From the NCBI RefSeq assembly GCF_000403135.1, contig NZ_AQPN01000043.1, positions 62,001 through 126,000 on the forward strand: a DNA stretch of 64,000 bases, given 5' to 3'. Under the pieces are notes generated by a model. It did no database searches. It was not told the origin of the DNA and worked only from the letters and a program-made list of their open reading frames with translations. Shown piece after piece: positions 1-64,000 of this stretch; the stretch's first letter is position 1, and every line of letters starts with the position of its first letter. Position numbers and translations under genes: made by a program. The DNA comes from Arcticibacter svalbardensis MN12-7 (lineage in GTDB: Bacteria > Bacteroidota > Bacteroidia > Sphingobacteriales > Sphingobacteriaceae).

Positions 1-724
1 AAAAATCCATCACCCTGCTGCTCATCCGAAACCAATCATAATCCCAGCGCGAGTAAAGCTTTAGCGCTGGAGTAACAGAAAAATTCCCAATATTCCAGTC
101 TATAAACACAGGAATACTTTCGAAAGCAAACGCATTAAATAATAGCCTGTTCTTCAAAAAGCTCTCACAATGATACCGCAGTACCTCTATTTGTTCGGCA
201 CTAAACTGCTTTTTAAGCTTTGCAGTATCCAATTGTTTAATCAGCGTATTGATATCGGTGCTTAAGTTCTTTGAGGACTTAGGAAGCACCTTACTTACCC
301 TGGAACATGCCCGGTGAAAGCGACCAATCTGTTGTCCAAGTTTTCGAATCTGCTGCTCTTCTAAACGTTTAGGCAAGCGATTTTGTACCCTTGCCGGGTT
401 GTAAAACACCACCCAGGTATCCACCTTTCCTGTTTTATGATGATACGTGTACACCCGGTTATTCTTCAATAAAGACTTAGCTAATAAGTTTTCAAAAGGA
501 TACAACAGGTTATTTGCCAATGCATGTATGATCCGATGGTCCTCCTTAAAATGCTCATACTTACCAAAAAAAGACAGTTTGGCTATCACAATATCTTCAT
601 CCTCAAAAATAATCCGGAACACATGATTGGTAGAAACCATGGCACTTATGTCCTGGATCTTTACAATAGTTTTCGATGGATCATAATCTTTCCATGCCTT
701 TTTAATAATTCTGGAATAGTCCAT
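1..724 (-). CDS. APH-fold phosphotransferase-like protein, 3' end cut by the window edge
   Basis: An open minus-strand frame runs from an ATG at 724-722 to the left edge without a stop, giving 241 codons. The layout resembles aminoglycoside/choline-kinase-like phosphotransferases: an N-terminal lobe with VIAKLSFFGKYEHF, a middle segment with FHRACSRV, then a Brenner-like loop FIDWNIGNF followed by WDYDWF, which could be the metal-binding Asp region. The usual loop is HGDxxxxN; here D and N are kept but the His position is Phe, so activity or substrate may differ. It begins 17 bases after the stop of the glutamine-synthetase-like gene upstream, so the two are probably co-transcribed. A role linked to that ligase is inference. 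The substrate is unknown. Confidence 0.6.
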   Translation of the reverse strand, partial: MDYSRIIKKAWKDYDPSKTIVKIQDISAMVSTNHVFRIIFEDEDIVIAKLSFFGKYEHFKEDHRIIHALANNLLYPFENLLAKSLLKNNRVYTYHHKTGKVDTWVVFYNPARVQNRLPKRLEEQQIRKLGQQIGRFHRACSRVSKVLPKSSKNLSTDINTLIKQLDTAKLKKQFSAEQIEVLRYHCESFLKNRLLFNAFAFESIPVFIDWNIGNFSVTPALKLYSRWDYDWFRMSSRVMDF

Positions 725-741
725 GAATACGCTCTATCTAT

Positions 742-2100
742 TTATATACTTTCAAAATACCTTCTCAACTCCCAGTCACTTACATACTTACTATGTTCAT
801 TACACTCCCAGAAGCGGGTTTTGCTAAAATGATTAATAAAATCAACACCAAATAGTTCTGCAGGCAATGGCGACTTGTACATGATCGTCGTTGCCTCAAG
901 CAAACTAGATGGAAGCCGTTCTGCATTCATTTGCGCATAAGCATTTCCTTTAACCGAAGGAATATGAAGTGGTATTTTATTCGCAATTCCATACAGACCT
1001 GATGCCAAAGAAGCAGCCATGGCAAGGTAAGGATTAGTATCCGAACCAGGAATCCTCATTTCCAAACGAGTTAACGCATGATTCTGATTGATCACCCGTA
1101 ACGCTGTTGTGCGGTTTTCAACCCCCCAGCTTACCGTTGTCGGCGCCCATGCCCCTTCCACCAACCGTTTATAACTATTGATCGATGGCGCGTAAAAGGG
1201 CATAATATAAGGCATGCAATAAAGCTGTCCAGCCAGATAATGCTTAAATGTGTCACTCATTTTGTCCACATCCTGCTCATCATAGAACAAATTTTGCTTT
1301 TTGTCCCGATCCCATAAACTTTGATGAATATGGCCGCTGCAACCAGGAAGCGTTTCATTCCACTTGGCCATAAAAGAAGCTAGCAGACCGTGGTTGCTTG
1401 CAATCTCTTTTACCGACGACTTTAATAATAGCGCCTGATCCGCTGCCTCCAGCACTTCATTATGTATTATGGCAGCTTCATACACTCCCGGACCAGTTTC
1501 TGTATGCAATCCTTCGATAGGCACTTTAAACTTAGACAGCTGATTTGCCAGGTCATTATAAAACTCAAATTGCTGAGACGGCCGCAGAATGGAATAGCCC
1601 AACATTCCCGGACTCATTGTCTGCAGATTCCTGAAGTTTTTATCCACTATTGATTGTGCGTTCTCCTTAAAGTTGAACCACTCAAACTCCTGTGCAAACT
1701 CAGCATGAAAGCCCATTTCAGTACACTGCCTTCTGATTTTTTTCAATAGACTTCGAGGACATGCATAGAGCCCTTCTTCTTCCCCTTTACTAAAATCAGC
1801 GATAAAAAAAGGAATGTCATGCTGCCAGGGAATCGTACGGAAGGTAGAAAGATCTATAAAACAAGGTTTATCCGGATAACCGCTATGCCAGCCTGTTACC
1901 TCCAGATTAGTATTTAAAACATCTGCACTATCCCAACCGAATACAACATCACAAAAGCCATATCCAGTATCAAGACCCGCTATAAATTTATCTTTATGGA
2001 TTACCTTACCCCTCAATATGCCATCGATATCCGCAAATGCAAACTTTACATAATCCGCATTTTTATCTCTTAAATAGTCAATGATCTGGTGCTTATCCAT
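742..2100 (-). CDS. Glutamine synthetase family ligase (GSI-like fold)
   Basis: This 452-aa protein has the glutamine synthetase catalytic motifs: the Glu metal ligands in EFAQEFEWF, a His-rich SGHIHQSL segment, the ATP-binding NSYKRLVEGAWAP loop, and a C-terminal LEMRIPGSDTNPYLA stretch. The N-terminus (VKFAFADIDGILRGKVI) is the beta-grasp domain typical of class I-like relatives such as gamma-glutamylpolyamine synthetase and FluG-type proteins. A dedicated GSII-type synthetase lies directly upstream, so this copy more likely ligates glutamate to another amine than serves as the main ammonia-assimilating enzyme; that is inference. It starts at an ATG about 70 bases past the GSII terminator and is followed by the phosphotransferase-like gene. 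Confidence 0.8.
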   Translation of the reverse strand: MDKHQIIDYLRDKNADYVKFAFADIDGILRGKVIHKDKFIAGLDTGYGFCDVVFGWDSADVLNTNLEVTGWHSGYPDKPCFIDLSTFRTIPWQHDIPFFIADFSKGEEEGLYACPRSLLKKIRRQCTEMGFHAEFAQEFEWFNFKENAQSIVDKNFRNLQTMSPGMLGYSILRPSQQFEFYNDLANQLSKFKVPIEGLHTETGPGVYEAAIIHNEVLEAADQALLLKSSVKEIASNHGLLASFMAKWNETLPGCSGHIHQSLWDRDKKQNLFYDEQDVDKMSDTFKHYLAGQLYCMPYIMPFYAPSINSYKRLVEGAWAPTTVSWGVENRTTALRVINQNHALTRLEMRIPGSDTNPYLAMAASLASGLYGIANKIPLHIPSVKGNAYAQMNAERLPSSLLEATTIMYKSPLPAELFGVDFINHFSKTRFWECNEHSKYVSDWELRRYFESI

Positions 2101-2170
2101 TAAAATACGATTGAAAAAGTAAATTTCAGCTAATTAAACGGGAATAACTACTAAAGACAAAAAATCACAA

Positions 2171-2203
2171 AAAAAAACCCCTGAACGTGTCAGAGGTTTT
2201 TTT
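2171..2203 (-). terminator. Rho-independent terminator after glnII
   Basis: A 14-base arm AAAAAAACCCCTGA pairs with TCAGAGGTTTTTTT around a 5-base loop, with a single G-U pair. The A/T tracts on both sides make it functional in either direction, but the only gene pointing into it is the GSII gene, whose stop lies 15 bases upstream on the minus strand. Confidence 0.85.
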
Positions 2204-2218
2204 ATTTATAAAAGCTAA

Positions 2219-3229
2219 TTATACTTTAGCCGATTTTACTGTCTTAATAATAACAGCTGCAACTTTATAAGGATCTGCAGCAGAGTTTGGACGACGATCT
2301 TCTAAGTATCCGTTCCATCCCTTTTCTACTGTGTATAAAGGAATACGGATAGAAGCACCACGGTCAGATACACCGAAGCTAAAGTCTGTAATAGACGCAG
2401 TTTCATGTTTACCAGTTAAACGCAAGTGGTTATCAGCACCATATACAGCAATGTGTTCTTCAATCGCCGGACGGAATGCTTCACAGATAATATCGTAAGT
2501 TTCCTTGCTTCCAGCAGTTCTCAACGTAGTGTTAGAGAAGTTAGCATGCATACCTGATCCATTCCAATCTAAAGAACCAAGAGGTTTACAATGCCAGTTG
2601 ATAGAAACACCATAATCTTCACCAATTCTTTCTAATAAGTAACGGGCCATCCAGATTTGGTCACCAGCTTCTTTAGCGCCTTTTGCGAAAATCTGAAATT
2701 CCCATTGTCCTGCAGCAACTTCAGCATTAATACCTTCTACATTAAGACCAGCATCCAGACAAGCATCTAAATGTTCTTCTACGATCTCTCTTCCGAAAGC
2801 ATTCTGAGCACCTACTGAACAGTAGTAAGGACCTTGTGGGCTAGGATAACCTGCAGCCGGGAAACCAAGTGGTTTGCTTGTTTCAGGATCCCAAAGGAAA
2901 TACTCTTGTTCAAAACCGAACCAAAAGTCATTATCATCATCTTCAATTGTTGCACGACCATTAGAAGGATGAGGCTCATGAGTAGAAGTTAACACTTCAC
3001 ACATAACAAGATAAGCCTCTTTTCTTTGAGGATCAGGACAAATGAAAACTGGTTTCAAAACGCAATCAGATGAACCTCCTGGTGCCTGCTCGGTAGAAGA
3101 ACCGTCAAAGCTCCAATAAGGGCAATCTTCCAGTTTACCACTAAAATCCTTTTCAATTTTCGTTTTACTACGCAGGCTCTGTGTTGGTTTGTAACCATCA
3201 AGCCAGATGTACTCTAATTTTGTTGCCAT
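2219..3229 (-). CDS. Glutamine synthetase, type II (eukaryotic-like)
   Basis: This 336-aa protein makes glutamine from glutamate, ammonia and ATP and is probably the main ammonia-assimilating enzyme of the cell. The sequence matches the short GSII class: N-terminal beta-grasp with EYIWLDGY, then CPYWSFDGSSTEQAPGGSSD, the FGFEQEYFLWD metal-binding Glu pair, GPYYCSVGAQNAFGREIVEEH, NGSGMHANFS, and the C-terminal NGYLEDRRPNSAADPY. About 340 residues is normal for this class, and there is no GSI-type C-terminal adenylylation region. It sits alone between a strong terminator and a roughly 300-base upstream gap, consistent with its own promoter. Nitrogen regulation is expected, but I see no recognisable regulatory site. 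Confidence 0.93.
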   Translation of the reverse strand: MATKLEYIWLDGYKPTQSLRSKTKIEKDFSGKLEDCPYWSFDGSSTEQAPGGSSDCVLKPVFICPDPQRKEAYLVMCEVLTSTHEPHPSNGRATIEDDDNDFWFGFEQEYFLWDPETSKPLGFPAAGYPSPQGPYYCSVGAQNAFGREIVEEHLDACLDAGLNVEGINAEVAAGQWEFQIFAKGAKEAGDQIWMARYLLERIGEDYGVSINWHCKPLGSLDWNGSGMHANFSNTTLRTAGSKETYDIICEAFRPAIEEHIAVYGADNHLRLTGKHETASITDFSFGVSDRGASIRIPLYTVEKGWNGYLEDRRPNSAADPYKVAAVIIKTVKSAKV

Positions 3230-3492
3230 TTTTGAATATATCGCTAAAATTTACCTTAAATAATATGTTATTGTGTTTATTTTCTAAACTGAAATTCGAA
3301 TCTACATTTTTATTTCTATTATTTGCAAAACTTTACCACTTTTTTTAAAAATAAATCAAGTATTTTTAACAATACCCCTATATGTCATATTTAATCGAAT
3401 TCCGCGAACCCAATAACAATTCTCCCTTCTAAAAATAAAGAATCACCATAAAAATAAGAAGCTAAACCCTAAATAAAAAAACAAAATCGCAT
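3230..3492. other. Intergenic region upstream of the GSII gene
   Basis: About 300 AT-rich bases separate the GSII start from the end of the suf operon. The stretch must hold the GSII promoter, but no clear TAnnTTTG element is visible on the minus strand. I find no open frame, RNA structure or repeat in it beyond the suf terminator listed separately. Confidence 0.5.
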
Positions 3493-3519
3493 AAAAAAAC
3501 CCTCTTTAAACAAGAGGGT
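3493..3519 (-). terminator. Rho-independent terminator of the suf operon
   Basis: On the minus strand, ACCCTCTT and AAGAGGGT form a perfect 8-bp stem followed directly by a run of seven T. It lies 18 bases after the sufT stop, as expected for the end of the six-gene operon. Confidence 0.85.
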
Positions 3520-3536
3520 CGAGTAAATTGTAAACC

Positions 3537-3857
3537 TTATAAAAATCCGAGCTCCAATTTGGCTTCTTCGCTCATCATCTCTCTATCCCATGGCGGATCA
3601 AATGTAATTTCTACCCTCACCTCCTTAACTCCTTCTATCACAGAAAGTCCGCGCTCCACATCCTGTAAGATCTGATCGGCAACCGGACAGCCCGGAGCAG
3701 TAAGAGTCATAATTATTTTAATGATTCCATTCGTATAGGTAATCAACTCATAGATCAGGCCCAGTTCATAGATATCCACAGGAAGTTCCGGATCAAAGAT
3801 CGTTTTAAGTCTTTCAATTACCTTATCCTGTATTCCCGCTGCATCATTTATTATCAT
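3537..3857 (-). CDS. sufT: SufT-like Fe-S assembly factor (MIP18/DUF59 family)
   Basis: This 106-aa protein is a single DUF59 (MIP18) domain: IFDPELPVDIYELGLIYEL, the conserved Cys in TLTAPGCPVADQI, and VEITFDPPWDREMMSEEA near the C-terminus. Members of this family act in late [Fe-S] cluster maturation or delivery, in the cytoplasm. It is the last gene of the suf operon, four bases after sufE, and directly before the operon terminator, which strongly supports this role over the other DUF59 proteins acting in phenylacetate degradation. No client protein can be named from the sequence. Confidence 0.88.
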   Translation of the reverse strand: MIINDAAGIQDKVIERLKTIFDPELPVDIYELGLIYELITYTNGIIKIIMTLTAPGCPVADQILQDVERGLSVIEGVKEVRVEITFDPPWDREMMSEEAKLELGFL

Positions 3858-3861
3858 TTCA

Positions 3862-4284
3862 TCAGGCTTTTAAAGAATTGTAGGCATGCGCATACAACTT
3901 AATTTGTTTCAACATGGAAAGCAATCCATTCGAACGTGTTGGTGATAGATGTTCCTGCAAACCAATCCGATCTATAAAATACACATCAGCTGCTACAATT
4001 TCAGCTGGAGTATACCCTGACAATACCTGCACTACCAGGTTAACTAACCCTTTTGAGATTATCGCATCACTGTCAGCAGTAAAAAACACCTTACCCTCTC
4101 TTATTTCCGGATAAAGCCATACTCTGGACTGACATCCCTTAATCAGATATTGATCCTGTTTATATTTATCATCAATTATAGGTAGTTCCTTAGCAGATGT
4201 GATGATATATTCGTATTTATCAATCCAGTCTGTCAGGAATTCAAACTCTTCTACAAGTTCATCCTGCTTCTCATTTATAGTCAT
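3862..4284 (-). CDS. sufE: SufE cysteine desulfuration protein
   Basis: This 140-aa SufE accepts persulfide sulfur from SufS and passes it to the SufBCD scaffold. The conserved IKGCQSRVW motif carries the acceptor cysteine, and the C-terminal GLQEHLSPTRSNGLLSML segment is typical of the family. Length matches SufE. It lies six bases after the sufS stop and four before sufT, so translation is probably coupled. No CsdE-type partner is present, which supports the SufE rather than CsdE assignment. Confidence 0.93.
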   Translation of the reverse strand: MTINEKQDELVEEFEFLTDWIDKYEYIITSAKELPIIDDKYKQDQYLIKGCQSRVWLYPEIREGKVFFTADSDAIISKGLVNLVVQVLSGYTPAEIVAADVYFIDRIGLQEHLSPTRSNGLLSMLKQIKLYAHAYNSLKA

Positions 4285-4290
4285 TAATCC

Positions 4291-5544
4291 TTAAATTAAA
4301 ATAGTTAATGCCCTTTTTAAACTAGTTATAAAGACATCTATTTCCTCTTTGGTGTTGTATACCGCAAAAGAGATCCGCAATGTGCCAGGAATCTCAAAGA
4401 AATCCATAACCGGTTGTGTACAATGATGACCGGTCCGAACGGCTATACCCATTTTATCAAGCAAAACCCCGATATCATAGGAATGAGCACCATCTACAAC
4501 CAGTGAAATAGCACCTGAACGATGTGCAGCCGTACCAATAATACGAACACCTTGAATAAAAGACAATTGCTTTAAAGCATATTGATACAATTCCCTTTCA
4601 AATCGCTCAATATTTTCCAGCCCGATTTCATTAATAAAATCAATGGCTGTATTCAACGTGATAGCCGCTTCAATATTGGGGGTGCCTGCCTCAAACTTAA
4701 AAGGCAGATCATTATATTCCGTAACTTCAAAAGTAACAGACTTAATCATATCACCTCCACCCTGATAAGGCGGAAGTTTATTGAGCCACTCTTCTTTACC
4801 GTACAGAACCCCAATCCCTGTAGGGCCATACATTTTATGTCCCGAGAAAACCAAAAAGTCACAATCCAGATCCTGAACATCCACTTTGGTATGTTGTACC
4901 GCTTGTGCTGCATCTAATAAAACAGGAATATTTTTGGCATGCGCAATCTTAATAATTTCAGCCACCGGGTTAACTGTACCCAAACTGTTCGAAACCATCG
5001 TTACCGCAACAATCTTCACATGATCATCCAACAGACGCTCAAATTCATCCATCAGCAGCTCACCAGATTCATTCATCGGAATCACCTTCAGTGTTGCTCC
5101 TCTTTTTCCGCAGATAATCTGCCAGGGAACAATATTAGAATGATGTTCCATAGCCGAAATCAACACCGTATCACCAGGATTCAAATAGGAATATCCAAAC
5201 GTATCCGCAATGAGGTTGATGCCATCCGTAGTACCCTTTGTAAAGATAACTTCATATGCATGAGGCGCATTGATAAAAGCAGCCACACTATTTCGTGTCA
5301 CTTCGTAAGCTTCAGTAGCCTCCTGACTTAAATAATGAACTCCCCTGTGGATATTACTATTTATCGTAGAATAATAAGCAGTAATAGCCTCAATAACAGC
5401 ATTAGGCTTCTGTGTAGTAGCCGCATTATCAAAGTACACCAGCGGTTTCCCGTACACAGATTGATGTAAAGCAGGAAATTGATTCCGTATCGGCTCTCCC
5501 CTATATATAAATGCAGTTTCTAGCTGATCTGTAATTGCTTCCAT
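4291..5544 (-). CDS. sufS: Cysteine desulfurase SufS
   Basis: This 417-aa PLP enzyme (class V fold, NifS group II) takes sulfur from cysteine, leaving alanine, and feeds SufE. Visible signatures are FDNAATTQKP near the N-terminus, the PLP lysine in FSGHKMYGPTGIGVLYG, and the catalytic cysteine in VRTGHHCTQPVM, with the short loop typical of group II enzymes. Its place between sufD and sufE fixes it as SufS rather than a selenocysteine lyase or IscS. Confidence 0.95.
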   Translation of the reverse strand: MEAITDQLETAFIYRGEPIRNQFPALHQSVYGKPLVYFDNAATTQKPNAVIEAITAYYSTINSNIHRGVHYLSQEATEAYEVTRNSVAAFINAPHAYEVIFTKGTTDGINLIADTFGYSYLNPGDTVLISAMEHHSNIVPWQIICGKRGATLKVIPMNESGELLMDEFERLLDDHVKIVAVTMVSNSLGTVNPVAEIIKIAHAKNIPVLLDAAQAVQHTKVDVQDLDCDFLVFSGHKMYGPTGIGVLYGKEEWLNKLPPYQGGGDMIKSVTFEVTEYNDLPFKFEAGTPNIEAAITLNTAIDFINEIGLENIERFERELYQYALKQLSFIQGVRIIGTAAHRSGAISLVVDGAHSYDIGVLLDKMGIAVRTGHHCTQPVMDFFEIPGTLRISFAVYNTKEEIDVFITSLKRALTILI

Positions 5545-5572
5545 AAATTCTTAAATAACCTTTTACAAATTC

Positions 5573-6898
5573 CTAAGCTACTGTAAGATTCTCTGTATTC
5601 AGTTTTTTGTTCAATAAATCGGATACATAATCCTGCAGCGACTCAATTTTTATCTTTGAAATCACGTCAAATATAAACGATTGCATAATCAGCTTCCTTG
5701 CTGCCTCTTCTCCAATACCACGGGTCTGCAGATAAAACAAAGCATCCTCATTCATCTGACCTATTGTTGATCCATGTGAACATTTCACATCATCAGCAAA
5801 TATTTCCAACTGAGGTTTACTGTTTACAGTAGCCTGATCACTCAGCAAAAGATTATTATTCTGCTGAAAAGCATTGGTTTTTTGAGCATCGGGACGCACA
5901 AATACTTTACCATTAAATACAGCGTGAGAAGTATCAAGCAAAATTCCCTTATATACTTCGTTCGTATTACAATTAGGCGACTGATGATCTACCAACGTAT
6001 GATTGTCAACATGTTGGTCACCAGTCAATATATAAGCGCCTATTAAATTAGTTTCCGTACCTACATCTTTCAATTGAAAGTTAAGGTCGTTTCTTAATAA
6101 AGTAACATCGCTCAGCGCAATATTTGAATTATTCAGCACACTGTTCCTGTATTGAAAAACCTCTCTATGTTGCACAAAATAGGCATTTTCAGGAAGCGTG
6201 TTGATCATGTGCGTATTCAGGATTGCTGATTCGTGAATCTCCTGTTCGCATACATAACTCACAAAAAGCGGATGTACTAATGAATCAGAATGAAAAGTTT
6301 CAATTATAGTGGCTTCACTATGTTTTTCAGCAATTACCAGCATCCTGTAAGGCACAAATTCAGCGATATCATTCACTGTAAATACGTGGGATACATGAAT
6401 TGGTTTTTCAACAATCGCATGAGCAGCTATTTCCAAAACACTGACTTCTGTAAAGAAAGCCGTGTTTAATGCCAGCATCGGGGCATCATCTTCAGTTGCC
6501 AGCGTAGAGATCTTATCCTCGAACCTGATTTCAGCCATGGTTGCCTGGGTATCATAAAAGGTAATGCCTTCAGGCAAAACATCCGAAAGTTCCGGAGCAA
6601 ACCGACCATTCACCAATACCAAATGGACCGCGTCTAAAGAGTGAATCCGGTTGGTGTTAATTAAAGAATGATCATGTTCAATCATTAATTGCAGCTCATC
6701 TTTCAGCGCAGCAGCTAAGCTGGTAAACTTCCACTCTTCATACTTGCGGGTAGGGAAACCTAACTCCTTAAATATAGAGAAAGCTTCATTCCGTTTTTCT
6801 GTCAAATTTGCTGATTCAATATATGTTAAAGCAGCCTGCTTTTTATCAAAGCTGTCTACTAAGTATTTATAAAAATTATTATACAGTCCCTGTTTCAT
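5573..6898 (-). CDS. sufD: Fe-S cluster scaffold subunit SufD
   Basis: This 441-aa SufD forms the SufBC2D scaffold on which [Fe-S] clusters are built. The C-terminal half has the SufBD beta-helix core, including [53 protein letters not shown] and the closing [16 protein letters not shown]. The start overlaps the sufC stop by 20 bases; no later Met fits the family N-terminus, so the overlap is accepted and implies coupled translation. Confidence 0.94.
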
Positions 6899-7637
6899 GT
6901 TGTGTTATCCAGTCATACCCTTTTTCCTCAAGTTCCTGCGCTAATTCCTTAGTGCCCGATTTAATAATGCGTCCATCGTATAAAATATGAACAAAATCAG
7001 GAATAATGTAATCAAGCAAACGCTGGTAATGAGTAATAATAACAAAAGCATTATTTTCAGTACGCAATTTATTTACACCACTTGCCACGATCCGTAGTGC
7101 GTCAATATCCAATCCTGAATCTGTTTCATCCAGGATAGCCAGTTTAGGATCAAGCATGGCTAACTGCAATATTTCATTCCTTTTCTTTTCACCACCGGAG
7201 AATCCTTCATTCAAAGAGCGGTTCACCAAAGATGATTTCAATTCTACAAGCTCTTGTTTATCTTTTAAAAGCTTCAGAAACTCTTTAGAAGTCAATTCAG
7301 GTAATCCTCTATGGGAACGAATTTCAGTAATCGCTGTTTTAAGAAAGTTGATATTAGATACCCCGGGTATTTCTACCGGATACTGGAAAGCCAAAAACAA
7401 TCCTTCTCTTGCTCTTTCTTCAGGAGCCATATCCAAAAGATCCTTTCCATCCAGAAAAGCTGTTCCTTCAGTCACTTCATATTCGGGCTTTCCAGCTAAA
7501 ACAGAAGCCAAAGTACTTTTACCTGATCCATTAGGACCCATTATAGCGTGAATTTCTCCCGCATTTACCTTAAGATCAATCCCCTTCAGGATTTGTTTTC
7601 CTTCAATCGATGAATGAAGATTCGTTATATTAAGCAT
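6879..7637 (-). CDS. sufC: Fe-S assembly ATPase SufC
   Basis: This ABC-type ATPase (252 aa with the chosen start) powers the SufBCD scaffold. Walker A is GPNGSGKST, the signature is [13 protein letters not shown], and Walker B is [12 protein letters not shown], followed by the H-loop IITHY. The frame is open upstream to 7694, but that longer start would overlap sufB by 32 bases and add a 19-residue tail not found in SufC. The Met at 7637 ([10 protein letters not shown]) matches the family start and leaves a 25-base gap after sufB. Confidence 0.94.
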
Positions 7638-7662
7638 GTTTTTGTCCAAATTAACAATAAAA

Positions 7663-9105
7663 CTATCCAACACTTCCGTCAAGTGAGATAGCAAGTAATT
7701 TTTGTGCCTCTACAGCAAATTCCATCGGAAGTTTATTCAGCACCTCCCTGGCGTAACCATTCACGATCAAAGCTACTGCTTTCTCATTATCAATTCCACG
7801 TTGGTTCAGATAGAAAATCTGATCTTCAGCAATCTTGGAAGTAGTAGCCTCATGTTCCACAATGGAGCTGCTGTTTTTCCCTTCAATATAAGGGAAAGTA
7901 TGCGCACCGCATTTATCACCGATCAGCAGGGAATCGCACTGCGTAAAGTTACGTGAATTTGTTGCGCCCGCATTAATGGACACTAAACCACGGTAACTGT
8001 TATGACTATGTCCGGCTGAAATTCCTTTGGAAATGATCCGGCTCCGGGTATTCTTGCCCAAGTGGATCATCTTCGTTCCTGTATCTGCAATCTGCCTGTT
8101 GCGGGTTAGCGCTACAGAATAGAATTCTCCTGAAGAATGATCACCCTTCAAAATCACACTTGGATATTTCCAGGTAATGGCAGAGCCTGTTTCTACCTGA
8201 GTCCAGGAAATTTTTGAATTTCTTCCTTTAGCAATTGCCCGTTTGGTTACGAAGTTATATACCCCTCCCTTACCATCTTTATCACCGGGATACCAGTTTT
8301 GTACGGTTGAATATTTTATCTCTGCATCATCAAGTGCAATAAGTTCTACTACCGCAGCATGTAACTGATTTTCATCACGCCTTGGTGCTGTACATCCTTC
8401 CAGGTAACTCACATAACTGCCTTCATCAGCAATTAGCAAGGTACGCTCGAACTGACCACTGTTCATGGCGTTGATACGGAAATAAGTAGAAAGTTCCATC
8501 GGACAACGTACACCCTTAGGGATGTAAGCAAATGATCCGTCGGAAAACACAGCGGCATTAAGTGCTGCAAACAAATTATCGGTAGCAGGAACTACGGTTC
8601 CTAAGTATTTCTTAACCAGTTCGGGATGATTTTGAACCGCTTCACCGAAGGAACAAAAGATTACCCCTATTTCGGCCAGTTTGCCTTTAAATGAGGTACC
8701 TACGGAAACACTGTCGAAAACGACATCAACGGCTACCCCGGAAAGCATCTTCTGCTCATCAAGAGAGATTCCCAGTTTAGCGAAAGTTTCTAGCAACTCA
8801 GGATCAACTTCATCCAGACTTGCCAAAGCCTTTTTCTTAGGCGCAGCATAATAGGAAATATCCTGAAAATTCAAATCAGGAAAATTAAAGTTCTGCCAGT
8901 CTGGTGTCTCCATTGTCAAAAAGTGCTTTAACGCTTTCAGACGATATTCCAATAACCAAACCGGTTCATTCTTCTTAGCTGAAATGAATCGCACCGTATC
9001 TTCATTCAAACCCGGAGGTAAAATCTCCGTATCTATATTAGTAGAAAACCCGTACTCGTATTCACTATTCGCAAGTTCTTCTAATAACTCTTGGTCTTTA
9101 CTCAT
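7663..9105 (-). CDS. sufB: Fe-S cluster scaffold subunit SufB
   Basis: This 480-aa protein is the first gene of the suf operon and the main cluster-building subunit. Family motifs include [20 protein letters not shown], the Cys in [40 protein letters not shown], the [19 protein letters not shown] stretch near the C-terminus, and [16 protein letters not shown]. The length matches bacterial SufB. It is transcribed away from the sufR-like gene across a 133-base region that contains a palindrome and a likely promoter. Confidence 0.96.
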
Positions 9106-9172
9106 CGTTCAAATTAATTAAACCTATATTTTATTTATCAGGAAATCGCAACCTGCATTCCATTTTAAAAAT

Positions 9173-9206
9173 TTTGTCTTTATTAATTACAAAGTTACTA
9201 CTTTTG
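9173..9206 (+). promoter_or_regulatory. Putative sufR promoter (-33/-7)
   Basis: TTTG at 9173-9176 and TACTTTTG at 9199-9206 match the Bacteroidota consensus, with a 22-base spacer (slightly long). The -7 box lies inside the palindrome, and transcription would start about 25 bases before the sufR ATG at 9239, so autorepression is likely. Confidence 0.5.
9190..9197 (-). promoter_or_regulatory. Putative -7 element of the suf operon promoter
   Basis: On the minus strand TAACTTTG matches the Bacteroidota -7 consensus TAnnTTTG, 85 bases upstream of the sufB start. A good -33 TTTG at the standard spacing is not evident. Its first three bases overlap the left arm of the 9195-9220 palindrome, which would suit repression by SufR. 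Confidence 0.5.
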
Positions 9207-9220
9207 CATTAAACAAGTAA
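9195..9220. promoter_or_regulatory. Putative SufR operator palindrome
   Basis: TTACTACTTT and AAACAAGTAA form an inverted repeat with 8 of 10 matching positions around a 6-base centre. It sits between sufB and sufR and overlaps both putative -7 boxes. SufR proteins elsewhere bind inverted repeats between these genes; the exact sequence here is not the cyanobacterial CAAC-N6-GTTG site, so the assignment rests on position and symmetry. Confidence 0.5.
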
Positions 9221-9238
9221 AAACTTGGAAAAATAATT

Positions 9239-9862
9239 ATGCGACCAAACAGGTTCTTACAGCTTCTTAAAACGAGAGGGCCTCTTAGTGCCAAAACTAT
9301 TTCCGTTGAATTAGGCATGACGGGCGAAGGTGCACGTCAGCAACTAATCAAACTGACAGAAGAGGGACTCATAAAAGCTACCTCCATTTCTAACGGTGTA
9401 GGAAGACCTATGCAAATATATGAACTTACCGAACATGGCAATACGTATTTTCCAAACAACCATGCGGAACTCAGTGTAGAACTGCTTAATGCCATTAAAG
9501 ATGAGCTTGGTGAGGAGGCCCTAGGATTGGTACTAATTACCCGTGAAAAACAGGCCGTTAAGCGTTACATGGAGGTCTTAAAGGACTATCAGGGCCTTGA
9601 AAATATCCTTAAAAGTTATACCGCAATCCGGTGTATTGAAGGGTATATGGCTGAATGCATTAAGGAGTCTGACCACGTTTATACACTACTTGAGAACCAT
9701 TGCCCCATAGGTGCGGCTTCAAGTGCCTGCTCCGGATTTTGTCATTCAGACATGCGTATTCTTCAACAAATTTTGGGTGAAAATGTACAGATTATACAGG
9801 ACCATACAATCGCAAAAGGACAACGCGTGTGCTCATACACTATCACGAGATTGCAATATTAA
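9239..9862 (+). CDS. sufR: SufR-like [Fe-S]-sensing transcriptional regulator
   Basis: This 207-aa protein has an N-terminal winged HTH (residues about 1-65: LKTRGPLSAKTISVELGMTG, then GRPMQIYELTEHG) and a C-terminal domain with the SufR-like pattern HCPI, SACSGFC, and a final VCSYTI. In SufR these C-terminal cysteines hold an [Fe-S] cluster whose loss or oxidation derepresses the suf operon. The divergent position next to sufB and the shared operator region support this function. Four C-terminal cysteines are visible (in HCPI, SAC, FC and VC); which of them ligate the cluster cannot be told from one sequence. Confidence 0.82.
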   Translation: MRPNRFLQLLKTRGPLSAKTISVELGMTGEGARQQLIKLTEEGLIKATSISNGVGRPMQIYELTEHGNTYFPNNHAELSVELLNAIKDELGEEALGLVLITREKQAVKRYMEVLKDYQGLENILKSYTAIRCIEGYMAECIKESDHVYTLLENHCPIGAASSACSGFCHSDMRILQQILGENVQIIQDHTIAKGQRVCSYTITRLQY

Positions 9863-9931
9863 TATGACGCTAATATTAACTAAGCAGCATGTTAGACTGA
9901 CCTGAGTCGCAGTTTAGTTTCCTTCGAGCGA

Positions 9932-9975
9932 ACAAGGTGCGGACAAGGTGCGGACAAGGTGGGTACAAAGTGCGA
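9932..9975. repeat. Four tandem 11-bp repeats
   Basis: Four adjacent units are visible: ACAAGGTGCGG at 9932 and 9943 (identical), ACAAGGTGGGT at 9954 and ACAAAGTGCGA at 9965. They lie between the ends of the convergent sufR and rpe genes, in DNA more GC-rich than its surroundings. No hairpin forms within them. Function is unknown. Confidence 0.85.
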
Positions 9976-10022
9976 AAAAATCATGAACATGATCAGATGA
10001 AAACATTCCATTTTCAGCTAGT

Positions 10023-10694
10023 TCAGATCAAATTACTAAAGGGATCTAATTCTTTCAGCGAATTGATTGTTTTCATTGGATTATCTGAAGAAAAAACAAA
10101 ATTACCGGCTACAAGGACATTTGCACCAGCCTTTACGAGCGAAGTTGCATTAGTTAAGTTTACCCCTCCATCCACTTCAATATATAAAGAATCATTCCTT
10201 CCTGCGGCTAAAGCTTTCAAGGTATGAAGCTTCTGATACGTATGCTTAATGAATTTTTGTCCCCCGAAACCTGGATTAACAGACATCACGAGTACCAGAT
10301 CTACATCTTCAATAATATCTTCCAATAAAGAGATGGGCGTATGCGGATTTAAAGCCACACCGGCAGTACACCCCATTTTTTTTATAGCATCAATCGTGCG
10401 GTGCAAATGTGTACAGGCTTCATAATGAACGGTAATATTAGTGGCCCCGGCATTTTTAAACGTTTCCAGATAGCGATCCGGATCGGTGATCATTAAATGC
10501 ACATCAAGAGGTTTTGTTGCATGTCTGGCAATAGACTCTACCACAGGAAAGCCAAATGAAATATTAGGGACAAATACACCATCCATAATATCTACATGAA
10601 ACCAGTCTGCTTCAGAATTATTAATTAACTCAATATCACGCTGGAGATTAGCGAAATCTGCGGCTAAAACAGAGGGAGCAATAAGATGATTCAT
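10023..10694 (-). CDS. rpe: Ribulose-phosphate 3-epimerase
   Basis: This 223-aa TIM-barrel enzyme interconverts ribulose 5-phosphate and xylulose 5-phosphate in the pentose phosphate pathway. Signatures are APSVLAADFANLQRDI, DWFHVDIMDGVFVPNISFG, the LDVHLMITDP segment, VLVMSVNPGFGGQKFI and the phosphate-binding EVDGGVNLTNA. The catalytic Asp residues in HVDIMDG and EVDGG and the metal-binding His positions are present. It starts three bases after the stop of the CheY-like gene, so the two are probably one operon. Confidence 0.95.
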   Translation of the reverse strand: MNHLIAPSVLAADFANLQRDIELINNSEADWFHVDIMDGVFVPNISFGFPVVESIARHATKPLDVHLMITDPDRYLETFKNAGATNITVHYEACTHLHRTIDAIKKMGCTAGVALNPHTPISLLEDIIEDVDLVLVMSVNPGFGGQKFIKHTYQKLHTLKALAAGRNDSLYIEVDGGVNLTNATSLVKAGANVLVAGNFVFSSDNPMKTINSLKELDPFSNLI

Positions 10695-10697
10695 AGA

Positions 10698-11051
10698 TCA
10701 AATATAGGCTTTAAGTAGAGTTGTTACCTCTTTTATGTGAAATGGTTTTTGGATATAATCATCCGCACCACATTCCAAAGCAAGATTTGAAAGTTTTATA
10801 GAAGTCGAAATCAGTATAAAAGGAATATGTTTGGTTGTTTCGTCACTCTTTATAATCTTACAAATTTCACTTCCTTTTACAGTGGGAACCCAAATATCAC
10901 ATAGCACAAGATCAGGCAGAATGGTTTTTATATCTTCCACAATCTTTCCATCGCGCGAAGACACCACTTCATACCCCTCCTCTGTTAGGAGAAGTGTCAA
11001 TATATCTTGAATATCTTCATCATCCTCAATCACTAATATTTTTTTCTTCAT
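10698..11051 (-). CDS. Single-domain response regulator (CheY-like)
   Basis: This 117-aa protein is a receiver domain without an output domain. It has the acidic pair in VIEDDED, the phospho-acceptor Asp in LVLCDIWVP, the Ser/Thr switch in FILISTS and the Lys in DYIQKPF. The frame is open to 11099, but the Met at 11051 (MKKKILVIEDDE) is the normal receiver start. No kinase gene is adjacent, so its partner is unknown. Placement before rpe may be coincidental. Confidence 0.85.
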   Translation of the reverse strand: MKKKILVIEDDEDIQDILTLLLTEEGYEVVSSRDGKIVEDIKTILPDLVLCDIWVPTVKGSEICKIIKSDETTKHIPFILISTSIKLSNLALECGADDYIQKPFHIKEVTTLLKAYI

Positions 11052-11106
11052 GTAAAAATTAACATTAAAACGGTCTACAAAAATTAAAGTGTTATACACT
11101 ATTACC

Positions 11107-11114
11107 TATTTTTG
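11107..11114 (+). promoter_or_regulatory. Putative -7 element for rocD
   Basis: TATTTTTG matches TAnnTTTG and lies 53 bases before the rocD ATG at 11167. No good -33 box is visible, and such octamers occur by chance in AT-rich DNA, so support is weak. Confidence 0.35.
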
Positions 11115-11166
11115 TGATATATTGTTTAATTTAACCCATCTTTCTTTAGTAATACACTTGAAATAT

Positions 11167-12393
11167 ATGATAACCAGTCAGGAAGCAATCGATTTAGAAG
11201 ACCAATACGGAGCCCATAATTATCATCCACTGCCGGTTGTTCTGGCTAAGGGGAAAGGGGTATTTGTGTGGGATCCTGAAGGAAATAAATATTTCGATTT
11301 CCTCTCTGCCTACAGTGCCGTGAACCAGGGACACTGTCACCCTACGATTATAAAGGCACTTATTGAACAGGCACAGGTACTTACACTGACTTCCCGCGCC
11401 TTTTATAGTGTAAAACTAGGACAATGTGAAAAGTTTATATCTGAATTTTTTGGATACGAGAAGGTGTTGATGATGAATTCTGGAGCAGAAGCGGTAGAAA
11501 CAGCTTTAAAATTAAGCCGGAAATGGGGTTATGTAAAAAAAGGAATTCCAGATAATGAGGCGCAGATCATTGTGTGTCAGGAGAATTTCCACGGACGGAC
11601 TACTGGTATAATTTCCTTTTCATCCGACCCTGAATCCACGACTAATTTCGGACCATTTATACCCGGTTACATTCCGATCCCCTATAATAACCTGGCTGCG
11701 CTTGAGGAGGCATTAAGCAATCCGAATGTATGTGCCTTTCTGGTAGAGCCCATTCAGGGAGAAGCGGGGATCAAGATTCCAGACGAAGGTTACCTGACGC
11801 AAGCCTGGGCACTATGTAAGAAACACAATGTTCTTTTCGTTGCTGATGAAATACAAACAGGGATTGCGCGGACGGGTAAAATGCTGGCCTGTGACTACGA
11901 ACATATCCGTCCGGACGTTCTTATTTTGGGCAAAGCACTCTCAGGAGGAGTACTTCCAGTATCAGCGGTGCTGGCCGATGATAAGATTATGCTGGTCATA
12001 AAACCGGGTGAGCATGGCTCTACTTTTGGAGGAAATGCGCTGGCTTGTGCAGTATCTATGGCTGCTTTATCCGTAATCAAAGAGGAGAACCTAGCAGAAA
12101 ATGCTGCAAAAATGGGCCTTTTATTCATAAACAGGATGAAGGAACTGAAGGAAAAGTATCCAAACATCATCTCTGAAGTACGCGGGAAAGGATTAATGAA
12201 CGCAGTTGAAATTAAAGCACAGAAAAATGGACATACTGCCTGGGATTTCTGTATCCTATTAAAAAACAAAGGATTATTGGCAAAACCTACACATGGCCAT
12301 ATCATTCGATTTGGCCCTCCCCTTGTCATAGATGCCAAACAAATGGAAGAGTGTCTGCTCATTATTGAAGCTACGCTTGATGAATTTGGGTAA
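11167..12393 (+). CDS. rocD: Ornithine aminotransferase
   Basis: This 408-aa class III PLP aminotransferase converts ornithine and 2-oxoglutarate to glutamate-semialdehyde and glutamate. The N-terminal [18 protein letters not shown] and [15 protein letters not shown] are highly characteristic of ornithine aminotransferase. The cofactor Lys lies in [17 protein letters not shown] after the Asp in FVADEIQTG. The frame is open to 11089, but the Met at 11167 matches the family start. It is divergent from the CheY-like gene and has no operon partner. Confidence 0.93.
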
Positions 12394-12471
12394 TATTAGA
12401 AAAGATTAGTTCAACATTCAAACTTATATACTGAACATCTGTTAAAATGTGGTCTAATAAGCTTGTCATCT

Positions 12472-13146
12472 ATGAATAAAATCTATCTAATCTTTACAAT
12501 CTTCATTTTGTTCTGTATTACTACTGCCGGTCAGGCGCAAAGTGTGGATTCTATATTGCTAAAAGGTCAGGTAATCTTAGCCAAAGAGCGCATTTTTAGT
12601 ATAAAAGGTTTGGGAATGGCCTTCCCTGTTGGTGGTGTGTCAGAAATCTTGAGGCCTAGGTTCTCTTCTTCAATCGGATACCAGATCCTAAGTAAAAACA
12701 GAAAGAACTTTATTTTTCCGGCTATTGATTACTTAAACTATAAGTACGATCAGAAATTCCCAACCGATGGATACAACACCAAAAATGCAAATGCAAAATT
12801 CTACATGGCCACCCTCTCTTATGGCTATATTAAAAGCATCAAACAATTGAGCATTTTCGGATCAGCTGGAGTAGGAGGAGGACTTGTAAATGAACCCCGG
12901 GCCTCCATAGATGAAGCAGCAGGGAACATCAACTTTAGAAATAAAAGTTCTTTTTCCGGGATCGTAAAATTGAATACAGGAATTGACTATGGAAAGCGTC
13001 GGTTTAAGTTTTTTGCCGAGTTAAGTTACATGCAAAACACGAAACGAATAGAGACGCATAACCTACAAACATTAGCCTTTAACATCGGCACGAAAAGTAA
13101 TTTATTTCGCCTGGCAAAAAGTATAGAAGGAATCAGAAAGAAATAA
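12472..13146 (+). CDS. Secreted outer-membrane beta-barrel-like protein, function unknown
   Basis: This 224-aa protein starts with a signal peptide ending near AGQAQ. The rest alternates hydrophobic and polar residues with many aromatic strand ends (FYMATLSYGYIKS, SIFGSAGVGGGLV, FKFFAELSYM), as in small outer-membrane barrels. A TTG at 12463 opens the frame, but the ATG at 12472 gives a cleaner signal peptide. It is convergent with the VirJ-like gene. I do not recognise a named family. Confidence 0.6.
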   Translation: MNKIYLIFTIFILFCITTAGQAQSVDSILLKGQVILAKERIFSIKGLGMAFPVGGVSEILRPRFSSSIGYQILSKNRKNFIFPAIDYLNYKYDQKFPTDGYNTKNANAKFYMATLSYGYIKSIKQLSIFGSAGVGGGLVNEPRASIDEAAGNINFRNKSSFSGIVKLNTGIDYGKRRFKFFAELSYMQNTKRIETHNLQTLAFNIGTKSNLFRLAKSIEGIRKK

Positions 13147-13164
13147 ACGGCTGGCTGATATTAA

Positions 13165-13842
13165 TTAATTGATATCGTTAATTATGCTGGTTGCGAGTAA
13201 AAGTTGATCATTATTGTAGTAATGATTCCCTTTTAAGGTCATAACACGGTTTCCTGCATTTCTGAATTCGTTTGTTATACCCGCATTTTCAAGAGTTCCA
13301 AAAAAGCACAGCGCTTTCATGGACTTAATTTTTTTCAGTTCGGCCAAAACATCGTATTTACCAGATGCCTTCATATTCAACATACCGGAGAGACTTACTT
13401 CAAAATCGGCTTTTGGCTCAGCAGAGATCATACTTAAACCAGTAAGAGATGCCTTCAGATTTTCAGGCAGTCTGCGGGCCACAAAAGGAACAATGCTTGC
13501 CCCAAAAGAAAAGCCGGTGAGCAAGAAGGTGTCCTTTTTCCATAATCTCATATAGCGGTTAATCACTTCTGCGATTTCCCGGGTAGTTTGATCCGGAGAT
13601 TTTTCATCCCAAAAGTACTTCTTTGCATCCAAAGCGACTACAGGATATCCTTTTGCAGCAAAGGTTTCAGCGAGTTTCTGGGAGAAACTATTCCATCCTC
13701 CATCTCCTGAAATAAAGAATACCATTGGCAATTTAGCATTTACATGGGTTGCAGGAATAACCTTTAAGGGGAGATCGGCAGCCTTGAGCAATACAGGGGA
13801 AGATAATATAAAAATGAGAAATAATAAACGATTAAAAGTCAT
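13165..13842 (-). CDS. VirJ/AcvB-like periplasmic alpha/beta hydrolase
   Basis: This 225-aa protein has a signal peptide (ending near LLKAAD) and the VirJ-domain pattern: ISGDGGW near residue 45, DAKKYFW, the nucleophile elbow GFSFGAS near 110, and the C-terminal GNHYYNND carrying the likely catalytic His. AcvB/VirJ relatives in Agrobacterium hydrolyse lysyl-phosphatidylglycerol in the periplasm. The start overlaps the mprF stop by four bases (ATGA), and MprF makes that very lipid, so the same role is a strong inference. A general esterase role cannot be excluded. Confidence 0.78.
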   Translation of the reverse strand: MTFNRLLFLIFILSSPVLLKAADLPLKVIPATHVNAKLPMVFFISGDGGWNSFSQKLAETFAAKGYPVVALDAKKYFWDEKSPDQTTREIAEVINRYMRLWKKDTFLLTGFSFGASIVPFVARRLPENLKASLTGLSMISAEPKADFEVSLSGMLNMKASGKYDVLAELKKIKSMKALCFFGTLENAGITNEFRNAGNRVMTLKGNHYYNNDQLLLATSIINDIN

Positions 13843-16448
13843 GGTTTGATTACTTTATTGAGAATAGAAGGAATTTGAAAGAGATCATAATCATTATCGT
13901 ATATCAGATATTTATTGAACCATGTTGGTTCAAACTTATCTTTATACTCTCTTAAACCCTTATAATGGGAAAATGTTCTAATACGTTCGTAAGCAAATTT
14001 CATTGACTTTTCCGGGAAGGTCTTTGCTTCGTCGAGACCAGCCAATGGTGCAAAGCCCAGATTTATGGCATGATCGCCATTCGATTTGAGGTAATTAAAA
14101 AGTTCAATCAGGATAAAGTCCATGATTCCATTAGGTGCATCTGACGATTTACGCATCAGATCGTAGGTAGCCTCACCTTTTACAAAGTCGGGAATAATAT
14201 TCAGGAAAGCGACCACTTTCTCCTCTTCGTTCTCTACCGTGATGACTACCTGGTTTTTAATTTCTTCCCAGATAAACATACCCTGGGAAAAGATAATTTC
14301 AGAACGATTGGTATCCTGCAGCCATTCATCGGATACTGCCTTTAATTTTTGCAGCAATCCATCTTTTAATGGAGGCGTATGAACAGTGGCTTTAAATCCC
14401 TTGTCGCTTACTTTTTTCAGTGCGTTGCGCATAGATTTTTTAGTACCGCCAGCTAATGAAAAATTATCCAAATCGACTACCCCCTCCTGTCCAAGAAAAA
14501 GTGCTTTTTTGCCCAATTCCTTATACAGCAGCATACTTTGTTCCGATACCCGGTAGTAGATGGGTTTAAGACCATTTTCATAGCCATACTGATCGAATGC
14601 TTTAATACATTGTTTCATGCTTTCATGATCGGGAGCAACAGGATCTTCGAGCACTACGGCATAATTCCCAATTACACGGTATGAAATAAAGCTTTCATCT
14701 CCCGAGTGAAAGATCAGCTTATCGAAATAAGTTTTAAAATAATCAAGGGCAGAATGTCCATGTTTTTCAAGCAAATTTTCTGCCTTATCCAATTCCTCTT
14801 TAGAGGGTTCTTCTTTCGAAACATAGGGTCTGATGAGTGTGTAGAGCAGAAATGCAATGGAAAGCACACCACTTATATTAATGGAATACAGGAAATTACG
14901 TCCGAATTTACTTTGTGCAACCAGATTATCATCAACGATTAAAAAATAATTTTCGAGCGTATACCGGATAGACTGAATCAGGCTAAAGTCGACATTAAAA
15001 TGTCGTTTATCCAGAAGATAAAACCCTAGTGTACCATAGATAATAACAGCCCCCATGCTGAGTAAAGTCGTTTGAATGCCTATGTTTCGCAAGCGGGGAT
15101 TAATGCGCACGTAGTATTCCTTTCGGGAGACAAACAAGATGACGGTAACCACCAAAGCAATAGTCGACTCTTCGTAATCAACAGCCTTAGCTAAGTTCCC
15201 TATAAAAGAAATCAGACTCAGCGTAAGTGCCAGGTACCAGGCAGAACGCAGTCCCTTGAGCATAAAAGCAGCTGTGATGAGCAAAAATAACCCGGCAGCA
15301 AGTACAAAATAGTTGGAGACAGAAATTACTTCAGGTGCAATTATCCCTTTCAAAAATTGAACACGAACGGCAATGGAAGGTGTGAGAACGGAAATAATAT
15401 TGATCAGACCAAGTACAAACAACAGAAACGCAGGCAGCACCCGCATCAGCAGTTTATTAATTTTCAGCAAAAAGCTAAAAGCACCGGCAATCATGGGCAG
15501 CCAAAACTCAAAAAAGCGATATAAAAATGTAACGGCAATCGCTTCCACTTCAGAAAACCCAAAACGGGTGATCACAAAAGCCATGGACACCTCTATAGCA
15601 CCTAATCCACGTAAAAACGGAGATATGATTAAAAAGATGACCGAGATAATATAGGCCATGGAGGAGGTAAGCAAGGAAGGATTCAAGTTTAAGGCCAGCA
15701 TGGCGATATAGATATGCGCAATACCGACCACTTCAATGATGGAGCTATATAGAACCGTTAACATAAAGCCTTTACTTTCAAGCTTATTATTTATCAGTCC
15801 ATCCAAGAAAAAAGTTGCATTAGGGAAATATTTTTGAACGCTGCGGTATATGAAACCGCGGCTTTTGATAGAGCGGTAGACGTAGGCCAGCAAGCTGACC
15901 AATCCAATGATAGAGGCTAAGGCAAACCATTCGCCAGCGCCTACTGTATTATTCAGGAAAGCAATGACGAACACCGGTAGAGCCACCAGAATGACTGAGA
16001 GGATGCCTACAAAACCATATATGGAGGAAGCGAAATGAATTTGCGACTTATTAACCCCTCTTTCTTCAATATCGCCAGTAAAAAAGGCTAATGAAGATAT
16101 GCCACCAGCAGGAAGGAAAACACTTATAAAGTTACGTTTAAGAAATAATATTAGTCCCACGCGGAGTGGTATTTCAGATCCTACAGCTTTAAAAGAGGCC
16201 ATATACATCATTCCCTGCAAGAGCAGGTAGACCACGGTTAGTATGATTCCAGGAATGATCCACTCAATGGAAGCAGCTGACATGACGTCTTTTACCTGAG
16301 AAATTTCTGCCCGTTCATTTTTAATGAACCAAATTCCTATTCCAATAAAAAAAAGCGTCAGAATAAACTGTGAAATCAGTTTCAGATTCTCCCTTAAAAA
16401 GGGAATACTTCTGTCTTTAAATAGTTTAAAGGGTTTTGTATACGGCAT
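13839..16448 (-). CDS. mprF: Lysylphosphatidylglycerol synthetase/flippase MprF
   Basis: This 869-aa inner-membrane protein has many N-terminal transmembrane segments (flippase part, roughly residues 20-540) and a C-terminal soluble DUF2156/GNAT-like synthetase domain (about 550-860) with LAGGTKKSMRNALKKV, DLMRKSSDAPNGIMDFILIELF and NLGFAPLAGL. It transfers an amino acid, usually lysine from Lys-tRNA, to phosphatidylglycerol and moves the product to the outer leaflet, lowering surface charge. The length is normal for the two-domain form. It lies 16 bases after the DUF502 gene and overlaps the VirJ-like gene. The amino acid used cannot be read from the sequence. Confidence 0.9.
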   Translation of the reverse strand: MPYTKPFKLFKDRSIPFLRENLKLISQFILTLFFIGIGIWFIKNERAEISQVKDVMSAASIEWIIPGIILTVVYLLLQGMMYMASFKAVGSEIPLRVGLILFLKRNFISVFLPAGGISSLAFFTGDIEERGVNKSQIHFASSIYGFVGILSVILVALPVFVIAFLNNTVGAGEWFALASIIGLVSLLAYVYRSIKSRGFIYRSVQKYFPNATFFLDGLINNKLESKGFMLTVLYSSIIEVVGIAHIYIAMLALNLNPSLLTSSMAYIISVIFLIISPFLRGLGAIEVSMAFVITRFGFSEVEAIAVTFLYRFFEFWLPMIAGAFSFLLKINKLLMRVLPAFLLFVLGLINIISVLTPSIAVRVQFLKGIIAPEVISVSNYFVLAAGLFLLITAAFMLKGLRSAWYLALTLSLISFIGNLAKAVDYEESTIALVVTVILFVSRKEYYVRINPRLRNIGIQTTLLSMGAVIIYGTLGFYLLDKRHFNVDFSLIQSIRYTLENYFLIVDDNLVAQSKFGRNFLYSINISGVLSIAFLLYTLIRPYVSKEEPSKEELDKAENLLEKHGHSALDYFKTYFDKLIFHSGDESFISYRVIGNYAVVLEDPVAPDHESMKQCIKAFDQYGYENGLKPIYYRVSEQSMLLYKELGKKALFLGQEGVVDLDNFSLAGGTKKSMRNALKKVSDKGFKATVHTPPLKDGLLQKLKAVSDEWLQDTNRSEIIFSQGMFIWEEIKNQVVITVENEEEKVVAFLNIIPDFVKGEATYDLMRKSSDAPNGIMDFILIELFNYLKSNGDHAINLGFAPLAGLDEAKTFPEKSMKFAYERIRTFSHYKGLREYKDKFEPTWFNKYLIYDNDYDLFQIPSILNKVIKP

Positions 16449-16464
16449 TAATGTTTAGAATAGA

Positions 16465-17061
16465 TTAATCCACACCACTGACACCACCAGAAACAATAAA
16501 CTTCATGGCATCACTAGCGCTCATATGTAAAGGTTTTACATTTTCAACTTTAACAATAGCCAGCTGTCCGGCGAATGAATAAGAGAAAGGGAAATAAACG
16601 GCCACATTACCTTCCAGGTTAAGTTTTGAAAGATCCTTTTTAGTGACGAAGCCAATTTGTTTCAGACCAAAATTATTAATCTCAACGATAACAGGTTCAT
16701 GAAATTTCTTTTCATCCCCTACAAAAGCTTCGGTGAGATCTTTAACAGATGAATACAGGATGTTGAACAAAGGAACTCGGTTGAACCATCTGTTAAACCA
16801 ATGTTTGATCGGTTCGGTAATTAGATTGGTAACCACAATTCCTGCAAATAAGATGATAACCAGAACCGTAAGGATTCCCAATCCGGGGATATACATTGGT
16901 TTTCCTGTTTTGGCATCCACCCAGATTACGCCACTCAGATTGAGTGATTGGTCAAGGGTTGAGACAATCCAGTACACGAGGAAGATGGCCACTCCTATTG
17001 GAACGACCACAATTATGCCTTTAATAAAATAATTAATTAATGCGCTGAATATCTTGTTCAT
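16465..17061 (-). CDS. DUF502 family membrane protein
   Basis: This 198-aa protein has two hydrophobic segments near the N-terminus (residues about 10-32 and 58-80) and a soluble remainder with RVPLFNILYSSVKDLTEAF and the VAVYFPFSYSFAGQLAIV stretch, typical of DUF502. The biochemical role of the family is unknown. It sits 56 bases after murF-alr and 16 before mprF, suggesting an envelope-related role; this is inference. Confidence 0.8.
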   Translation of the reverse strand: MNKIFSALINYFIKGIIVVVPIGVAIFLVYWIVSTLDQSLNLSGVIWVDAKTGKPMYIPGLGILTVLVIILFAGIVVTNLITEPIKHWFNRWFNRVPLFNILYSSVKDLTEAFVGDEKKFHEPVIVEINNFGLKQIGFVTKKDLSKLNLEGNVAVYFPFSYSFAGQLAIVKVENVKPLHMSASDAMKFIVSGGVSGVD

Positions 17062-17091
17062 CTTGGGTATGACGTAAAGGAAGTGAAATAA

Positions 17092-17107
17092 ATTACAAAT
17101 TTGTAAT
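17092..17107. promoter_or_regulatory. 16-bp perfect palindrome upstream of the DUF502-mprF operon
   Basis: ATTACAAATTTGTAAT is fully self-complementary and centred 38 bases upstream of the DUF502 start, in the only sizeable gap of this operon. It has no T tract and is not a terminator. A repressor-binding site is possible but unproven; AT-rich palindromes can arise by chance. Confidence 0.3.
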
Positions 17108-17117
17108 CTATTTTTGT

Positions 17118-19586
17118 TTACTCATAATAATATATACGTTTTACACGTTGTGAAATGCTTGTTAAGACCTCATAAGGAATAGTTTTTAATTGATCGGCAA
17201 TATCGTTCACGGTATGATTTTCGTCAAATACGAGCACATCATCCCCTTCTTCAGCAGGAATACCTGTAATGTCGAGCATACACATATCCATACAGATATT
17301 TCCGATAGTAGGAACCAAAAAGCCATTAACCAGCATTTTGCCTGTACCATTACCCAATTGTCTGTTATATCCATCTGCATATCCGATTTTTACGGTTGCT
17401 ACCCGCCCGTTATGCGTCATCACTCCTCTTCGATTATATCCTACGGTATCTCCTTTCTTCAGTTCCCTGATTTGAGAGATGCAGGTTTTGAGTCTGGCCA
17501 CTGTTTCCAATGGTGATTTATGAGCCGGATAAGTACCATCAATACCATATAATCCAATACCCAGACGAACCATATCAAACTGTGCTTCAGGGAAACGGCT
17601 GATGGCTGAGGTATTCGCTATATGTTTAATGATGGAATAGCCCAAGGTCTTTTCCATAACATTAGTTATTGAAGTGAACAAGTTAATCTGCTCATGAGTG
17701 AGGTCGTCAGACAATGGATCTTCACTACTGGTAAAATGAGAAAATGCACTTTTAACTACAATCGAGGGATTTTTAGCAATGATTTTCAGCATAGGACCAA
17801 TATCTTCGGTAGAAAAGCCAAGACGATGCATACCGGTATCTAACTTAATATGGATGGGATAATGGTTTTTATTCTTCTTTTTAAGCACTTCTATAAAATC
17901 ATTCAGGACCCGCAAACTATAGATTTCAGGTTCCAGCTTATCTGCAATCATCATCTCAAAACCAAGCAAGTCGGGATTCATCACCATGATGGGTAATGTT
18001 ACGCCTGCCTCTCTGAGTGAGATACCTTCATCCGCATAAGCCACAGCTAAATAATCAACCCGGTTAAATTGGAGTACATTGGCGATTTCAAAACTTCCGC
18101 TTCCATAAGAAAAGGCCTTTACCATGGCCATCAATTTTACGCCAGGTTTAAGATGTGCTTTATAGTGATTGAGATTATTTTCAAGTGCATTGAGGTTGAT
18201 TTCTAATACCGTTTCATGAACCTTTTGTGTAAGAATTTTACTAATTTGCTCGAATTCAAACTTTCGTGCACCTTTAAGCAGGATAGTTTCATCAGCAATC
18301 GGGATGGTATGAATTTGGCTAATTAACGTAGCGGTATCAGGGAAAAATGTTTTTTCTGTAGAAAAGAGTTTGGCATAAGAGGATATTTCGGGACCTACCC
18401 CAATCAAGCGATCTACAGATTTACTTTCTAGTAGTTCGGCTATTTGTTTATATAGTATTTTAGGCGAAATCCCCGCTTCAGGAATCTCAGAAAGAATCAA
18501 AGTTCTTTTAGGATGTTGATTTTGTTGATTTAAAAAGTCGAGCGCAATGGCAAGAGAAGAGATGTCCAGACTATACGAATCATCAATAATAGAGCAATTA
18601 TTGATTCCTGTTTTAAGCTCCATGCGCATCCTTACTGCATGGAGTTCTTCAATCCATTCTGCCACATCATCCTCATCATATTTAAGAGCAAGCAGTAGTG
18701 CCCAACAGCAAACCGCGTTTTCTATTGAGGCAGCATCTTTAAAAGGAAGCATACATTCAATTTCCTCCCCCTTAAAGACGGCAGTTAGGGAGGTGTAGTC
18801 ACCATAACCATCATATTGACGGATTACATTCAGATTTGCCGGTTGATTGAATGCCCAGGTAAACTTTTTCTTCCCTGGAATAGTTCCAGTATAACCCTCA
18901 AGATATTTAGGCGAATACACGAAGAGATCCACACCCTTAAAGAGAATCAGTTTCTCTGCTATCTTATCCTCCCTGTAGTCAAATCCTTCATTGTGGGCTT
19001 CACCTATATTGGTCAAAACACCTATACTGGGACGGATAACGTTTTTTAGCGCAGTCATCTCCCCTTTTCGTGAGATTCCAGCTTCAAAGATTCCCATGTT
19101 ATTTTTCTCATTCATATTCCATACGGAAAGGGGAACGCCGATTTGAGAGTTGTAACTTTTGGGACTGCGGATTATATTTTTTTCATGACCCAGCAACTGG
19201 TAGAGCCATTCTTTCACTATTGTTTTACCGTTACTGCCGGTAATGGCGATAACGGGGTAGCTGAAATTTTTGCGGTGTTTGGCAACCAAGTCCTGCAATG
19301 CCTTCAGGGTATCATCAACTAGTAAAAAATTAGCATCGGGAAATTCAGAAGCTCCGGTGTAGGTTTTATGTACTACAAAATTCCGAACGCCTTCCTGGTA
19401 TGCTTCCTTAATGTATAAATCTCCGTTTCTCCGCCCACTTAGTGCGAAAAAAAGTGCGTATTTTTCATCTACTAACTTCCTGCTATCGAAAGCCAGGGTA
19501 CGGACGCTGTATTCAAAATGGGGGATATTTCCCTCTGCTTGAATAACGTTTTTTATCTCTTCGAGAGAATAAGTTATGTGATACAT
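17118..19586 (-). CDS. Bifunctional MurF ligase / alanine racemase
   Basis: This 822-aa fusion carries two peptidoglycan precursor activities. Residues about 1-455 are a Mur ligase (MurF: adds D-Ala-D-Ala to the UDP-MurNAc-tripeptide) with P-loop ITGSNGKT at 115-122 and FEAGISRKGEM. Residues about 460-822 are alanine racemase, with the PLP lysine in MVKAFSYGSG, HIKLDTGMHRLGF, and the C-terminal VGYNRR and IGYADGYNR. The fusion is known from Bacteroidota. The frame is open to 19670 but the Met at 19586 (MYHITYSLEE) matches the MurF N-terminus and avoids overlap with recX on the other strand. Confidence 0.93.
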   Translation of the reverse strand: MYHITYSLEEIKNVIQAEGNIPHFEYSVRTLAFDSRKLVDEKYALFFALSGRRNGDLYIKEAYQEGVRNFVVHKTYTGASEFPDANFLLVDDTLKALQDLVAKHRKNFSYPVIAITGSNGKTIVKEWLYQLLGHEKNIIRSPKSYNSQIGVPLSVWNMNEKNNMGIFEAGISRKGEMTALKNVIRPSIGVLTNIGEAHNEGFDYREDKIAEKLILFKGVDLFVYSPKYLEGYTGTIPGKKKFTWAFNQPANLNVIRQYDGYGDYTSLTAVFKGEEIECMLPFKDAASIENAVCCWALLLALKYDEDDVAEWIEELHAVRMRMELKTGINNCSIIDDSYSLDISSLAIALDFLNQQNQHPKRTLILSEIPEAGISPKILYKQIAELLESKSVDRLIGVGPEISSYAKLFSTEKTFFPDTATLISQIHTIPIADETILLKGARKFEFEQISKILTQKVHETVLEINLNALENNLNHYKAHLKPGVKLMAMVKAFSYGSGSFEIANVLQFNRVDYLAVAYADEGISLREAGVTLPIMVMNPDLLGFEMMIADKLEPEIYSLRVLNDFIEVLKKKNKNHYPIHIKLDTGMHRLGFSTEDIGPMLKIIAKNPSIVVKSAFSHFTSSEDPLSDDLTHEQINLFTSITNVMEKTLGYSIIKHIANTSAISRFPEAQFDMVRLGIGLYGIDGTYPAHKSPLETVARLKTCISQIRELKKGDTVGYNRRGVMTHNGRVATVKIGYADGYNRQLGNGTGKMLVNGFLVPTIGNICMDMCMLDITGIPAEEGDDVLVFDENHTVNDIADQLKTIPYEVLTSISQRVKRIYYYE

Positions 19587-19650
19587 TTGCGGACGAATTT
19601 CCGTATTTTTTTGTGATTTGCGTGATAAAATTACTAAATAGCATTCTGTT

Positions 19651-20139
19651 ATGAATTTAGAAAAGCCCATAAATAAAGTTCTGGATAAAAAGGCCGCACA
19701 GGCTAAAGCAGAGCACTATTGTGCCTATCAGGAACGGTCGCAACAAGAGGTACGAAGCAAATTATATGAATACGGTTTAAAGAGCTATGAAGTAGAGGAT
19801 GTTATTTCGGAGCTGATACAAAGCAATTTTTTGAACGAAGAGCGTTTTGCGATTGCGTATACACTGGGGAAATTCAGGATGAAGCAATGGGGAAGGATCA
19901 AGATCAAGATGGGATTGAAGAGTAAAAGAGTATCGGACAAACTTATTGTGTTTGCGCTGGGGAAGATCAATGCGGAAGATTATTTCAGTACGCTCTGCCA
20001 TATAATGAGTAGAAAAGCGGAGCAAGTGAAGGAGTCTGACCCCTATAAAAGGAAGCATAAACTAATTCAATACGGTTTAATGCGCGGATATGAAAGCGAT
20101 ATCATTTTTGATGCTCTGGAATTCAGTGCATTACTATAA
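19651..20139 (+). CDS. recX: Regulatory protein RecX
   Basis: This 162-aa protein matches RecX, which binds RecA filaments and limits their activity. It has the helical repeats CAYQERSQQEVRSKLYEYG, LIQSNFLNEERFAIAYTLGKF and the WGRIKIKMGLKSKRVSD repeat, with the final KLIQYGLMRGYESDII. It is divergent from murF-alr and not next to recA, as is common in Bacteroidota. Confidence 0.9.
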   Translation: MNLEKPINKVLDKKAAQAKAEHYCAYQERSQQEVRSKLYEYGLKSYEVEDVISELIQSNFLNEERFAIAYTLGKFRMKQWGRIKIKMGLKSKRVSDKLIVFALGKINAEDYFSTLCHIMSRKAEQVKESDPYKRKHKLIQYGLMRGYESDIIFDALEFSALL

Positions 20140-20164
20140 AGTTTAAAAATAATTACTTTTTCTC

Positions 20165-20194
20165 TTGACAGAACTACTTTTCTCTCTATATTTG
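20165..20194 (+). promoter_or_regulatory. Promoter of the tRNA-Gly/tRNA-Leu unit
   Basis: TTG at 20165-20167 and TATATTTG at 20187-20194 match the Bacteroidota -33/-7 pattern with a 19-base spacer. The predicted start near 20201 lies about 40 bases before tRNA-Gly. This is the best promoter match in the window. Confidence 0.75.
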
Positions 20195-20242
20195 CAACAT
20201 CAAAACGGATCGATGTTTTGAAAATTACCAAGCAATAACAAT

Positions 20243-20318
<76 letters not shown>

Positions 20319-20350
20319 ATCCCTTCCTCTACCGAGAAGGGATTTATTTT
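20319..20350 (+). terminator. Hairpin between the tRNA genes, terminator-like
   Basis: ATCCCTT and AAGGGAT pair across a short loop that adds a CTC/GAG step, followed by TTATTTT. It could partly terminate after tRNA-Gly or be a processing hairpin in a joint transcript with tRNA-Leu. Confidence 0.55.
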
Positions 20351-20368
20351 AATAGGTTTTCATAACCT

Positions 20369-20454
20369 GCTGAAGTGGTGGAACTGGTAGACACGCAGGA
20401 CTTAAAATCCTGTTCGCCTTAAAGCGAGTGCGGGTTCGATTCCCGCCTTCAGTA
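20369..20454 (+). tRNA. tRNA-Leu (anticodon TAA)
   Basis: The acceptor GCTGAAG pairs with CTTCAGT (one G-U) and the discriminator is A; CCA is not encoded (CAA follows). The anticodon arm CAGGA-CTTAAAA-TCCTG gives anticodon TAA. The long variable arm TTCGCCTTAAAGCGAG marks a class II tRNA, fitting leucine. Confidence 0.96.
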
Positions 20455-20461
20455 CAATTAT

Positions 20462-20494
20462 AAAAAAGTAGCTAATCATATTGGCTACTTTTTT
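20462..20494 (+). terminator. Rho-independent terminator after tRNA-Leu
   Basis: AAAAAAGTAGC pairs with GCTACTTTTTT around an 11-base loop, eight bases after the tRNA end. The trailing T run fits a plus-strand terminator. Confidence 0.85.
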
Positions 20495-20652
20495 ATGCGA
20501 TAAATTCTCAGGATTGCTAAAAATTCAATACAATCCATCTCTAAGACACGATCTCTCATTTTTCTGTTATAGTCAATTTACTAAGCTTAAGTCAGGTTCT
20601 TTATGGAATAATAATTTAATATACAATTAACACATGCATGATTCTTACATGA

Positions 20653-20660
20653 TAGCTTTG
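20653..20660 (+). promoter_or_regulatory. Putative -7 element for the ECF sigma gene
   Basis: TAGCTTTG matches TAnnTTTG 23 bases before the ATG at 20684. No -33 TTTG is seen at the usual distance, so this is a weak prediction. Confidence 0.35.
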
Positions 20661-20683
20661 ACATGTAAAATTGCATACACAGA

Positions 20684-21274
20684 ATGTCACTCACATTAGA
20701 GAATTTACCTGATCATTTACTCTTAGAACATTGCAGGGCAGGCACCGAAGCAGCCTTTAATGTATTGTTCCGCAGGTATTTTAATAAACTGTACCAGTTT
20801 TCGTTAAAATTCTTAAAAGACGAGGTGATAGCTGAAAGTCTTGTTCTCGATTTGCTATTGCAGCTATGGCAGAAAAGTGATCAGCTGGATAACAGTATCG
20901 AAATCGCCCCTTATCTTTTTACGGCTATGAAAAATAAGGTACTTAACCACGTTCGTAAAAACTACCTTAAAACCCTGCCTCTTGATGACGTTGAAAATCA
21001 TTGTTTAACTGCCATATCAGCCGATGGGGAACTGGAAGCACGTGAACTCGCATCTGTGTACCAAAGTATGGTAAAGAAACTAAGTCCGCAGCGCAGAAAA
21101 GTCTTTCAGATGAGTCGTGAACAGGATATGACGCATAAGGAAATAGCCGCCGAACTACAGCTTTCGGTTAACACAGTGGAGAATCACATCAGCGCATCTA
21201 TCCGCTTCCTCCGCCAAAATCTAAAAGATCATACTGATATTGCTTTCGTACTGGCCTGCTATTTATACATATAG
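20684..21274 (+). CDS. ECF RNA polymerase sigma factor (FecI-like)
   Basis: This 196-aa sigma-70 family protein has region 2 (residues about 20-85: AFNVLFRRYFNKLYQFSLKF, LVLDLLLQLWQKSD) and region 4 (about 125-180: LSPQRRKVFQMSREQDMTHK, EIAAELQLSVNTVENHI). A FecR-type anti-sigma gene and a TonB receptor with an STN domain follow, so it most likely directs transcription of that receptor locus when the ligand is bound outside. The 149-base gap before fecR could hold a promoter read by this sigma factor. Confidence 0.9.
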   Translation: MSLTLENLPDHLLLEHCRAGTEAAFNVLFRRYFNKLYQFSLKFLKDEVIAESLVLDLLLQLWQKSDQLDNSIEIAPYLFTAMKNKVLNHVRKNYLKTLPLDDVENHCLTAISADGELEARELASVYQSMVKKLSPQRRKVFQMSREQDMTHKEIAAELQLSVNTVENHISASIRFLRQNLKDHTDIAFVLACYLYI

Positions 21275-21423
21275 AACATCCTCCTTTCTTGGCAACAATT
21301 ACATTAAAAGCATTGATTCCTGAACCTCTTTGTCTACTTACTGCCATTATTTTAAAAAAAACAAATTAGCATTAGTGGCTGAGCTAAAAATATGTGTATT
21401 CATATATAGAAGCACATAAATAA

Positions 21424-22434
21424 ATGGATCAGCCTGTAAATAAACATCTCATTCAAAAATACCTTATCGGGGAATGCGACGCCGCAGAGCTCCGGATTAT
21501 AGATGATTTTTTGAAGCTTGATAATTCGCAGCAATTGATCAACAACGTCCTGGCAGAAGAATGGGATACCTTTCAGGAGCGGGATATCTCAGATGAAGAC
21601 ATTTCCCGTTGGAAGAACCGTTTTGGGGAAGACCATCTACCTAAGCCATTCACTGAAATTAAAAAGCTTCCCGCAAGAAATCGTTTCTTTTCGTTGCCAT
21701 ACGCAGCAGTTTGGAGCGGGCTGTTAATTTGCTTTGTCACCTGGTATGGCATCTCCAAATATACTAATCGGGAAAAGCAAGCTCCTGTCATTGCCTTATT
21801 GAAAAGCGAGAACCCTATGGGACAGCGCTCTAAGATTGTTTTACCGGATAACTCAACCGTTTACCTGGGAGGGGGAAGCAAACTGATCTATCCCGAACGA
21901 TTTGCGGCTAGCAAGCGTGAAATTTCTTTACAGGGTGAAGCTTTTTTCGAGATCACAAAAAACCCTAAGAAACCCTTTATTATCCATACAGGGAATGTAC
22001 AAACCCGTGTGTTGGGTACATCGTTCCGTATAAATGCCTTTAATGGTCAGCCGATGCTAGTGGAAGTAGCCACCGGTAAAGTCCGCGTAACCCAGCTCTT
22101 GTCTCAGGGTGCTAAATCACTTGCTGTATTAACACCCGGACAAAGTCTTAAATGGGATAATAAAAATGCCGTGCTAGGCACTGTAGCGGTAAATGACCTT
22201 GAAGAGTGGAAAAACGGCAGACTGGTCTTTAACAGAAGCACCATGCGGGAAATAGCCGCCGTGCTTGAACGCTGGTATAATGTAAAAATAATCTTTGCTG
22301 ATCCGGAAAAAGCAGAGCAACAAGTCACGATTACTTTAACTGCAAATGTACCAGTTAACCAAATTATGGACGTGCTTGCCGGTACAGCTAGTTTTCACTA
22401 CCGGATTAAAGGAAACCGGATAAACATCAATTAA
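21424..22434 (+). CDS. FecR-like anti-sigma factor
   Basis: This 336-aa protein has a cytoplasmic N-terminus (about 1-90), one transmembrane segment (about 91-110, LPYAAVWSGLLICFVTWYGI), the periplasmic FecR domain (NSTVYLGGGSKLIYPERF, EISLQGEAFFEITKNPKKPF) and a C-terminal DUF4974-type domain (about 260-336). It holds the ECF sigma factor inactive at the inner membrane until the receptor's STN domain signals. The position directly after the sigma gene supports the pairing. Confidence 0.9.
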   Translation: MDQPVNKHLIQKYLIGECDAAELRIIDDFLKLDNSQQLINNVLAEEWDTFQERDISDEDISRWKNRFGEDHLPKPFTEIKKLPARNRFFSLPYAAVWSGLLICFVTWYGISKYTNREKQAPVIALLKSENPMGQRSKIVLPDNSTVYLGGGSKLIYPERFAASKREISLQGEAFFEITKNPKKPFIIHTGNVQTRVLGTSFRINAFNGQPMLVEVATGKVRVTQLLSQGAKSLAVLTPGQSLKWDNKNAVLGTVAVNDLEEWKNGRLVFNRSTMREIAAVLERWYNVKIIFADPEKAEQQVTITLTANVPVNQIMDVLAGTASFHYRIKGNRININ

Positions 22435-22486
22435 CAGAGTTTGAACTAATTTAAGAAAAGATGTAACAGCAATACCAGACATAAAA

Positions 22487-22514
22487 ATACCGCTCCCGAA
22501 ACCGGGAACGGTAT
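22487..22514. other. Strong hairpin between fecR-like and receptor genes
   Basis: ATACCGCTCCCG and CGGGAACGGTAT pair (11 of 12) around a 4-base loop. No T run follows on either strand, so it is not a classical terminator. It could attenuate or stabilise the receptor transcript. Confidence 0.5.
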
Positions 22515-22616
22515 GATCATCACAAAAAGCCGGATGTTTTCGACGACGGTTCGGCTTAATGAATAGAATAACAGATTTCCCGCCACAGGCGGGCTCACCC
22601 ATTAGTTTCCAAAAAT

Positions 22617-25600
22617 ATGCAAAAAGGTTTAATCCTTCACTCTACCGTAAGACACAAACTTATCTTTCTTATGAAATGCTCCTTTATCTTATTGGCTGCA
22701 CTCTTAACGTCCTCAGGTATGCTTTTAGCTGATTCTGCTAAAGGGCAGAACCTGGATAAGCTCAAAATCGTCCTTCATTTAAATAAGTCAGGTATTAAGG
22801 AAAGTTTACTTGCAGTTGAAAAACAATCTAAGATTCGGTTTTCACTGTCGGATGACTTGCTGACCAAGTATACGAAAAGTGTGACGATAGATGCTGAGGA
22901 TATTAGTGTAAGAAAGGCCATTGACCTCATTTTAAATCAGACTAACTTAAGGCATCGGATACTGAACAATTTCGTATTGATTGAAACCAAGCCAGTTCAA
23001 GCAAAACCCGGTCATGTCTCTGGTAAGATCGTAGACGATAAAGGCGAAACCTTACCTGGCGCCTCGGTCAAAGTAGTAGAAACCGGGGCAGGCGCACAGG
23101 CAGGTGTTGATGGCGGCTATATCCTAAACTTGCAGCCGGGAACCTACACCCTTGAGTTCAGCTACATATCTTTTCAAAGCCATCGCATTACCGGAGTAAT
23201 GGTAACAGAAGCTAAAAATACGCCACTAAATATTTCTTTGAAAACAGATTCAAAAGGATTGAAAGAAGTTGTAGTAGTCTCGAGTTATAGGAGGGCCTCT
23301 GTTGCAAGTTTATATGCGCAGCAAAAGAACGCCTCCAACCTTTCGGATGGAATCTCTGCAGAACAGATCGGTGCAACCCCTGATAAACATGTGGGTGAAA
23401 CCCTAAAAAGGATAACAGGCGTTTCAACTAACGATAATCGAAAGGTAGTTATACGTGGCATTGCCGAGCGTTATAACGTATCACTGCTAAATGGGAGTGC
23501 TTTGCCTAGCACAGATGTGCAGGAGCGCGACTTTGAGTTTAACCTCATCCCAACCAATCTGGTAGAAAACATTGTGGTGGCTAAGTCCATCACCGCAGAT
23601 ATGCCTTATGGGTTTGCGGGAGGCCTGGTTATGATCACTACCAAATCGGTTCCTGAAAACAATTTTGTATCAATAAGCGCAGGCTCTTCTTACAACAGCC
23701 GCACCATTGGTAAAGACTTTCTTGGATATGGACGTGGCAAGTACGACTATTTAGGTTTTGATGATGGAGGTAGAGATCATTTCCCTGATGGTATGCTGAA
23801 CTTGGTTGGCAAATTTGACCCGACAAAGGATGACAGTCAAAATGAAATTACAGCCGCTCAAGTTGCTGAACAGAACAAACGTATAGGAGGAACAGAGCGC
23901 TTAGGTGCGCGCCGTTTTAAACCTGTGTCATCACAAAATTACCAACTGAGTTTGGGCAGGACCTATTCACTTGACAGTACCAAAGTACGCCGCCTTGGTT
24001 TTATAGGCTCGTTAAGTTACCGTAATACACAAACCAATGATTATGTATCCAGCATACGCCGGGGAGATTGGGCTCGCGAACCAACACGTGGGGATGACCT
24101 AACTGATAAGAATTCTGGGAATATATATGGGTTTAATACTACTTTGGGGCTCATGTTAAACGGTGGTTATAAAACGGAAAAGCATCAGATCAATAGCTAT
24201 AATCTATATACCCGGATATTTGATAATCAGTTTAGCCGCTTTACCGGCTGGACATTTGAGAATCCGAAGAATGATGACAACATGAAATTTCCTAAGATAC
24301 TAGAAGATGAAAGACCCAAATTCACAGATTTACTTCAGAATAAAGTAAGTGGCACCCATCGTGTAAATTCATTCACTTTTGAGTGGGGCCTTGCCAGGAC
24401 TACCATAAAATCTGTAGAACGTGATGCGATTTCGGCCGAACAGGGCTTCAGGGAAACTGCAAATGGCGTATTTTATATTTATTCGATAGGTAATATAAGC
24501 GATCCGGGAGCCGGCCCACTGCACCGTGATGAATACCTTTATAAAGAGGATAACCTTGACGCGTTATTTAGCGCAGCCTATGATTTTAAGCTCGGCAAAA
24601 CCAGGCATACCTTAAAAGCAGGTACTAACTATTTAAAAAAGCATGCATTTTACGATTGGCAGATACTTCCAATAGCAATGGGGCGAAATTCCACCGTTCC
24701 AATCGAATTACTTCCTATCCAGGAGTGGGGCAACTACATGAGCATGGAGAACACCGGAAATAGTTTATTCTACTATAAGCAGGATTATACCTTAAATAAA
24801 TTTGAGGCTAAAAGCTTAAATAAGGGGGCGTTTGTCATGTTAGATCATAAGTTGCTGCCCGGCCTTCGTATGGTGTGGGGAGGCAGGGCCGAATACTTCA
24901 AGCTGGATACTATAGTAAATTCAGCCAGTAAACTGGCGGACAAGAATAGTCAAATATTTTTTGCAGAAAAAAAGGATTGGTATTTTCTGCCATCGGCCAA
25001 CCTGACCTACTCTCCTATAAAGGACCTCAACCTGCGTGCATCCTATGCCAAGGCAGCTGTTCGTCCGGGAATGATGGAAAATTCTAGATTCTCGCGTTTC
25101 AACCCCAACTACGGATCTGTTGTGAGAAGTAATGGGGTTAGCAGTACCCTTATTGATAATTACGATGCTAAGATAGAGCTATTTCCAGGTGCAGGTGAAA
25201 TATTGTCGGCAGCTTATTTCTATAAGTATTTTGATAAACCGGCAGAGTATTACCGGTTAGATAATGAAAATAATGGCAGGGGTTACATTACAATTTCAAA
25301 TTCTGATTGGGCAAAGGTAAGAGGATGGGAATTTGAGCTGCGAAAAAATTTAAATTTTCTGTATGATGGAGCTTCATTTCTAAAGGACGTGTACGTTAGC
25401 GGTAACCTCACCCTTCAAAAATCAAAGGTAAGGGCGAGAGAGATACAGTATGGGAAAAGTTCTGACGGCTTAGATTCGATGTATTATAAATACTTAAAAT
25501 ATCCACGCGCACTATATGGACAGGTACCACTATTATACAACGCAGGCATACAATACGCAGGAAAAAAACTGGGTTTGAACGCTAGCTTGAACCATGCAGG

Positions 25601-25970
25601 TTATAAAACATTTATTACCGGGATATCTCCCAACTATGTTGAATATGAACGACCGCGTACCCAAATGGACGCGCAGGTAAGCTATATATTTTTTAAAGGA
25701 AAAATGCAAACGAAGCTTAATATGAGCAATTTGCTTGATGCCCCCTTCCGTTATTTCATTAATGATCCAACAACCTTTGAAATAAAACCGGGAAATGAAG
25801 GTGAGTTGAATTTGGAATGGAACGAAGCATACGCTTATAAATTTGGTTTCTCTGAAAAATTTGAAGAAGGGTATACGGATCAGGTTACCAATAGGCTGGT
25901 TGGTGACAGGCAAACGGCTACCCGCTATACGGGCCGTACATTTAGTCTTTCCTTATCCTATAATTTTTAA
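22617..25970 (+). CDS. TonB-dependent receptor with STN signalling domain
   Basis: This 1117-aa outer-membrane receptor has a signal peptide (to about residue 43, SAKGQ), an STN/secretin-like signalling domain (about 50-125: IKESLLAVEKQSKIRFSLSD), a carboxypeptidase-regulatory-like beta domain (about 130-210: VSGKIVDDKGETLPGASVKV), a plug (about 225-345: IGATPDKHVGETLKRITGV and RGIAERYNVSLLNG) and a beta-barrel ending in TFSLSLSYNF, with the terminal Phe needed for insertion. STN plus adjacent sigma/anti-sigma genes indicate ligand-induced synthesis. No SusD gene follows; a small lipoprotein does. The ligand is unknown; iron chelates, peptides and glycans are all possible. Confidence 0.9.
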   Translation: MQKGLILHSTVRHKLIFLMKCSFILLAALLTSSGMLLADSAKGQNLDKLKIVLHLNKSGIKESLLAVEKQSKIRFSLSDDLLTKYTKSVTIDAEDISVRKAIDLILNQTNLRHRILNNFVLIETKPVQAKPGHVSGKIVDDKGETLPGASVKVVETGAGAQAGVDGGYILNLQPGTYTLEFSYISFQSHRITGVMVTEAKNTPLNISLKTDSKGLKEVVVVSSYRRASVASLYAQQKNASNLSDGISAEQIGATPDKHVGETLKRITGVSTNDNRKVVIRGIAERYNVSLLNGSALPSTDVQERDFEFNLIPTNLVENIVVAKSITADMPYGFAGGLVMITTKSVPENNFVSISAGSSYNSRTIGKDFLGYGRGKYDYLGFDDGGRDHFPDGMLNLVGKFDPTKDDSQNEITAAQVAEQNKRIGGTERLGARRFKPVSSQNYQLSLGRTYSLDSTKVRRLGFIGSLSYRNTQTNDYVSSIRRGDWAREPTRGDDLTDKNSGNIYGFNTTLGLMLNGGYKTEKHQINSYNLYTRIFDNQFSRFTGWTFENPKNDDNMKFPKILEDERPKFTDLLQNKVSGTHRVNSFTFEWGLARTTIKSVERDAISAEQGFRETANGVFYIYSIGNISDPGAGPLHRDEYLYKEDNLDALFSAAYDFKLGKTRHTLKAGTNYLKKHAFYDWQILPIAMGRNSTVPIELLPIQEWGNYMSMENTGNSLFYYKQDYTLNKFEAKSLNKGAFVMLDHKLLPGLRMVWGGRAEYFKLDTIVNSASKLADKNSQIFFAEKKDWYFLPSANLTYSPIKDLNLRASYAKAAVRPGMMENSRFSRFNPNYGSVVRSNGVSSTLIDNYDAKIELFPGAGEILSAAYFYKYFDKPAEYYRLDNENNGRGYITISNSDWAKVRGWEFELRKNLNFLYDGASFLKDVYVSGNLTLQKSKVRAREIQYGKSSDGLDSMYYKYLKYPRALYGQVPLLYNAGIQYAGKKLGLNASLNHAGYKTFITGISPNYVEYERPRTQMDAQVSYIFFKGKMQTKLNMSNLLDAPFRYFINDPTTFEIKPGNEGELNLEWNEAYAYKFGFSEKFEEGYTDQVTNRLVGDRQTATRYTGRTFSLSLSYNF

Positions 25971-25982
25971 TTGAAGTACATC

Positions 25983-26807
25983 ATGATCAAAAAAATTAGA
26001 ATAATATATCTGGCAACTATCCTGCCTGTATTGCTGTTAAGTGCGTGTGAAAAGGACGGAACTCCTATGCTCCCAGCTATAAAAGCTTTTAATGAAAATT
26101 TTAACATTAGCGGCTTTGTAATAGGAGATACCATTGTACAATATTTTGATAACGTTAAAATACGTGAATATTACGGTCAGGTAAGAACCGTTAGGACAGG
26201 AAACCAGCTAGCCTTTACAACGGATGAAATCAACATGGAATTGAAAAGAAAAAGCACAGGAGAGACCATTTATCGCCAGACATTCAACATCAACGACAAG
26301 CAAAGTATTGTTCCCCCGTTCTACTTTGACGGACTGAAGTTTAATGAGGGATACGCCTACCCTGTTCCGAAGGAAAATGAATATACAGCTAATTTTTATG
26401 TGGAGAGCAATGGTAGTTCGGCTCCTGTAGACATCAACATTGAGGTGCTCGAGTACTATGAGGATAGTACGAAGCCCGACCCTATAGTCGTTGTACATAC
26501 CACTACTATTCCGTTAGCCGAAAATGTGCAGCCAGGGAGTTGGACACCCTACCTGAAAATTCCAGTTCCTATGGTAATTCCAGAACAAGACGATCACTAT
26601 TTATATCCGATTGTTGTGGTCAGAGATTCAAAGACCAAAGACTACTACATCAGTAAAAACAGGGATATGAGCGTAATTTCCCTTGAGATCCCCTACGATG
26701 GCGTTTCGCCAGGTAAGGTTCAAAGTATCTACCTAAACCGGAAAACGAGCATAGAAAAAGTTACATACCTGGAGTCTTTTGATCTGGTGCAGCTTTTTCC
26801 GAGATAA
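25983..26807 (+). CDS. Lipoprotein paired with the TonB receptor, function unknown
   Basis: This 274-aa protein begins with a lipoprotein signal (LPVLLLSAC, Cys near residue 21). The remainder is beta-rich and has no motif I recognise. The frame extends to a TTG at 25971, one base after the receptor stop, but the ATG at 25983 is the natural start. It immediately follows the receptor gene, so it is probably a surface or periplasmic accessory lipoprotein for the same ligand, as SusD-like and other partners are. It has no SusD-type helical repeats. Confidence 0.7.
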   Translation: MIKKIRIIYLATILPVLLLSACEKDGTPMLPAIKAFNENFNISGFVIGDTIVQYFDNVKIREYYGQVRTVRTGNQLAFTTDEINMELKRKSTGETIYRQTFNINDKQSIVPPFYFDGLKFNEGYAYPVPKENEYTANFYVESNGSSAPVDINIEVLEYYEDSTKPDPIVVVHTTTIPLAENVQPGSWTPYLKIPVPMVIPEQDDHYLYPIVVVRDSKTKDYYISKNRDMSVISLEIPYDGVSPGKVQSIYLNRKTSIEKVTYLESFDLVQLFPR

Positions 26808-26836
26808 TGGAGCTTTGCGAATTAATTATATGAAGA

Positions 26837-27160
26837 ATGCATGGAATTAGTAAAAGCCGGCATGAGCATTTACACAATGCTTTGCTGCAAATGGAGGAAT
26901 TGTTAGCAAGCAATGGTCGGGATTCCGGATTTTCACAGCAAGCAGTGGATTACAACCTGGAACTGGAAGCCATGTACCAAAATTATGAACAGCTGTTGAA
27001 AGAGTTATCAAGGCAGATTACAGCCTATGAGATTTTGTACAGCGAGGTGAAGGTGCAATTTCTTGGGAAAAAGCTGAAAGAACTGAAAAAGAGAATTCAA
27101 GCCGAAAAGCCTGCTTATTTAGTATTGCAAGCAAGCATCAAACTGGCTTATTGCACCTAA
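26837..27160 (+). CDS. Small helical, coiled-coil-rich protein, unknown
   Basis: This 107-aa protein is predicted from sequence to be almost all helix, with heptad-like segments (LEAMYQNYEQLLKELSRQI, FLGKKLKELKKRIQAEK). There is no signal peptide or membrane segment. It lies 29 bases after the lipoprotein gene and ends just before a clear terminator, so it is probably the last gene of the sigma/receptor unit. Function unknown. Confidence 0.5.
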   Translation: MHGISKSRHEHLHNALLQMEELLASNGRDSGFSQQAVDYNLELEAMYQNYEQLLKELSRQITAYEILYSEVKVQFLGKKLKELKKRIQAEKPAYLVLQASIKLAYCT

Positions 27161-27172
27161 CCTGAAAAAAAC

Positions 27173-27199
27173 AAATCAGCACTACAATGGTGCTGATTT
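27173..27199 (+). terminator. Rho-independent terminator of the receptor locus
   Basis: AAATCAGCAC pairs perfectly with GTGCTGATTT around a 7-base loop, 13 bases after the stop of the small helical protein gene. The T tract is short. Confidence 0.7.
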
Positions 27200-27281
27200 A
27201 ACTACAATTAAGTAGCTCCCGTTTAACGCAAATCAATTTAAATGTTTTGTTTAACAAAGTTCTAGAGATTATACGAATCAA

Positions 27282-27563
27282 TCATTTTATTGGCGTTAAG
27301 ATTCCCTTCAGCATAAATTCAATCTCTTTCAAAAATTTGATATTATTTTTCAAGTCTCCGATAAGATTCTCTGGAGAAGCTTGATCTATTAAAGTATCAG
27401 AGATAATTTGAGTTTGCACGACCAAGTCAGGTACAGAAGCCGGCATGAAAAGTTTACAAGAGTCGAAAAATGATTGAATTTCTTGAACGTTAACAAAATA
27501 ACCTTTGCCGTCGATACTGATAATAGGTTTTTGTACCTCTACATTTAGGATTATTGTTTCCAT
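27282..27563 (-). CDS. Hypothetical small protein
   Basis: This 93-aa cytoplasmic protein has no signal peptide or known motif. A beta-like N-terminus (TIILNVEVQKPIISIDGKG) is followed by helices (NLIGDLKNNIKFLKEIEFML). It is a monocistronic minus-strand gene between the receptor locus and the DUF4256 gene. Codon use looks like its neighbours. I cannot assign a function. Confidence 0.45.
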   Translation of the reverse strand: METIILNVEVQKPIISIDGKGYFVNVQEIQSFFDSCKLFMPASVPDLVVQTQIISDTLIDQASPENLIGDLKNNIKFLKEIEFMLKGILTPIK

Positions 27564-27719
27564 GATTTAATATAAGACTTGAATTGTTTATCAATTCTCT
27601 GATCACTTAAGCTCAGGTTCTTCCTTTTACTTCATCCAGGATAAAAAGGTTTCGATGTTTATAAGAAAATAGGAACGCTGCAGACTAACAATTAGTTATT
27701 TTATAATGAACCATGGAGT

Positions 27720-28295
27720 TTAAACCCTTACCGAGCCACGAAAGCCCCTGGCGGCATAATAAGATTCTGCACCATTGTGATATACAAAGACAGTGTCATA
27801 ACGATAGTCAGCAAAGATGGCACCACCAAGGTTTCTAATTACAGAAGGTGTCATGATCCAACTCGATGTTTTATTGTCAAAATTTCCCAGTTTTTGTAAA
27901 TCCCGATATTGTTCTTCTGTTAAAAGCTCAATGCCAATAGAAGCGGCCATATCAATCGCAGTATTTGCCGGTTTAAATTCTTTCCTCGACTCGAGTGCTT
28001 TACGGTCGTAGCAAACACTTCTGCGACCCTTGGGACTTTCAGCTGAACAATCATAAAAAATATATTCGTCCGTCTTTGTATCATAGCCAACAACGTCAGG
28101 TTCACCACCAGTTACTTCCATTTCGTTAATTGTCCAAAGTTTTTCGGTATTAGCGACTAGCTTTGCTTGTACGTTAGCCCATTCAAGATTTTTATGGCGG
28201 TTCATGTGTTTCTCATAACGAACTTTCAATACGCCGAGTAAACCTTCATTCTGTTCTGGTGACAACTCTTTTTTATTGCTTTTCATATTATTCAT
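27720..28295 (-). CDS. DUF4256 family protein
   Basis: This 191-aa protein matches the DUF4256 family by its run of conserved segments: RYEKHMNRHKNLEWANVQAK, EMEVTGGEPDVVGYD, FYDCSAESPKGRRSVCYDR, and the C-terminal FADYRYDTVFVYHNGAESYY. No catalytic role is established for this family. There is no signal peptide, so it is probably cytoplasmic. It is flanked by gaps and appears to be transcribed alone. Confidence 0.8.
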   Translation of the reverse strand: MNNMKSNKKELSPEQNEGLLGVLKVRYEKHMNRHKNLEWANVQAKLVANTEKLWTINEMEVTGGEPDVVGYDTKTDEYIFYDCSAESPKGRRSVCYDRKALESRKEFKPANTAIDMAASIGIELLTEEQYRDLQKLGNFDNKTSSWIMTPSVIRNLGGAIFADYRYDTVFVYHNGAESYYAARGFRGSVRV

Positions 28296-28669
28296 TCTTT
28301 AATGTTACGCAGTTCGATTGATAGGTATGTAATTCTGTTGTAGGAGTATAACCATTGGAAGATAATTTGAACTATCCACCGCAGCTACCCGTATACATGC
28401 CTGGTAATCATAAAAAAGAGTGTTAAAGCTTTCTTTATTGCCATATGTATAAGATTTCAAAATAAAATTAATAAATATTTAATTCATTATCCCAAGAGAA
28501 ATTCATGCATAATAAGAGTAAAATGAATCTAGAGAGCAGGCTATTGCATAATTTAAGCCGTACAGATACGCCTTTCCGTCAAATGAGACAATTAGATTGT
28601 ATAATCCTTCCAATAATTAAGTAGTATTGACTGAACTTCCAAAATTTAAAAAAGCAATCATTTAATAAA
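28296..28669. other. Intergenic region without a gene
   Basis: About 370 AT-rich bases lie between the divergent DUF4256 gene and the broken AraC-like gene. I find no ORF of note, repeat, RNA or clear promoter motif. Confidence 0.5.
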
Positions 28670-29230
28670 ATGAAACTACACATCAAAAATATGGTTTCGG
28701 TTCGCTGCAAAATGATTGTCAAACAAGAACTAAAAAATCTTGGGCTTCATTTTATCATAGTCGAATTAGGCGAAGTTGAAATAATGGAAAACATAAAGGG
28801 TGAGCAATTGGAGCAGGTAAAAATCGCTTTGCTTCAATCCGGACTGGAGCTATTAGATAACAAAAGATCGGTATTGATTGAATAAATCAAAAACACGATT
28901 GTTGACATGGTTCATACAGATGGGTTGATTAACATGACTTTTTCTGATTATTTAAGCGGCAAACTGAATCACGACTATACCTACCTGGCAAATTTGTTTT
29001 CGGAGATACAAGGCACTACCATTGAGCAATTTATCATTTCGCATAAGATTGAAAGGATAAAAGAGCTCATTATTTATGATGAATTAAATATCACTGAGAT
29101 TGCCTGGAAAATGAATTACAAAAGTGTGGCGCATTTATCAAACCAATTTAAAAAAGTAACAGGACTATCACCCTCACATTTTAAACAACTGAAGGATAAA
29201 AGAAGAAGTCCTATTGAAGACATTGGATAA
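28670..29230 (+). pseudogene. AraC-family regulator with HMA-like N-terminus, interrupted by an in-frame TAA
   Basis: Two open pieces lie in the same reading frame: residues 1-71 (28670-28885) and a C-terminal piece from 28886. Only the TAA at 28883-28885 separates them; an A-to-T change of AAA would explain it. The first piece resembles a small metal-binding-like domain (MKLHIKNMVSVRCKMIV), with Ser where related proteins, as I recall, have a first Cys. The second has an AraC HTH (about 100 aa: LNITEIAWKMNYKSVAHLSNQFKKVTGLSPSHFKQ). The HTH half alone could restart at the ATG at 28907 and still bind DNA. Sequencing error is the main alternative. Confidence 0.75.
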
Positions 29231-29393
29231 TTGGATACACAAACGTCAATTATATCAGACGAGCTGCCTGCAACTGATTTAACAGAAGATGTTTAACGTT
29301 CAAAAGCATCAAAATTCTGGTTGACAAGGCAGAACTTTCAAATCAATCAATTACCCTCTTAAATTATATAGAATAGCAATTGTTTAAACACAA

Positions 29394-29647
29394 ATGGTAA
29401 CAAATAAATCATCGAAGGAAGGCGCATTATTAATTGCCAGGAAGGAACTTGCTTTTCAGGATGAGGAAAAAGAAAAGAGAGCGGTTGAACTGATTATCGC
29501 CAATTTAGAGCTGGCTTATCAAGATGAAGAAAAGAAAAACGGGCTGCCGAATTAAGCATTGCCAATAAAGAACTTATATTTCAGAATTATGAAAAAGAAA
29601 AACGGGCGGCTGAACTGATCATTGCCAATATTATAATTGGCGTTTAA
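29394..29647 (+). pseudogene. Remnant of a repeat-rich (kinase N-terminus-like) protein, frameshifted
   Basis: An ATG at 29394 opens a frame with a 21-residue repeat (pattern IANxELAFQxEEKEKRAAEL) seen about 1.6 times before the reading frame shifts near 29532, where an A appears to be missing from an A-rich run. In the shifted frame the repeat continues to a stop at 29645-29647. Such repeats precede PAS or histidine-kinase domains in some Bacteroidota proteins (recalled, not searched). No kinase domain follows, so this looks like a truncated, frameshifted fragment. Confidence 0.6.
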
Positions 29648-29864
29648 TTATGTGGTTAAAGTGCAATTAATAATTAAGCTTCCAAGTGCTAAATGATTTT
29701 ATTAATAATCAGCCCTTGATATCTTGATTGGTTTGGTATGTTAATAATCAAGTAAATTATGATATAATGATTAGAGAAATTCTATCTGTATAATTGCTGG
29801 TCTTTCTGATATTCTACACCATGCTCTTTAAGATAATTAACACCAAATTTACTCATCAAATAAG

Positions 29865-30659
29865 TCAACTCCTGGACGGCAAGACCAGGCTCTTTTTGCA
29901 ACTTGCTATAAGTATAATAGTAACTGAAACGATTAATAAGAAAGGCATGAGTATCATAAAACCACTATATTGTTCATGGTTAGTTGTTACCTTCAATAAA
30001 CTGGAGTGATTGCCCCCTGCAGTTCTTGGAATGAGTTCCTGCGCGTAATTCCATCCTAAATGAATTCCAACAGGCATGACAAGCCTTTTTGTTTTGATGT
30101 AAGTCAGCCCAAATAAAATAGATCCAAGACCGGTAGTCAGCATTACTTTACCAGCATCGGTAACAGACATGGTATGATCGAGATGCATTAAGCCAAAAGG
30201 GATAACAATAAACAGTTGTGCAAGCCAGGGTGTAAAGTTTTTCAACAATGTCTGGAAAGGATATCCCCTGAAGACAAATTCCTGTACAAAGGCTGACCAT
30301 AGACACATCAAAAAGGTTACAATTAGATAAATGGGGTCAATATGCTGGTTAAATGTCCATTTATCCTGAGTCAGATATAGTGTAATTATCGTAGTGCAGA
30401 TTAACATAAGAATGCCTATTCCCAGTCCTAAATAAAAGTCATATCCATCTTGTCTTTTTGTTGGAAAGAATCCAAGCGATAATAATGACGTTCCTTCAGT
30501 TCTTAGAAGATACCAACTTATGATCAAAGAAACTAAAAAGAAGAAAATAAAGTCATTGATCACCGGCACTATGCCTGCAATAAAAGTAGCCATACAAAGT
30601 ACTGAAAAATAAATCAATACTTTTAATAATGCTTGCAATTTGTTTAATCGTGTTTTCAT
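29865..30659 (-). CDS. CPBP-family intramembrane protease-like protein
   Basis: This 264-aa protein has several transmembrane segments (for example residues 14-36, 40-62, 80-102, 122-142) and the CPBP (ABI/CAAX protease) motif region: VQEFVFRGYPFQ near 145, then FGLMHLDHTMSV with its His, and HLGWNYAQEL with a second His. The canonical first motif is EExxxR; here the first Glu is Gln (codon CAG), so catalysis may be impaired. The remaining Glu, Arg and His residues are kept. It is divergent from the LytS-like kinase gene. Bacterial members are often linked to bacteriocin self-immunity or unknown processing. Confidence 0.8.
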   Translation of the reverse strand: MKTRLNKLQALLKVLIYFSVLCMATFIAGIVPVINDFIFFFLVSLIISWYLLRTEGTSLLSLGFFPTKRQDGYDFYLGLGIGILMLICTTIITLYLTQDKWTFNQHIDPIYLIVTFLMCLWSAFVQEFVFRGYPFQTLLKNFTPWLAQLFIVIPFGLMHLDHTMSVTDAGKVMLTTGLGSILFGLTYIKTKRLVMPVGIHLGWNYAQELIPRTAGGNHSSLLKVTTNHEQYSGFMILMPFLLIVSVTIILIASCKKSLVLPSRS

Positions 30660-30840
30660 ACGTCTGTTGTATTGAAGTAAAGTGCGCTTTTTAAAAGTTG
30701 CGCGTCAATTTAAATCGACAATAGAATTAAATCTTTCGACTAAACCCACATAAAGCGCCATAAAGCAATCTGCTTCTTTTTCAAAAAGCTATATTGCTCA
30801 TACGACATCATTGGTCGAAAACTTTCCGGCTTTCATCGTT

Positions 30841-30848
30841 TATATTTG
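30841..30848 (+). promoter_or_regulatory. Putative -7 element of the lytS/lytTR-like operon
   Basis: TATATTTG matches TAnnTTTG and lies 33 bases before the ATG at 30882. It overlaps the upstream end of the open frame, which argues for the ATG at 30882 over the TTG at 30846 as the start. No -33 box is seen at the usual spacing. Confidence 0.45.
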
Positions 30849-30881
30849 TTGCATCATCAGTTAAAAGCCGATATTTTGTGC

Positions 30882-31991
30882 ATGAAAATAACATCAGTTA
30901 TAGAAAAGATTTACACGAATCCTTATTTGAGAATAATGCTGCACTTCTTTTTTTGGTTATTCATGTTTGGTATCAGGTTATATCTTACCAATGTATCCTT
31001 TAATGTATACAGAGGTTTTTCCTCTGAAGCCTATGTCTACATTAGTTTAAGCAGCACATTACTCATGACCACATTTTATTATGCTTTTATGTATGCTATT
31101 GTACCTAACTTGATACTTAAAAGAAAGTACCTGCTTAGCGGATTAAGTATCCTGCTTTTAATAATTTCATACACTATTGCCGATGCTTACGCTGAAATAA
31201 ACCTGATACAAAATTGTAAAACTTGCCTTTCCGTGCTCCATAAGTTTAACTCAAATTATGAAAGTTATTTAAACCGGGGATTGATCAATGTTATATTAAC
31301 AAGATTATTAAGTTTAGGAACACCTATGACTTTACTGTTTGCGTTATGCATCCCGTTTAGTATAAAAATGACGCTGCAGGCTTACAGAGATAAAATTCGC
31401 TCGCTACAATTAGCTAAAGAGAATCTGCAGCTTGAATTCAGCTTTTTAAAATCACAGTTTAATCCTCATTTCCTCTTTAATTCTATGAACAATATTTATG
31501 GGCTGATTATCAGCGGTGATACAGAAAGATCAGCAGCATTAGTGGCCCGTCTTTCCGAATTTTTACGATATGCATTATACGATTCTGAACACGAAGTAAT
31601 GCCTGTTGAAAAAGAAGTTAAACTGCTAAAAGATTATATCGAACTAGAAAAAATAAGGCTGAATGATGCCAAAGTTCATTTTGAATGTACTTTAGATAAC
31701 AATGATTACAACTTAGCTCCATTACTTTTAATACCCTTAATTGAAAATGCCTTTAAATATAGTTCTGATACACCTGCCTCATTTATTCATATTTCCATGA
31801 GCATTTTAAATGGACATCTAAGTTTTACTATAGACAATAGTATTGATCCGGACAAGCAAGTAATTACTGGAGGAATAGGTTTATGCAATTTCACAAAAAG
31901 ACTAAAGCTTTATTATAAAGAAAGATACAAGTATGAAGTAGGCATTTTAAATAATAAATATTCGGTTAATTTAATAATTCAGATAACATGA
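30882..31991 (+). CDS. LytS/YehU-type sensor histidine kinase
   Basis: This 369-aa membrane kinase has four likely transmembrane segments (residues about 20-40, 60-85, 95-115, 155-175) followed by a cytoplasmic His_kinase domain. The phospho-acceptor lies in SQFNPHFLFNSMNNIYG, and the ATP-binding part has LLLIPLIENAFKYS and GGIGLCNFTKRL. No extracellular sensing domain is visible beyond the short loops. The next gene, overlapping by four bases, is its LytTR response regulator. Start set at 30882, downstream of the -7 motif. Confidence 0.9.
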   Translation: MKITSVIEKIYTNPYLRIMLHFFFWLFMFGIRLYLTNVSFNVYRGFSSEAYVYISLSSTLLMTTFYYAFMYAIVPNLILKRKYLLSGLSILLLIISYTIADAYAEINLIQNCKTCLSVLHKFNSNYESYLNRGLINVILTRLLSLGTPMTLLFALCIPFSIKMTLQAYRDKIRSLQLAKENLQLEFSFLKSQFNPHFLFNSMNNIYGLIISGDTERSAALVARLSEFLRYALYDSEHEVMPVEKEVKLLKDYIELEKIRLNDAKVHFECTLDNNDYNLAPLLLIPLIENAFKYSSDTPASFIHISMSILNGHLSFTIDNSIDPDKQVITGGIGLCNFTKRLKLYYKERYKYEVGILNNKYSVNLIIQIT

Positions 31992-32680
31992 GATTAAACT
32001 GCATAATTGTAGATGATGAACCTATAGCAAGGGATATACTTCAAAGTTATATTGAGAAAATACCGGAATTAAATCTAGTTAAAAGCTGCAAGAACGCAGT
32101 GGAAGCATATGAAGCTTTATATGAATTCTCAGTAGATCTTATTTTCATGGATATACAAATGCCTGTTATTACCGGAATTGAATTCTTAAGATCTCTACGC
32201 AAATCTCCTTTAGTGATCTTTACTACTGCATACTCCAAATTTGCTGTTGAAGGTTTTGAACTTGACTCCGTAGATTATTTACTTAAACCAATTATTTTTG
32301 AGCGCTTTTATCAAGCTGTACAAAAAGCGCTTGAAAGAATTGCCATTCGTCCTCAATCAACAGAAAAGATGCCAATTACGAATGATTATATTTTCATAAA
32401 ACAGGATGCTAAGCTTGTAAAGATTAACTACTGCGATATCGAATACATTCAGGCTGAAAAGGACTTTTGCTCCATTTATGGAGGCAAAAAAAGACTACTT
32501 GCTAGTTTAAATTTGAAGTTATTTGAACAAATGCTGCCGCCTCATAAATTCTTACGTATTCATCGATCCTACATAATCAATCTGGATAAAATTAAAGCCT
32601 TGACAGGCAATAGGATAGAATTAACTACTATGGAAATTCCAGTGGGCGCAAATTACAGGGAATTACTAAAAAAAAATTAG
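31988..32680 (+). CDS. LytTR-family response regulator
   Basis: This 230-aa regulator has a receiver domain (residues 1-120: VDDEPIARD, Asp in LIFMDIQMPVITG, Lys in DYLLKPI) and a C-terminal LytTR DNA-binding domain (about 130-230: KLVKINYCDIEYIQAEKDFC, FLRIHRSYIINLDKI). The ATGA overlap with the kinase gene shows coupled translation and pairs them functionally. Target genes are not apparent; the following transhydrogenase genes are separated by 126 bases. Confidence 0.93.
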   Translation: MRLNCIIVDDEPIARDILQSYIEKIPELNLVKSCKNAVEAYEALYEFSVDLIFMDIQMPVITGIEFLRSLRKSPLVIFTTAYSKFAVEGFELDSVDYLLKPIIFERFYQAVQKALERIAIRPQSTEKMPITNDYIFIKQDAKLVKINYCDIEYIQAEKDFCSIYGGKKRLLASLNLKLFEQMLPPHKFLRIHRSYIINLDKIKALTGNRIELTTMEIPVGANYRELLKKN

Positions 32681-32806
32681 GATTATAAGCTAATTATGCC
32701 TCTCATTTTCTAACTCATGCAGAAAAGTGCCTTGAATCATTTTTTACACAGATTATTCATTTTACTTTCGTTTCTTGATTATTAACCAGATTAAATACCA
32801 TTTCAC

Positions 32807-33943
32807 TTGAAAATTGCTGTTGTTAAAGAGTGCAAAGAACCCGAGAAACGGGTAGCACTTACTCCAGATAGTGTTAAATCACTTATAAAAGCTGGATTTG
32901 AATGTTTTATTGAAGCCGGTGCAGGTTTAGCAACCGGTTTTTACGATTCTGCTTATGAAGCTGCAGGTGCGCGTGTTTATTCAGATAAACAAGCTCTTTT
33001 AACTGAAGTGGATGTTCTTTTGAAGGTAAATGCCCCACTGGTCGACGAATTATTGCTCCTGAAAGAAGGTTCAATAACCATATCGTTTCTATATGGCTAT
33101 ACTGTTCCTGAGATAATAGAGGCTTTGTTAGTCAAGAAGATATCCGCGTTCGCAATGGATGCTGTACCTCGTATTTCGCGTGCACAAAAAATGGATGCTT
33201 TAAGCTCGCAGGCTAATCTTGCAGGTTACAAAGCTGTACTATTAGGTGCAAACGCCCTTGGCAAAATATTCCCATTAATGATGACTGCTGCGGGTACAAT
33301 AACACCTGCACGGGTATTGATTTTTGGTGCCGGAGTTGCAGGTTTACAAGCGGTGGCTACAGCTAAACGTTTAGGTGCGGTAGTTGAAGTTACGGATGTT
33401 CGTGCAGAAACAAAGGAGCAGGTAGAATCATTGGGAGGGAGATTTCTTGAAGTACAGGCCGAAGGGGTTCAAACAGAAGGAGGTTATGCTAAAGAAGTTT
33501 CTGCAGAATACCTGCAAAAACAAAAGGAACTTATTGTCAAACATATTGCCGAGGCTGATATTGTAATTACTACAGCACTTGTGATCGGGAAAAAAGCACC
33601 CCTTTTGGTCTCTGAAGATATGGTTAAGAGTATGAAACCAGGATCTGTCATAATTGATATGGCTGTAGAAAGTGGAGGTAATTGCGCGATAAGTGAACTT
33701 AATTGCACCGTAATCAAACATGGTGTTACCATTATTGGCGAATCTAACCTGCCTGGAATGGTTTCTGTCAATGCAAGTGAACTTTATGCAAAGAATATTA
33801 GCACGCTTCTACTGCATCTCGCTACTAAAGACTCCTTTAAATGGGATATGGATGAAGAAATAACAAAAGGCTCCCTTATTACCCATCAGGGCGAAGTTGT
33901 CCATCAGTTTACAAAAGAAATTTTAAATAAAAATAAAGTATGA
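32807..33943 (+). CDS. pntA: NAD(P) transhydrogenase alpha subunit, NAD-binding part
   Basis: This 378-aa soluble domain I of proton-translocating transhydrogenase binds NAD(H). The N-terminus MKIAVVKECKEPEKRVALTP is encoded from a TTG at 32807; no nearby ATG fits the family start, so TTG is the likely initiator. The Rossmann motif is FGAGVAGLQAVATAKRLGA, with VTDVRAETKEQVESLGGRF following. The gene is separate from its membrane part, as in three-subunit enzymes. Order and overlaps with the next two genes give an operon. Confidence 0.92.
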   Translation: MKIAVVKECKEPEKRVALTPDSVKSLIKAGFECFIEAGAGLATGFYDSAYEAAGARVYSDKQALLTEVDVLLKVNAPLVDELLLLKEGSITISFLYGYTVPEIIEALLVKKISAFAMDAVPRISRAQKMDALSSQANLAGYKAVLLGANALGKIFPLMMTAAGTITPARVLIFGAGVAGLQAVATAKRLGAVVEVTDVRAETKEQVESLGGRFLEVQAEGVQTEGGYAKEVSAEYLQKQKELIVKHIAEADIVITTALVIGKKAPLLVSEDMVKSMKPGSVIIDMAVESGGNCAISELNCTVIKHGVTIIGESNLPGMVSVNASELYAKNISTLLLHLATKDSFKWDMDEEITKGSLITHQGEVVHQFTKEILNKNKV

Positions 33944-34227
33944 ATGCAGAAACCTTAATAATACTGCTATATGTGCTGGTACTTGCCAGCTTTGTGGGCT
34001 TTGAGCTGATCGCTAAAGTTCCCCCTACATTACACACACCCTTAATGTCGGGCTCTAATGCCATCTCAGGAATTACTATTGTTGGAGCAATAGTGGCTGC
34101 TGGCCCTGCTGGCTTTCCTGTTAGTAAAGTATTAGGTATAGCAGCGCTATTCCTTGCTACATTAAATGTGGTTGGAGGGTATGTAGTGACCGACCGGATG
34201 TTACGGATGTTTAAAAAGAAAAAATAG
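33940..34227 (+). CDS. NAD(P) transhydrogenase alpha subunit, membrane part
   Basis: This 95-aa protein has three or four transmembrane helices and the conserved VPPTLHTPLMSGSNAISGIT segment of transhydrogenase domain II. The start overlaps the upstream gene by four bases and the downstream gene begins three bases after the stop. With the beta subunit it forms the proton channel. Often named PntAB or PntA2. Confidence 0.92.
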   Translation: MNAETLIILLYVLVLASFVGFELIAKVPPTLHTPLMSGSNAISGITIVGAIVAAGPAGFPVSKVLGIAALFLATLNVVGGYVVTDRMLRMFKKKK

Positions 34228-34230
34228 TAC

Positions 34231-35622
34231 ATGGATCTTAAATTATTTATACAGGCGGCTTACCTGCTTGCTTCAGTATTATTTATTGTAGGCATTAAGA
34301 TGCTTGGCAAAACAACTACTGCTCGACGGGGAAATACACTGAGTGCTGTTGCCATGCTTATTGCCGTTTTGGTAACCTTACTCGATTCGCAGGTATTAAG
34401 TTTTACCGAAATCTTTATTACCATTTTAATTGGCTCTGCTGTTGGTACCTATGCGGCCCAAAAGATTGAAATGACACAAATGCCTGAGATGGTTGGCCTA
34501 TTAAATGGCTTTGGGGGAGCTTCATCTGTACTGGTTGCAGCATCGGAGTATTGGAGACAGGCACATAACGACGGCTTAACCATGGACGCTATTGTTGCGG
34601 TTACGGTTGTTTTAAGTGTAATAATTGGTGCTATAACTTTTACCGGATCTATGGTTGCGTTTGGTAAATTGAGAGGATTGATTAACGGTCATGCCATTAC
34701 TTTTAAAGGACAACATTTAATTAATGCAATTATTCTACTGGTCATACTTGTATTATCGGTGCTGGTTGTATTAAATCCCAACATAGAAATTTGGATGATA
34801 GGTGTCTTATTTTTAGGTTTACTCCTGGGTGTGCTTGTTGTGATACCCATTGGAGGTGCCGATATGCCGGTAGTGATCTCTTTGCTGAACTCATATTCAG
34901 GGATCGCTGCTTGTGCAACAGGATTTGTTCTGAACAATCAGGTATTAATTATAGCTGGAGCTCTTGTAGGTACTTCGGGTATAATTCTGACACAAATTAT
35001 GTGTAAAGCCATGAATCGTTCATTAGCGAATGTTTTAATGGGTGGATTTGGTCAAACCGTTGGTACATCTTCAACCAGTGGTGATGATATCGTCGTTAAA
35101 GAAATAGGTGTGGAAGAAACTGCTATGCTTTTCGATTCTGCATCTTCTGTTATTATTGTTCCAGGATATGGTATGGCTGTGGCTCAAGCGCAACATGTTG
35201 TAAAAGAGCTGACTGATTTGCTGGAGAAAAAGAATATAAAAGTAAAATTTGCTATTCATCCAGTAGCCGGACGTATGCCAGGACACATGAATGTGCTGCT
35301 TGCCGAAGCAAATATTCCATACGATAAATTAATTGAGATGGATGAAATTAACGATGAATTCGCAAATACGGATATCGCTTTAGTTATCGGTGCAAACGAT
35401 GTGGTTAATCCTGCTGCTCATACCAATCCTCAAAGCCCTATTTTCGGCATGCCAATATTAAATGTCGATAAGGCTAGAACTGTAATCGTATCTAAAAGAA
35501 GCATGAATGCAGGGTATGCCGGTATTGAGAATGAGCTATTCGGCTATCCTAACTGTCTGATGCTATTTGGCGATGCTAAATCAACAATGGCCAAAGTTGT
35601 AGGGGAACTAAAAGAACTTTAG
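34231..35622 (+). CDS. pntB: NAD(P) transhydrogenase beta subunit
   Basis: This 463-aa protein has an N-terminal membrane part (about residues 1-270, nine or so helices, with MPEMVGLLNGFGGASSVLVA and DMPVVISLLNSYSGIAACAT) and a C-terminal NADP-binding domain (about 285-463: IIVPGYGMAVAQAQHVV, HPVAGRMPGHMNVLLAEA, VIGANDVVNPAAH). It completes the enzyme that uses the proton gradient to make NADPH from NADH. A strong inverted repeat follows. Confidence 0.95.
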   Translation: MDLKLFIQAAYLLASVLFIVGIKMLGKTTTARRGNTLSAVAMLIAVLVTLLDSQVLSFTEIFITILIGSAVGTYAAQKIEMTQMPEMVGLLNGFGGASSVLVAASEYWRQAHNDGLTMDAIVAVTVVLSVIIGAITFTGSMVAFGKLRGLINGHAITFKGQHLINAIILLVILVLSVLVVLNPNIEIWMIGVLFLGLLLGVLVVIPIGGADMPVVISLLNSYSGIAACATGFVLNNQVLIIAGALVGTSGIILTQIMCKAMNRSLANVLMGGFGQTVGTSSTSGDDIVVKEIGVEETAMLFDSASSVIIVPGYGMAVAQAQHVVKELTDLLEKKNIKVKFAIHPVAGRMPGHMNVLLAEANIPYDKLIEMDEINDEFANTDIALVIGANDVVNPAAHTNPQSPIFGMPILNVDKARTVIVSKRSMNAGYAGIENELFGYPNCLMLFGDAKSTMAKVVGELKEL

Positions 35623-35653
35623 ATTAGTATTTGAATTACGATATAATTATATG

Positions 35654-35699
35654 CATACCATCGCCTGGTCCACTTTTGTAAAGATCAGATGATGGTATG
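35654..35699. terminator. Bidirectional hairpin between pntB and the acidic-protein gene
   Basis: CATACCATC and GATGGTATG pair perfectly over 9 bp, and an inner CTGGTC/GATCAG step (5 of 6) extends the stem. It lies 31 bases after pntB and 18 bases after the convergent gene. The T run is weak, so efficiency is uncertain. Confidence 0.6.
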
Positions 35700-35717
35700 T
35701 TTATAAGTTATTTTATT

Positions 35718-35927
35718 TTAACCGTTTTTTTCAGGAAAGTCTGTTTCCTCCTGATTCTTTTCTATTTCAGCATCAGTGTCCTTGTCCTTAAGAACTTCCA
35801 ATGCTAAAGGAGTCAATTCGGTATTTTCACCAATGGTATCATCTCCTGTATCCGCAGTATCATTTCTTTGTTCTTCTGTACCTGCATGCTCTTCAGGTAC
35901 CTGATTATTAATTTCTTGATTTTCCAT
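35718..35927 (-). CDS. Small acidic protein, unknown
   Basis: This 69-aa protein is very rich in Glu, Asp and Asn (EEHAGTEEQRNDTADTGDDT), has no hydrophobic segment and is probably disordered. It is convergent with pntB. I recognise no family; a role as a small stress-type or regulatory protein is only a guess. It may be a spurious ORF, but its start, stop and flanking terminator are consistent with a gene. Confidence 0.4.
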   Translation of the reverse strand: MENQEINNQVPEEHAGTEEQRNDTADTGDDTIGENTELTPLALEVLKDKDTDAEIEKNQEETDFPEKNG

Positions 35928-36376
35928 AAATAAGTTTTCTAATCATAAAAGAAACTTTTGAATTTTTTGTTTCAAATAGAATATTTTTAAGCTATAAAAA
36001 TAAATAAGTAAATCTTTCCTTTTCCCTACGTCAATACCTTTGGAGACAGAATTAAATCAGTTTACCTCATAGATAAGCTTTATTAATTACACATAATTTC
36101 TCATTAATTCCTACATACGATACTGTAATTAGTTAAAAACGAGCAGATCATCGAACCTAATCTGGTTATATTTAAATGAAAAAAAATAAAGCCTGATAGA
36201 CATTTTACTTAATGAACAACATGTTAGCACATGAGAATCCCATTATATATAAAAGGATTGCTAATATTTTGTATCTACCCTATTAAAAAACAGACATACC
36301 AGTACCAGAAGCAACTATTTCTTTAACATTTTATATTTTCCTGAATGAAGGATCCACTAATTGATGAGTCTTCCTC
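35928..36376. other. Intergenic region without a gene
   Basis: About 450 AT-rich bases lie between the GH97 gene end and the small acidic gene start, both on the minus strand. I see no ORF of note, repeat or terminator hairpin; it must contain the promoter of the acidic gene, but no clear TAnnTTTG element stands out. Confidence 0.5.
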
Positions 36377-38314
36377 CTATTCAAATACAATAACAAAACC
36401 ACCGGCAGCCTTTACTTTGACTAGCGTATTTCTGGATGGTATAACATCCGATTGAACAAAGGATAGATCCTGAGCTCCATCCGTAATCATCTTTCCCGTA
36501 GAATTGATAAACGAAAGATCCAGGGTAAGCTCTTTATCTTCTTTTTCACCATTAATACCGGCAACAAACCATCTTGTTCCCGAACGACGCGCAATAACTA
36601 CCCTTTTGCCTGGGAAACCATCTATAAAACGAACATCATCCCAGCTAGCTGGAAGCGTTTTAAGCATCTCTTTTACATACCCAGGCACATGGCTCATCCC
36701 TTCAGGGGTCTCTGCAAAATGCTGAATTCCGGACAGAAATAGAACAGGTAATGCCAGCTCAAATCCATTAGTTGTACTTCTTTTAATATTTGGAATTTTA
36801 TACAGAACCATGGGTGTATAATCCATCGGATCGTAAACATTACGCGTATAAGGGATCGTAGTACAATGAACAGGCTGCATATCTTCATTAGCCTGTAAAA
36901 ATGTCCTGAACTCCATTCCTTTAATTGACTCCATGGTCATCAGGTTAGGATAGGTGCGCTGTAAGCCGCGAGGCAAGGTAGCACCATGAAAGTTGACCAG
37001 TATATGATGGTCAGCCGCGTCCTGTAAGATGTCTTGGTAATATTGCACAAAAGATTGTCCATCACCTCCAAAAAAATCTATCTTAACCCCCTTGATCCCC
37101 ATCTTCTCTAACTTGGCAAACTCAGTTACCCTGCTTTCTTTCGTGAGCAACAGATTTCTTGGAGTAAACGGAACAGTGTTCCATGTTCCTGCTGAATTGT
37201 ACCACAGGATTAAACCAATGTCCTTTTTCTTAGCATAAGCGGCAAGCTCAGCAATTTTTTCATATCCTATCTTTTTATCCCATTCCGCATCAACCAGGCA
37301 ATAATCCCACTTCATATCCTTGGCATAGTCTATAAAACGCTTCTGCACATTAAATACCGTAGAATCATCCTTCAACAGCACCCAGCTCCATGCAGATTTG
37401 CCCGGTTTAATAAAGGAAGCATCCATATTCAATGCAGGTTTAGCCAGGTCTGTTCCCAAAGTAGACTCTACAATAGTTTTCAGACTCCCTACACCAATAA
37501 TCCTCCAGGGTGTATACCAGGGAAGTTCAGACTCCGGATTTAAAGCTGCTCCTGCAGAAAACACTTCCGGACCCTGTGGAAAGCTAATACTATATTCACC
37601 ATTAGGAGATAGCGCATTCAAACGGGTATAACAGTAATTCCGTTCAGGTGCCGATTCCGTAATGACCACCCAAGTATCCCCTGCCTGAAATAGTGCCGGA
37701 TAAACCCAACCTGCCCGTATCGGTGAGGGTTTACCAACAGCAATCCCCTGCTGATAATTTTCTTCGTACGATGGATTGGAATGCTCGAATCCCGTTTGCG
37801 CATCAGCCATTGGTTGAAGCCATCCCTTTGCATTTTCTGCAAAATTATAAGACGTGGCTTCTACAGTGATCTTCTTCACTACTGTAGATTTCTCCGGGAA
37901 GTAATACCGGAAAGCAACACCATCATTAGAAACCTGGAAGATTATATCCAGTTTAGCACCAGTTGCATTACTCAAATGAAACACTTGTTTGTTCGCTGTA
38001 TATTGATTGAGCTTACGTTTAGCCGTCAACAACTCATATTGATCTGTAGTGATGGTGATATCCGATGCTGAAATCAATTTCAGGTTACGGGAAAAGTCAG
38101 CATCCTGACGAATTAATCCCAATTTAGACTGTTCCAGCACCACTACATTATTCCGGTTTAAAGAATAAAACAAGGTACCTGTACGACGGAGACCAAAAGT
38201 TACTGATAAGGACTGATCCGGACTTTTAATCTGATATATTTTATCCTGAGCAGCAGCTGTCATACCACTGAATAACAAAATCATCAGATTTAATTTCTTC
38301 AAGTATAGTTTCAT
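36377..38314 (-). CDS. Glycoside hydrolase family 97, retaining-type
   Basis: This 645-aa secreted enzyme has a signal peptide (to about residue 22) and the GH97 layout: N-terminal beta-sandwich (about 25-280), a TIM barrel (about 290-570) and a C-terminal beta domain. The barrel has MKWDYCLVDAEWD, GVKIDFFGGDG with Asp413 as a likely nucleophile, NFHGATLPRG with Gly444, and TYPNLMTMESIKG with Glu462. Inverting GH97 enzymes such as SusB have Glu where Gly444 lies; retaining alpha-galactosidase-type members have Gly. A periplasmic alpha-galactosidase-like role is therefore inferred. A GH43 remnant lies just upstream. Confidence 0.85.
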   Translation of the reverse strand: MKLYLKKLNLMILLFSGMTAAAQDKIYQIKSPDQSLSVTFGLRRTGTLFYSLNRNNVVVLEQSKLGLIRQDADFSRNLKLISASDITITTDQYELLTAKRKLNQYTANKQVFHLSNATGAKLDIIFQVSNDGVAFRYYFPEKSTVVKKITVEATSYNFAENAKGWLQPMADAQTGFEHSNPSYEENYQQGIAVGKPSPIRAGWVYPALFQAGDTWVVITESAPERNYCYTRLNALSPNGEYSISFPQGPEVFSAGAALNPESELPWYTPWRIIGVGSLKTIVESTLGTDLAKPALNMDASFIKPGKSAWSWVLLKDDSTVFNVQKRFIDYAKDMKWDYCLVDAEWDKKIGYEKIAELAAYAKKKDIGLILWYNSAGTWNTVPFTPRNLLLTKESRVTEFAKLEKMGIKGVKIDFFGGDGQSFVQYYQDILQDAADHHILVNFHGATLPRGLQRTYPNLMTMESIKGMEFRTFLQANEDMQPVHCTTIPYTRNVYDPMDYTPMVLYKIPNIKRSTTNGFELALPVLFLSGIQHFAETPEGMSHVPGYVKEMLKTLPASWDDVRFIDGFPGKRVVIARRSGTRWFVAGINGEKEDKELTLDLSFINSTGKMITDGAQDLSFVQSDVIPSRNTLVKVKAAGGFVIVFE

Positions 38315-38335
38315 TTTAAAACGTTAATTATAATT

Positions 38336-38640
38336 TTAAATCACTTCAGGCCAACCTAAAGCATCCCATTTCAATACTTTGATCTGCAATTTAGATTTAC
38401 CATCATCATGCGCATGATAGATCAAGTAATCTTTTCAGCCCGTCCCAAAAGAGCCAAAAGCAAGGTACGAATTCCCTTTATCATCTGTGATCAAATTAGC
38501 ATCTATAGCATTCCAGTTGGTAATTCCCGGATAAGGTTGGATAACCTTACCACAATCTACCCATTTATAATCAGGACTTTGTGGATCTAACGATTTATTT
38601 GAATCCAGAAACGCTGATTTCTTAATAGACAGCTTGTAAT
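38336..38640 (-). pseudogene. Fragment of a GH43-type arabinanase
   Basis: Reading the minus strand, one frame gives GH43-like segments (SLDPQSPDYKWVDCGKV, ITNWNAIDANLITDDKG, YLAFGSFGTG), then an in-frame TGA, then a piece resembling a GH43 C-terminus (YHAHDDGKSKLQIKVLKWD) and a stop at 38336-38338. The middle of the catalytic domain and the whole N-terminus are missing, so an internal deletion joined two parts. It sits 21 bases upstream of the GH97 start and may once have been part of the same locus. Confidence 0.7.
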
Positions 38641-38993
38641 TTTCACTTTAATACTTCTAATAAGATTGCAATAAGAATCAGATATGAGTCCAACCACGGT
38701 TAGTTAAAGTCGGACTTACCTTAGGTTTTTATTAGTTAATATTCACATTGAATTACAATCATTTTATCTGTTAACCTGGCTTATTCCAATTTCGAACTTT
38801 AGTCAAAGCACATTAACAAGAAATTCAAAGAAGAATAAATGAACATAAATATTTTGCTTTGGCAGGTTTGAAATTTAAGCTTGATGCTATTTTAAGAAAA
38901 TTCATACCGTTTCATGGAAGATTTGAGAAGATTTAGCTTTTATTTCGTCCTTAAAAATCTTTAGTATTTACTTTACGCAAATAACAAAACAGT
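38641..38993. other. Intergenic region without a gene
   Basis: About 350 AT-rich bases precede the 321-aa unknown protein gene. No coding remnant of the GH43 gene is recognisable beyond 38640, and no promoter octamer or terminator is clear. Confidence 0.4.
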
Positions 38994-39959
38994 ATGGCAA
39001 CTATAGATAACAAAGGAATGGTACATGGAACCGCAGGTTCAGTAATTTACCGGGAGTACAGAGGAAAGAATATCATCCAGGGCAAGGCAAAGGCATTTAA
39101 GCAAACCGAAAAGACGATCAGGAGTGCTACTGAGTTTGGACTTTCGAGTTCAGCAGCAGCAGTTATAAGGACTGCATTTGAACCGGCCTATTATTTTAAG
39201 GATGGGACGGCGGCTTACAGGAGTACACAACTGGTTTATAGGTCTATATTAAATAATGTCAGTGGAGAAAAAGGAAAAAGAGATCTCCATGATGCAGACC
39301 TTTCTTTTTTACTGGGATTGGATTTTAATGCGACCAGTAAGCTGCATGAAGTACTTCAAATGAGCCACTCGGTAAGTAAAACCCAAGAAGGTTTTGTGAG
39401 TGTTACTTTAGGATCTTTAAACACCCAAACAGGGATCAAAAGGCCTAAAAGCACTAGTGGAGCCTATATGAAACACCGCATAAGGTTAATGCTGGTTGCT
39501 TTTAATTTCAGGGAAGAGTACTATGAAAACCTTGGTTTTCAGGATGTTGATCTGGAAGGGTATCAAAGCATTGAAGGACAAGTGATCACCTTTAATAAAA
39601 AAGTCCCTGATGATTGTCTGGCATTGGTGAGTATGTCATTGATGCTCTACTCTCCTATCAATCAAACCAATGAAAGTATCTTATTGAATAGTGCAGCGTT
39701 CAGCCCTTGTGCGATCATAGGAACCCTCCAATCAGAGAACCCCTCAAACTACCAATTAAAAATGGTTGACACACAGCCATCCAACTATCTTGGTAGAGAA
39801 GAAAAGATCAAGTTAATGGATTATAGAGGAAATCTCCTGATATTAGGGTTGGAAAACAGAATTAGCAAACTGATTAGTGCAACTAGCAAAAAGGCTAAAG
39901 TAAAGGAAGTGACACTAGACATCATCCCGAAAGGCCGGATTCCATTCCGAAAGAAATAA
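38994..39959 (+). CDS. Hypothetical protein, 321 aa
   Basis: This cytoplasmic-looking protein has no signal peptide or membrane segment. The N-terminus (VHGTAGSVIYREYRGKNIIQ) and the following KQTEKTIRSATEFG segment recall the start of DUF6266-like proteins of Bacteroidota, where a G-x-GSV-YY-x-x-GK pattern precedes a similar region; this is a weak likeness from memory. The rest alternates beta strands. It is monocistronic. Function unknown. Confidence 0.6.
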   Translation: MATIDNKGMVHGTAGSVIYREYRGKNIIQGKAKAFKQTEKTIRSATEFGLSSSAAAVIRTAFEPAYYFKDGTAAYRSTQLVYRSILNNVSGEKGKRDLHDADLSFLLGLDFNATSKLHEVLQMSHSVSKTQEGFVSVTLGSLNTQTGIKRPKSTSGAYMKHRIRLMLVAFNFREEYYENLGFQDVDLEGYQSIEGQVITFNKKVPDDCLALVSMSLMLYSPINQTNESILLNSAAFSPCAIIGTLQSENPSNYQLKMVDTQPSNYLGREEKIKLMDYRGNLLILGLENRISKLISATSKKAKVKEVTLDIIPKGRIPFRKK

Positions 39960-40194
39960 AACTCTTTAGTAAAATAAATATGATTCGTTTTAAAAAATGG
40001 GAAAGCTTTCATTTCATAAAAAACCATTCCACATTATATAAAGAAAGATAAAGAATTGGTAATCCAAAGCAAATTTATAAGAAATAAGTATCCGATGAAA
40101 ACTGGATCATACCAGCCCAATAAAATTGGCATTAACCACAAAGAGGTCGCCCTTTTAAAGACAACCTCTTTGAAATATATTTTATAAATAGAGA

Positions 40195-40572
40195 TTAAAT
40201 TCGTTTTCTTGGACGCTTGCCACCTACACGTTCTCCTGGTCTGCTTACCTTTTGATAAATTTTTGGTTTAACCTTCACTTCAACCTTTCTTCCAAAAGTG
40301 CGTGGAGCAGGTTCAGGTTTTTCTTTTTTGCGGTCGTCCGCATAAGTAACGCTAATTACATCCTGATCGATACTCGCTTCATGGAGATTCTGCAAAGCTA
40401 ATACCGCCTCCTCTTCGTTAGGCATATCAACAAAGCCAAATCTTCTGCTTATACCGGTATGCTTATCTCGTACTATATTTACAGCATCAACTGTACCATA
40501 TTGTTCAAAGATATCTTTCAGCTCTAATTCTTCTAAATCGCGGGGAAATCCGCCTGCAAATAACTTAACCAT
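40195..40572 (-). CDS. RNA-binding protein with one RRM domain
   Basis: This 125-aa protein has an N-terminal RNA recognition motif (residues 1-80): RNP2 KLFAGGFP at 3-10 and RNP1 RRFGFVDM near 43-50. The C-terminal tail is basic (KVEVKVKPKIYQKVSRPG, GGKRPRKRI) and probably adds nonspecific RNA binding. Such single-RRM proteins are common in Bacteroidota and act as global post-transcriptional regulators in some species. It is preceded by a gap of over 300 bases, so a long leader is possible. Confidence 0.9.
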   Translation of the reverse strand: MVKLFAGGFPRDLEELELKDIFEQYGTVDAVNIVRDKHTGISRRFGFVDMPNEEEAVLALQNLHEASIDQDVISVTYADDRKKEKPEPAPRTFGRKVEVKVKPKIYQKVSRPGERVGGKRPRKRI

Positions 40573-40905
40573 TACTTATGTATGTATTCTATGATTGGGT
40601 TTAGCCTATTAATTATTTTATCTAACAATGATGATTGCATCAATAAATATGCCGAAACAAAAATAATATCTCTCTAAAAGGAAATAAGCAATCTTCTATT
40701 AGTTAAAAGATTATTTTCTTTAAAACAAGAATGAATTGATAATCAGTTAAAATTAAACTTTATAAGGTTGTAAACGCCACAAATATATTATTTTCTTATC
40801 ATAGTAGGGTGTAAAAATATCCTGTCTACAGTAAATTTAATAATTAAATTAATGAAATCCGGGTTAAGAGGGATAAATATTTATGTGAGGCATCTGTTAC
40901 ACCAT
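40573..40905. other. Intergenic region with possible long leader of the RRM gene
   Basis: A TATATTTG octamer on the minus strand (40780-40787) matches the -7 consensus about 208 bases upstream of the RRM start, without a visible -33 box. If used, the gene would have a leader of about 200 bases. No ORF is present. Confidence 0.35.
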
Positions 40906-40945
40906 AAAAAAGCCGTTGAAGATCAAATTTCTCAACGGCTTTTTT
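40906..40945 (-). terminator. Rho-independent terminator of the barrel-protein gene
   Basis: AAAAAAGCCGTTGA and TCAACGGCTTTTTT are perfectly complementary over 14 bp around a 12-base loop. It lies 16 bases after the stop of the outer-membrane protein gene at 40962. Confidence 0.9.
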
Positions 40946-40961
40946 GTAAATTGTTACTTAA

Positions 40962-41468
40962 TTATTTACTTAAATTAAATCCATATGCGATACGTAAAGC
41001 AACCTGACTTGCATCATATTTCGTAAATTCCTCATAACGTACTCCAAGATCTAATCCGTTACCAAATCCCCAACCAATTGCTGGTGCCCATACGAATGAA
41101 GTTTCAGCTCCATCATTGGTTCCAAAACCAGCACCTAGTTCTCCACCTACATAAAAGTTAGGAGTAACAAATACTTTAACTCCTGCCTTCAATGGAATAA
41201 TTCCCAGATCATCAGCTGGTTTGAATTCATCCTTAACAAAGAAATTAGTATAACCAGTACTTAATGTTAAAGATACAGGTCCTACAAGATCCTTCTGCAA
41301 TTTAAGATCACCTCCTAATACAAATCCATAAGGACTATCTATAGACACACCCGGATTAATACCTACTCCAAGGCGCCATGCTTGGGAATCCTGTGCTTTT
41401 GTTTCTGTTGCAAATACTAATGCTGCTATTGCGAATGCTGCTGTGAATAGTTTAAATGACGTTTTCAT
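40962..41468 (-). CDS. Small outer-membrane beta-barrel protein
   Basis: This 168-aa protein has a signal peptide (ending ATETKAQ) and about eight beta-strand-like segments with Gly/aromatic content (FVLGGDLKLQKDLVGPVSL, FYVGGELGAGFGTN, VALRIAYGFNLSK). Length and pattern resemble PorT/OmpW-like eight-stranded barrels. A specific substrate cannot be inferred. It has its own strong terminator. Confidence 0.7.
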   Translation of the reverse strand: MKTSFKLFTAAFAIAALVFATETKAQDSQAWRLGVGINPGVSIDSPYGFVLGGDLKLQKDLVGPVSLTLSTGYTNFFVKDEFKPADDLGIIPLKAGVKVFVTPNFYVGGELGAGFGTNDGAETSFVWAPAIGWGFGNGLDLGVRYEEFTKYDASQVALRIAYGFNLSK

Positions 41469-41815
41469 ACTAATGTATTAATGAATATTATTATAGACAC
41501 TAAACGTCAATTTGTATGCCAAAGGAAGCAAAACAGACCTCCCACATCCTAATTCTAATGTAAATTTCATTGCCCATATGCGTATTAAACGCTTCATTTT
41601 AAAGCTATTCAGTTAGGATAAAACAGGGCTTATATTTGCCGATATAAATCAGGTTTGAATTAATTTATTTTATACAAAGTTTAACAAATTGACCGATTCG
41701 CGCGATAAGTGTACATATTTGGGTTCATTTTTTATTAACAAGACAATTAAATACATCAATTGAACTTATGCTTCATGTACTCTTAATATTCATAAATTTG
41801 AAAAACTATTTATAG
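41469..41815. other. Divergent intergenic region
   Basis: About 350 AT-rich bases separate the barrel gene from the NAD-epimerase-like gene. Beyond the -7 match listed at 41793, I see no regulatory structure, repeat or ORF. Confidence 0.45.
41793..41800 (+). promoter_or_regulatory. Putative -7 element for the epimerase-like gene
   Basis: TAAATTTG matches TAnnTTTG 16 bases before the ATG at 41816, which would give a very short leader. A convincing -33 box is lacking. Confidence 0.4.
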
Positions 41816-42640
41816 ATGGCCAAAAAAATTGGAATTAGTATTTTAGGTTGCGGATGGTTTGGATTGCCCCTGGCCAAACAATTGATAACATTGGGATATC
41901 GGGTAAATGGGTCTACTACCACTCCTGACAAATTAACAGCACTTACCGACGAAGGGATAGAGGCTTACTTGATTGATCTGGCAAACGAGGATGTTAAAGA
42001 CGTATCCGCATTCTTTGATTCTGAAGTCTTAGTGATCGCTTTTCCACCCCGAATGCGTTCAGGTAAGGAGGGTAATTACCTGCCTAAAATTGAACATGCA
42101 CTGCGTATGATTAAAAATTCGGCGGTTAAGCAGGTTATATTTATCAGTTCAAGCTCTGTATTTGGCGACACCAATACCAAAGTAGATGAATCCTCAATTC
42201 CACAACCTGAAACGGATTCAGGAAAGGCAATTCTTTCCGCAGAGAGACTTTTACAATCAACTCCCGGTTTGACCACAACGGTACTTCGCTTTTCGGGATT
42301 AATAGGTCCGGGACGTGATCCAGGACGGTTTTTTGGAGGAAAAACAGCGGTTCCTAATGGCCAGGCACCAGTAAACCTGATTCATCTCGATGATTGCATA
42401 GGAATAACTTGCCAGATAATCGAAAAAGAGGCATACGGTCTGGTTTATCATGGCGTTACTCCCGATCATCCTTCCCGACAGGATTTCTATACCCCGGTAT
42501 CTGTGAAAGCAGGATACGCTGCTCCAACTTTCATTGATGAGTTAAAAGAATGGAAAATAGTGGAGAGCAAACATGTTCCACTTTATTTAAATTATACGTT
42601 TGTTAATGGATCGCTGCTCGATTTGATAAAAAGATACTGA
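41816..42640 (+). CDS. NAD(P)-dependent epimerase-like protein (extended SDR)
   Basis: This 274-aa protein has an N-terminal dinucleotide-binding loop (GISILGCGWFGLPLAKQL) and follows the YeeZ-like atypical SDR pattern, including VIFISSSSVFGDT, the segment LRFSGLIGPGRDPG and LIHLDDCIGI. It lacks the canonical YxxxK, typical of atypical SDRs of this kind. Substrate unknown. It lies 32 bases before the M3 peptidase gene, probably in one unit. Confidence 0.75.
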   Translation: MAKKIGISILGCGWFGLPLAKQLITLGYRVNGSTTTPDKLTALTDEGIEAYLIDLANEDVKDVSAFFDSEVLVIAFPPRMRSGKEGNYLPKIEHALRMIKNSAVKQVIFISSSSVFGDTNTKVDESSIPQPETDSGKAILSAERLLQSTPGLTTTVLRFSGLIGPGRDPGRFFGGKTAVPNGQAPVNLIHLDDCIGITCQIIEKEAYGLVYHGVTPDHPSRQDFYTPVSVKAGYAAPTFIDELKEWKIVESKHVPLYLNYTFVNGSLLDLIKRY

Positions 42641-42672
42641 TTAATGCAGCTTTTGATTTAAGTTTAACCTAT

Positions 42673-44760
42673 ATGCCAAATGTTAAAAGTCAAACAACTA
42701 CGATGAACCCATTTTTCACAACATATACTACCCCCTTTCATGTTCCTCCTTTCGATAAGATTAAGATCGAACATTTCAAACCTGCTATCCTGGAGGGGAT
42801 GAAACAAGAGTCGGCGGAAATTACTTCCATAGCTTACAGTGAGGCTGAGCCCAGTTTTGAAAATACTATTTTAGCGATGGAAAATTCGGGACAGCTGTTA
42901 ACCCGTGTATCATCTGTATTTTTTAATCTTAATTCGGCCAATACTAACGAAGAGATTCAGGCAATTGCCAGAGAAATGGCTCCTGAATTAGCGGCTCATC
43001 ACGATAATATTATTCTGAACCATCCGCTCTTTCTCCGTGTAAAACAGTTATGGGACACGCATGAAAGCTTAAAGCTGAATGCTGAGCAGATAAAACTAGT
43101 GGAGAAAACGCATAAGTCGTTCGTTAGAAGTGGTGCGAATTTAAATGAGGCAGACAAGGCAAAACTTCGGACAATTAACGCTAAACTTTCTTTGTTAGGT
43201 TTAAACTTCGGACAGAATCTTTTAGCTGAAACTAATGCGTATCAATTACTGATTGATAAAAAAGAAGATCTTTCCGGTTTACCGGAAGAACTGGTTTTAG
43301 CAGCTGGCGAAAGTGCTAAACAGTCGGGCAATGAAGGTAAGTGGCTTTTTAGTTTACAGAATCCAAGTGTGATGCCTTTTCTTCAATATGCGGATAACAG
43401 GGAACTGCGGAAACAGATTTGGGAGGCGTATACCCTACGTGGTGATAATAATAACGCACATGATAATAAAGAAATAGTCAGGAACATTGTCAATCTCCGT
43501 AGGGAAAAGGCAGCTTTGCTGGGTTATAAAGACCATGCTAGTTATGTGTTGGAGGAAACCATGGCTAAGACTCCGGAAAATGCATATAAGTTATTGAATC
43601 AGCTGTGGCAACCTGCATTGAATGTAGCAGGGAGAGAGGCTTTCGATCTTCAGAGGATGATTGATGACTCCGGAGCTCAATTCAAACTGGCACCTTACGA
43701 TTGGAAATACTATACTGAAGAATTGCGTAAGGAACGCTTCGATTTGGATGAGCAGGAGTTAAGACCTTATTTTAGTCTGGATAAAGTTTGCGAGGGTGTA
43801 TTTGGTGTAGCCACGAAGTTATATGGCCTGCAGTTCAAGGAGCTTACTGACCTTCCTAAATATCATGAAGAAGTCTCTGCTTATGAGGTATCTGAAGCGG
43901 ATGGAACAGATATTGGGATCTTATATACTGACTTCTTTCCTCGTGCATCTAAGCGTGGAGGGGCATGGATGACCTCATACAGCTCACAGAAAATGGAGAA
44001 TGGAAAGCGGATCAGTCCGGTGATCTCTATTGTATGTAATTTTTCAAAACCTACAGGCGACGCACCTGCCTTACTTACCTTTGATGAGGTGACTACTTTT
44101 TTCCACGAATTCGGGCATTCTTTACATGGTTTACTTTCCAATGTAACGTACCGGAGTCTTGCAGGCACGGCAGTATCGCGCGACTTTGTAGAACTTCCTT
44201 CCCAGATTATGGAAAATTGGGCTGCTGAGCCTGAAGTGCTAAAAATGTTTGCCCGGCACTACAAAACGAATGAGGTCATTCCTGATGAACTGATCAAGAA
44301 ATTGCATCATACAGGTACGTTCGATCAGGGTTTTGCAACGATTGAATATTTGGCGGCTTCACTCCTGGATCTGGATTATCATACGCAGACAAAAGAGCTG
44401 AAAGATGATGTAGATTCTTTTGAACGTCAGTCTATGAAAAAAGCGGGGTTAATGGATGAGATCATTCCCCGTTACCGCAGCACTTATTTCAATCATATTT
44501 TTGCTGGCGGTTATTCTGCGGGATACTATAGTTACATCTGGTCCGGAGTATTGGATACTGATGCTTTTGAGGCATTTAAGGAAACCGGTGATCTTTTCAA
44601 CCAGGAGAAAGCCCAGAGTTTCAGAATGAATGTACTGGAAAAAGGGGGTACTGAAGAACCAATGGTGCTGTACAAAAAGTTCCGTGGTGCTGAACCGGGA
44701 ATTAAGGCCTTGTTGAAAAAAAGGGGTTTGAATTTGGAGCCGGAAAAGAAAGTTATATAA
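42673..44760 (+). CDS. M3-family metallopeptidase, dipeptidyl carboxypeptidase-like
   Basis: This 695-aa zinc peptidase has the M3 motif FFHEFGHSLHGLL near residue 480, with the downstream Glu in SQIMENWA, plus YADNRELRKQIWEAYTLRG in the N-terminal half. It resembles dipeptidyl carboxypeptidase (Dcp) and oligopeptidase A and probably degrades short peptides. There is no signal peptide, so it is cytoplasmic. The ATG at 42703 (MNPFFTTYTTPF) may be the true start, as the first ten residues look nonconserved. Confidence 0.88.
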   Translation: MPNVKSQTTTMNPFFTTYTTPFHVPPFDKIKIEHFKPAILEGMKQESAEITSIAYSEAEPSFENTILAMENSGQLLTRVSSVFFNLNSANTNEEIQAIAREMAPELAAHHDNIILNHPLFLRVKQLWDTHESLKLNAEQIKLVEKTHKSFVRSGANLNEADKAKLRTINAKLSLLGLNFGQNLLAETNAYQLLIDKKEDLSGLPEELVLAAGESAKQSGNEGKWLFSLQNPSVMPFLQYADNRELRKQIWEAYTLRGDNNNAHDNKEIVRNIVNLRREKAALLGYKDHASYVLEETMAKTPENAYKLLNQLWQPALNVAGREAFDLQRMIDDSGAQFKLAPYDWKYYTEELRKERFDLDEQELRPYFSLDKVCEGVFGVATKLYGLQFKELTDLPKYHEEVSAYEVSEADGTDIGILYTDFFPRASKRGGAWMTSYSSQKMENGKRISPVISIVCNFSKPTGDAPALLTFDEVTTFFHEFGHSLHGLLSNVTYRSLAGTAVSRDFVELPSQIMENWAAEPEVLKMFARHYKTNEVIPDELIKKLHHTGTFDQGFATIEYLAASLLDLDYHTQTKELKDDVDSFERQSMKKAGLMDEIIPRYRSTYFNHIFAGGYSAGYYSYIWSGVLDTDAFEAFKETGDLFNQEKAQSFRMNVLEKGGTEEPMVLYKKFRGAEPGIKALLKKRGLNLEPEKKVI

Positions 44761-44765
44761 GGTCT

Positions 44766-44824
44766 GCTGTTAATTCCTTTTAATTATCTACATACTATTA
44801 GAATAATTAAAAGGAATTGACAGC
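44766..44824. terminator. Long inverted repeat between convergent genes
   Basis: Two 22-base arms (44766-44787 and 44803-44824) pair with one G-U step around a 15-base loop; the inner 16 bp are perfect. It starts 6 bases after the M3 peptidase stop and ends 45 before the S66 peptidase stop. It is AT-rich without a long T run, so a bidirectional terminator is likely but not certain. Confidence 0.6.
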
Positions 44825-44868
44825 TATTTTGGCAAATTAAAATAAAACACAAGCCTCAAAATATTGAT

Positions 44869-45894
44869 TTACACCTCTTTGAGAGTACTACCACCTTGAC
44901 CAACCATAAGTTCATGCTTAACATTGCATTTTAAGGCGAAGTTATTTAGTTGATGTCCTACAGGAAAATCAAAACATACGGGATAGGTATATTCCTTTAC
45001 TTTTTCCATCACCATTTCATAAACGGACTGACCAAACTCTTCTCCTATTGCATCAGTTTTAATATTAAAGCCACCTATGATTAAACCTGCCAGATGGGCC
45101 AATTTACCAGTACGTTTTAGGTTCCAGAACATCCTGTCAATGCTATATAGTTGTTCTTTAGTATCTTCTACAAATAGAATTTTGCCCCTGGTGTCAAGGT
45201 CAGATGGAGTACCAGCGAGGGTGTGAATGATACTTAAATTACCACCAACCAATGGTCCCTCTGCCCGCCCATATCGGTTTGACAAGGCTCCTGTCGCAGT
45301 ATAATTTAACTTTTCCCCTCCCAATGCCTGTTTGATAGATAAAATGGTTGAGATCTGGATGGGTTCGGCTTTTGCCCAGTCGTCCGGAAAGCTGTTGCAC
45401 ATTTTAGAATGCAGCGTAGCAATACCAAAGTTTTGGTTCACATGAGCATGCAACACAGTAATGTCGCTGAAACCGATTAACCATTTGGGATTCCTGACAA
45501 AATCTTTAAAGTTGATCTGATCAATGAAACGCACGAAACCATAACCACCCCTTGCGCACATAATGGCCTTAATTTCCGGGCTATCCAACATCATCTGAAA
45601 ATCCAGACGCCTTTCTTCGTCTGTACCTCCGTAAGTATAATCCTTTTTCCCTATAGTGGTACCAATAACAACTTTGAAACCCCAACTTTCCATAAGCTGC
45701 ACAGAAGGATGAATGGCCTCTAAACTGATGTATCCGGCCGGACTGGTGATTCCAATACTATCTCCTGCTTTTAAGTAAGGGGGTATTTTATGTTCCCTTC
45801 TCATTTCTGAAAGTGTGGGGGCAGCCCAGGCGTCACAGGTTGAGAGGATCCCTCCGGCAGTTACTAAAGAGGTGATGAAATTTTTACGGTTCAT
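44869..45894 (-). CDS. LD-carboxypeptidase (S66 family)
   Basis: This 341-aa peptidase removes the terminal D-Ala from muropeptide tetrapeptides in peptidoglycan recycling. S66 motifs: CARGGYGFVRF, the nucleophile Ser in GFSDITVLHAH, GPLVGGNLSII, and VEDTKEQLYSIDRMFW with the catalytic Glu; the C-terminal DFPVGHQLNNFAL carries the His. It begins with a signal-like N-terminus (MNRKNFITSLVTAGGIL, ending CDAWA), so it may act in the periplasm, which is unusual for the cytoplasmic recycling enzyme. It is monocistronic. Confidence 0.88.
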   Translation of the reverse strand: MNRKNFITSLVTAGGILSTCDAWAAPTLSEMRREHKIPPYLKAGDSIGITSPAGYISLEAIHPSVQLMESWGFKVVIGTTIGKKDYTYGGTDEERRLDFQMMLDSPEIKAIMCARGGYGFVRFIDQINFKDFVRNPKWLIGFSDITVLHAHVNQNFGIATLHSKMCNSFPDDWAKAEPIQISTILSIKQALGGEKLNYTATGALSNRYGRAEGPLVGGNLSIIHTLAGTPSDLDTRGKILFVEDTKEQLYSIDRMFWNLKRTGKLAHLAGLIIGGFNIKTDAIGEEFGQSVYEMVMEKVKEYTYPVCFDFPVGHQLNNFALKCNVKHELMVGQGGSTLKEV

Positions 45895-45993
45895 GTATGT
45901 TGTTTAAAAGAAAAAATAATATTAGAGAAAATACTTTTAAAAATTCATCTTAATTTCATGTTTGAGCTGGTACTTTGATGAAAAGAAATCAAC

Positions 45994-46425
45994 ATGAAAA
46001 AGTTCATTATAGTACTCGCCATCTTAGTTACAGTAATATCAGTAGGCACAACCAGTGCGCAGGTAAGAGTTAACGTTAACATAGGCACACCAGCTTATTA
46101 TTATATGCCGGATCAGAATGCCTATTACAATGTTTCCGAAAGATCTTATTATTATGAGTATGGAGGAAGATGGATTCACAGTTCTTATTTGCCAGGCAGA
46201 TACAGGAGTTATAATGTGTATAACGTCAGACATATTGAAGTGAATGAACCCCGTCCTTATTTAAGACATAGTTATTACAGAGAAAGATACTCCAAATCAA
46301 ACAATTACCACGTAGTAAATCGTGGTGGTGGTCATTCAAGTTATGATAGAGACAGACATGATGACAGAGGTAACGGTCATGATAAAGGTGGAAATCATGG
46401 AAATGGACATGGTAAACACAAATAA
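45994..46425 (+). CDS. Secreted Tyr/His/Gly-rich protein, unknown
   Basis: This 143-aa protein has a signal peptide (ending TTSAQ). The mature part is rich in Tyr and Arg (YYYMPDQNAYYNVSERSYYY) and ends in a His/Gly/Asp-rich tail (GHDKGGNHGNGHGKHK) that could bind metal ions. No enzymatic motif is seen. It is convergent with the histidine kinase gene, one base apart. The tail suggests a metal- or surface-binding role but this is inference. Confidence 0.6.
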   Translation: MKKFIIVLAILVTVISVGTTSAQVRVNVNIGTPAYYYMPDQNAYYNVSERSYYYEYGGRWIHSSYLPGRYRSYNVYNVRHIEVNEPRPYLRHSYYRERYSKSNNYHVVNRGGGHSSYDRDRHDDRGNGHDKGGNHGNGHGKHK

Positions 46426-47751
46426 TCAGGTTGCCTTATAAATTGGGAAATATAAGGTAAAGGTAGTACCCTTGTTTACTTCTGATTGAACTTCAATATC
46501 AATATTGTGGTAGGTGGCAATACTTTTACTGATTGCTAACCCCAAACCGTATCCCCCTGAGGACCGCTGAACATGCACTTTTTTAAATCGGTTAAATATC
46601 AGGGGGAGGTCAGTTGTTGAGATACCTATACCAGTATCGCTAATAACCAACTGATACCGATGCTCCGGGGTGTATCTATCCGATATATGGATAGATCCCT
46701 GCGGAACATTGTATTTAATAGAATTATTTAAAAGATTATAAATCAACTGGAACAGAAGATCTTTATTGCAGTTGGTAAATTCTACATCTTCAGTAAGATG
46801 TATCGCTAACTGAATCCCCTTCTCCTCAAACCGATCTTCTATTTCTTCTATTACCTGTTTCACCAACACACTTAATGTTACTGATTCGGTCCGGGAATAT
46901 TGATCATTATCAATTCTTGATATTAATAACAGGGAGTTCACTATTCTTTTTAAACGGTTTACTGTGGTCATCAGTTCGGCCAGTTTTTCATAGGTCTGAT
47001 CGCTCATCTCATCTTGCATCATCAGATTTTCAATCTTACTATTCAGGATACTGATAGGGGTCATGAGTTCGTGCGAGGCATTTGCCGTAAACTCACGCTC
47101 TTTCTCAAATGCATCTCTTACCTGATCCATTAAACTGATCAGCGAGCTATCCAGGTATTTAAAATCCGTTGTATTGGTTTTTACCGGAACGGCCCCTTGT
47201 GTAAAGGGAAATGTCTGCCTGATGAGTTTCGTCTTGATGATTCGCTGCAAGGGTTTAAGGAGATAACGGGTATAAAACAGGTCTATGAGAACGGATATGA
47301 CAATTAAGCTGATCAATACATATAAAGCAATGCGCTGTAAGGGTCTGTTGTATTCACTGATGGAGGTTACTTTTTTCCCTACTTCTAATAAATAGGCCTT
47401 ATTATTTTCTTTAAACGTATAGCTGAGTACCCGGTAAACTAGTGTATCTCCTTCAACACGTCGTCTGCTGGTTTCTATGGTATCTATTTTCAGCCATCGC
47501 ACAGGTTCCAAGGAAATATATTCCTGCTTAAGCATGGTATAACCACCATAACTCTGTTCACCTTCAAGATAATAATCAACGCCGTTCGTTTCAATGTTTT
47601 TAATAACTGCTGCCTTCTGTTGTTTTAAATTATAATCGGTAAAATCGGAAGTGATATTTTCCACGATGAAAGGCAGGATAATAATAAATAACAGTACGAT
47701 ACCCAACTTGGATAAGGTGATAAATAACGTTAATTTGTTGATTAACTTCAC
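46426..47751 (-). CDS. Two-component sensor histidine kinase
   Basis: This 441-aa kinase has two transmembrane segments (about residues 10-30 and 140-160) with a periplasmic sensor region between, then a HisKA domain (FTANASHELMTPISIL) and a HATPase domain (FQLIYNLLNNSIKYN, ISDTGIGI, GGYGLGLAISKSIA). The partner OmpR-type regulator precedes it with a four-base overlap. The signal sensed is unknown. Confidence 0.93.
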   Translation of the reverse strand: MKLINKLTLFITLSKLGIVLLFIIILPFIVENITSDFTDYNLKQQKAAVIKNIETNGVDYYLEGEQSYGGYTMLKQEYISLEPVRWLKIDTIETSRRRVEGDTLVYRVLSYTFKENNKAYLLEVGKKVTSISEYNRPLQRIALYVLISLIVISVLIDLFYTRYLLKPLQRIIKTKLIRQTFPFTQGAVPVKTNTTDFKYLDSSLISLMDQVRDAFEKEREFTANASHELMTPISILNSKIENLMMQDEMSDQTYEKLAELMTTVNRLKRIVNSLLLISRIDNDQYSRTESVTLSVLVKQVIEEIEDRFEEKGIQLAIHLTEDVEFTNCNKDLLFQLIYNLLNNSIKYNVPQGSIHISDRYTPEHRYQLVISDTGIGISTTDLPLIFNRFKKVHVQRSSGGYGLGLAISKSIATYHNIDIEVQSEVNKGTTFTLYFPIYKAT

Positions 47752-48428
47752 GCCTGTTTTTTAATTTTGTATCCTACTCCGCGAATAGTTTCCAGCCATT
47801 CCGTACTGGCAAAGGCCCCAAGTTTCTTGCGTAGGTTTTTGACATGTGCATCTATATAATTCGAATCATTTTCATCTTCTATAAAATTACCCCATATATG
47901 TTCGCACAACTGCATCCTGGTAAGGGGACGATTTTTATGCAAGAGCAAATAACTTAACAAATCAAACTCTTTCTTAGAAAGCTCTATGGCCGTTTGCTCA
48001 TGGGTAATCGTTCTTTTTTGAAGGTCTACCATGAATTCGCCTATGCTTACTTCGGAATTGATTAATCCATATTTTCTTCGGGAAATTGCCTGCATGCGGG
48101 AATGCAGCTCGGGAAGGGAAAAGGGTTTAGGAAGGTAGTCGTCTGCGCCAAGGTCAAGGCCTTTAATGCGGTCTTCGGTATTACCTCTGGCTGTCAATAT
48201 AATATAGGCTGCATCAGGGTTATATTTTTTTGCTTCCAATAGAAGTTTCAGTCCATCCATATCCGGAAGCCCAAGATCGAGCAATACAAAATCATAGGCA
48301 TTAGAATCAAGAAATTCGAGGGCTTTTTTAGCGGTATGGGCAAGATCAATTAGATAAAAAGACTTTTTAAGAAATAGCTCTACTTCAAGTGCAAGGGTCT
48401 TTTCATCCTCAACTAATAACACTTTCAC
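47748..48428 (-). CDS. OmpR-family response regulator
   Basis: This 226-aa regulator has a receiver domain (LVEDEKTLA, Asp in FVLLDLGLPDMDG, Lys in DYLPKPF) and a C-terminal winged HTH (FDLLSYLLLHKNRPLTRMQL, IDAHVKNLRKKLG, IRGVGYKI). It overlaps the kinase gene and is preceded 20 bases upstream by a small secreted-protein gene that probably belongs to the same operon. Confidence 0.94.
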   Translation of the reverse strand: MKVLLVEDEKTLALEVELFLKKSFYLIDLAHTAKKALEFLDSNAYDFVLLDLGLPDMDGLKLLLEAKKYNPDAAYIILTARGNTEDRIKGLDLGADDYLPKPFSLPELHSRMQAISRRKYGLINSEVSIGEFMVDLQKRTITHEQTAIELSKKEFDLLSYLLLHKNRPLTRMQLCEHIWGNFIEDENDSNYIDAHVKNLRKKLGAFASTEWLETIRGVGYKIKKQA

Positions 48429-48447
48429 TGTATTGTGTTTTAAAGTA

Positions 48448-48672
48448 CTACTTTTTTTGTTGTCTTACAGGCTCTGGCCTATCCTGTTTCCTGGATTTAG
48501 GAACTTCCTTTACTTGTTTTTTGGAATCATCTTTCCGCTGTGTTTGTTCGGATTTATTCTCTTGTTTACCACCCTTACTATCCTGTTGGACAGCAGCTTG
48601 GGAAATAAACGCATAAGTGGTCAACACTCCTATAAGAAGATAAGTAAATGTCCGTTTAAAGGTCTTATTCAT
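48448..48672 (-). CDS. Small secreted Lys/Gln-rich protein in the two-component operon
   Basis: With the Met at 48672 this is a 74-aa protein: signal peptide (MNKTFKRTFTYLLIGVL to FISQAA) followed by a highly charged, Lys/Gln/Glu-rich tail. The frame is open to 48723, which would add 17 residues before the signal. It ends 20 bases before the response regulator start, suggesting co-transcription. Function unknown; a charged periplasmic tail resembles other small envelope-stress-type proteins only superficially. Confidence 0.55.
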   Translation of the reverse strand: MNKTFKRTFTYLLIGVLTTYAFISQAAVQQDSKGGKQENKSEQTQRKDDSKKQVKEVPKSRKQDRPEPVRQQKK

Positions 48673-48812
48673 CAAGTAAACAAAGTTCATCATTTTCGAT
48701 GAGTTTTTCAGATATTTCTGCATTTTAAAAAGAGCGGGAATAAATATTCATAAAATTTAAACACAATGAGATTAAAGGTGTTAGATACTTAAACACAGAA
48801 AATTAAATTATT

Positions 48813-49136
48813 ATGAACTATAAAAAGTATTTACACAGTGGTCTTAGTGATAACACAGACACTGCAAAAGTATTAGCTGCCTTGTTAGCAGGTGTAGCAT
48901 TGGGTGCCGCCATTGGAATTTTGTTTGCTCCGGAAAGTGGATCTGAAACACGTAGTTTGCTTTCGGATAAAGCTAAAGATTTAGCAAGTAATGTGAAAGA
49001 TAAAGTGCAGACAGCAAAAGACTCTTTGTCCGTTAAGGCCGATGAGCTTAAAGAAACCAAAGATGAAGTGGTAACTAAAGTTAAAGAGAAATTTAACAAA
49101 GCTTCGGGAGAAGTGGATGGTGCAGTGAACGGATAA
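48813..49136 (+). CDS. YtxH domain-containing protein
   Basis: This 107-aa protein has one transmembrane segment (residues about 22-42, VLAALLAGVALGAAIGILFA) directly followed by the YtxH pattern APESGSETRSLL and a long amphipathic, Lys/Ala-rich helix. YtxH proteins are stress-linked membrane proteins of unclear mechanism. It is followed by a strong terminator and is monocistronic. Confidence 0.88.
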   Translation: MNYKKYLHSGLSDNTDTAKVLAALLAGVALGAAIGILFAPESGSETRSLLSDKAKDLASNVKDKVQTAKDSLSVKADELKETKDEVVTKVKEKFNKASGEVDGAVNG

Positions 49137-49153
49137 TACGGATTATCTGATAT

Positions 49154-49189
49154 AAAAATCCCCGGTTTATAATTTAAGCCGGGATTTTT
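49154..49189 (+). terminator. Rho-independent terminator after the ytxH-like gene
   Basis: AAAAATCCCCGG pairs with CCGGGATTTTT, with one bulged C, around a 13-base loop. It lies 17 bases after the YtxH gene stop and could also stop transcription from the minus-strand operon that ends at 49217. Confidence 0.8.
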
Positions 49190-49216
49190 ATATTTTAAGA
49201 TTTAATTTTGGGGGAG

Positions 49217-50004
<788 letters not shown>

Positions 50005-50052
50005 AAAATAAATTTAAATTGGTTAGCTATCTTTTTACCTATTATTTTGTTC

Positions 50053-50904
50053 TCACGTATATGCAACAAGCGTTTGACGGGATACGCCTAAGCCGTCTAT
50101 TCCCAACTCTACCACATCGCCTGGTTTTAAATACACAGGAGGATCGAAACCAAGACCTACACCTGCGGGAGTTCCTGTTGATATTATATCTCCTGGAAGC
50201 AGTGTCATAAACTGGCTGATGTAAGATATCAGATATGGGATTTTAAAGATGAGATTTGCTGTTGTGCCGTCCTGCATCATTTCTCCGTTTACTTTAAGCC
50301 ATAAACGCAAATTGTTGACATCTTCTATTTCATCAGGAGTGGCCATAAAAGGACCGGTAGGCGCAAAAGTATCGCAACCTTTCCCTTTATCCCAGGTACC
50401 ATTACGTTCAAGCTGGAAGGCTCGTTCGGATACATCATTATGCAGAGTATAACCGGCAACGTAATCTGCTGCGTCGGCTTCGTCCACATAAGAGGCTTTT
50501 TTACCGATGATGACAGAAAGTTCGACTTCCCAATCTGTCTTTTCAGAATTTTTAGGAATCAGGATATCATCATTCGGACCTGAGAATGAAGAGCTGGCTT
50601 TAAGAAACAAAATAGGCTCAACTGGCAGCGTAGCATTTGTTTCTTTGGCATGATCGGCATAATTTAAACCCACACAAACAATTTTAGATGGACGTGCTAC
50701 AGGAGCTCCCAAACGTTCTGTACCGGCAACAACAGGAAGATTTTGTTCATTCTGTTTTATAAAGGCCTGCAGGCGGCTCAATCCATCGTTTGCAAAAAAG
50801 GCTTCATTATAATCTTCTCCAAAAGAAGAAGTATCATAGTAAGTACTATTTATAATTACACCGGTCTTCTCCTGTCCGGCTATTCCGTAACGTATTAATT
50901 TCAT
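50053..50904 (-). CDS. Fumarylacetoacetate hydrolase family enzyme
   Basis: This 283-aa protein has the FAH fold: VGLNYADHAKET with the catalytic His, the metal-binding Glu/Asp set in SEKTDWEVELSVIIGK and NDVSERAFQ, and the C-terminal GDIISTGTPAGVGLGF. In the non-phosphorylating L-fucose and related pathways, a FAH-family 2,4-diketo-3-deoxy-sugar-acid hydrolase gives pyruvate and a small acid. With a dehydratase and two SDRs alongside, this is the best fit, though other diketo acids are possible. It starts four bases after the upstream SDR stop. Confidence 0.82.
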   Translation of the reverse strand: MKLIRYGIAGQEKTGVIINSTYYDTSSFGEDYNEAFFANDGLSRLQAFIKQNEQNLPVVAGTERLGAPVARPSKIVCVGLNYADHAKETNATLPVEPILFLKASSSFSGPNDDILIPKNSEKTDWEVELSVIIGKKASYVDEADAADYVAGYTLHNDVSERAFQLERNGTWDKGKGCDTFAPTGPFMATPDEIEDVNNLRLWLKVNGEMMQDGTTANLIFKIPYLISYISQFMTLLPGDIISTGTPAGVGLGFDPPVYLKPGDVVELGIDGLGVSRQTLVAYT

Positions 50905-50908
50905 GCTT

Positions 50909-51673
50909 TTAGTTGTTTAATTTTATAAATCCACCGTCAATAGGATAATCATTTCCGGTCACAAATCCAGCTTCATCTGAACATAAGTATAAAGCCAGAC
51001 TAGCTACTTCCTCCGGCTTTCCCATTCTACCAATAGGTTGACTTTTGGAAAGTTTTTCAAAAATTTCCTCTTCTTTTCCAGCGTAGTTTTTAGAGATAAA
51101 GCCATCAACAAATGGGGTATGAATACGAGCAGGGGATACAGTATTACTTCTGATATGATCATTTAAATAATCGCGGGCAACAGACATACTCATCGCATGA
51201 ATGGCACCTTTACTCATTGAATAAGCAAACCGGTCCGCTATGCCTACAGCAGATGCGATGGATGCCATGTGTAGCATGCACCCTCCGTTGTTCTTTTTCA
51301 TAAGAGGTATGACAGCGAAAATACAATTGTAAGCTCCTTTGACATTGACCTCAAAAACGCGGTTGAAATCAGCTTCTGTACATTTTTCTACATTCCCCAC
51401 ATGTGCGATCCCCGCGTTATTTACCAGGATATCGATCTGACCGATAGCAGAAAATGTTTCTATAACATCCTGTTGGTTTGATACATTCAGAGAATAAGAC
51501 TTAGCCTGACCACCGGCCTGCTCTATTTCTTCAACAGCTAACTTTCCAGCCAGCTCATTGAGTTCTATGATATGAACAAATGCACCTTGCCTGGCAAATA
51601 ATAGGGCAATTGCCTTACCAATGCCACTGCCGCCTCCAGTAATTACGGCGTGCTTATTTTTTAAACTAAACAT
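50909..51673 (-). CDS. Short-chain dehydrogenase/reductase
   Basis: This 254-aa SDR has the full classical set: TGGGSGIGKAIA, NNAGIAH, the catalytic Ser in MASIASAVG, and the Tyr/Lys in YSMSKGA. The C-terminal TGNDYPIDGG is normal. It probably oxidises a 2-keto-3-deoxy sugar acid to the 2,4-diketo form (2-keto-3-deoxy-L-fuconate dehydrogenase-like), placed between the dehydratase and the FAH hydrolase in the operon. The exact substrate is inference. Confidence 0.85.
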   Translation of the reverse strand: MFSLKNKHAVITGGGSGIGKAIALLFARQGAFVHIIELNELAGKLAVEEIEQAGGQAKSYSLNVSNQQDVIETFSAIGQIDILVNNAGIAHVGNVEKCTEADFNRVFEVNVKGAYNCIFAVIPLMKKNNGGCMLHMASIASAVGIADRFAYSMSKGAIHAMSMSVARDYLNDHIRSNTVSPARIHTPFVDGFISKNYAGKEEEIFEKLSKSQPIGRMGKPEEVASLALYLCSDEAGFVTGNDYPIDGGFIKLNN

Positions 51674-51686
51674 TTTTTGTTTTTAT

Positions 51687-53351
51687 TTATAATGAAACCC
51701 CTCTTTTCCACGGAATAAAATCGTCCTGTCCTAAACCAACTGCTTTAGGCTGAATATTTCCGCTTGCCACTTGAATAACATAGTCAAGAATTCTTTCCGC
51801 AGATTGTTTTGTATTTTCCTCACCATCTATAATCGTTCCGCAGTTGATATCAATAATATCGGACATACGGTTATACAAGTTCGTGTTAGTTGCTATTTTA
51901 ATAACCGGTGTTATGGGATTGCCAGTTGGAGTACCCAGTCCGGTTGTAAATAACACGATATTGGCACCTGATCCAACTTCCGCAGTAGTACTTTCCACAT
52001 CACTACCGGGAGTACAAAGGAGGTTAAGACCCTTCCGTGTGACTTTCTCCGGATAATCAAGTACGTCTGTAACAGGTGAAGTTCCACCCTTTTTAGCTGC
52101 GCCCGCAGATTTAATCGCATCTGTAATTAAGCCATCCTTAATATTTCCAGGAGAAGGGTTTGCAAAAAAGCCAGAGCCATCAGCCTCAGCCCTTGCGTTA
52201 TAGGTGCGCATCAGTTGCATGAATTTATTTGCCAGGGTTTCATCTGTGCAGCGGTCACTCATTTCCTGCTCGACACCGCATAGTTCCGGGAACTCTGCCA
52301 AGATAACACTGCCTCCAAGGCTCACTAAAATATCGGATAAAGTGCCAAGCGCAGGGTTAGCCGAAATTCCAGAAAAACCATCGGAACCACCACATTCAAG
52401 ACCTACCACTAATTTAGAGAGTGGAGCAGGACTACGTACCGCTTTATTGGCCTGCATTAAACCGGTAAAAGTTTGCTTCAAGGCTAGCTGAAGCATCTTT
52501 TCTTCCGTACCAATCTGCTGCTGTTCCAGGATATAAAGCGGTTTGCTAAATGAGGCATCCCGCTTATCTATTTCGGCTTTTAAGATACTCGCCTGGGCAT
52601 GCTGACAACCCAGACTTAATATTGTGGCCCCTGCAACATTGGGATGAGTAATATAACCAGCAAGAAGTCCGCACAACGCATCTGAATCTGTTCGTGTTCC
52701 TCCGCAACCCAGATCATGGCTGAGGTATTTTATTCCGTCGATATTAGAAAAGATTTTTCCTGAACCAAGTTCATGAGGCGACTTTTGCAAATCAGCCTGC
52801 AAGATTTCCTCTACCGTCTTGCCGGTTTGATACATAGAGAGGAGGCTATCCACTTCAGATTCATATCCCCTGGGCTTTTTAAATCCCAGCTTTTCTGTAA
52901 GTGCCTCCTTAATCATATTTACGTTTCTGTTTTCACAAAACACCAGAGGGATGATTAACCAATAATTAGCGGTTCCTACAGATCCATCTTCGCGATGATA
53001 TCCCATGAAAGTGGCATTTTCGAAGCGTGAGGTATCAGGTATTGTCCATTCCGTTTTACGTTTCCCTAATGCAAAGCTTTCGGAGGCATGTTTAATATTA
53101 TGAACGGTTAAGGAGATCCCCTGAGGTAATGAAAGACAAGCTTTTCCAACAAGGACACCATACATAAAGATGGGGTCACCTTCTTCCAGAGCTCTTAATG
53201 TAAATTTATGTTTAGCCGCAACATCACTAACTAAATTAAACTGTACACCATTAAATTCTATACCAGTACCTGCTTTAAGATCCGTAAGTGCAACAAGTAC
53301 ATTATCAATGGGATGAATCTGAATATAGGTATGTTTCTGATTTTCGGACAT
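51687..53351 (-). CDS. Altronate dehydratase-family (UxaA-like) sugar-acid dehydratase
   Basis: This 554-aa protein has an N-terminal SAF domain (residues about 5-90) and the UxaA/GarD-type dehydratase core (FMGYHREDGSVGTANYWLII, HDLGCGGTRTDSDALCGLLA, LGCQHAQA, GLECGGSDGFSGISANPALG, CGVEQEMSDRC). The family dehydrates aldonic or uronic acids, giving 2-keto-3-deoxy acids. As the first gene of the SDR/FAH operon it probably handles the acid formed from L-fucose or a similar sugar. It is separated by 83 bases from the ten-gene operon upstream; no terminator is visible between. Confidence 0.85.
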   Translation of the reverse strand: MSENQKHTYIQIHPIDNVLVALTDLKAGTGIEFNGVQFNLVSDVAAKHKFTLRALEEGDPIFMYGVLVGKACLSLPQGISLTVHNIKHASESFALGKRKTEWTIPDTSRFENATFMGYHREDGSVGTANYWLIIPLVFCENRNVNMIKEALTEKLGFKKPRGYESEVDSLLSMYQTGKTVEEILQADLQKSPHELGSGKIFSNIDGIKYLSHDLGCGGTRTDSDALCGLLAGYITHPNVAGATILSLGCQHAQASILKAEIDKRDASFSKPLYILEQQQIGTEEKMLQLALKQTFTGLMQANKAVRSPAPLSKLVVGLECGGSDGFSGISANPALGTLSDILVSLGGSVILAEFPELCGVEQEMSDRCTDETLANKFMQLMRTYNARAEADGSGFFANPSPGNIKDGLITDAIKSAGAAKKGGTSPVTDVLDYPEKVTRKGLNLLCTPGSDVESTTAEVGSGANIVLFTTGLGTPTGNPITPVIKIATNTNLYNRMSDIIDINCGTIIDGEENTKQSAERILDYVIQVASGNIQPKAVGLGQDDFIPWKRGVSL

Positions 53352-53434
53352 AAAAAGTTATTTTTACTCAATAATAAGAGATAATATTGATATAACAACA
53401 GATACTGCTAAAAAGAATGACAGCACCTTCAATT

Positions 53435-54322
53435 TTACCCTAACTCTGGAATTAAAACTTTAGTAGTATAAGTTGCACTTTCTTTTATACTAACGAAAGG
53501 ATCTATAGCAAAATTTTCCTGCTCGACAATACAATGTTCTAGCCCCGCTAATTTTGCTGATGCAAATATTTTTTTGTAGTCTATAGAGCCATTGCCTATT
53601 TCCGTGTTCTTTGTGGAATCAGTTTTATCCATATCTTTCACATGCCACATTGAAAATTTGCCCGGATATTCTTTAAACATTTCAACCGGATCTTTGCCGG
53701 CTTTTACCACCCAATACAGGTCCATTTCAAATTTTACCAAATCAGGATCAGTCTCTTTTAGAAGGGTCTCATAACCAATAACACCATTTAAATCTTGGAA
53801 TTCAAAGGCATGATTGTGATAACCAAATTGGAGGCCTGCTTTTTTACATATTGCTGCTGCCTGGTTAAATTTATCAGCTAATTTTCTATAATCATCAGCA
53901 GTTTGACGTAAGTTGTCAGCTAAATAAGGAACCACCAGGTACTGATGTTTCAGTATTGTCGCAGCCTCTATATAACTATTTAGTTTGTCCATTTTTCCAT
54001 CAGGGCCAAGAAACTCTGTAAAATCGTAGTGGCCGCTTATGGCATGTAGTTCATTTGATTTGAGTACCTGTTGTAATTCCTGAGGAGATAAGCCCCAGAA
54101 CTTATTATCCGCATACCCAAATAGTTCCACCTCTTTGTAACCAGCTGCTGCCACTTGAGCGATCACTTTCCGCGGATCTTTAGGAAGTTCGTCCCTTAAT
54201 GTATATAATTGAAGCCCTACCTTCTTAGTTGAAGGTAAAGCCATACAAGATAAATGTGGCAAAATTAGAGTGCCTGCTGCTGCCATAGCTGTTTGTTGAA
54301 TAAAAGATCGTCTGCTAGTCAT
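53435..54322 (-). CDS. Xylose-isomerase-like TIM-barrel protein with Tat signal
   Basis: This 295-aa protein has a Tat signal (SRRSFIQQTAMAAAGTLIL) and a sugar-phosphate isomerase/epimerase TIM barrel (GLQLYTLRDELPKDP, YHNHAFEFQ, EMDLYWVVKAG, MWHVKDMD, VEQENF). The Glu, Asp and His residues that bind a metal in such barrels are present. It is the tenth and last gene of the operon and is predicted periplasmic. Members of this group near DUF1080 and Gfo/Idh genes act on 3-keto sugars in some species; that function here is inference. Confidence 0.82.
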   Translation of the reverse strand: MTSRRSFIQQTAMAAAGTLILPHLSCMALPSTKKVGLQLYTLRDELPKDPRKVIAQVAAAGYKEVELFGYADNKFWGLSPQELQQVLKSNELHAISGHYDFTEFLGPDGKMDKLNSYIEAATILKHQYLVVPYLADNLRQTADDYRKLADKFNQAAAICKKAGLQFGYHNHAFEFQDLNGVIGYETLLKETDPDLVKFEMDLYWVVKAGKDPVEMFKEYPGKFSMWHVKDMDKTDSTKNTEIGNGSIDYKKIFASAKLAGLEHCIVEQENFAIDPFVSIKESATYTTKVLIPELG

Positions 54323-54333
54323 ATCATGTATTT

Positions 54334-55212
54334 TTACACATCACAAATTTCGAGGGCTTTACGTAATGAGGCCACTTTATCTGGCTGGAGAGGAATAAAT
54401 TCCTGAGCCACATAACCTTCAAAACCCGTTTCTTTAATCGCTTTTATTATTGCGGGATAGTGCAATTCCTGCGTGTCGTCAATTTCATTCCTTCCAGGAA
54501 CCCCTGCCGTATGGTAATGGGCAATAAAAGCATGATTATCGCGAATGGTACGGATCACATCTCCCTCATTGATCTGCATATGGTAGATATCATACAGCAA
54601 TTTGAAATTGTCTGAATCTATTCTTTTTGCTAGCTCTACGCCCCATGATGTACGGTCGCACTGATAATCCTTGTGATTTACTTTACTGTTTAGTAATTCC
54701 ATAACCAGTACCACACCTTGTTTTTCTGCAAGAGCCATTACCTTTTTTAATCCATCAACAGAGTTCTTAAGTCCGGTTTCATCATCCATCCCTCTTCTAC
54801 TTCCACTAAAACAGATCAGATTTTTATACCCTGCCTTTGCCACAAGGGGAATCATTTCCATATAGTTTTTAATAAGCACAGGATGATATGCCGGGGTATT
54901 CCATCCATCCGTAAGGTTGATTTCCGCACCATTACACATGGAGGAATACAGGTTATACTTTTTAAGGGTCGGCCAGTCTTTAGGACCTACCAGATCAATC
55001 GCTTTCATTCCTAAACTACTGGCTACCTGACATAACTCTTCAACCGACATATCATTAAAACACCAGCGACAAACGGAATGGTTAATATTCCCTTTTAGTT
55101 TATAAGGGAATTTTGTTTCTGATGCTGTATATGAAGCTGTCATGGAGGATGTTGAGATTGCGGCAGTGCCTGCAAGAAGTGTTTTAATTACTGCTCTTCT
55201 GGTGCTATTCAT
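54334..55212 (-). CDS. Hydroxypyruvate-isomerase-like TIM-barrel protein with Tat signal
   Basis: This 292-aa protein has a Tat signal (TRRAVIKTLLAGTAA) and a TIM barrel of the hydroxypyruvate isomerase-like kind (SVCRWCFNDMSVEELC, LVMELLNSKVNHKDY, KLLYDIYHMQINEGD, YHTAGVPGRNEID, AQEFIP). Its start overlaps the MFS gene stop by four bases. The substrate is unknown; a periplasmic epimerase or lyase step on an oxidised sugar is the likely role in this operon. Confidence 0.82.
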   Translation of the reverse strand: MNSTRRAVIKTLLAGTAAISTSSMTASYTASETKFPYKLKGNINHSVCRWCFNDMSVEELCQVASSLGMKAIDLVGPKDWPTLKKYNLYSSMCNGAEINLTDGWNTPAYHPVLIKNYMEMIPLVAKAGYKNLICFSGSRRGMDDETGLKNSVDGLKKVMALAEKQGVVLVMELLNSKVNHKDYQCDRTSWGVELAKRIDSDNFKLLYDIYHMQINEGDVIRTIRDNHAFIAHYHTAGVPGRNEIDDTQELHYPAIIKAIKETGFEGYVAQEFIPLQPDKVASLRKALEICDV

Positions 55213-56441
55213 CGTTGTTCATTTATACTTTCATGAATCCCTTGGGGCTGCTTATTATTGTCTTTAAAATAAATAATAAAAAGAAGCATCACAACTGCCG
55301 CTATAGCCGCTGGAATTAGCCAGATGATGTGCCAGTCGTGACCTTCGGATGTGATATAAGCATCCACAACCGGACCTGATACTAAAGAGCCAATCATCAT
55401 ACCCACCCCGTAAGTGGCTAAAGTGATAATACCCTGTGCGGCACTTTTAAAACGTTCTCCGGCAAGAGCATCGGTATAAATTTGTCCGGTAACGAAAAAG
55501 AAATCATAACATACCCCATGCAGCACAATTCCCATAATCAGCATCCAGTAATTGGCATCTACGTTTCCAAAGGAGAAGAACAGGTAGCGTAATACCCATG
55601 CGAGCATACCAATAGCCAGCATTTTTTTCACTCCAAGCTTTAAAAAAAATACAGGAATTAAAAGCATAAATACCGTTTCGGATACTTGTCCCAATGCTTG
55701 AATAGCTGCGGCCGATTTCATGCCAGCTTCATTTAAATAGAGGTTGGTGAAGTTGTAGTAAAAAGCAAGGGGAATACATATCGCTATTGAGGAGAGAAAG
55801 AAAAGCAAATAGGACTTATTCTTTAACAACCGCAAAGCATCCAGTCCCAAAACCTCATTAACAGTTACTTTACCTGATCTTTTTACAGGAGGTGTGGCAG
55901 GTAAAAAGAAACTAAGTACACCTAGAATTGCTGAAGCTCCGGAAGCCATTTTGAAGGTAAGAGATAGCTGATTGGCCTGTTCCCAATTTAAATACCCTAT
56001 TATAACTCCTGCAACGATCCAACCAATAGTACCTAATACACGAATAGGGGGAAATTCCTTCGCAGGATTAGCCATTTGTCGGAAGGATACAGAATTGACA
56101 AGTGCCAGGGTAGGCATATAAACAATCATATACACGACGATGATGGGGAAAAAGCCATCGAAGCCTACAGCTGATGAGGCTACCCACAACAAAATACTAC
56201 CTGCAATATGCAGCACGCCCAGGATCTTTTGAGCCGAAAAATAACGGTCAGCAATAAGTCCTATAATAAAAGGCGCAATGATGGCTCCTATGGATTGGGT
56301 TAGATAGGCCAGGCTGGTTTGAGTGCCTGATGCGTTTAAATCCTTGACCAGAAATGTTCCTAAAGTAACAAACCATGCGCCCCAGATAAAGAACTCCAGG
56401 AACATCATGGTGGATAGTTTAATGCGGTTGGACGATGTCAT
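55209..56441 (-). CDS. MFS permease of the nucleoside:H+ symporter type
   Basis: This 410-aa inner-membrane protein has about 12 transmembrane segments and the NupG/XapB-like pattern: MMFLEFFIWGAWFVTLGTFL, IIAPFIIGLIADRYFSAQKIL, FFVTGQIYTDALAGERFKSA. Although the family is named for nucleosides, in this operon it most likely brings a sugar or oxidised sugar into the cytoplasm. It lies nine bases after the DUF1080 gene. Confidence 0.85.
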   Translation of the reverse strand: MTSSNRIKLSTMMFLEFFIWGAWFVTLGTFLVKDLNASGTQTSLAYLTQSIGAIIAPFIIGLIADRYFSAQKILGVLHIAGSILLWVASSAVGFDGFFPIIVVYMIVYMPTLALVNSVSFRQMANPAKEFPPIRVLGTIGWIVAGVIIGYLNWEQANQLSLTFKMASGASAILGVLSFFLPATPPVKRSGKVTVNEVLGLDALRLLKNKSYLLFFLSSIAICIPLAFYYNFTNLYLNEAGMKSAAAIQALGQVSETVFMLLIPVFFLKLGVKKMLAIGMLAWVLRYLFFSFGNVDANYWMLIMGIVLHGVCYDFFFVTGQIYTDALAGERFKSAAQGIITLATYGVGMMIGSLVSGPVVDAYITSEGHDWHIIWLIPAAIAAVVMLLFIIYFKDNNKQPQGIHESINEQR

Positions 56442-56450
56442 TATTTATAA

Positions 56451-57185
56451 TTAAAGTTCTTTAATTTTAATATTACGATACCAAACCTCGTTTCCATGGT
56501 CTTGTAAGGCGATCTTACCTGATTTGTATATCGAAAAATCAGGCATAGAAGCAAACTTACTTCCTGCAACCAATTTCTTCCAGTTGGCATCCCACAAAGT
56601 TGTGGTTACCACCTTTGTACCATTCAGAAATAACTCAAGCTTGCCTTTTCTACTTACAATTTCTGCTTTGTTCCATTCTCCAACAGCTTTAACGGGTTCT
56701 GTATTACTGGAGATCAAGTCATACAAGTCACCTGCCCGATGTTTTGGAATTTTGCCATCAGGATGACCATCGTTATCTAAAACCTGCATTTCCAGCCCAG
56801 TATTATACGTATCAGGGTATTTTGCCTTATCATCGTGTACATAAAAGATAATTCCACTGTTTCCGTTTGCTGATATTTTCCATTCCAGCATCAGATCGAA
56901 GTCTTTGTACTCTTGATCAGTAACCAAATCGCCACCCGCGACACCTGCCGCCTTTGCAGCAGCATCCAAATGGATTGCCCCATCTTCCACTTTCCAGGCA
57001 GCACCTGTTGTAGTTTGGCCATACGAGTGCCAACCCTTGGTAGATTGGCCATCAAATAATATTTTCCAGGGAGCCGCAGTTGGAGATGATACTTGTGAAG
57101 CGTTCTCTGCATCATCCGGTTTATTAAAAGCTGTTATTCCCACAATAATAAATAGGGTTGAAATTGTTAGAAATACTTTTTTCAT
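56451..57185 (-). CDS. DUF1080 protein (3-keto-glycoside hydrolase family)
   Basis: This 244-aa secreted protein has a signal peptide (to about residue 20) and a DUF1080 laminin-G-like jelly roll (WKILFDGQSTKGWHSYG, DFDLMLEWKISANGNSGIIF, GKIALQDHGNEVWYRNIKIK). Characterised family members split 3-keto-disaccharides and 3-keto-glucosides. The adjacent dehydrogenase genes could supply such a substrate, supporting that role. It starts five bases after the cytochrome gene. Confidence 0.85.
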   Translation of the reverse strand: MKKVFLTISTLFIIVGITAFNKPDDAENASQVSSPTAAPWKILFDGQSTKGWHSYGQTTTGAAWKVEDGAIHLDAAAKAAGVAGGDLVTDQEYKDFDLMLEWKISANGNSGIIFYVHDDKAKYPDTYNTGLEMQVLDNDGHPDGKIPKHRAGDLYDLISSNTEPVKAVGEWNKAEIVSRKGKLELFLNGTKVVTTTLWDANWKKLVAGSKFASMPDFSIYKSGKIALQDHGNEVWYRNIKIKEL

Positions 57186-57190
57186 AGATT

Positions 57191-57640
57191 CTATTGATTT
57201 AGAGAGAGTATATATTTTACCATTTCATGAGCATCCTGATCACTGACTGCAGGATGAGGTGTCATAGGCACATCACCCCATACTCCACTTCCACCTTTGA
57301 TAATTTTACCAGCAAGCAGGTTAATATTGTCATCCGTTGGTTTGTATTTTTTAGCCACATCAACATAAGATGGACCCACCAATTTGGCTTTCTCCTGGTG
57401 ACAGCTTAAACAATCGGACGACTTGATTAGCTGAGCACCTTTTTCATAAGCGCCCTGAGGAGACTCCCCGGCATTACGGTTTGTTCCCAGGTCATTTACA
57501 TTCGTATCCACTTCCGTTTGCCGGGTAGCAGCAGCCATATCCGAAGCACTTAAAGAATCGCCACTTGTACTCTTTTCCGATGGAGATGTACAGGAAAGAA
57601 GCAGTATATTGAGGCACAACAGAGGTATTATGTTTTTCAT
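57191..57640 (-). CDS. Lipoprotein cytochrome c
   Basis: This 149-aa protein has a lipoprotein signal (IPLLCLNILLLSC) and one haem site, CLSCH, near residue 78, with the likely sixth-ligand Met in DVPMTPH. The frame is open to a TTG at 57661, but the ATG at 57640 fits the signal. It probably takes electrons from the flavin dehydrogenase encoded in the same operon and passes them to the respiratory chain. It is the cytochrome class seen as a third subunit in related glucose and gluconate dehydrogenases. Confidence 0.88.
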   Translation of the reverse strand: MKNIIPLLCLNILLLSCTSPSEKSTSGDSLSASDMAAATRQTEVDTNVNDLGTNRNAGESPQGAYEKGAQLIKSSDCLSCHQEKAKLVGPSYVDVAKKYKPTDDNINLLAGKIIKGGSGVWGDVPMTPHPAVSDQDAHEMVKYILSLNQ

Positions 57641-57667
57641 GATAGATTTTGTAGATTTCAATTTGGT

Positions 57668-58723
57668 TTAATCCAGACCTATAAATTTTTTATTTAGTTC
57701 TTCATTTGTTCCACTGCTGGCAAAGTCATCAAAAGCCTTATCCGTAACGCGAATTATATGATCTTTAATAAATTGTGCCCCTTCTCGTGCTCCATCATCA
57801 GCATTCTTTAAAGCGCATTCCCATTCCATAACAGCCCAACCTTCAAAACCATAGGCCGTTAGCTTACTAAAGACAGACTTGAAATTCACCTGTCCATCAC
57901 CTAAAGAGCGGAACCTTCCGGCCCTGTCTACCCAGGATTGGTATCCACCATATACACCCTGTTTACCGGTAGGGTTAAACTCCGCGTCTTTCACATGAAA
58001 CATTTTGATCCGTTCATGATAATGATCGATATAAGCCAGGTAATCCAGACACTGTAAAACAAAATGCGAAGGATCGTATAAAAGACATGCCCTTGGATGG
58101 TTATTTACTTTTTCAAGGAACATTTCATAAGTTATACCATCGTGAAGATCCTCACCGGGATGTATTTCATAACATAAATCAACTCCATAACTATCAAATA
58201 CATCCAGAATAGGGCTCCAGCGTTTAGCAAGTTCAGTAAATCCCTCTTCTACTATTCCAGCCGGACGCTGTGGCCATGGATATACTAATGGCCACAGTAA
58301 TGCGCCACTAAAAGTAGCATGAGCCTTTAATCCAAGGTTATATGAAGCCTGTGCAGCATATTTTAATTGCTGAACAGCCCATTCCTTTCTTGCTGCAGGA
58401 TTCTGGCGATACTTTTCGGGAGCAAAGCCATCGAATAAAAGATCGTAAGCCGGGTTTACAGCTACCAATTGCCCTTGCAGATGCGTTGATAATTCAGTAA
58501 TTTGAAGTCCTGCCTCTTCAACAGTTCCTTTAATTTCATCTGCATAGGTCTTACTTTCAGCAGCCTTTTGCAGATCTATAAAACGGTTGTCTGTCGTAGG
58601 GATCTGCACACCTTCAAACCCCATTTCTTTCGCCCAGGCACATATGGATTTCAAACTATTAAAAGGAGCTTCAGCTCCAATAAACTGAGCTAAAAAAACA
58701 GCCGGACCATTTATTGTTTTCAT
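57668..58723 (-). CDS. Xylose-isomerase-like TIM-barrel protein, cytoplasmic
   Basis: This 351-aa protein has no signal peptide. The TIM-barrel signatures include VQIPTTDNRFIDLQKA, LCYEIHPGEDLHDG, LLYDPSHFVLQ, FHVKDAEFNPTGKQG and AVMEWECALKN, with the metal-binding Glu, Asp, His and Glu of the fold. It lies three bases after a cytoplasmic Gfo/Idh gene, so it probably acts with that enzyme inside the cell. The substrate is unknown. Confidence 0.85.
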   Translation of the reverse strand: MKTINGPAVFLAQFIGAEAPFNSLKSICAWAKEMGFEGVQIPTTDNRFIDLQKAAESKTYADEIKGTVEEAGLQITELSTHLQGQLVAVNPAYDLLFDGFAPEKYRQNPAARKEWAVQQLKYAAQASYNLGLKAHATFSGALLWPLVYPWPQRPAGIVEEGFTELAKRWSPILDVFDSYGVDLCYEIHPGEDLHDGITYEMFLEKVNNHPRACLLYDPSHFVLQCLDYLAYIDHYHERIKMFHVKDAEFNPTGKQGVYGGYQSWVDRAGRFRSLGDGQVNFKSVFSKLTAYGFEGWAVMEWECALKNADDGAREGAQFIKDHIIRVTDKAFDDFASSGTNEELNKKFIGLD

Positions 58724-58726
58724 TAT

Positions 58727-59887
58727 TTATACGTTAAATTCTAACCATTTAGTTTCCGACTGACCAGAGGCAATAACATGCTCAATAAAGGCCATTCCTC
58801 TTATTCCTTCCTCTATTCCCGGATAGTCAAGCCATTCCTTCTGAGGTTTTTCTTGCATAAGTTGCGCACGGATAGTCAGTGCAAAGTTCCTGTACAAATT
58901 TGCAAATGCCTCCAGATATCCTTCAGGATGTCCAGCAGGCGTTCTTGAATTATGCAGCGCATAAGAACTTAAATAGGAAGCACCTGTACGCAATATTTCT
59001 GTAGGTTTATCAAGCCATTTCAGCAGAAGTGTATTGGCATCATTTTGCTGCCAGTCTAAACCACCCTGCTTTCCATAAAGCCTGATCCTGATATTGTTTT
59101 CTTCGCCAGCAGCAACTTGTGTGGCAATAAGCACGCCGCTTGCCCCATTTGAAAACTTCATTAATACAGCTCCATCATCATCAAGCTGCCGACCGCTCAC
59201 TACCTTGTTAATATCAGCACAGATACTAACTACCTGCAAATGGCTCACATATTCAGCCAGATTAAAAGCATGCGACCCAATATCACCCATAGCACCAGCA
59301 ACGCCACTCTTAGCCGGGTCTGTTCTCCATAGCGCCTGTTTATTATCCCTCCCTTCCTCAAACCGGCTCAACCAGCCTTGTGGGTATTCGACATACACTT
59401 TTCTAATCTCACCAAGTCTGCCAGAAGCGACTATCTGCCTCGCTTCTTTGAGCATGGGATAACCAGTATACGTATGTGTAAGGCAAAACAATTTACCTGT
59501 ACGCTCTATGATTTCTTTTAATAAGCGTGCCTCTTCGAAAGTAAAAGTGGCCGGTTTATCCAAGATAACATGAAAGCCTGATTCTAAAGCAAGTTTCGCA
59601 GGTTCAAAATGAAGGTGATTGGGCGTAACGATACTGATTACCTGAACCCGTTCATTTTCAGGAAGCCGAACTTCAGTATGAATCATCTGCTGATAAGTAT
59701 CATAGATGCGGTCAGCAGCCAGACCAAGTAAGTTACCAGTAGCTCTTGACTTATCAGGATCACTGCTAAATGCGCCACAAACTAAGGTATATTCGTCATC
59801 CATCCGGGCGGCAATGCGATGAACTGCTCCAATAAAGGCACCCTGTCCCCCGCCTATCATCCCTAACCGGATCTTTAAAGTGCCCAT
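58727..59887 (-). CDS. Gfo/Idh/MocA-family oxidoreductase, cytoplasmic
   Basis: This 386-aa protein lacks a signal peptide and has the Gfo/Idh N-terminal Rossmann domain (LGMIGGGQGAFIGAVHRIA, SIVTPNHLHFEPAKLAL, ILDKPATFTFEEA with the catalytic EKP-like motif as DKP) and a C-terminal alpha/beta domain. It starts 13 bases inside the end of the GDH3-like gene. It may reduce or oxidise C3 of an imported keto sugar with NAD(P), a reaction known for the family. Confidence 0.87.
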   Translation of the reverse strand: MGTLKIRLGMIGGGQGAFIGAVHRIAARMDDEYTLVCGAFSSDPDKSRATGNLLGLAADRIYDTYQQMIHTEVRLPENERVQVISIVTPNHLHFEPAKLALESGFHVILDKPATFTFEEARLLKEIIERTGKLFCLTHTYTGYPMLKEARQIVASGRLGEIRKVYVEYPQGWLSRFEEGRDNKQALWRTDPAKSGVAGAMGDIGSHAFNLAEYVSHLQVVSICADINKVVSGRQLDDDGAVLMKFSNGASGVLIATQVAAGEENNIRIRLYGKQGGLDWQQNDANTLLLKWLDKPTEILRTGASYLSSYALHNSRTPAGHPEGYLEAFANLYRNFALTIRAQLMQEKPQKEWLDYPGIEEGIRGMAFIEHVIASGQSETKWLEFNV

Positions 59888-60444
59888 GCCCGATCTCCTT
59901 TTTTATAATCCATACAGCCATCATACCTTCCAGGAATAGGCAGATAGCGCAGGGCTTTAGTTGCACCAACTTCAGAAGTAAAATAGCCTAAAAGAGTGAG
60001 CTGTTTCATCATACTAAAATAATGATTTGGGTCTTCAGGCTTCTTTTCTTTGGCGTATTTTTTCTGTTCCTCATCCAGCGTCTTTAAAAACTCAGTACGG
60101 CTTGTGGAATCTCCTTTAAGGAATGATGACCCATACTTTTTATAGAATGACTTATCCAGATCAGATAATCCTTTCGTAAATACTTTCTGATCTTCAGGAA
60201 TATAACAATCCTGCACCATTACCGTCATAAAGGCCCCCACTTTAGCAGCCTTAGCTCCTGGTGTAGATGTTTGAGGAAGTATTGTTTCTGCAATTTCATC
60301 CAGTAATAATAGCTGATCCTGATCAAACAGATCATTTACTTTATCGGGCGAGGGGTTGCAACCTATTTGCATAAAAAGCTCTGCACCCAGTACAGTTCCG
60401 CCCATGATTAAGGCGACTTTTCTTATTGCTTCTCTTCTATCCAT
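59875..60444 (-). CDS. Gluconate 2-dehydrogenase subunit 3-like protein
   Basis: This 189-aa protein has a Tat-type signal (DRREAIRKVALIMGGTVLG) and the GDH subunit 3 pattern (LLLDEIAETILPQTSTPGAKAAKVG split by LLL runs, FMTVMVQDCY, and the C-terminal GYFTSEVGATKALRYLPIPG). In three-subunit sugar dehydrogenases the small subunit carries the flavoprotein through the Tat pathway as a hitchhiker. Its neighbours, the GMC enzyme and cytochrome c, complete that complex. No Cys pair for a disulfide to the large subunit is certain. Confidence 0.86.
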   Translation of the reverse strand: MDRREAIRKVALIMGGTVLGAELFMQIGCNPSPDKVNDLFDQDQLLLLDEIAETILPQTSTPGAKAAKVGAFMTVMVQDCYIPEDQKVFTKGLSDLDKSFYKKYGSSFLKGDSTSRTEFLKTLDEEQKKYAKEKKPEDPNHYFSMMKQLTLLGYFTSEVGATKALRYLPIPGRYDGCMDYKKGDRAWAL

Positions 60445-60460
60445 AAGATTTAGAATTCAA

Positions 60461-61930
60461 TTAAATATCCAATGACCAGCCTTCACGATACTGCCTTTTT
60501 ACGAATTGATTTACATCATCAAAATTGGTTACTTTCATCTGCTGATTATCCCATAATAACTTGATATACCGTCCCGGATAATCCATACCCTTACCATCTG
60601 TTTTAGGTTTTTGTACATCAAAACCACGTATGGCAAGATTTGCCATCAGCAATGCTTCGGTAACCGGACCAGCAATAGAAAAAGGAGAACTGACTTCTTT
60701 TTTCCCCCAACCGGCAATACAAGCTTCAACCCATTGGGCATAATGACCGTCAGCACCACCGGGCACTCTGGTTATAGTTGGGGCAATTTGAACAGTAGCA
60801 GCCCGCGACAATGGTAGCAATCTTGGATCTGCACCATAGGTACTGCACATCATTTTACCTTTTGTTCCAATGAATAAAGTTCCATTTCCACCGTCTCCAA
60901 AAAGCTCAGTAGGGGCAAGTTCAGCAGGACGTTCCGGCTGAATTCCTCCATCCATCCAGTGTAAAGTTACCTCACCCGTTGTTTTAGGGGTAGCAGGAAA
61001 AGTCATGGTAACATGACTCGAAGGAGGACAACTTTCAGGGAAGTACCCCCTTTTAAACTCATCCACATAAACACTTCCAACACTGCATTGCACATCCTTG
61101 ACGTAGGACAGGCCAAGAACACGAAATGCGGGCTCAATTAAATGACAGCCCATATCCCCCAAAGCACCTGTACCGTAATCCCACCAGCCACGCCAATTAA
61201 AGGGCACCAGCTTATCGATGTAATTTTTAGAAGGCGCAGTACCAAGCCACAGATCCCAGTCCAGTTCCTTTGGAACCGGTACATTGGTTTGAGGCCATGG
61301 AATCCCTTGAGGCCACACCGGGCGGTCTGTCCAGCTGTAAACTGTATGCACATCTCCAATCACGCCGGCATTATACCATTCCATTAATTGGCGCACACCA
61401 TCTCCTGAAGCACCTTGGTTACCCATTTGAGTAACTACTTTATATTTTTTTGCTGCATCAGTTAAAGCACGTGCTTCGAAAATATCATGAGTAAGCGGTT
61501 TTTGAACATACACATGTTTGTCTAACTGCATAGCGGCCAAAGCTATCACTGCATGATTATGATCAGGCGTAGAAACGGTTACCCCATCGATATGCTTGGC
61601 CTCTTTATCCAGCATTTTACGCCAGTCCTTATAATATTTGGCTTTAGGAAAATTCTTTACTGTTGTGGCCGCACGACGATCGTCCACGTCACATAAGTAC
61701 CCGATATCAGCCTTTCCACTTTGGAATATACTGGTTATATCACTAGCACCTTTACCTCCGACGCCTACGGATGCCACGATTAAACGATCGCTGGGTGCCA
61801 AAAAGCCTTTTCCCCCAAGCACATGCCGGGGAACGATCATGAATGCAGCAGCAGTTACAGCTGCATTTTTAATAAAAGTCCTTCTCGATTCACTACTTAC
61901 AGGTTTAGAAGGTAGAGTATGATCTGACAT
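60461..61930 (-). CDS. Gfo/Idh/MocA-family oxidoreductase with Tat signal
   Basis: This 489-aa protein has a Tat signal (SRRTFIKNAAVTAAAFMIV), a Rossmann domain (VASVGVGGKGASDI, VSTPDHNHAVIALAAM, YVQKPLTHDIFEA with the catalytic QKP in place of EKP) and a long C-terminal domain (GALGDMGCHLIEPAF). The Tat export implies a tightly bound, folded NAD(P) cofactor in the periplasm, as in glucose-fructose oxidoreductase. It lies 20 bases after the GMC gene and probably acts on the same sugar. Confidence 0.88.
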   Translation of the reverse strand: MSDHTLPSKPVSSESRRTFIKNAAVTAAAFMIVPRHVLGGKGFLAPSDRLIVASVGVGGKGASDITSIFQSGKADIGYLCDVDDRRAATTVKNFPKAKYYKDWRKMLDKEAKHIDGVTVSTPDHNHAVIALAAMQLDKHVYVQKPLTHDIFEARALTDAAKKYKVVTQMGNQGASGDGVRQLMEWYNAGVIGDVHTVYSWTDRPVWPQGIPWPQTNVPVPKELDWDLWLGTAPSKNYIDKLVPFNWRGWWDYGTGALGDMGCHLIEPAFRVLGLSYVKDVQCSVGSVYVDEFKRGYFPESCPPSSHVTMTFPATPKTTGEVTLHWMDGGIQPERPAELAPTELFGDGGNGTLFIGTKGKMMCSTYGADPRLLPLSRAATVQIAPTITRVPGGADGHYAQWVEACIAGWGKKEVSSPFSIAGPVTEALLMANLAIRGFDVQKPKTDGKGMDYPGRYIKLLWDNQQMKVTNFDDVNQFVKRQYREGWSLDI

Positions 61931-61950
61931 ATGATTTTTATTTAATAAGC

Positions 61951-63636
61951 TTAAGCAATAGTATTTCCCCTTTTCAACTCTTTAGCGGCATAATCAACAG
62001 CCCTCGCTGTTAATGCCATATAGGTTAAGGAGGGGTTTACGCAACTTGCAGAAGTCATACAAGAGCCATCTGTTACGAATACATTTTTTGCATCCCAAAC
62101 CTGGTTCCACTCATTCAAAACAGACGTTTTTGGATCCCTTCCCATGCGGGCGGTACCCATTTCATGGATCCCCTGTCCCATCGCATAACCAGAGTCGTAT
62201 GTTTTCGCATCTTTAACACCTGCAGCTTGCAGCATCTCCTGCGCATCGATCATCATATCTTTGCGCATGGCATGTTCATTTTCCCTTATCTCACAGTCAA
62301 AGGCCAAAACAGGGAGCCCCCATTTATCCTTTACCTTTTTATCCAGTGAAATTTTATTGTCATGATAAGGCAGAGTTTCCCCAAAGGCACCTATTCCAAT
62401 CCGCCAACTTCCAGGCTCAGATAAAGCATCTTTAAACTCTGCTCCTATATTAAATTCGGCAATTTCTCTGCCCCAATTATCCCTTGATGCACTTCCCTGG
62501 TAGCCAAATCCACGCAGATAATCCCGTTTATCGCCAAAGAGGTTTCTAAACCTTGGCACATAGATTCCATTTGGCCTTCTGCCGTAATAATATTTATCCT
62601 CATAGCCCTCTACTGTGCCAGAAGCTCCACATCTAAAATGGTGATCCATCACATTATGACCAAGTTCACCACTGCTGCTTCCTAATCCTCCATCCCAGAC
62701 ATCAGTTGCCGAATTCATTAAGATCCATGCTGAGTTCATAGATGAAGCACAGAGAAAGACTACTTTTGCATGGTATTCTACTGTTTTATTTGTCTCCGCA
62801 TCCAGAACCTCTACTCCTTTTGCCTTTTTAGTATTCTTATCATACAAAACACGGGTTACAATGGACCAGGGCCTAAGCGTTAAATTACCGGTAGCCATAG
62901 CTGCTGGAAGTGTGGAGGACTGCGAACTGAAGTAGGCACCAAACTGACAGCCTAACCAGCATTTGTTTCTATACTGACAGTTTGTACGGTCGTTATGAGG
63001 GGCAGTAAGATTTGCACTTCTGCCCATAATCATGGTCCGGGAATTATTATAATGCTTTTTTATGCGTGCCGCAACATCCTTCTCCACACAATTCATCTCC
63101 ATAGCAGGCAGATAATCGCCATCAGGTAGCTGCGCTAATCCATCCTTTGATCCGTTTACACCTGCAAACTTTTCGGCATAACTATACCAGGGTGCAATGT
63201 CCTTATAACGTATTGGCCAATCTACAGCGATACCTTCTTTTTTATTGGCTTCAAAATCAAAATCACTAAACCGGTAACTTTGCCTTCCCCAGGTAAGCGA
63301 TCTACCGCCCACCTGATAACCTCTGTACCAATCAAATCGCTTTGTTTCAACATAAGGACTTTCTTTTTCATTGACCCAATAACTCAGATTAGTTTCGTTT
63401 AGGGTATAATCCCGATTAAGTACAGGATAGTCATGGATCATTTCCTGGGTCTTACCACCACGGTGTTCGTAATCCCAGGGGTTTTTATTGGCATTAACGT
63501 AGTCTTTAATATGTTCTACATTCCGGCCACGCTCGAGTAACAGCGTTTTGAATCCTTTTTGACTTAGCTCCTTTGCTGCCCATCCTCCTGAGATACCTGA
63601 GCCCACAACTATTGCATCATACAAATTATCTGACAT
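61951..63636 (-). CDS. GMC-family flavin dehydrogenase with likely 3Fe-4S motif
   Basis: This 561-aa protein has the FAD-binding motif VVGSGISGGWAAKEL at about 10-24, and the GMC C-terminal domain ending in HEMGTARMGRDP and SCVNPSLTYMALTARA. A Cys pattern C220-x5-C226-x3-C230 in TNCQYRNKCWLGCQFGAY matches the spacing of the 3Fe-4S ligands I recall for FAD-dependent glucose dehydrogenase. It has no signal peptide of its own, so export would depend on the GDH3-like partner. As first gene of the operon it probably oxidises the glycoside, passing electrons to the cytochrome. Confidence 0.88.
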   Translation of the reverse strand: MSDNLYDAIVVGSGISGGWAAKELSQKGFKTLLLERGRNVEHIKDYVNANKNPWDYEHRGGKTQEMIHDYPVLNRDYTLNETNLSYWVNEKESPYVETKRFDWYRGYQVGGRSLTWGRQSYRFSDFDFEANKKEGIAVDWPIRYKDIAPWYSYAEKFAGVNGSKDGLAQLPDGDYLPAMEMNCVEKDVAARIKKHYNNSRTMIMGRSANLTAPHNDRTNCQYRNKCWLGCQFGAYFSSQSSTLPAAMATGNLTLRPWSIVTRVLYDKNTKKAKGVEVLDAETNKTVEYHAKVVFLCASSMNSAWILMNSATDVWDGGLGSSSGELGHNVMDHHFRCGASGTVEGYEDKYYYGRRPNGIYVPRFRNLFGDKRDYLRGFGYQGSASRDNWGREIAEFNIGAEFKDALSEPGSWRIGIGAFGETLPYHDNKISLDKKVKDKWGLPVLAFDCEIRENEHAMRKDMMIDAQEMLQAAGVKDAKTYDSGYAMGQGIHEMGTARMGRDPKTSVLNEWNQVWDAKNVFVTDGSCMTSASCVNPSLTYMALTARAVDYAAKELKRGNTIA

Positions 63637-64000
63637 ACTTATATTTGGTTAATAATATGCTGTAAAATCAATAACTGGTAACATTTTAGTACACCTTTTT
63701 AAAACAGGCATACGGTTTAAAATTGGTCAAAACTATATTGTATCGTAGTACCAAAAATCTTCATGTGTATCAGATAAAGTTTATGTTATAAACCCATAAT
63801 TCAGTTCATCTTTTTAAATAGCTCACATATAAAAATCACGCAATATGATCCACCTGACTCGTCCCTTCTCTGCTCGGGATTGTACAAACTGAAACTTAGG
63901 TAAATATTTAATCCCTTTCAATTATGCACTAGGTAAAATGCATAATCATCTCCTGTTTATTCTTTTATTTTTACTTTCCAATCAAACTACACACCTTAAT
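63637..64000. other. Upstream region of the ten-gene operon
   Basis: About 360 AT-rich bases run to the right edge. They should hold the operon promoter; the best -7 match is listed separately. No ORF, repeat or operator-like palindrome is evident to me. Confidence 0.45.
63728..63735 (-). promoter_or_regulatory. Putative -7 element of the ten-gene operon
   Basis: On the minus strand TAGTTTTG matches TAnnTTTG 91 bases upstream of the GMC start. A TTTG lies 16 bases further upstream (63752-63755), a shorter spacing than usual, so the match is weak. Confidence 0.35.

Follow-up and report, generated by a model that had tools for sequence, protein, structure and literature searches.

The characterised SufR proteins are reported to be repressors of suf (PMC8593673, PMC6034842, PMC7058544), and the operator of the cyanobacterial version is CAAC-N6-GTTG (PMC8593673). 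The kind of switch considered here, encoded in a 64-kb stretch of Arcticibacter DNA (the window), is already known. The locus resembles the cyanobacterial SufR/sufBCDS system, as in Synechocystis (sll0088), in the divergent arrangement of sufR and sufB, in the 14-bp geometry of the operator and in the Cys-rich C-terminal domain of the regulator. It differs from the Synechocystis system in base 4 of each half-site, the operator being CAAC-N6-GTTG there and CAAG-N6-CTTG here, and in displaying Bacteroidota-type -7/-33 promoters with a single clear site. Further, unlike cyanobacterial SufR, the Arcticibacter protein lacks the third Cys ligand and scores below the cut-off of the SufR_cyano profile, in a comparison that rests on this profile and on published patterns. 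The mycobacterial SufR, Rv1460, is likewise suf-linked and presents a comparable set of three functional cysteines (C203-x12-C216-x27-C244, against C155-x12-C168-x29-C198 here), but its gene opens the suf operon instead of diverging from it. Another point of comparison is the soxS promoter of E. coli, which serves both directions within little space and has an Fe-S regulator, SoxR, bound between its -10 and -35 elements; relatives of the window's regulator face sod and RND efflux genes. SoxR itself belongs to the MerR family and is an unrelated protein.

In the literature searched, which covers a minority of subscription papers, neither a Bacteroidota SufR switch with this operator nor a change of partner between suf, sod and efflux genes was found. 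The same literature joins SufR with Bacteroidetes only in a memorial article, and with Bacteroidota or Flavobacterium nowhere.

The regulator and its gene neighborhood

The host genome is placed in the Arcticibacter group of the Sphingobacteriaceae, and the nearest named relative is Arcticibacter eurypsychrophilus, whose regulator is 90% identical. The suf operon runs along the minus strand in the order sufB, sufC, sufD, sufS, sufE-like and SufT-like, and the sufR-like gene diverges from sufB across an intergenic region of 133 bp (9106-9238; Table 1).

Table 1. Genes, promoter elements and candidate sites of the suf/sufR locus (positions within the window)
Feature	Position	Strand	Remarks
SUF-associated assembly protein, SufT/DUF59-like	3537-3857	-	TIGR02945, 130.3 bits, under the cut-off of 143.4
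sufE-like	3862-4284	-	PRK09296, 104 bits, under the cut-off of 160
sufS, cysteine desulfurase	4291-5544	-	TIGR01979 above cut-off
sufD	5573-6898	-	TIGR01981 above cut-off
sufC, ATP-binding subunit	6879-7637	-	named from sequence; ORF between sufB and sufD; likely ATG at 7637
sufB	7663-9105	-	start codon at 9105; NF008773/TIGR01980 above cut-off
-7 box of the sufB promoter, TAACTTTG	9190-9197	-	fits TAnnTTTG at -12 to -5; predicted +1 ~9185
Palindrome of the initial annotation	9195-9220		8/10 arms, chance-level; spacer indel; judged not to be the operator
-7 box of the sufR promoter, TACTTTTG	9199-9206	+	fits TAnnTTTG; in 6/6 genus members; predicted +1 ~9211
Extended conserved stretch, ATTAAACAAGTAAAAACTTGGAAAAA	9208-9233		surrounds the proposed operator core
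Proposed SufR operator core, CAAG-TAAAAA-CTTG	9214-9227		perfect CAAGT-N4-ACTTG; CAAGTAAAAACTTG
SufR-like regulator gene	9239-9862	+	207 aa; ATG at 9239; matches TIGR02702 SufR_cyano

The predicted regulator matches the SufR_cyano profile (TIGR02702) over positions 6-208 of 208, i.e., with full-length similarity, at 80.4 bits (E=1.5e-22), below the curated cut-off of 178.8 bits, and it lies outside the cyanobacterial SufR equivalog in the strict sense. Of the features of SufR in the broad sense, linkage to suf and an operator of the CAAC-N6-GTTG type are both found here, the latter by sequence, whereas binding of a [4Fe-4S] cluster and repression of suf are predicted; we infer that the regulator works like SufR. 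Its predicted structure (pLDDT 81.5) comprises an N-terminal winged HTH and a separate C-terminal domain. The latter is rich in cysteines, with C155, C164, C168 and C198 being invariant across 11 diverse homologues. When set beside the cyanobacterial C-x12-C-x13-C-x14-C pattern, C155-x12-C168 and C198 are present, the third ligand is absent, and C164 represents an extra invariant cysteine. In sequence comparisons with the PDB, the winged HTH alone matches regulators. A comparison of folds with Foldseek added TRAPP/Bet3 and PoxR sensor-domain matches, all of them weak and indecisive; the modelled C-terminal domain (residues 138-204) displays a weak likeness to the TRAPP/Bet3 and PoxR sensor (V4R-like) fold.

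The predicted two-way promoter and its candidate operator

Promoters of Bacteroidota are marked by a -7 consensus, TAnnTTTG, placed at -12 to -5 (PMC9723704). Two boxes fitting this consensus lie back to back in the intergenic region (CAAAGTTA / TACTTTTG, 9190-9206), one on each strand, just as the initial annotation had reported. CAAANNTA is conserved in suf-linked loci, and the CAAAnnTAnTAnnTTTG arrangement occurs only twice in the whole genome. The predicted starts are 26 bp apart, with predicted leaders of 28 nt for sufR and 80 nt for sufB. No TTTG occupies the ideal -33 position of the sufB promoter; the TTG of the candidate operator (see below) is found 16 bp from the sufB -7 box, or 17 bp in some relatives.

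The string TTACTACTTT-TGCATT-AAACAAGTAA, which was originally put forward as the palindromic operator overlapping both promoters, is indeed present at 9195-9220 between sufB and the sufR-like gene, and its letters are kept within the genus. However, only 8 of its 10 arm positions pair, arm positions 6 and 7 being unpaired, and a repeat that is equally good or better (10-bp arms, at least eight matches, spacer of 0-12) arises in 94.3% of dinucleotide-preserving shuffles of 9106-9238. Further, its spacer is 6 bp long in three members of the genus and 7 bp long in the other three, a change that would rotate the half-sites by ~36 degrees relative to each other. Comparison with the sufR-suf regions of relatives, the check proposed along with the palindrome, indicated that it is absent outside the genus: among the loci fetched, the exact string has no match beyond the genus members with the 6-bp spacer, and across most of the second family in which the locus was traced, its left part gives way to TTACGACATT or a like sequence. 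The string is better described as a composite of two halves, the right one of the overlapping -7 boxes and the left one of the neighboring CAAG-N6-CTTG palindrome, which between them account for its left and right arms. On account of its imperfect arms, their frequency in shuffles, the variable spacer and the lack of an exact match outside the genus, it was discarded, and the chance that it is itself the operator appears negligible.

The perfect palindrome CAAGTAAAAACTTG at 9214-9227, to the right of the two -7 boxes, occurs once in the 64-kb window against an expectation of 0.02, and shuffling the intergenic region 1000 times yielded no match to it. It is kept in all six genus members, one of which (L002) has a changed arm base (CAAGTAAATCCTTG). 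In these six genomes, the conserved block extends from CAAAGTTACTACTTTTG through TTAAACAAGTAAA..CTTGG, and the remaining intergenic DNA diverges. CAAG-N6-CTTG is also kept, amid diverging flanks, in eight of the nine divergent sufR/suf loci of the second family (L123, L149, L150, L154-L157 and L160), where it takes the form CAAG-N6-CTTGGAAAAT and follows an A/T-rich, TAAAA-like arm just past the sufR -7 box; in the suf-linked relative L152, the site is degraded. The remaining zero-mismatch matches in the host genome fall inside coding regions and none in promoters, counts at up to two mismatches there equal those of the control, and no copy was found at the sod genes of the genus. As no other zero-mismatch copy was found in a promoter or at a sod gene, the suf/sufR region looks like the dedicated target in the host genome.

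The conserved block coincides with the beginning of the predicted sufR transcript, and the right half of the second-family sites holds an in-frame TTG that could be a start; both observations would fit a reading in which the block is merely the sufR core promoter and leader, and the palindrome has no regulator. Against this, other lineages carry perfect copies 100-200 bp away from sufR, at the partner promoter, and an operator base covaries with the recognition helix of the regulator (see below), leaving such a reading very unlikely. The in-frame TTG, seen in all eight second-family loci listed above, is a possible start codon of the regulator; read in this way, cTTGGAAAAT would encode Met-Glu-Asn, which may explain the conservation of GGAAAAT in these loci.

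Counted from the predicted starts, the operator core occupies +4 to +17 on the sufR side and -29 to -42 on the sufB side, so that a single dimer could act on both promoters. The earlier suggestion of one dimer serving both genes from a shared site is thereby upheld in principle, but with the site moved from 9195-9220 to 9214-9227. The suf -7 box is separated from the operator core by 24-29 bp in suf loci, and the same range is seen in efflux and many sod loci; hence, the placement of the operator also appears to follow the partner promoter.

The -7 boxes themselves raise the question of a second site, since AAGT-N4-ACTT occurs at both places in the genus: a weak site 1, AAAG-N6-CTTT (9191-9204), could accompany the strong site 2 (9214-9227) at a distance of 23 bp, in the manner of the high- and low-affinity sites used by Synechocystis SufR (PMC6034842). 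The above-noted rarity of the back-to-back arrangement is in keeping with this. However, site 1 is fully accounted for by the two -7 boxes, its palindromy is gone in most of the second family even as the suf -7 box remains, and the centre-to-centre distance is either 23 or 24 bp within the genus. As the -7 boxes explain 9191-9204, site 1 was reduced to a weak rival, and a two-operator arrangement is improbable.

Relatives, partner genes and the recognition helix

The sufR-like genes are patchily distributed, being found in 29 of 251 genomes of the family, 16 of 294 in the second family (f36) and, in a survey across the class with one query, 3 of 295; distant homologues in f74, f84 and f96 (E 1e-20 to 1e-30) constitute a separate clade and were left out of the analysis. 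The gene is divergent from sufB in all six genus members, and nine f36 loci have it divergent from suf (sufB, sufA-sufB or FMN reductase-sufA-sufB). The other partners are superoxide dismutase in 22 loci, often together with DUF2480 and FMN reductase genes, and RND efflux in 6 loci, with further loci facing other genes. A search with TAAAACAA(C/G)-N6-(G/C)TTGTTTTA recovered 12 zero-mismatch matches in 28 genomes, all adjoining a sufR-like gene, and none in the 7 genomes devoid of such a gene. Additionally, the operator was not found at the sufB promoters of genomes in which the sufR-like gene is located elsewhere.

Inspection of individual loci provides further details of these contexts. In L107-L110, L113-L117 and L146-L148, the sufR-like gene diverges from superoxide dismutase, with DUF2480 and FMN reductase genes frequently following the latter; many of these loci combine a perfect CAAC-N6-GTTG or CAAG-N6-CTTG close to the -33 region of sod with a second, imperfect palindrome at the start of the regulator gene. 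An RND efflux system (AcrB-type plus adaptor) is the divergent partner in L105, L106, L111 and L120, three of which have the operator CAAC-N6-CTTG. In L103 (-544 to -281 relative to the sufR-like gene) and L112 (-551 to -300), a divergent gene codes for a protein of 83-87 aa with no Pfam match, and the DNA between it and the regulator holds a palindrome that is perfect or nearly so (CAAG-N6-CTTG in L103). The sufR-like gene of L153 lies just upstream of sufB on the same strand, with no clear operator, and those of L125 (G777) and L127 (G781) have an internal stop codon in the frame and are possibly decaying copies.

The multiple forms of the operator can be related to the regulator via residue 34, which follows EGAR in the recognition helix and is Gln in the window's regulator. 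Its identity goes with that of base 4 in the half-site: Lys is associated with C in 28 of 28 half-sites, and Gln or Leu with G in 42 of the 47 half-sites carrying C or G, the five exceptions being hybrid CAAC-N6-CTTG sites, mostly at efflux genes; these counts are phylogenetically non-independent and reflect few independent changes, so that the Fisher p-value overstates the covariation. The tree is compatible with one or two origins of the Lys type. This covariation appears to tie the regulator protein to the operator DNA. The Lys-type relatives have the CAAC-N6-GTTG form, and as this is the published cyanobacterial SufR operator, the site here is, going by its letters, a one-base-per-half variant of the cyanobacterial one and not an unrelated element; the initial view that the two are unlike does not stand.

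More tentatively, the SufR-like clade might keep its operator code across Bacteroidota, with residue 34 reading base 4 of CAA(S)-N6-(S)TTG, and swap the genes under its control, namely suf in the genus and the second family, and, in other lineages, RND efflux or superoxide dismutase-DUF2480-FMN reductase. Such a clade would then correspond, at the level of the phylum and within one protein family, to IscR and SoxR.

Proposed control of suf and its sign

The gene at 9239-9862 probably encodes a SufR-family iron-sulfur regulator, a dimer of which would bind CAAG-N6-CTTG at 9214-9227 and from there control both its own gene and the divergent suf operon. Control of its own gene is expected because the site would span ~+4 to +17 of that gene's transcript, and control of suf because it would span ~-29 to -42, i.e., the -33 region of the sufB promoter. 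As the two -7 boxes are back to back, RNA polymerase would start from one short stretch whichever way it transcribes. If the protein behaves like cyanobacterial SufR, it would repress both genes while loaded with its cluster; a shortage of iron-sulfur clusters, or damage to them, would make it release the DNA, and suf would be expressed. In favour of this reading are the conserved palindrome, its association with the regulator gene and the covariation at residue 34; counting against it are the profile score under the SufR cut-off, the missing third cyanobacterial ligand, the lack of an ideally placed -33 TTTG at sufB, and the loci L152 and L153. The SufR-controlled suf switch envisaged by the initial annotation thus survives with respect to the SufR-type regulator divergent from suf and the closely packed promoters, but not in the operator as it was drawn.

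The same protein and operator could, alternatively, activate suf from a centre at ~-35.5 while repressing the regulator gene, like SoxR at soxS/soxR. SoxR activates in one direction and represses in the other at a bidirectional promoter (PMC12825309), the position of the operator is also used by activators that sit beside RNA polymerase, and relatives of the regulator lie opposite sod and RND efflux genes; moreover, the poor -33 element of the sufB promoter leaves room for activation of suf. However, SufR proteins that have been characterised repress suf (see above), and alignments of the sod-linked loci place the TTG of a half-site ~19-20 bp from the target -7 box, where it falls on the -33 element and binding would block the promoter. 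Activation is hence unlikely, and repression is preferred, given that it is the mode of characterised SufR proteins and that the operator and the partner's -33 region overlap.

From sequence evidence, a SufR-type switch in Bacteroidota is given a definite candidate operator that can be put to the test. The evidence further suggests that one sensor has shifted between the assembly of iron-sulfur clusters, defence against superoxide, and efflux, under a simple rule linking amino acid and base that is likewise open to testing.
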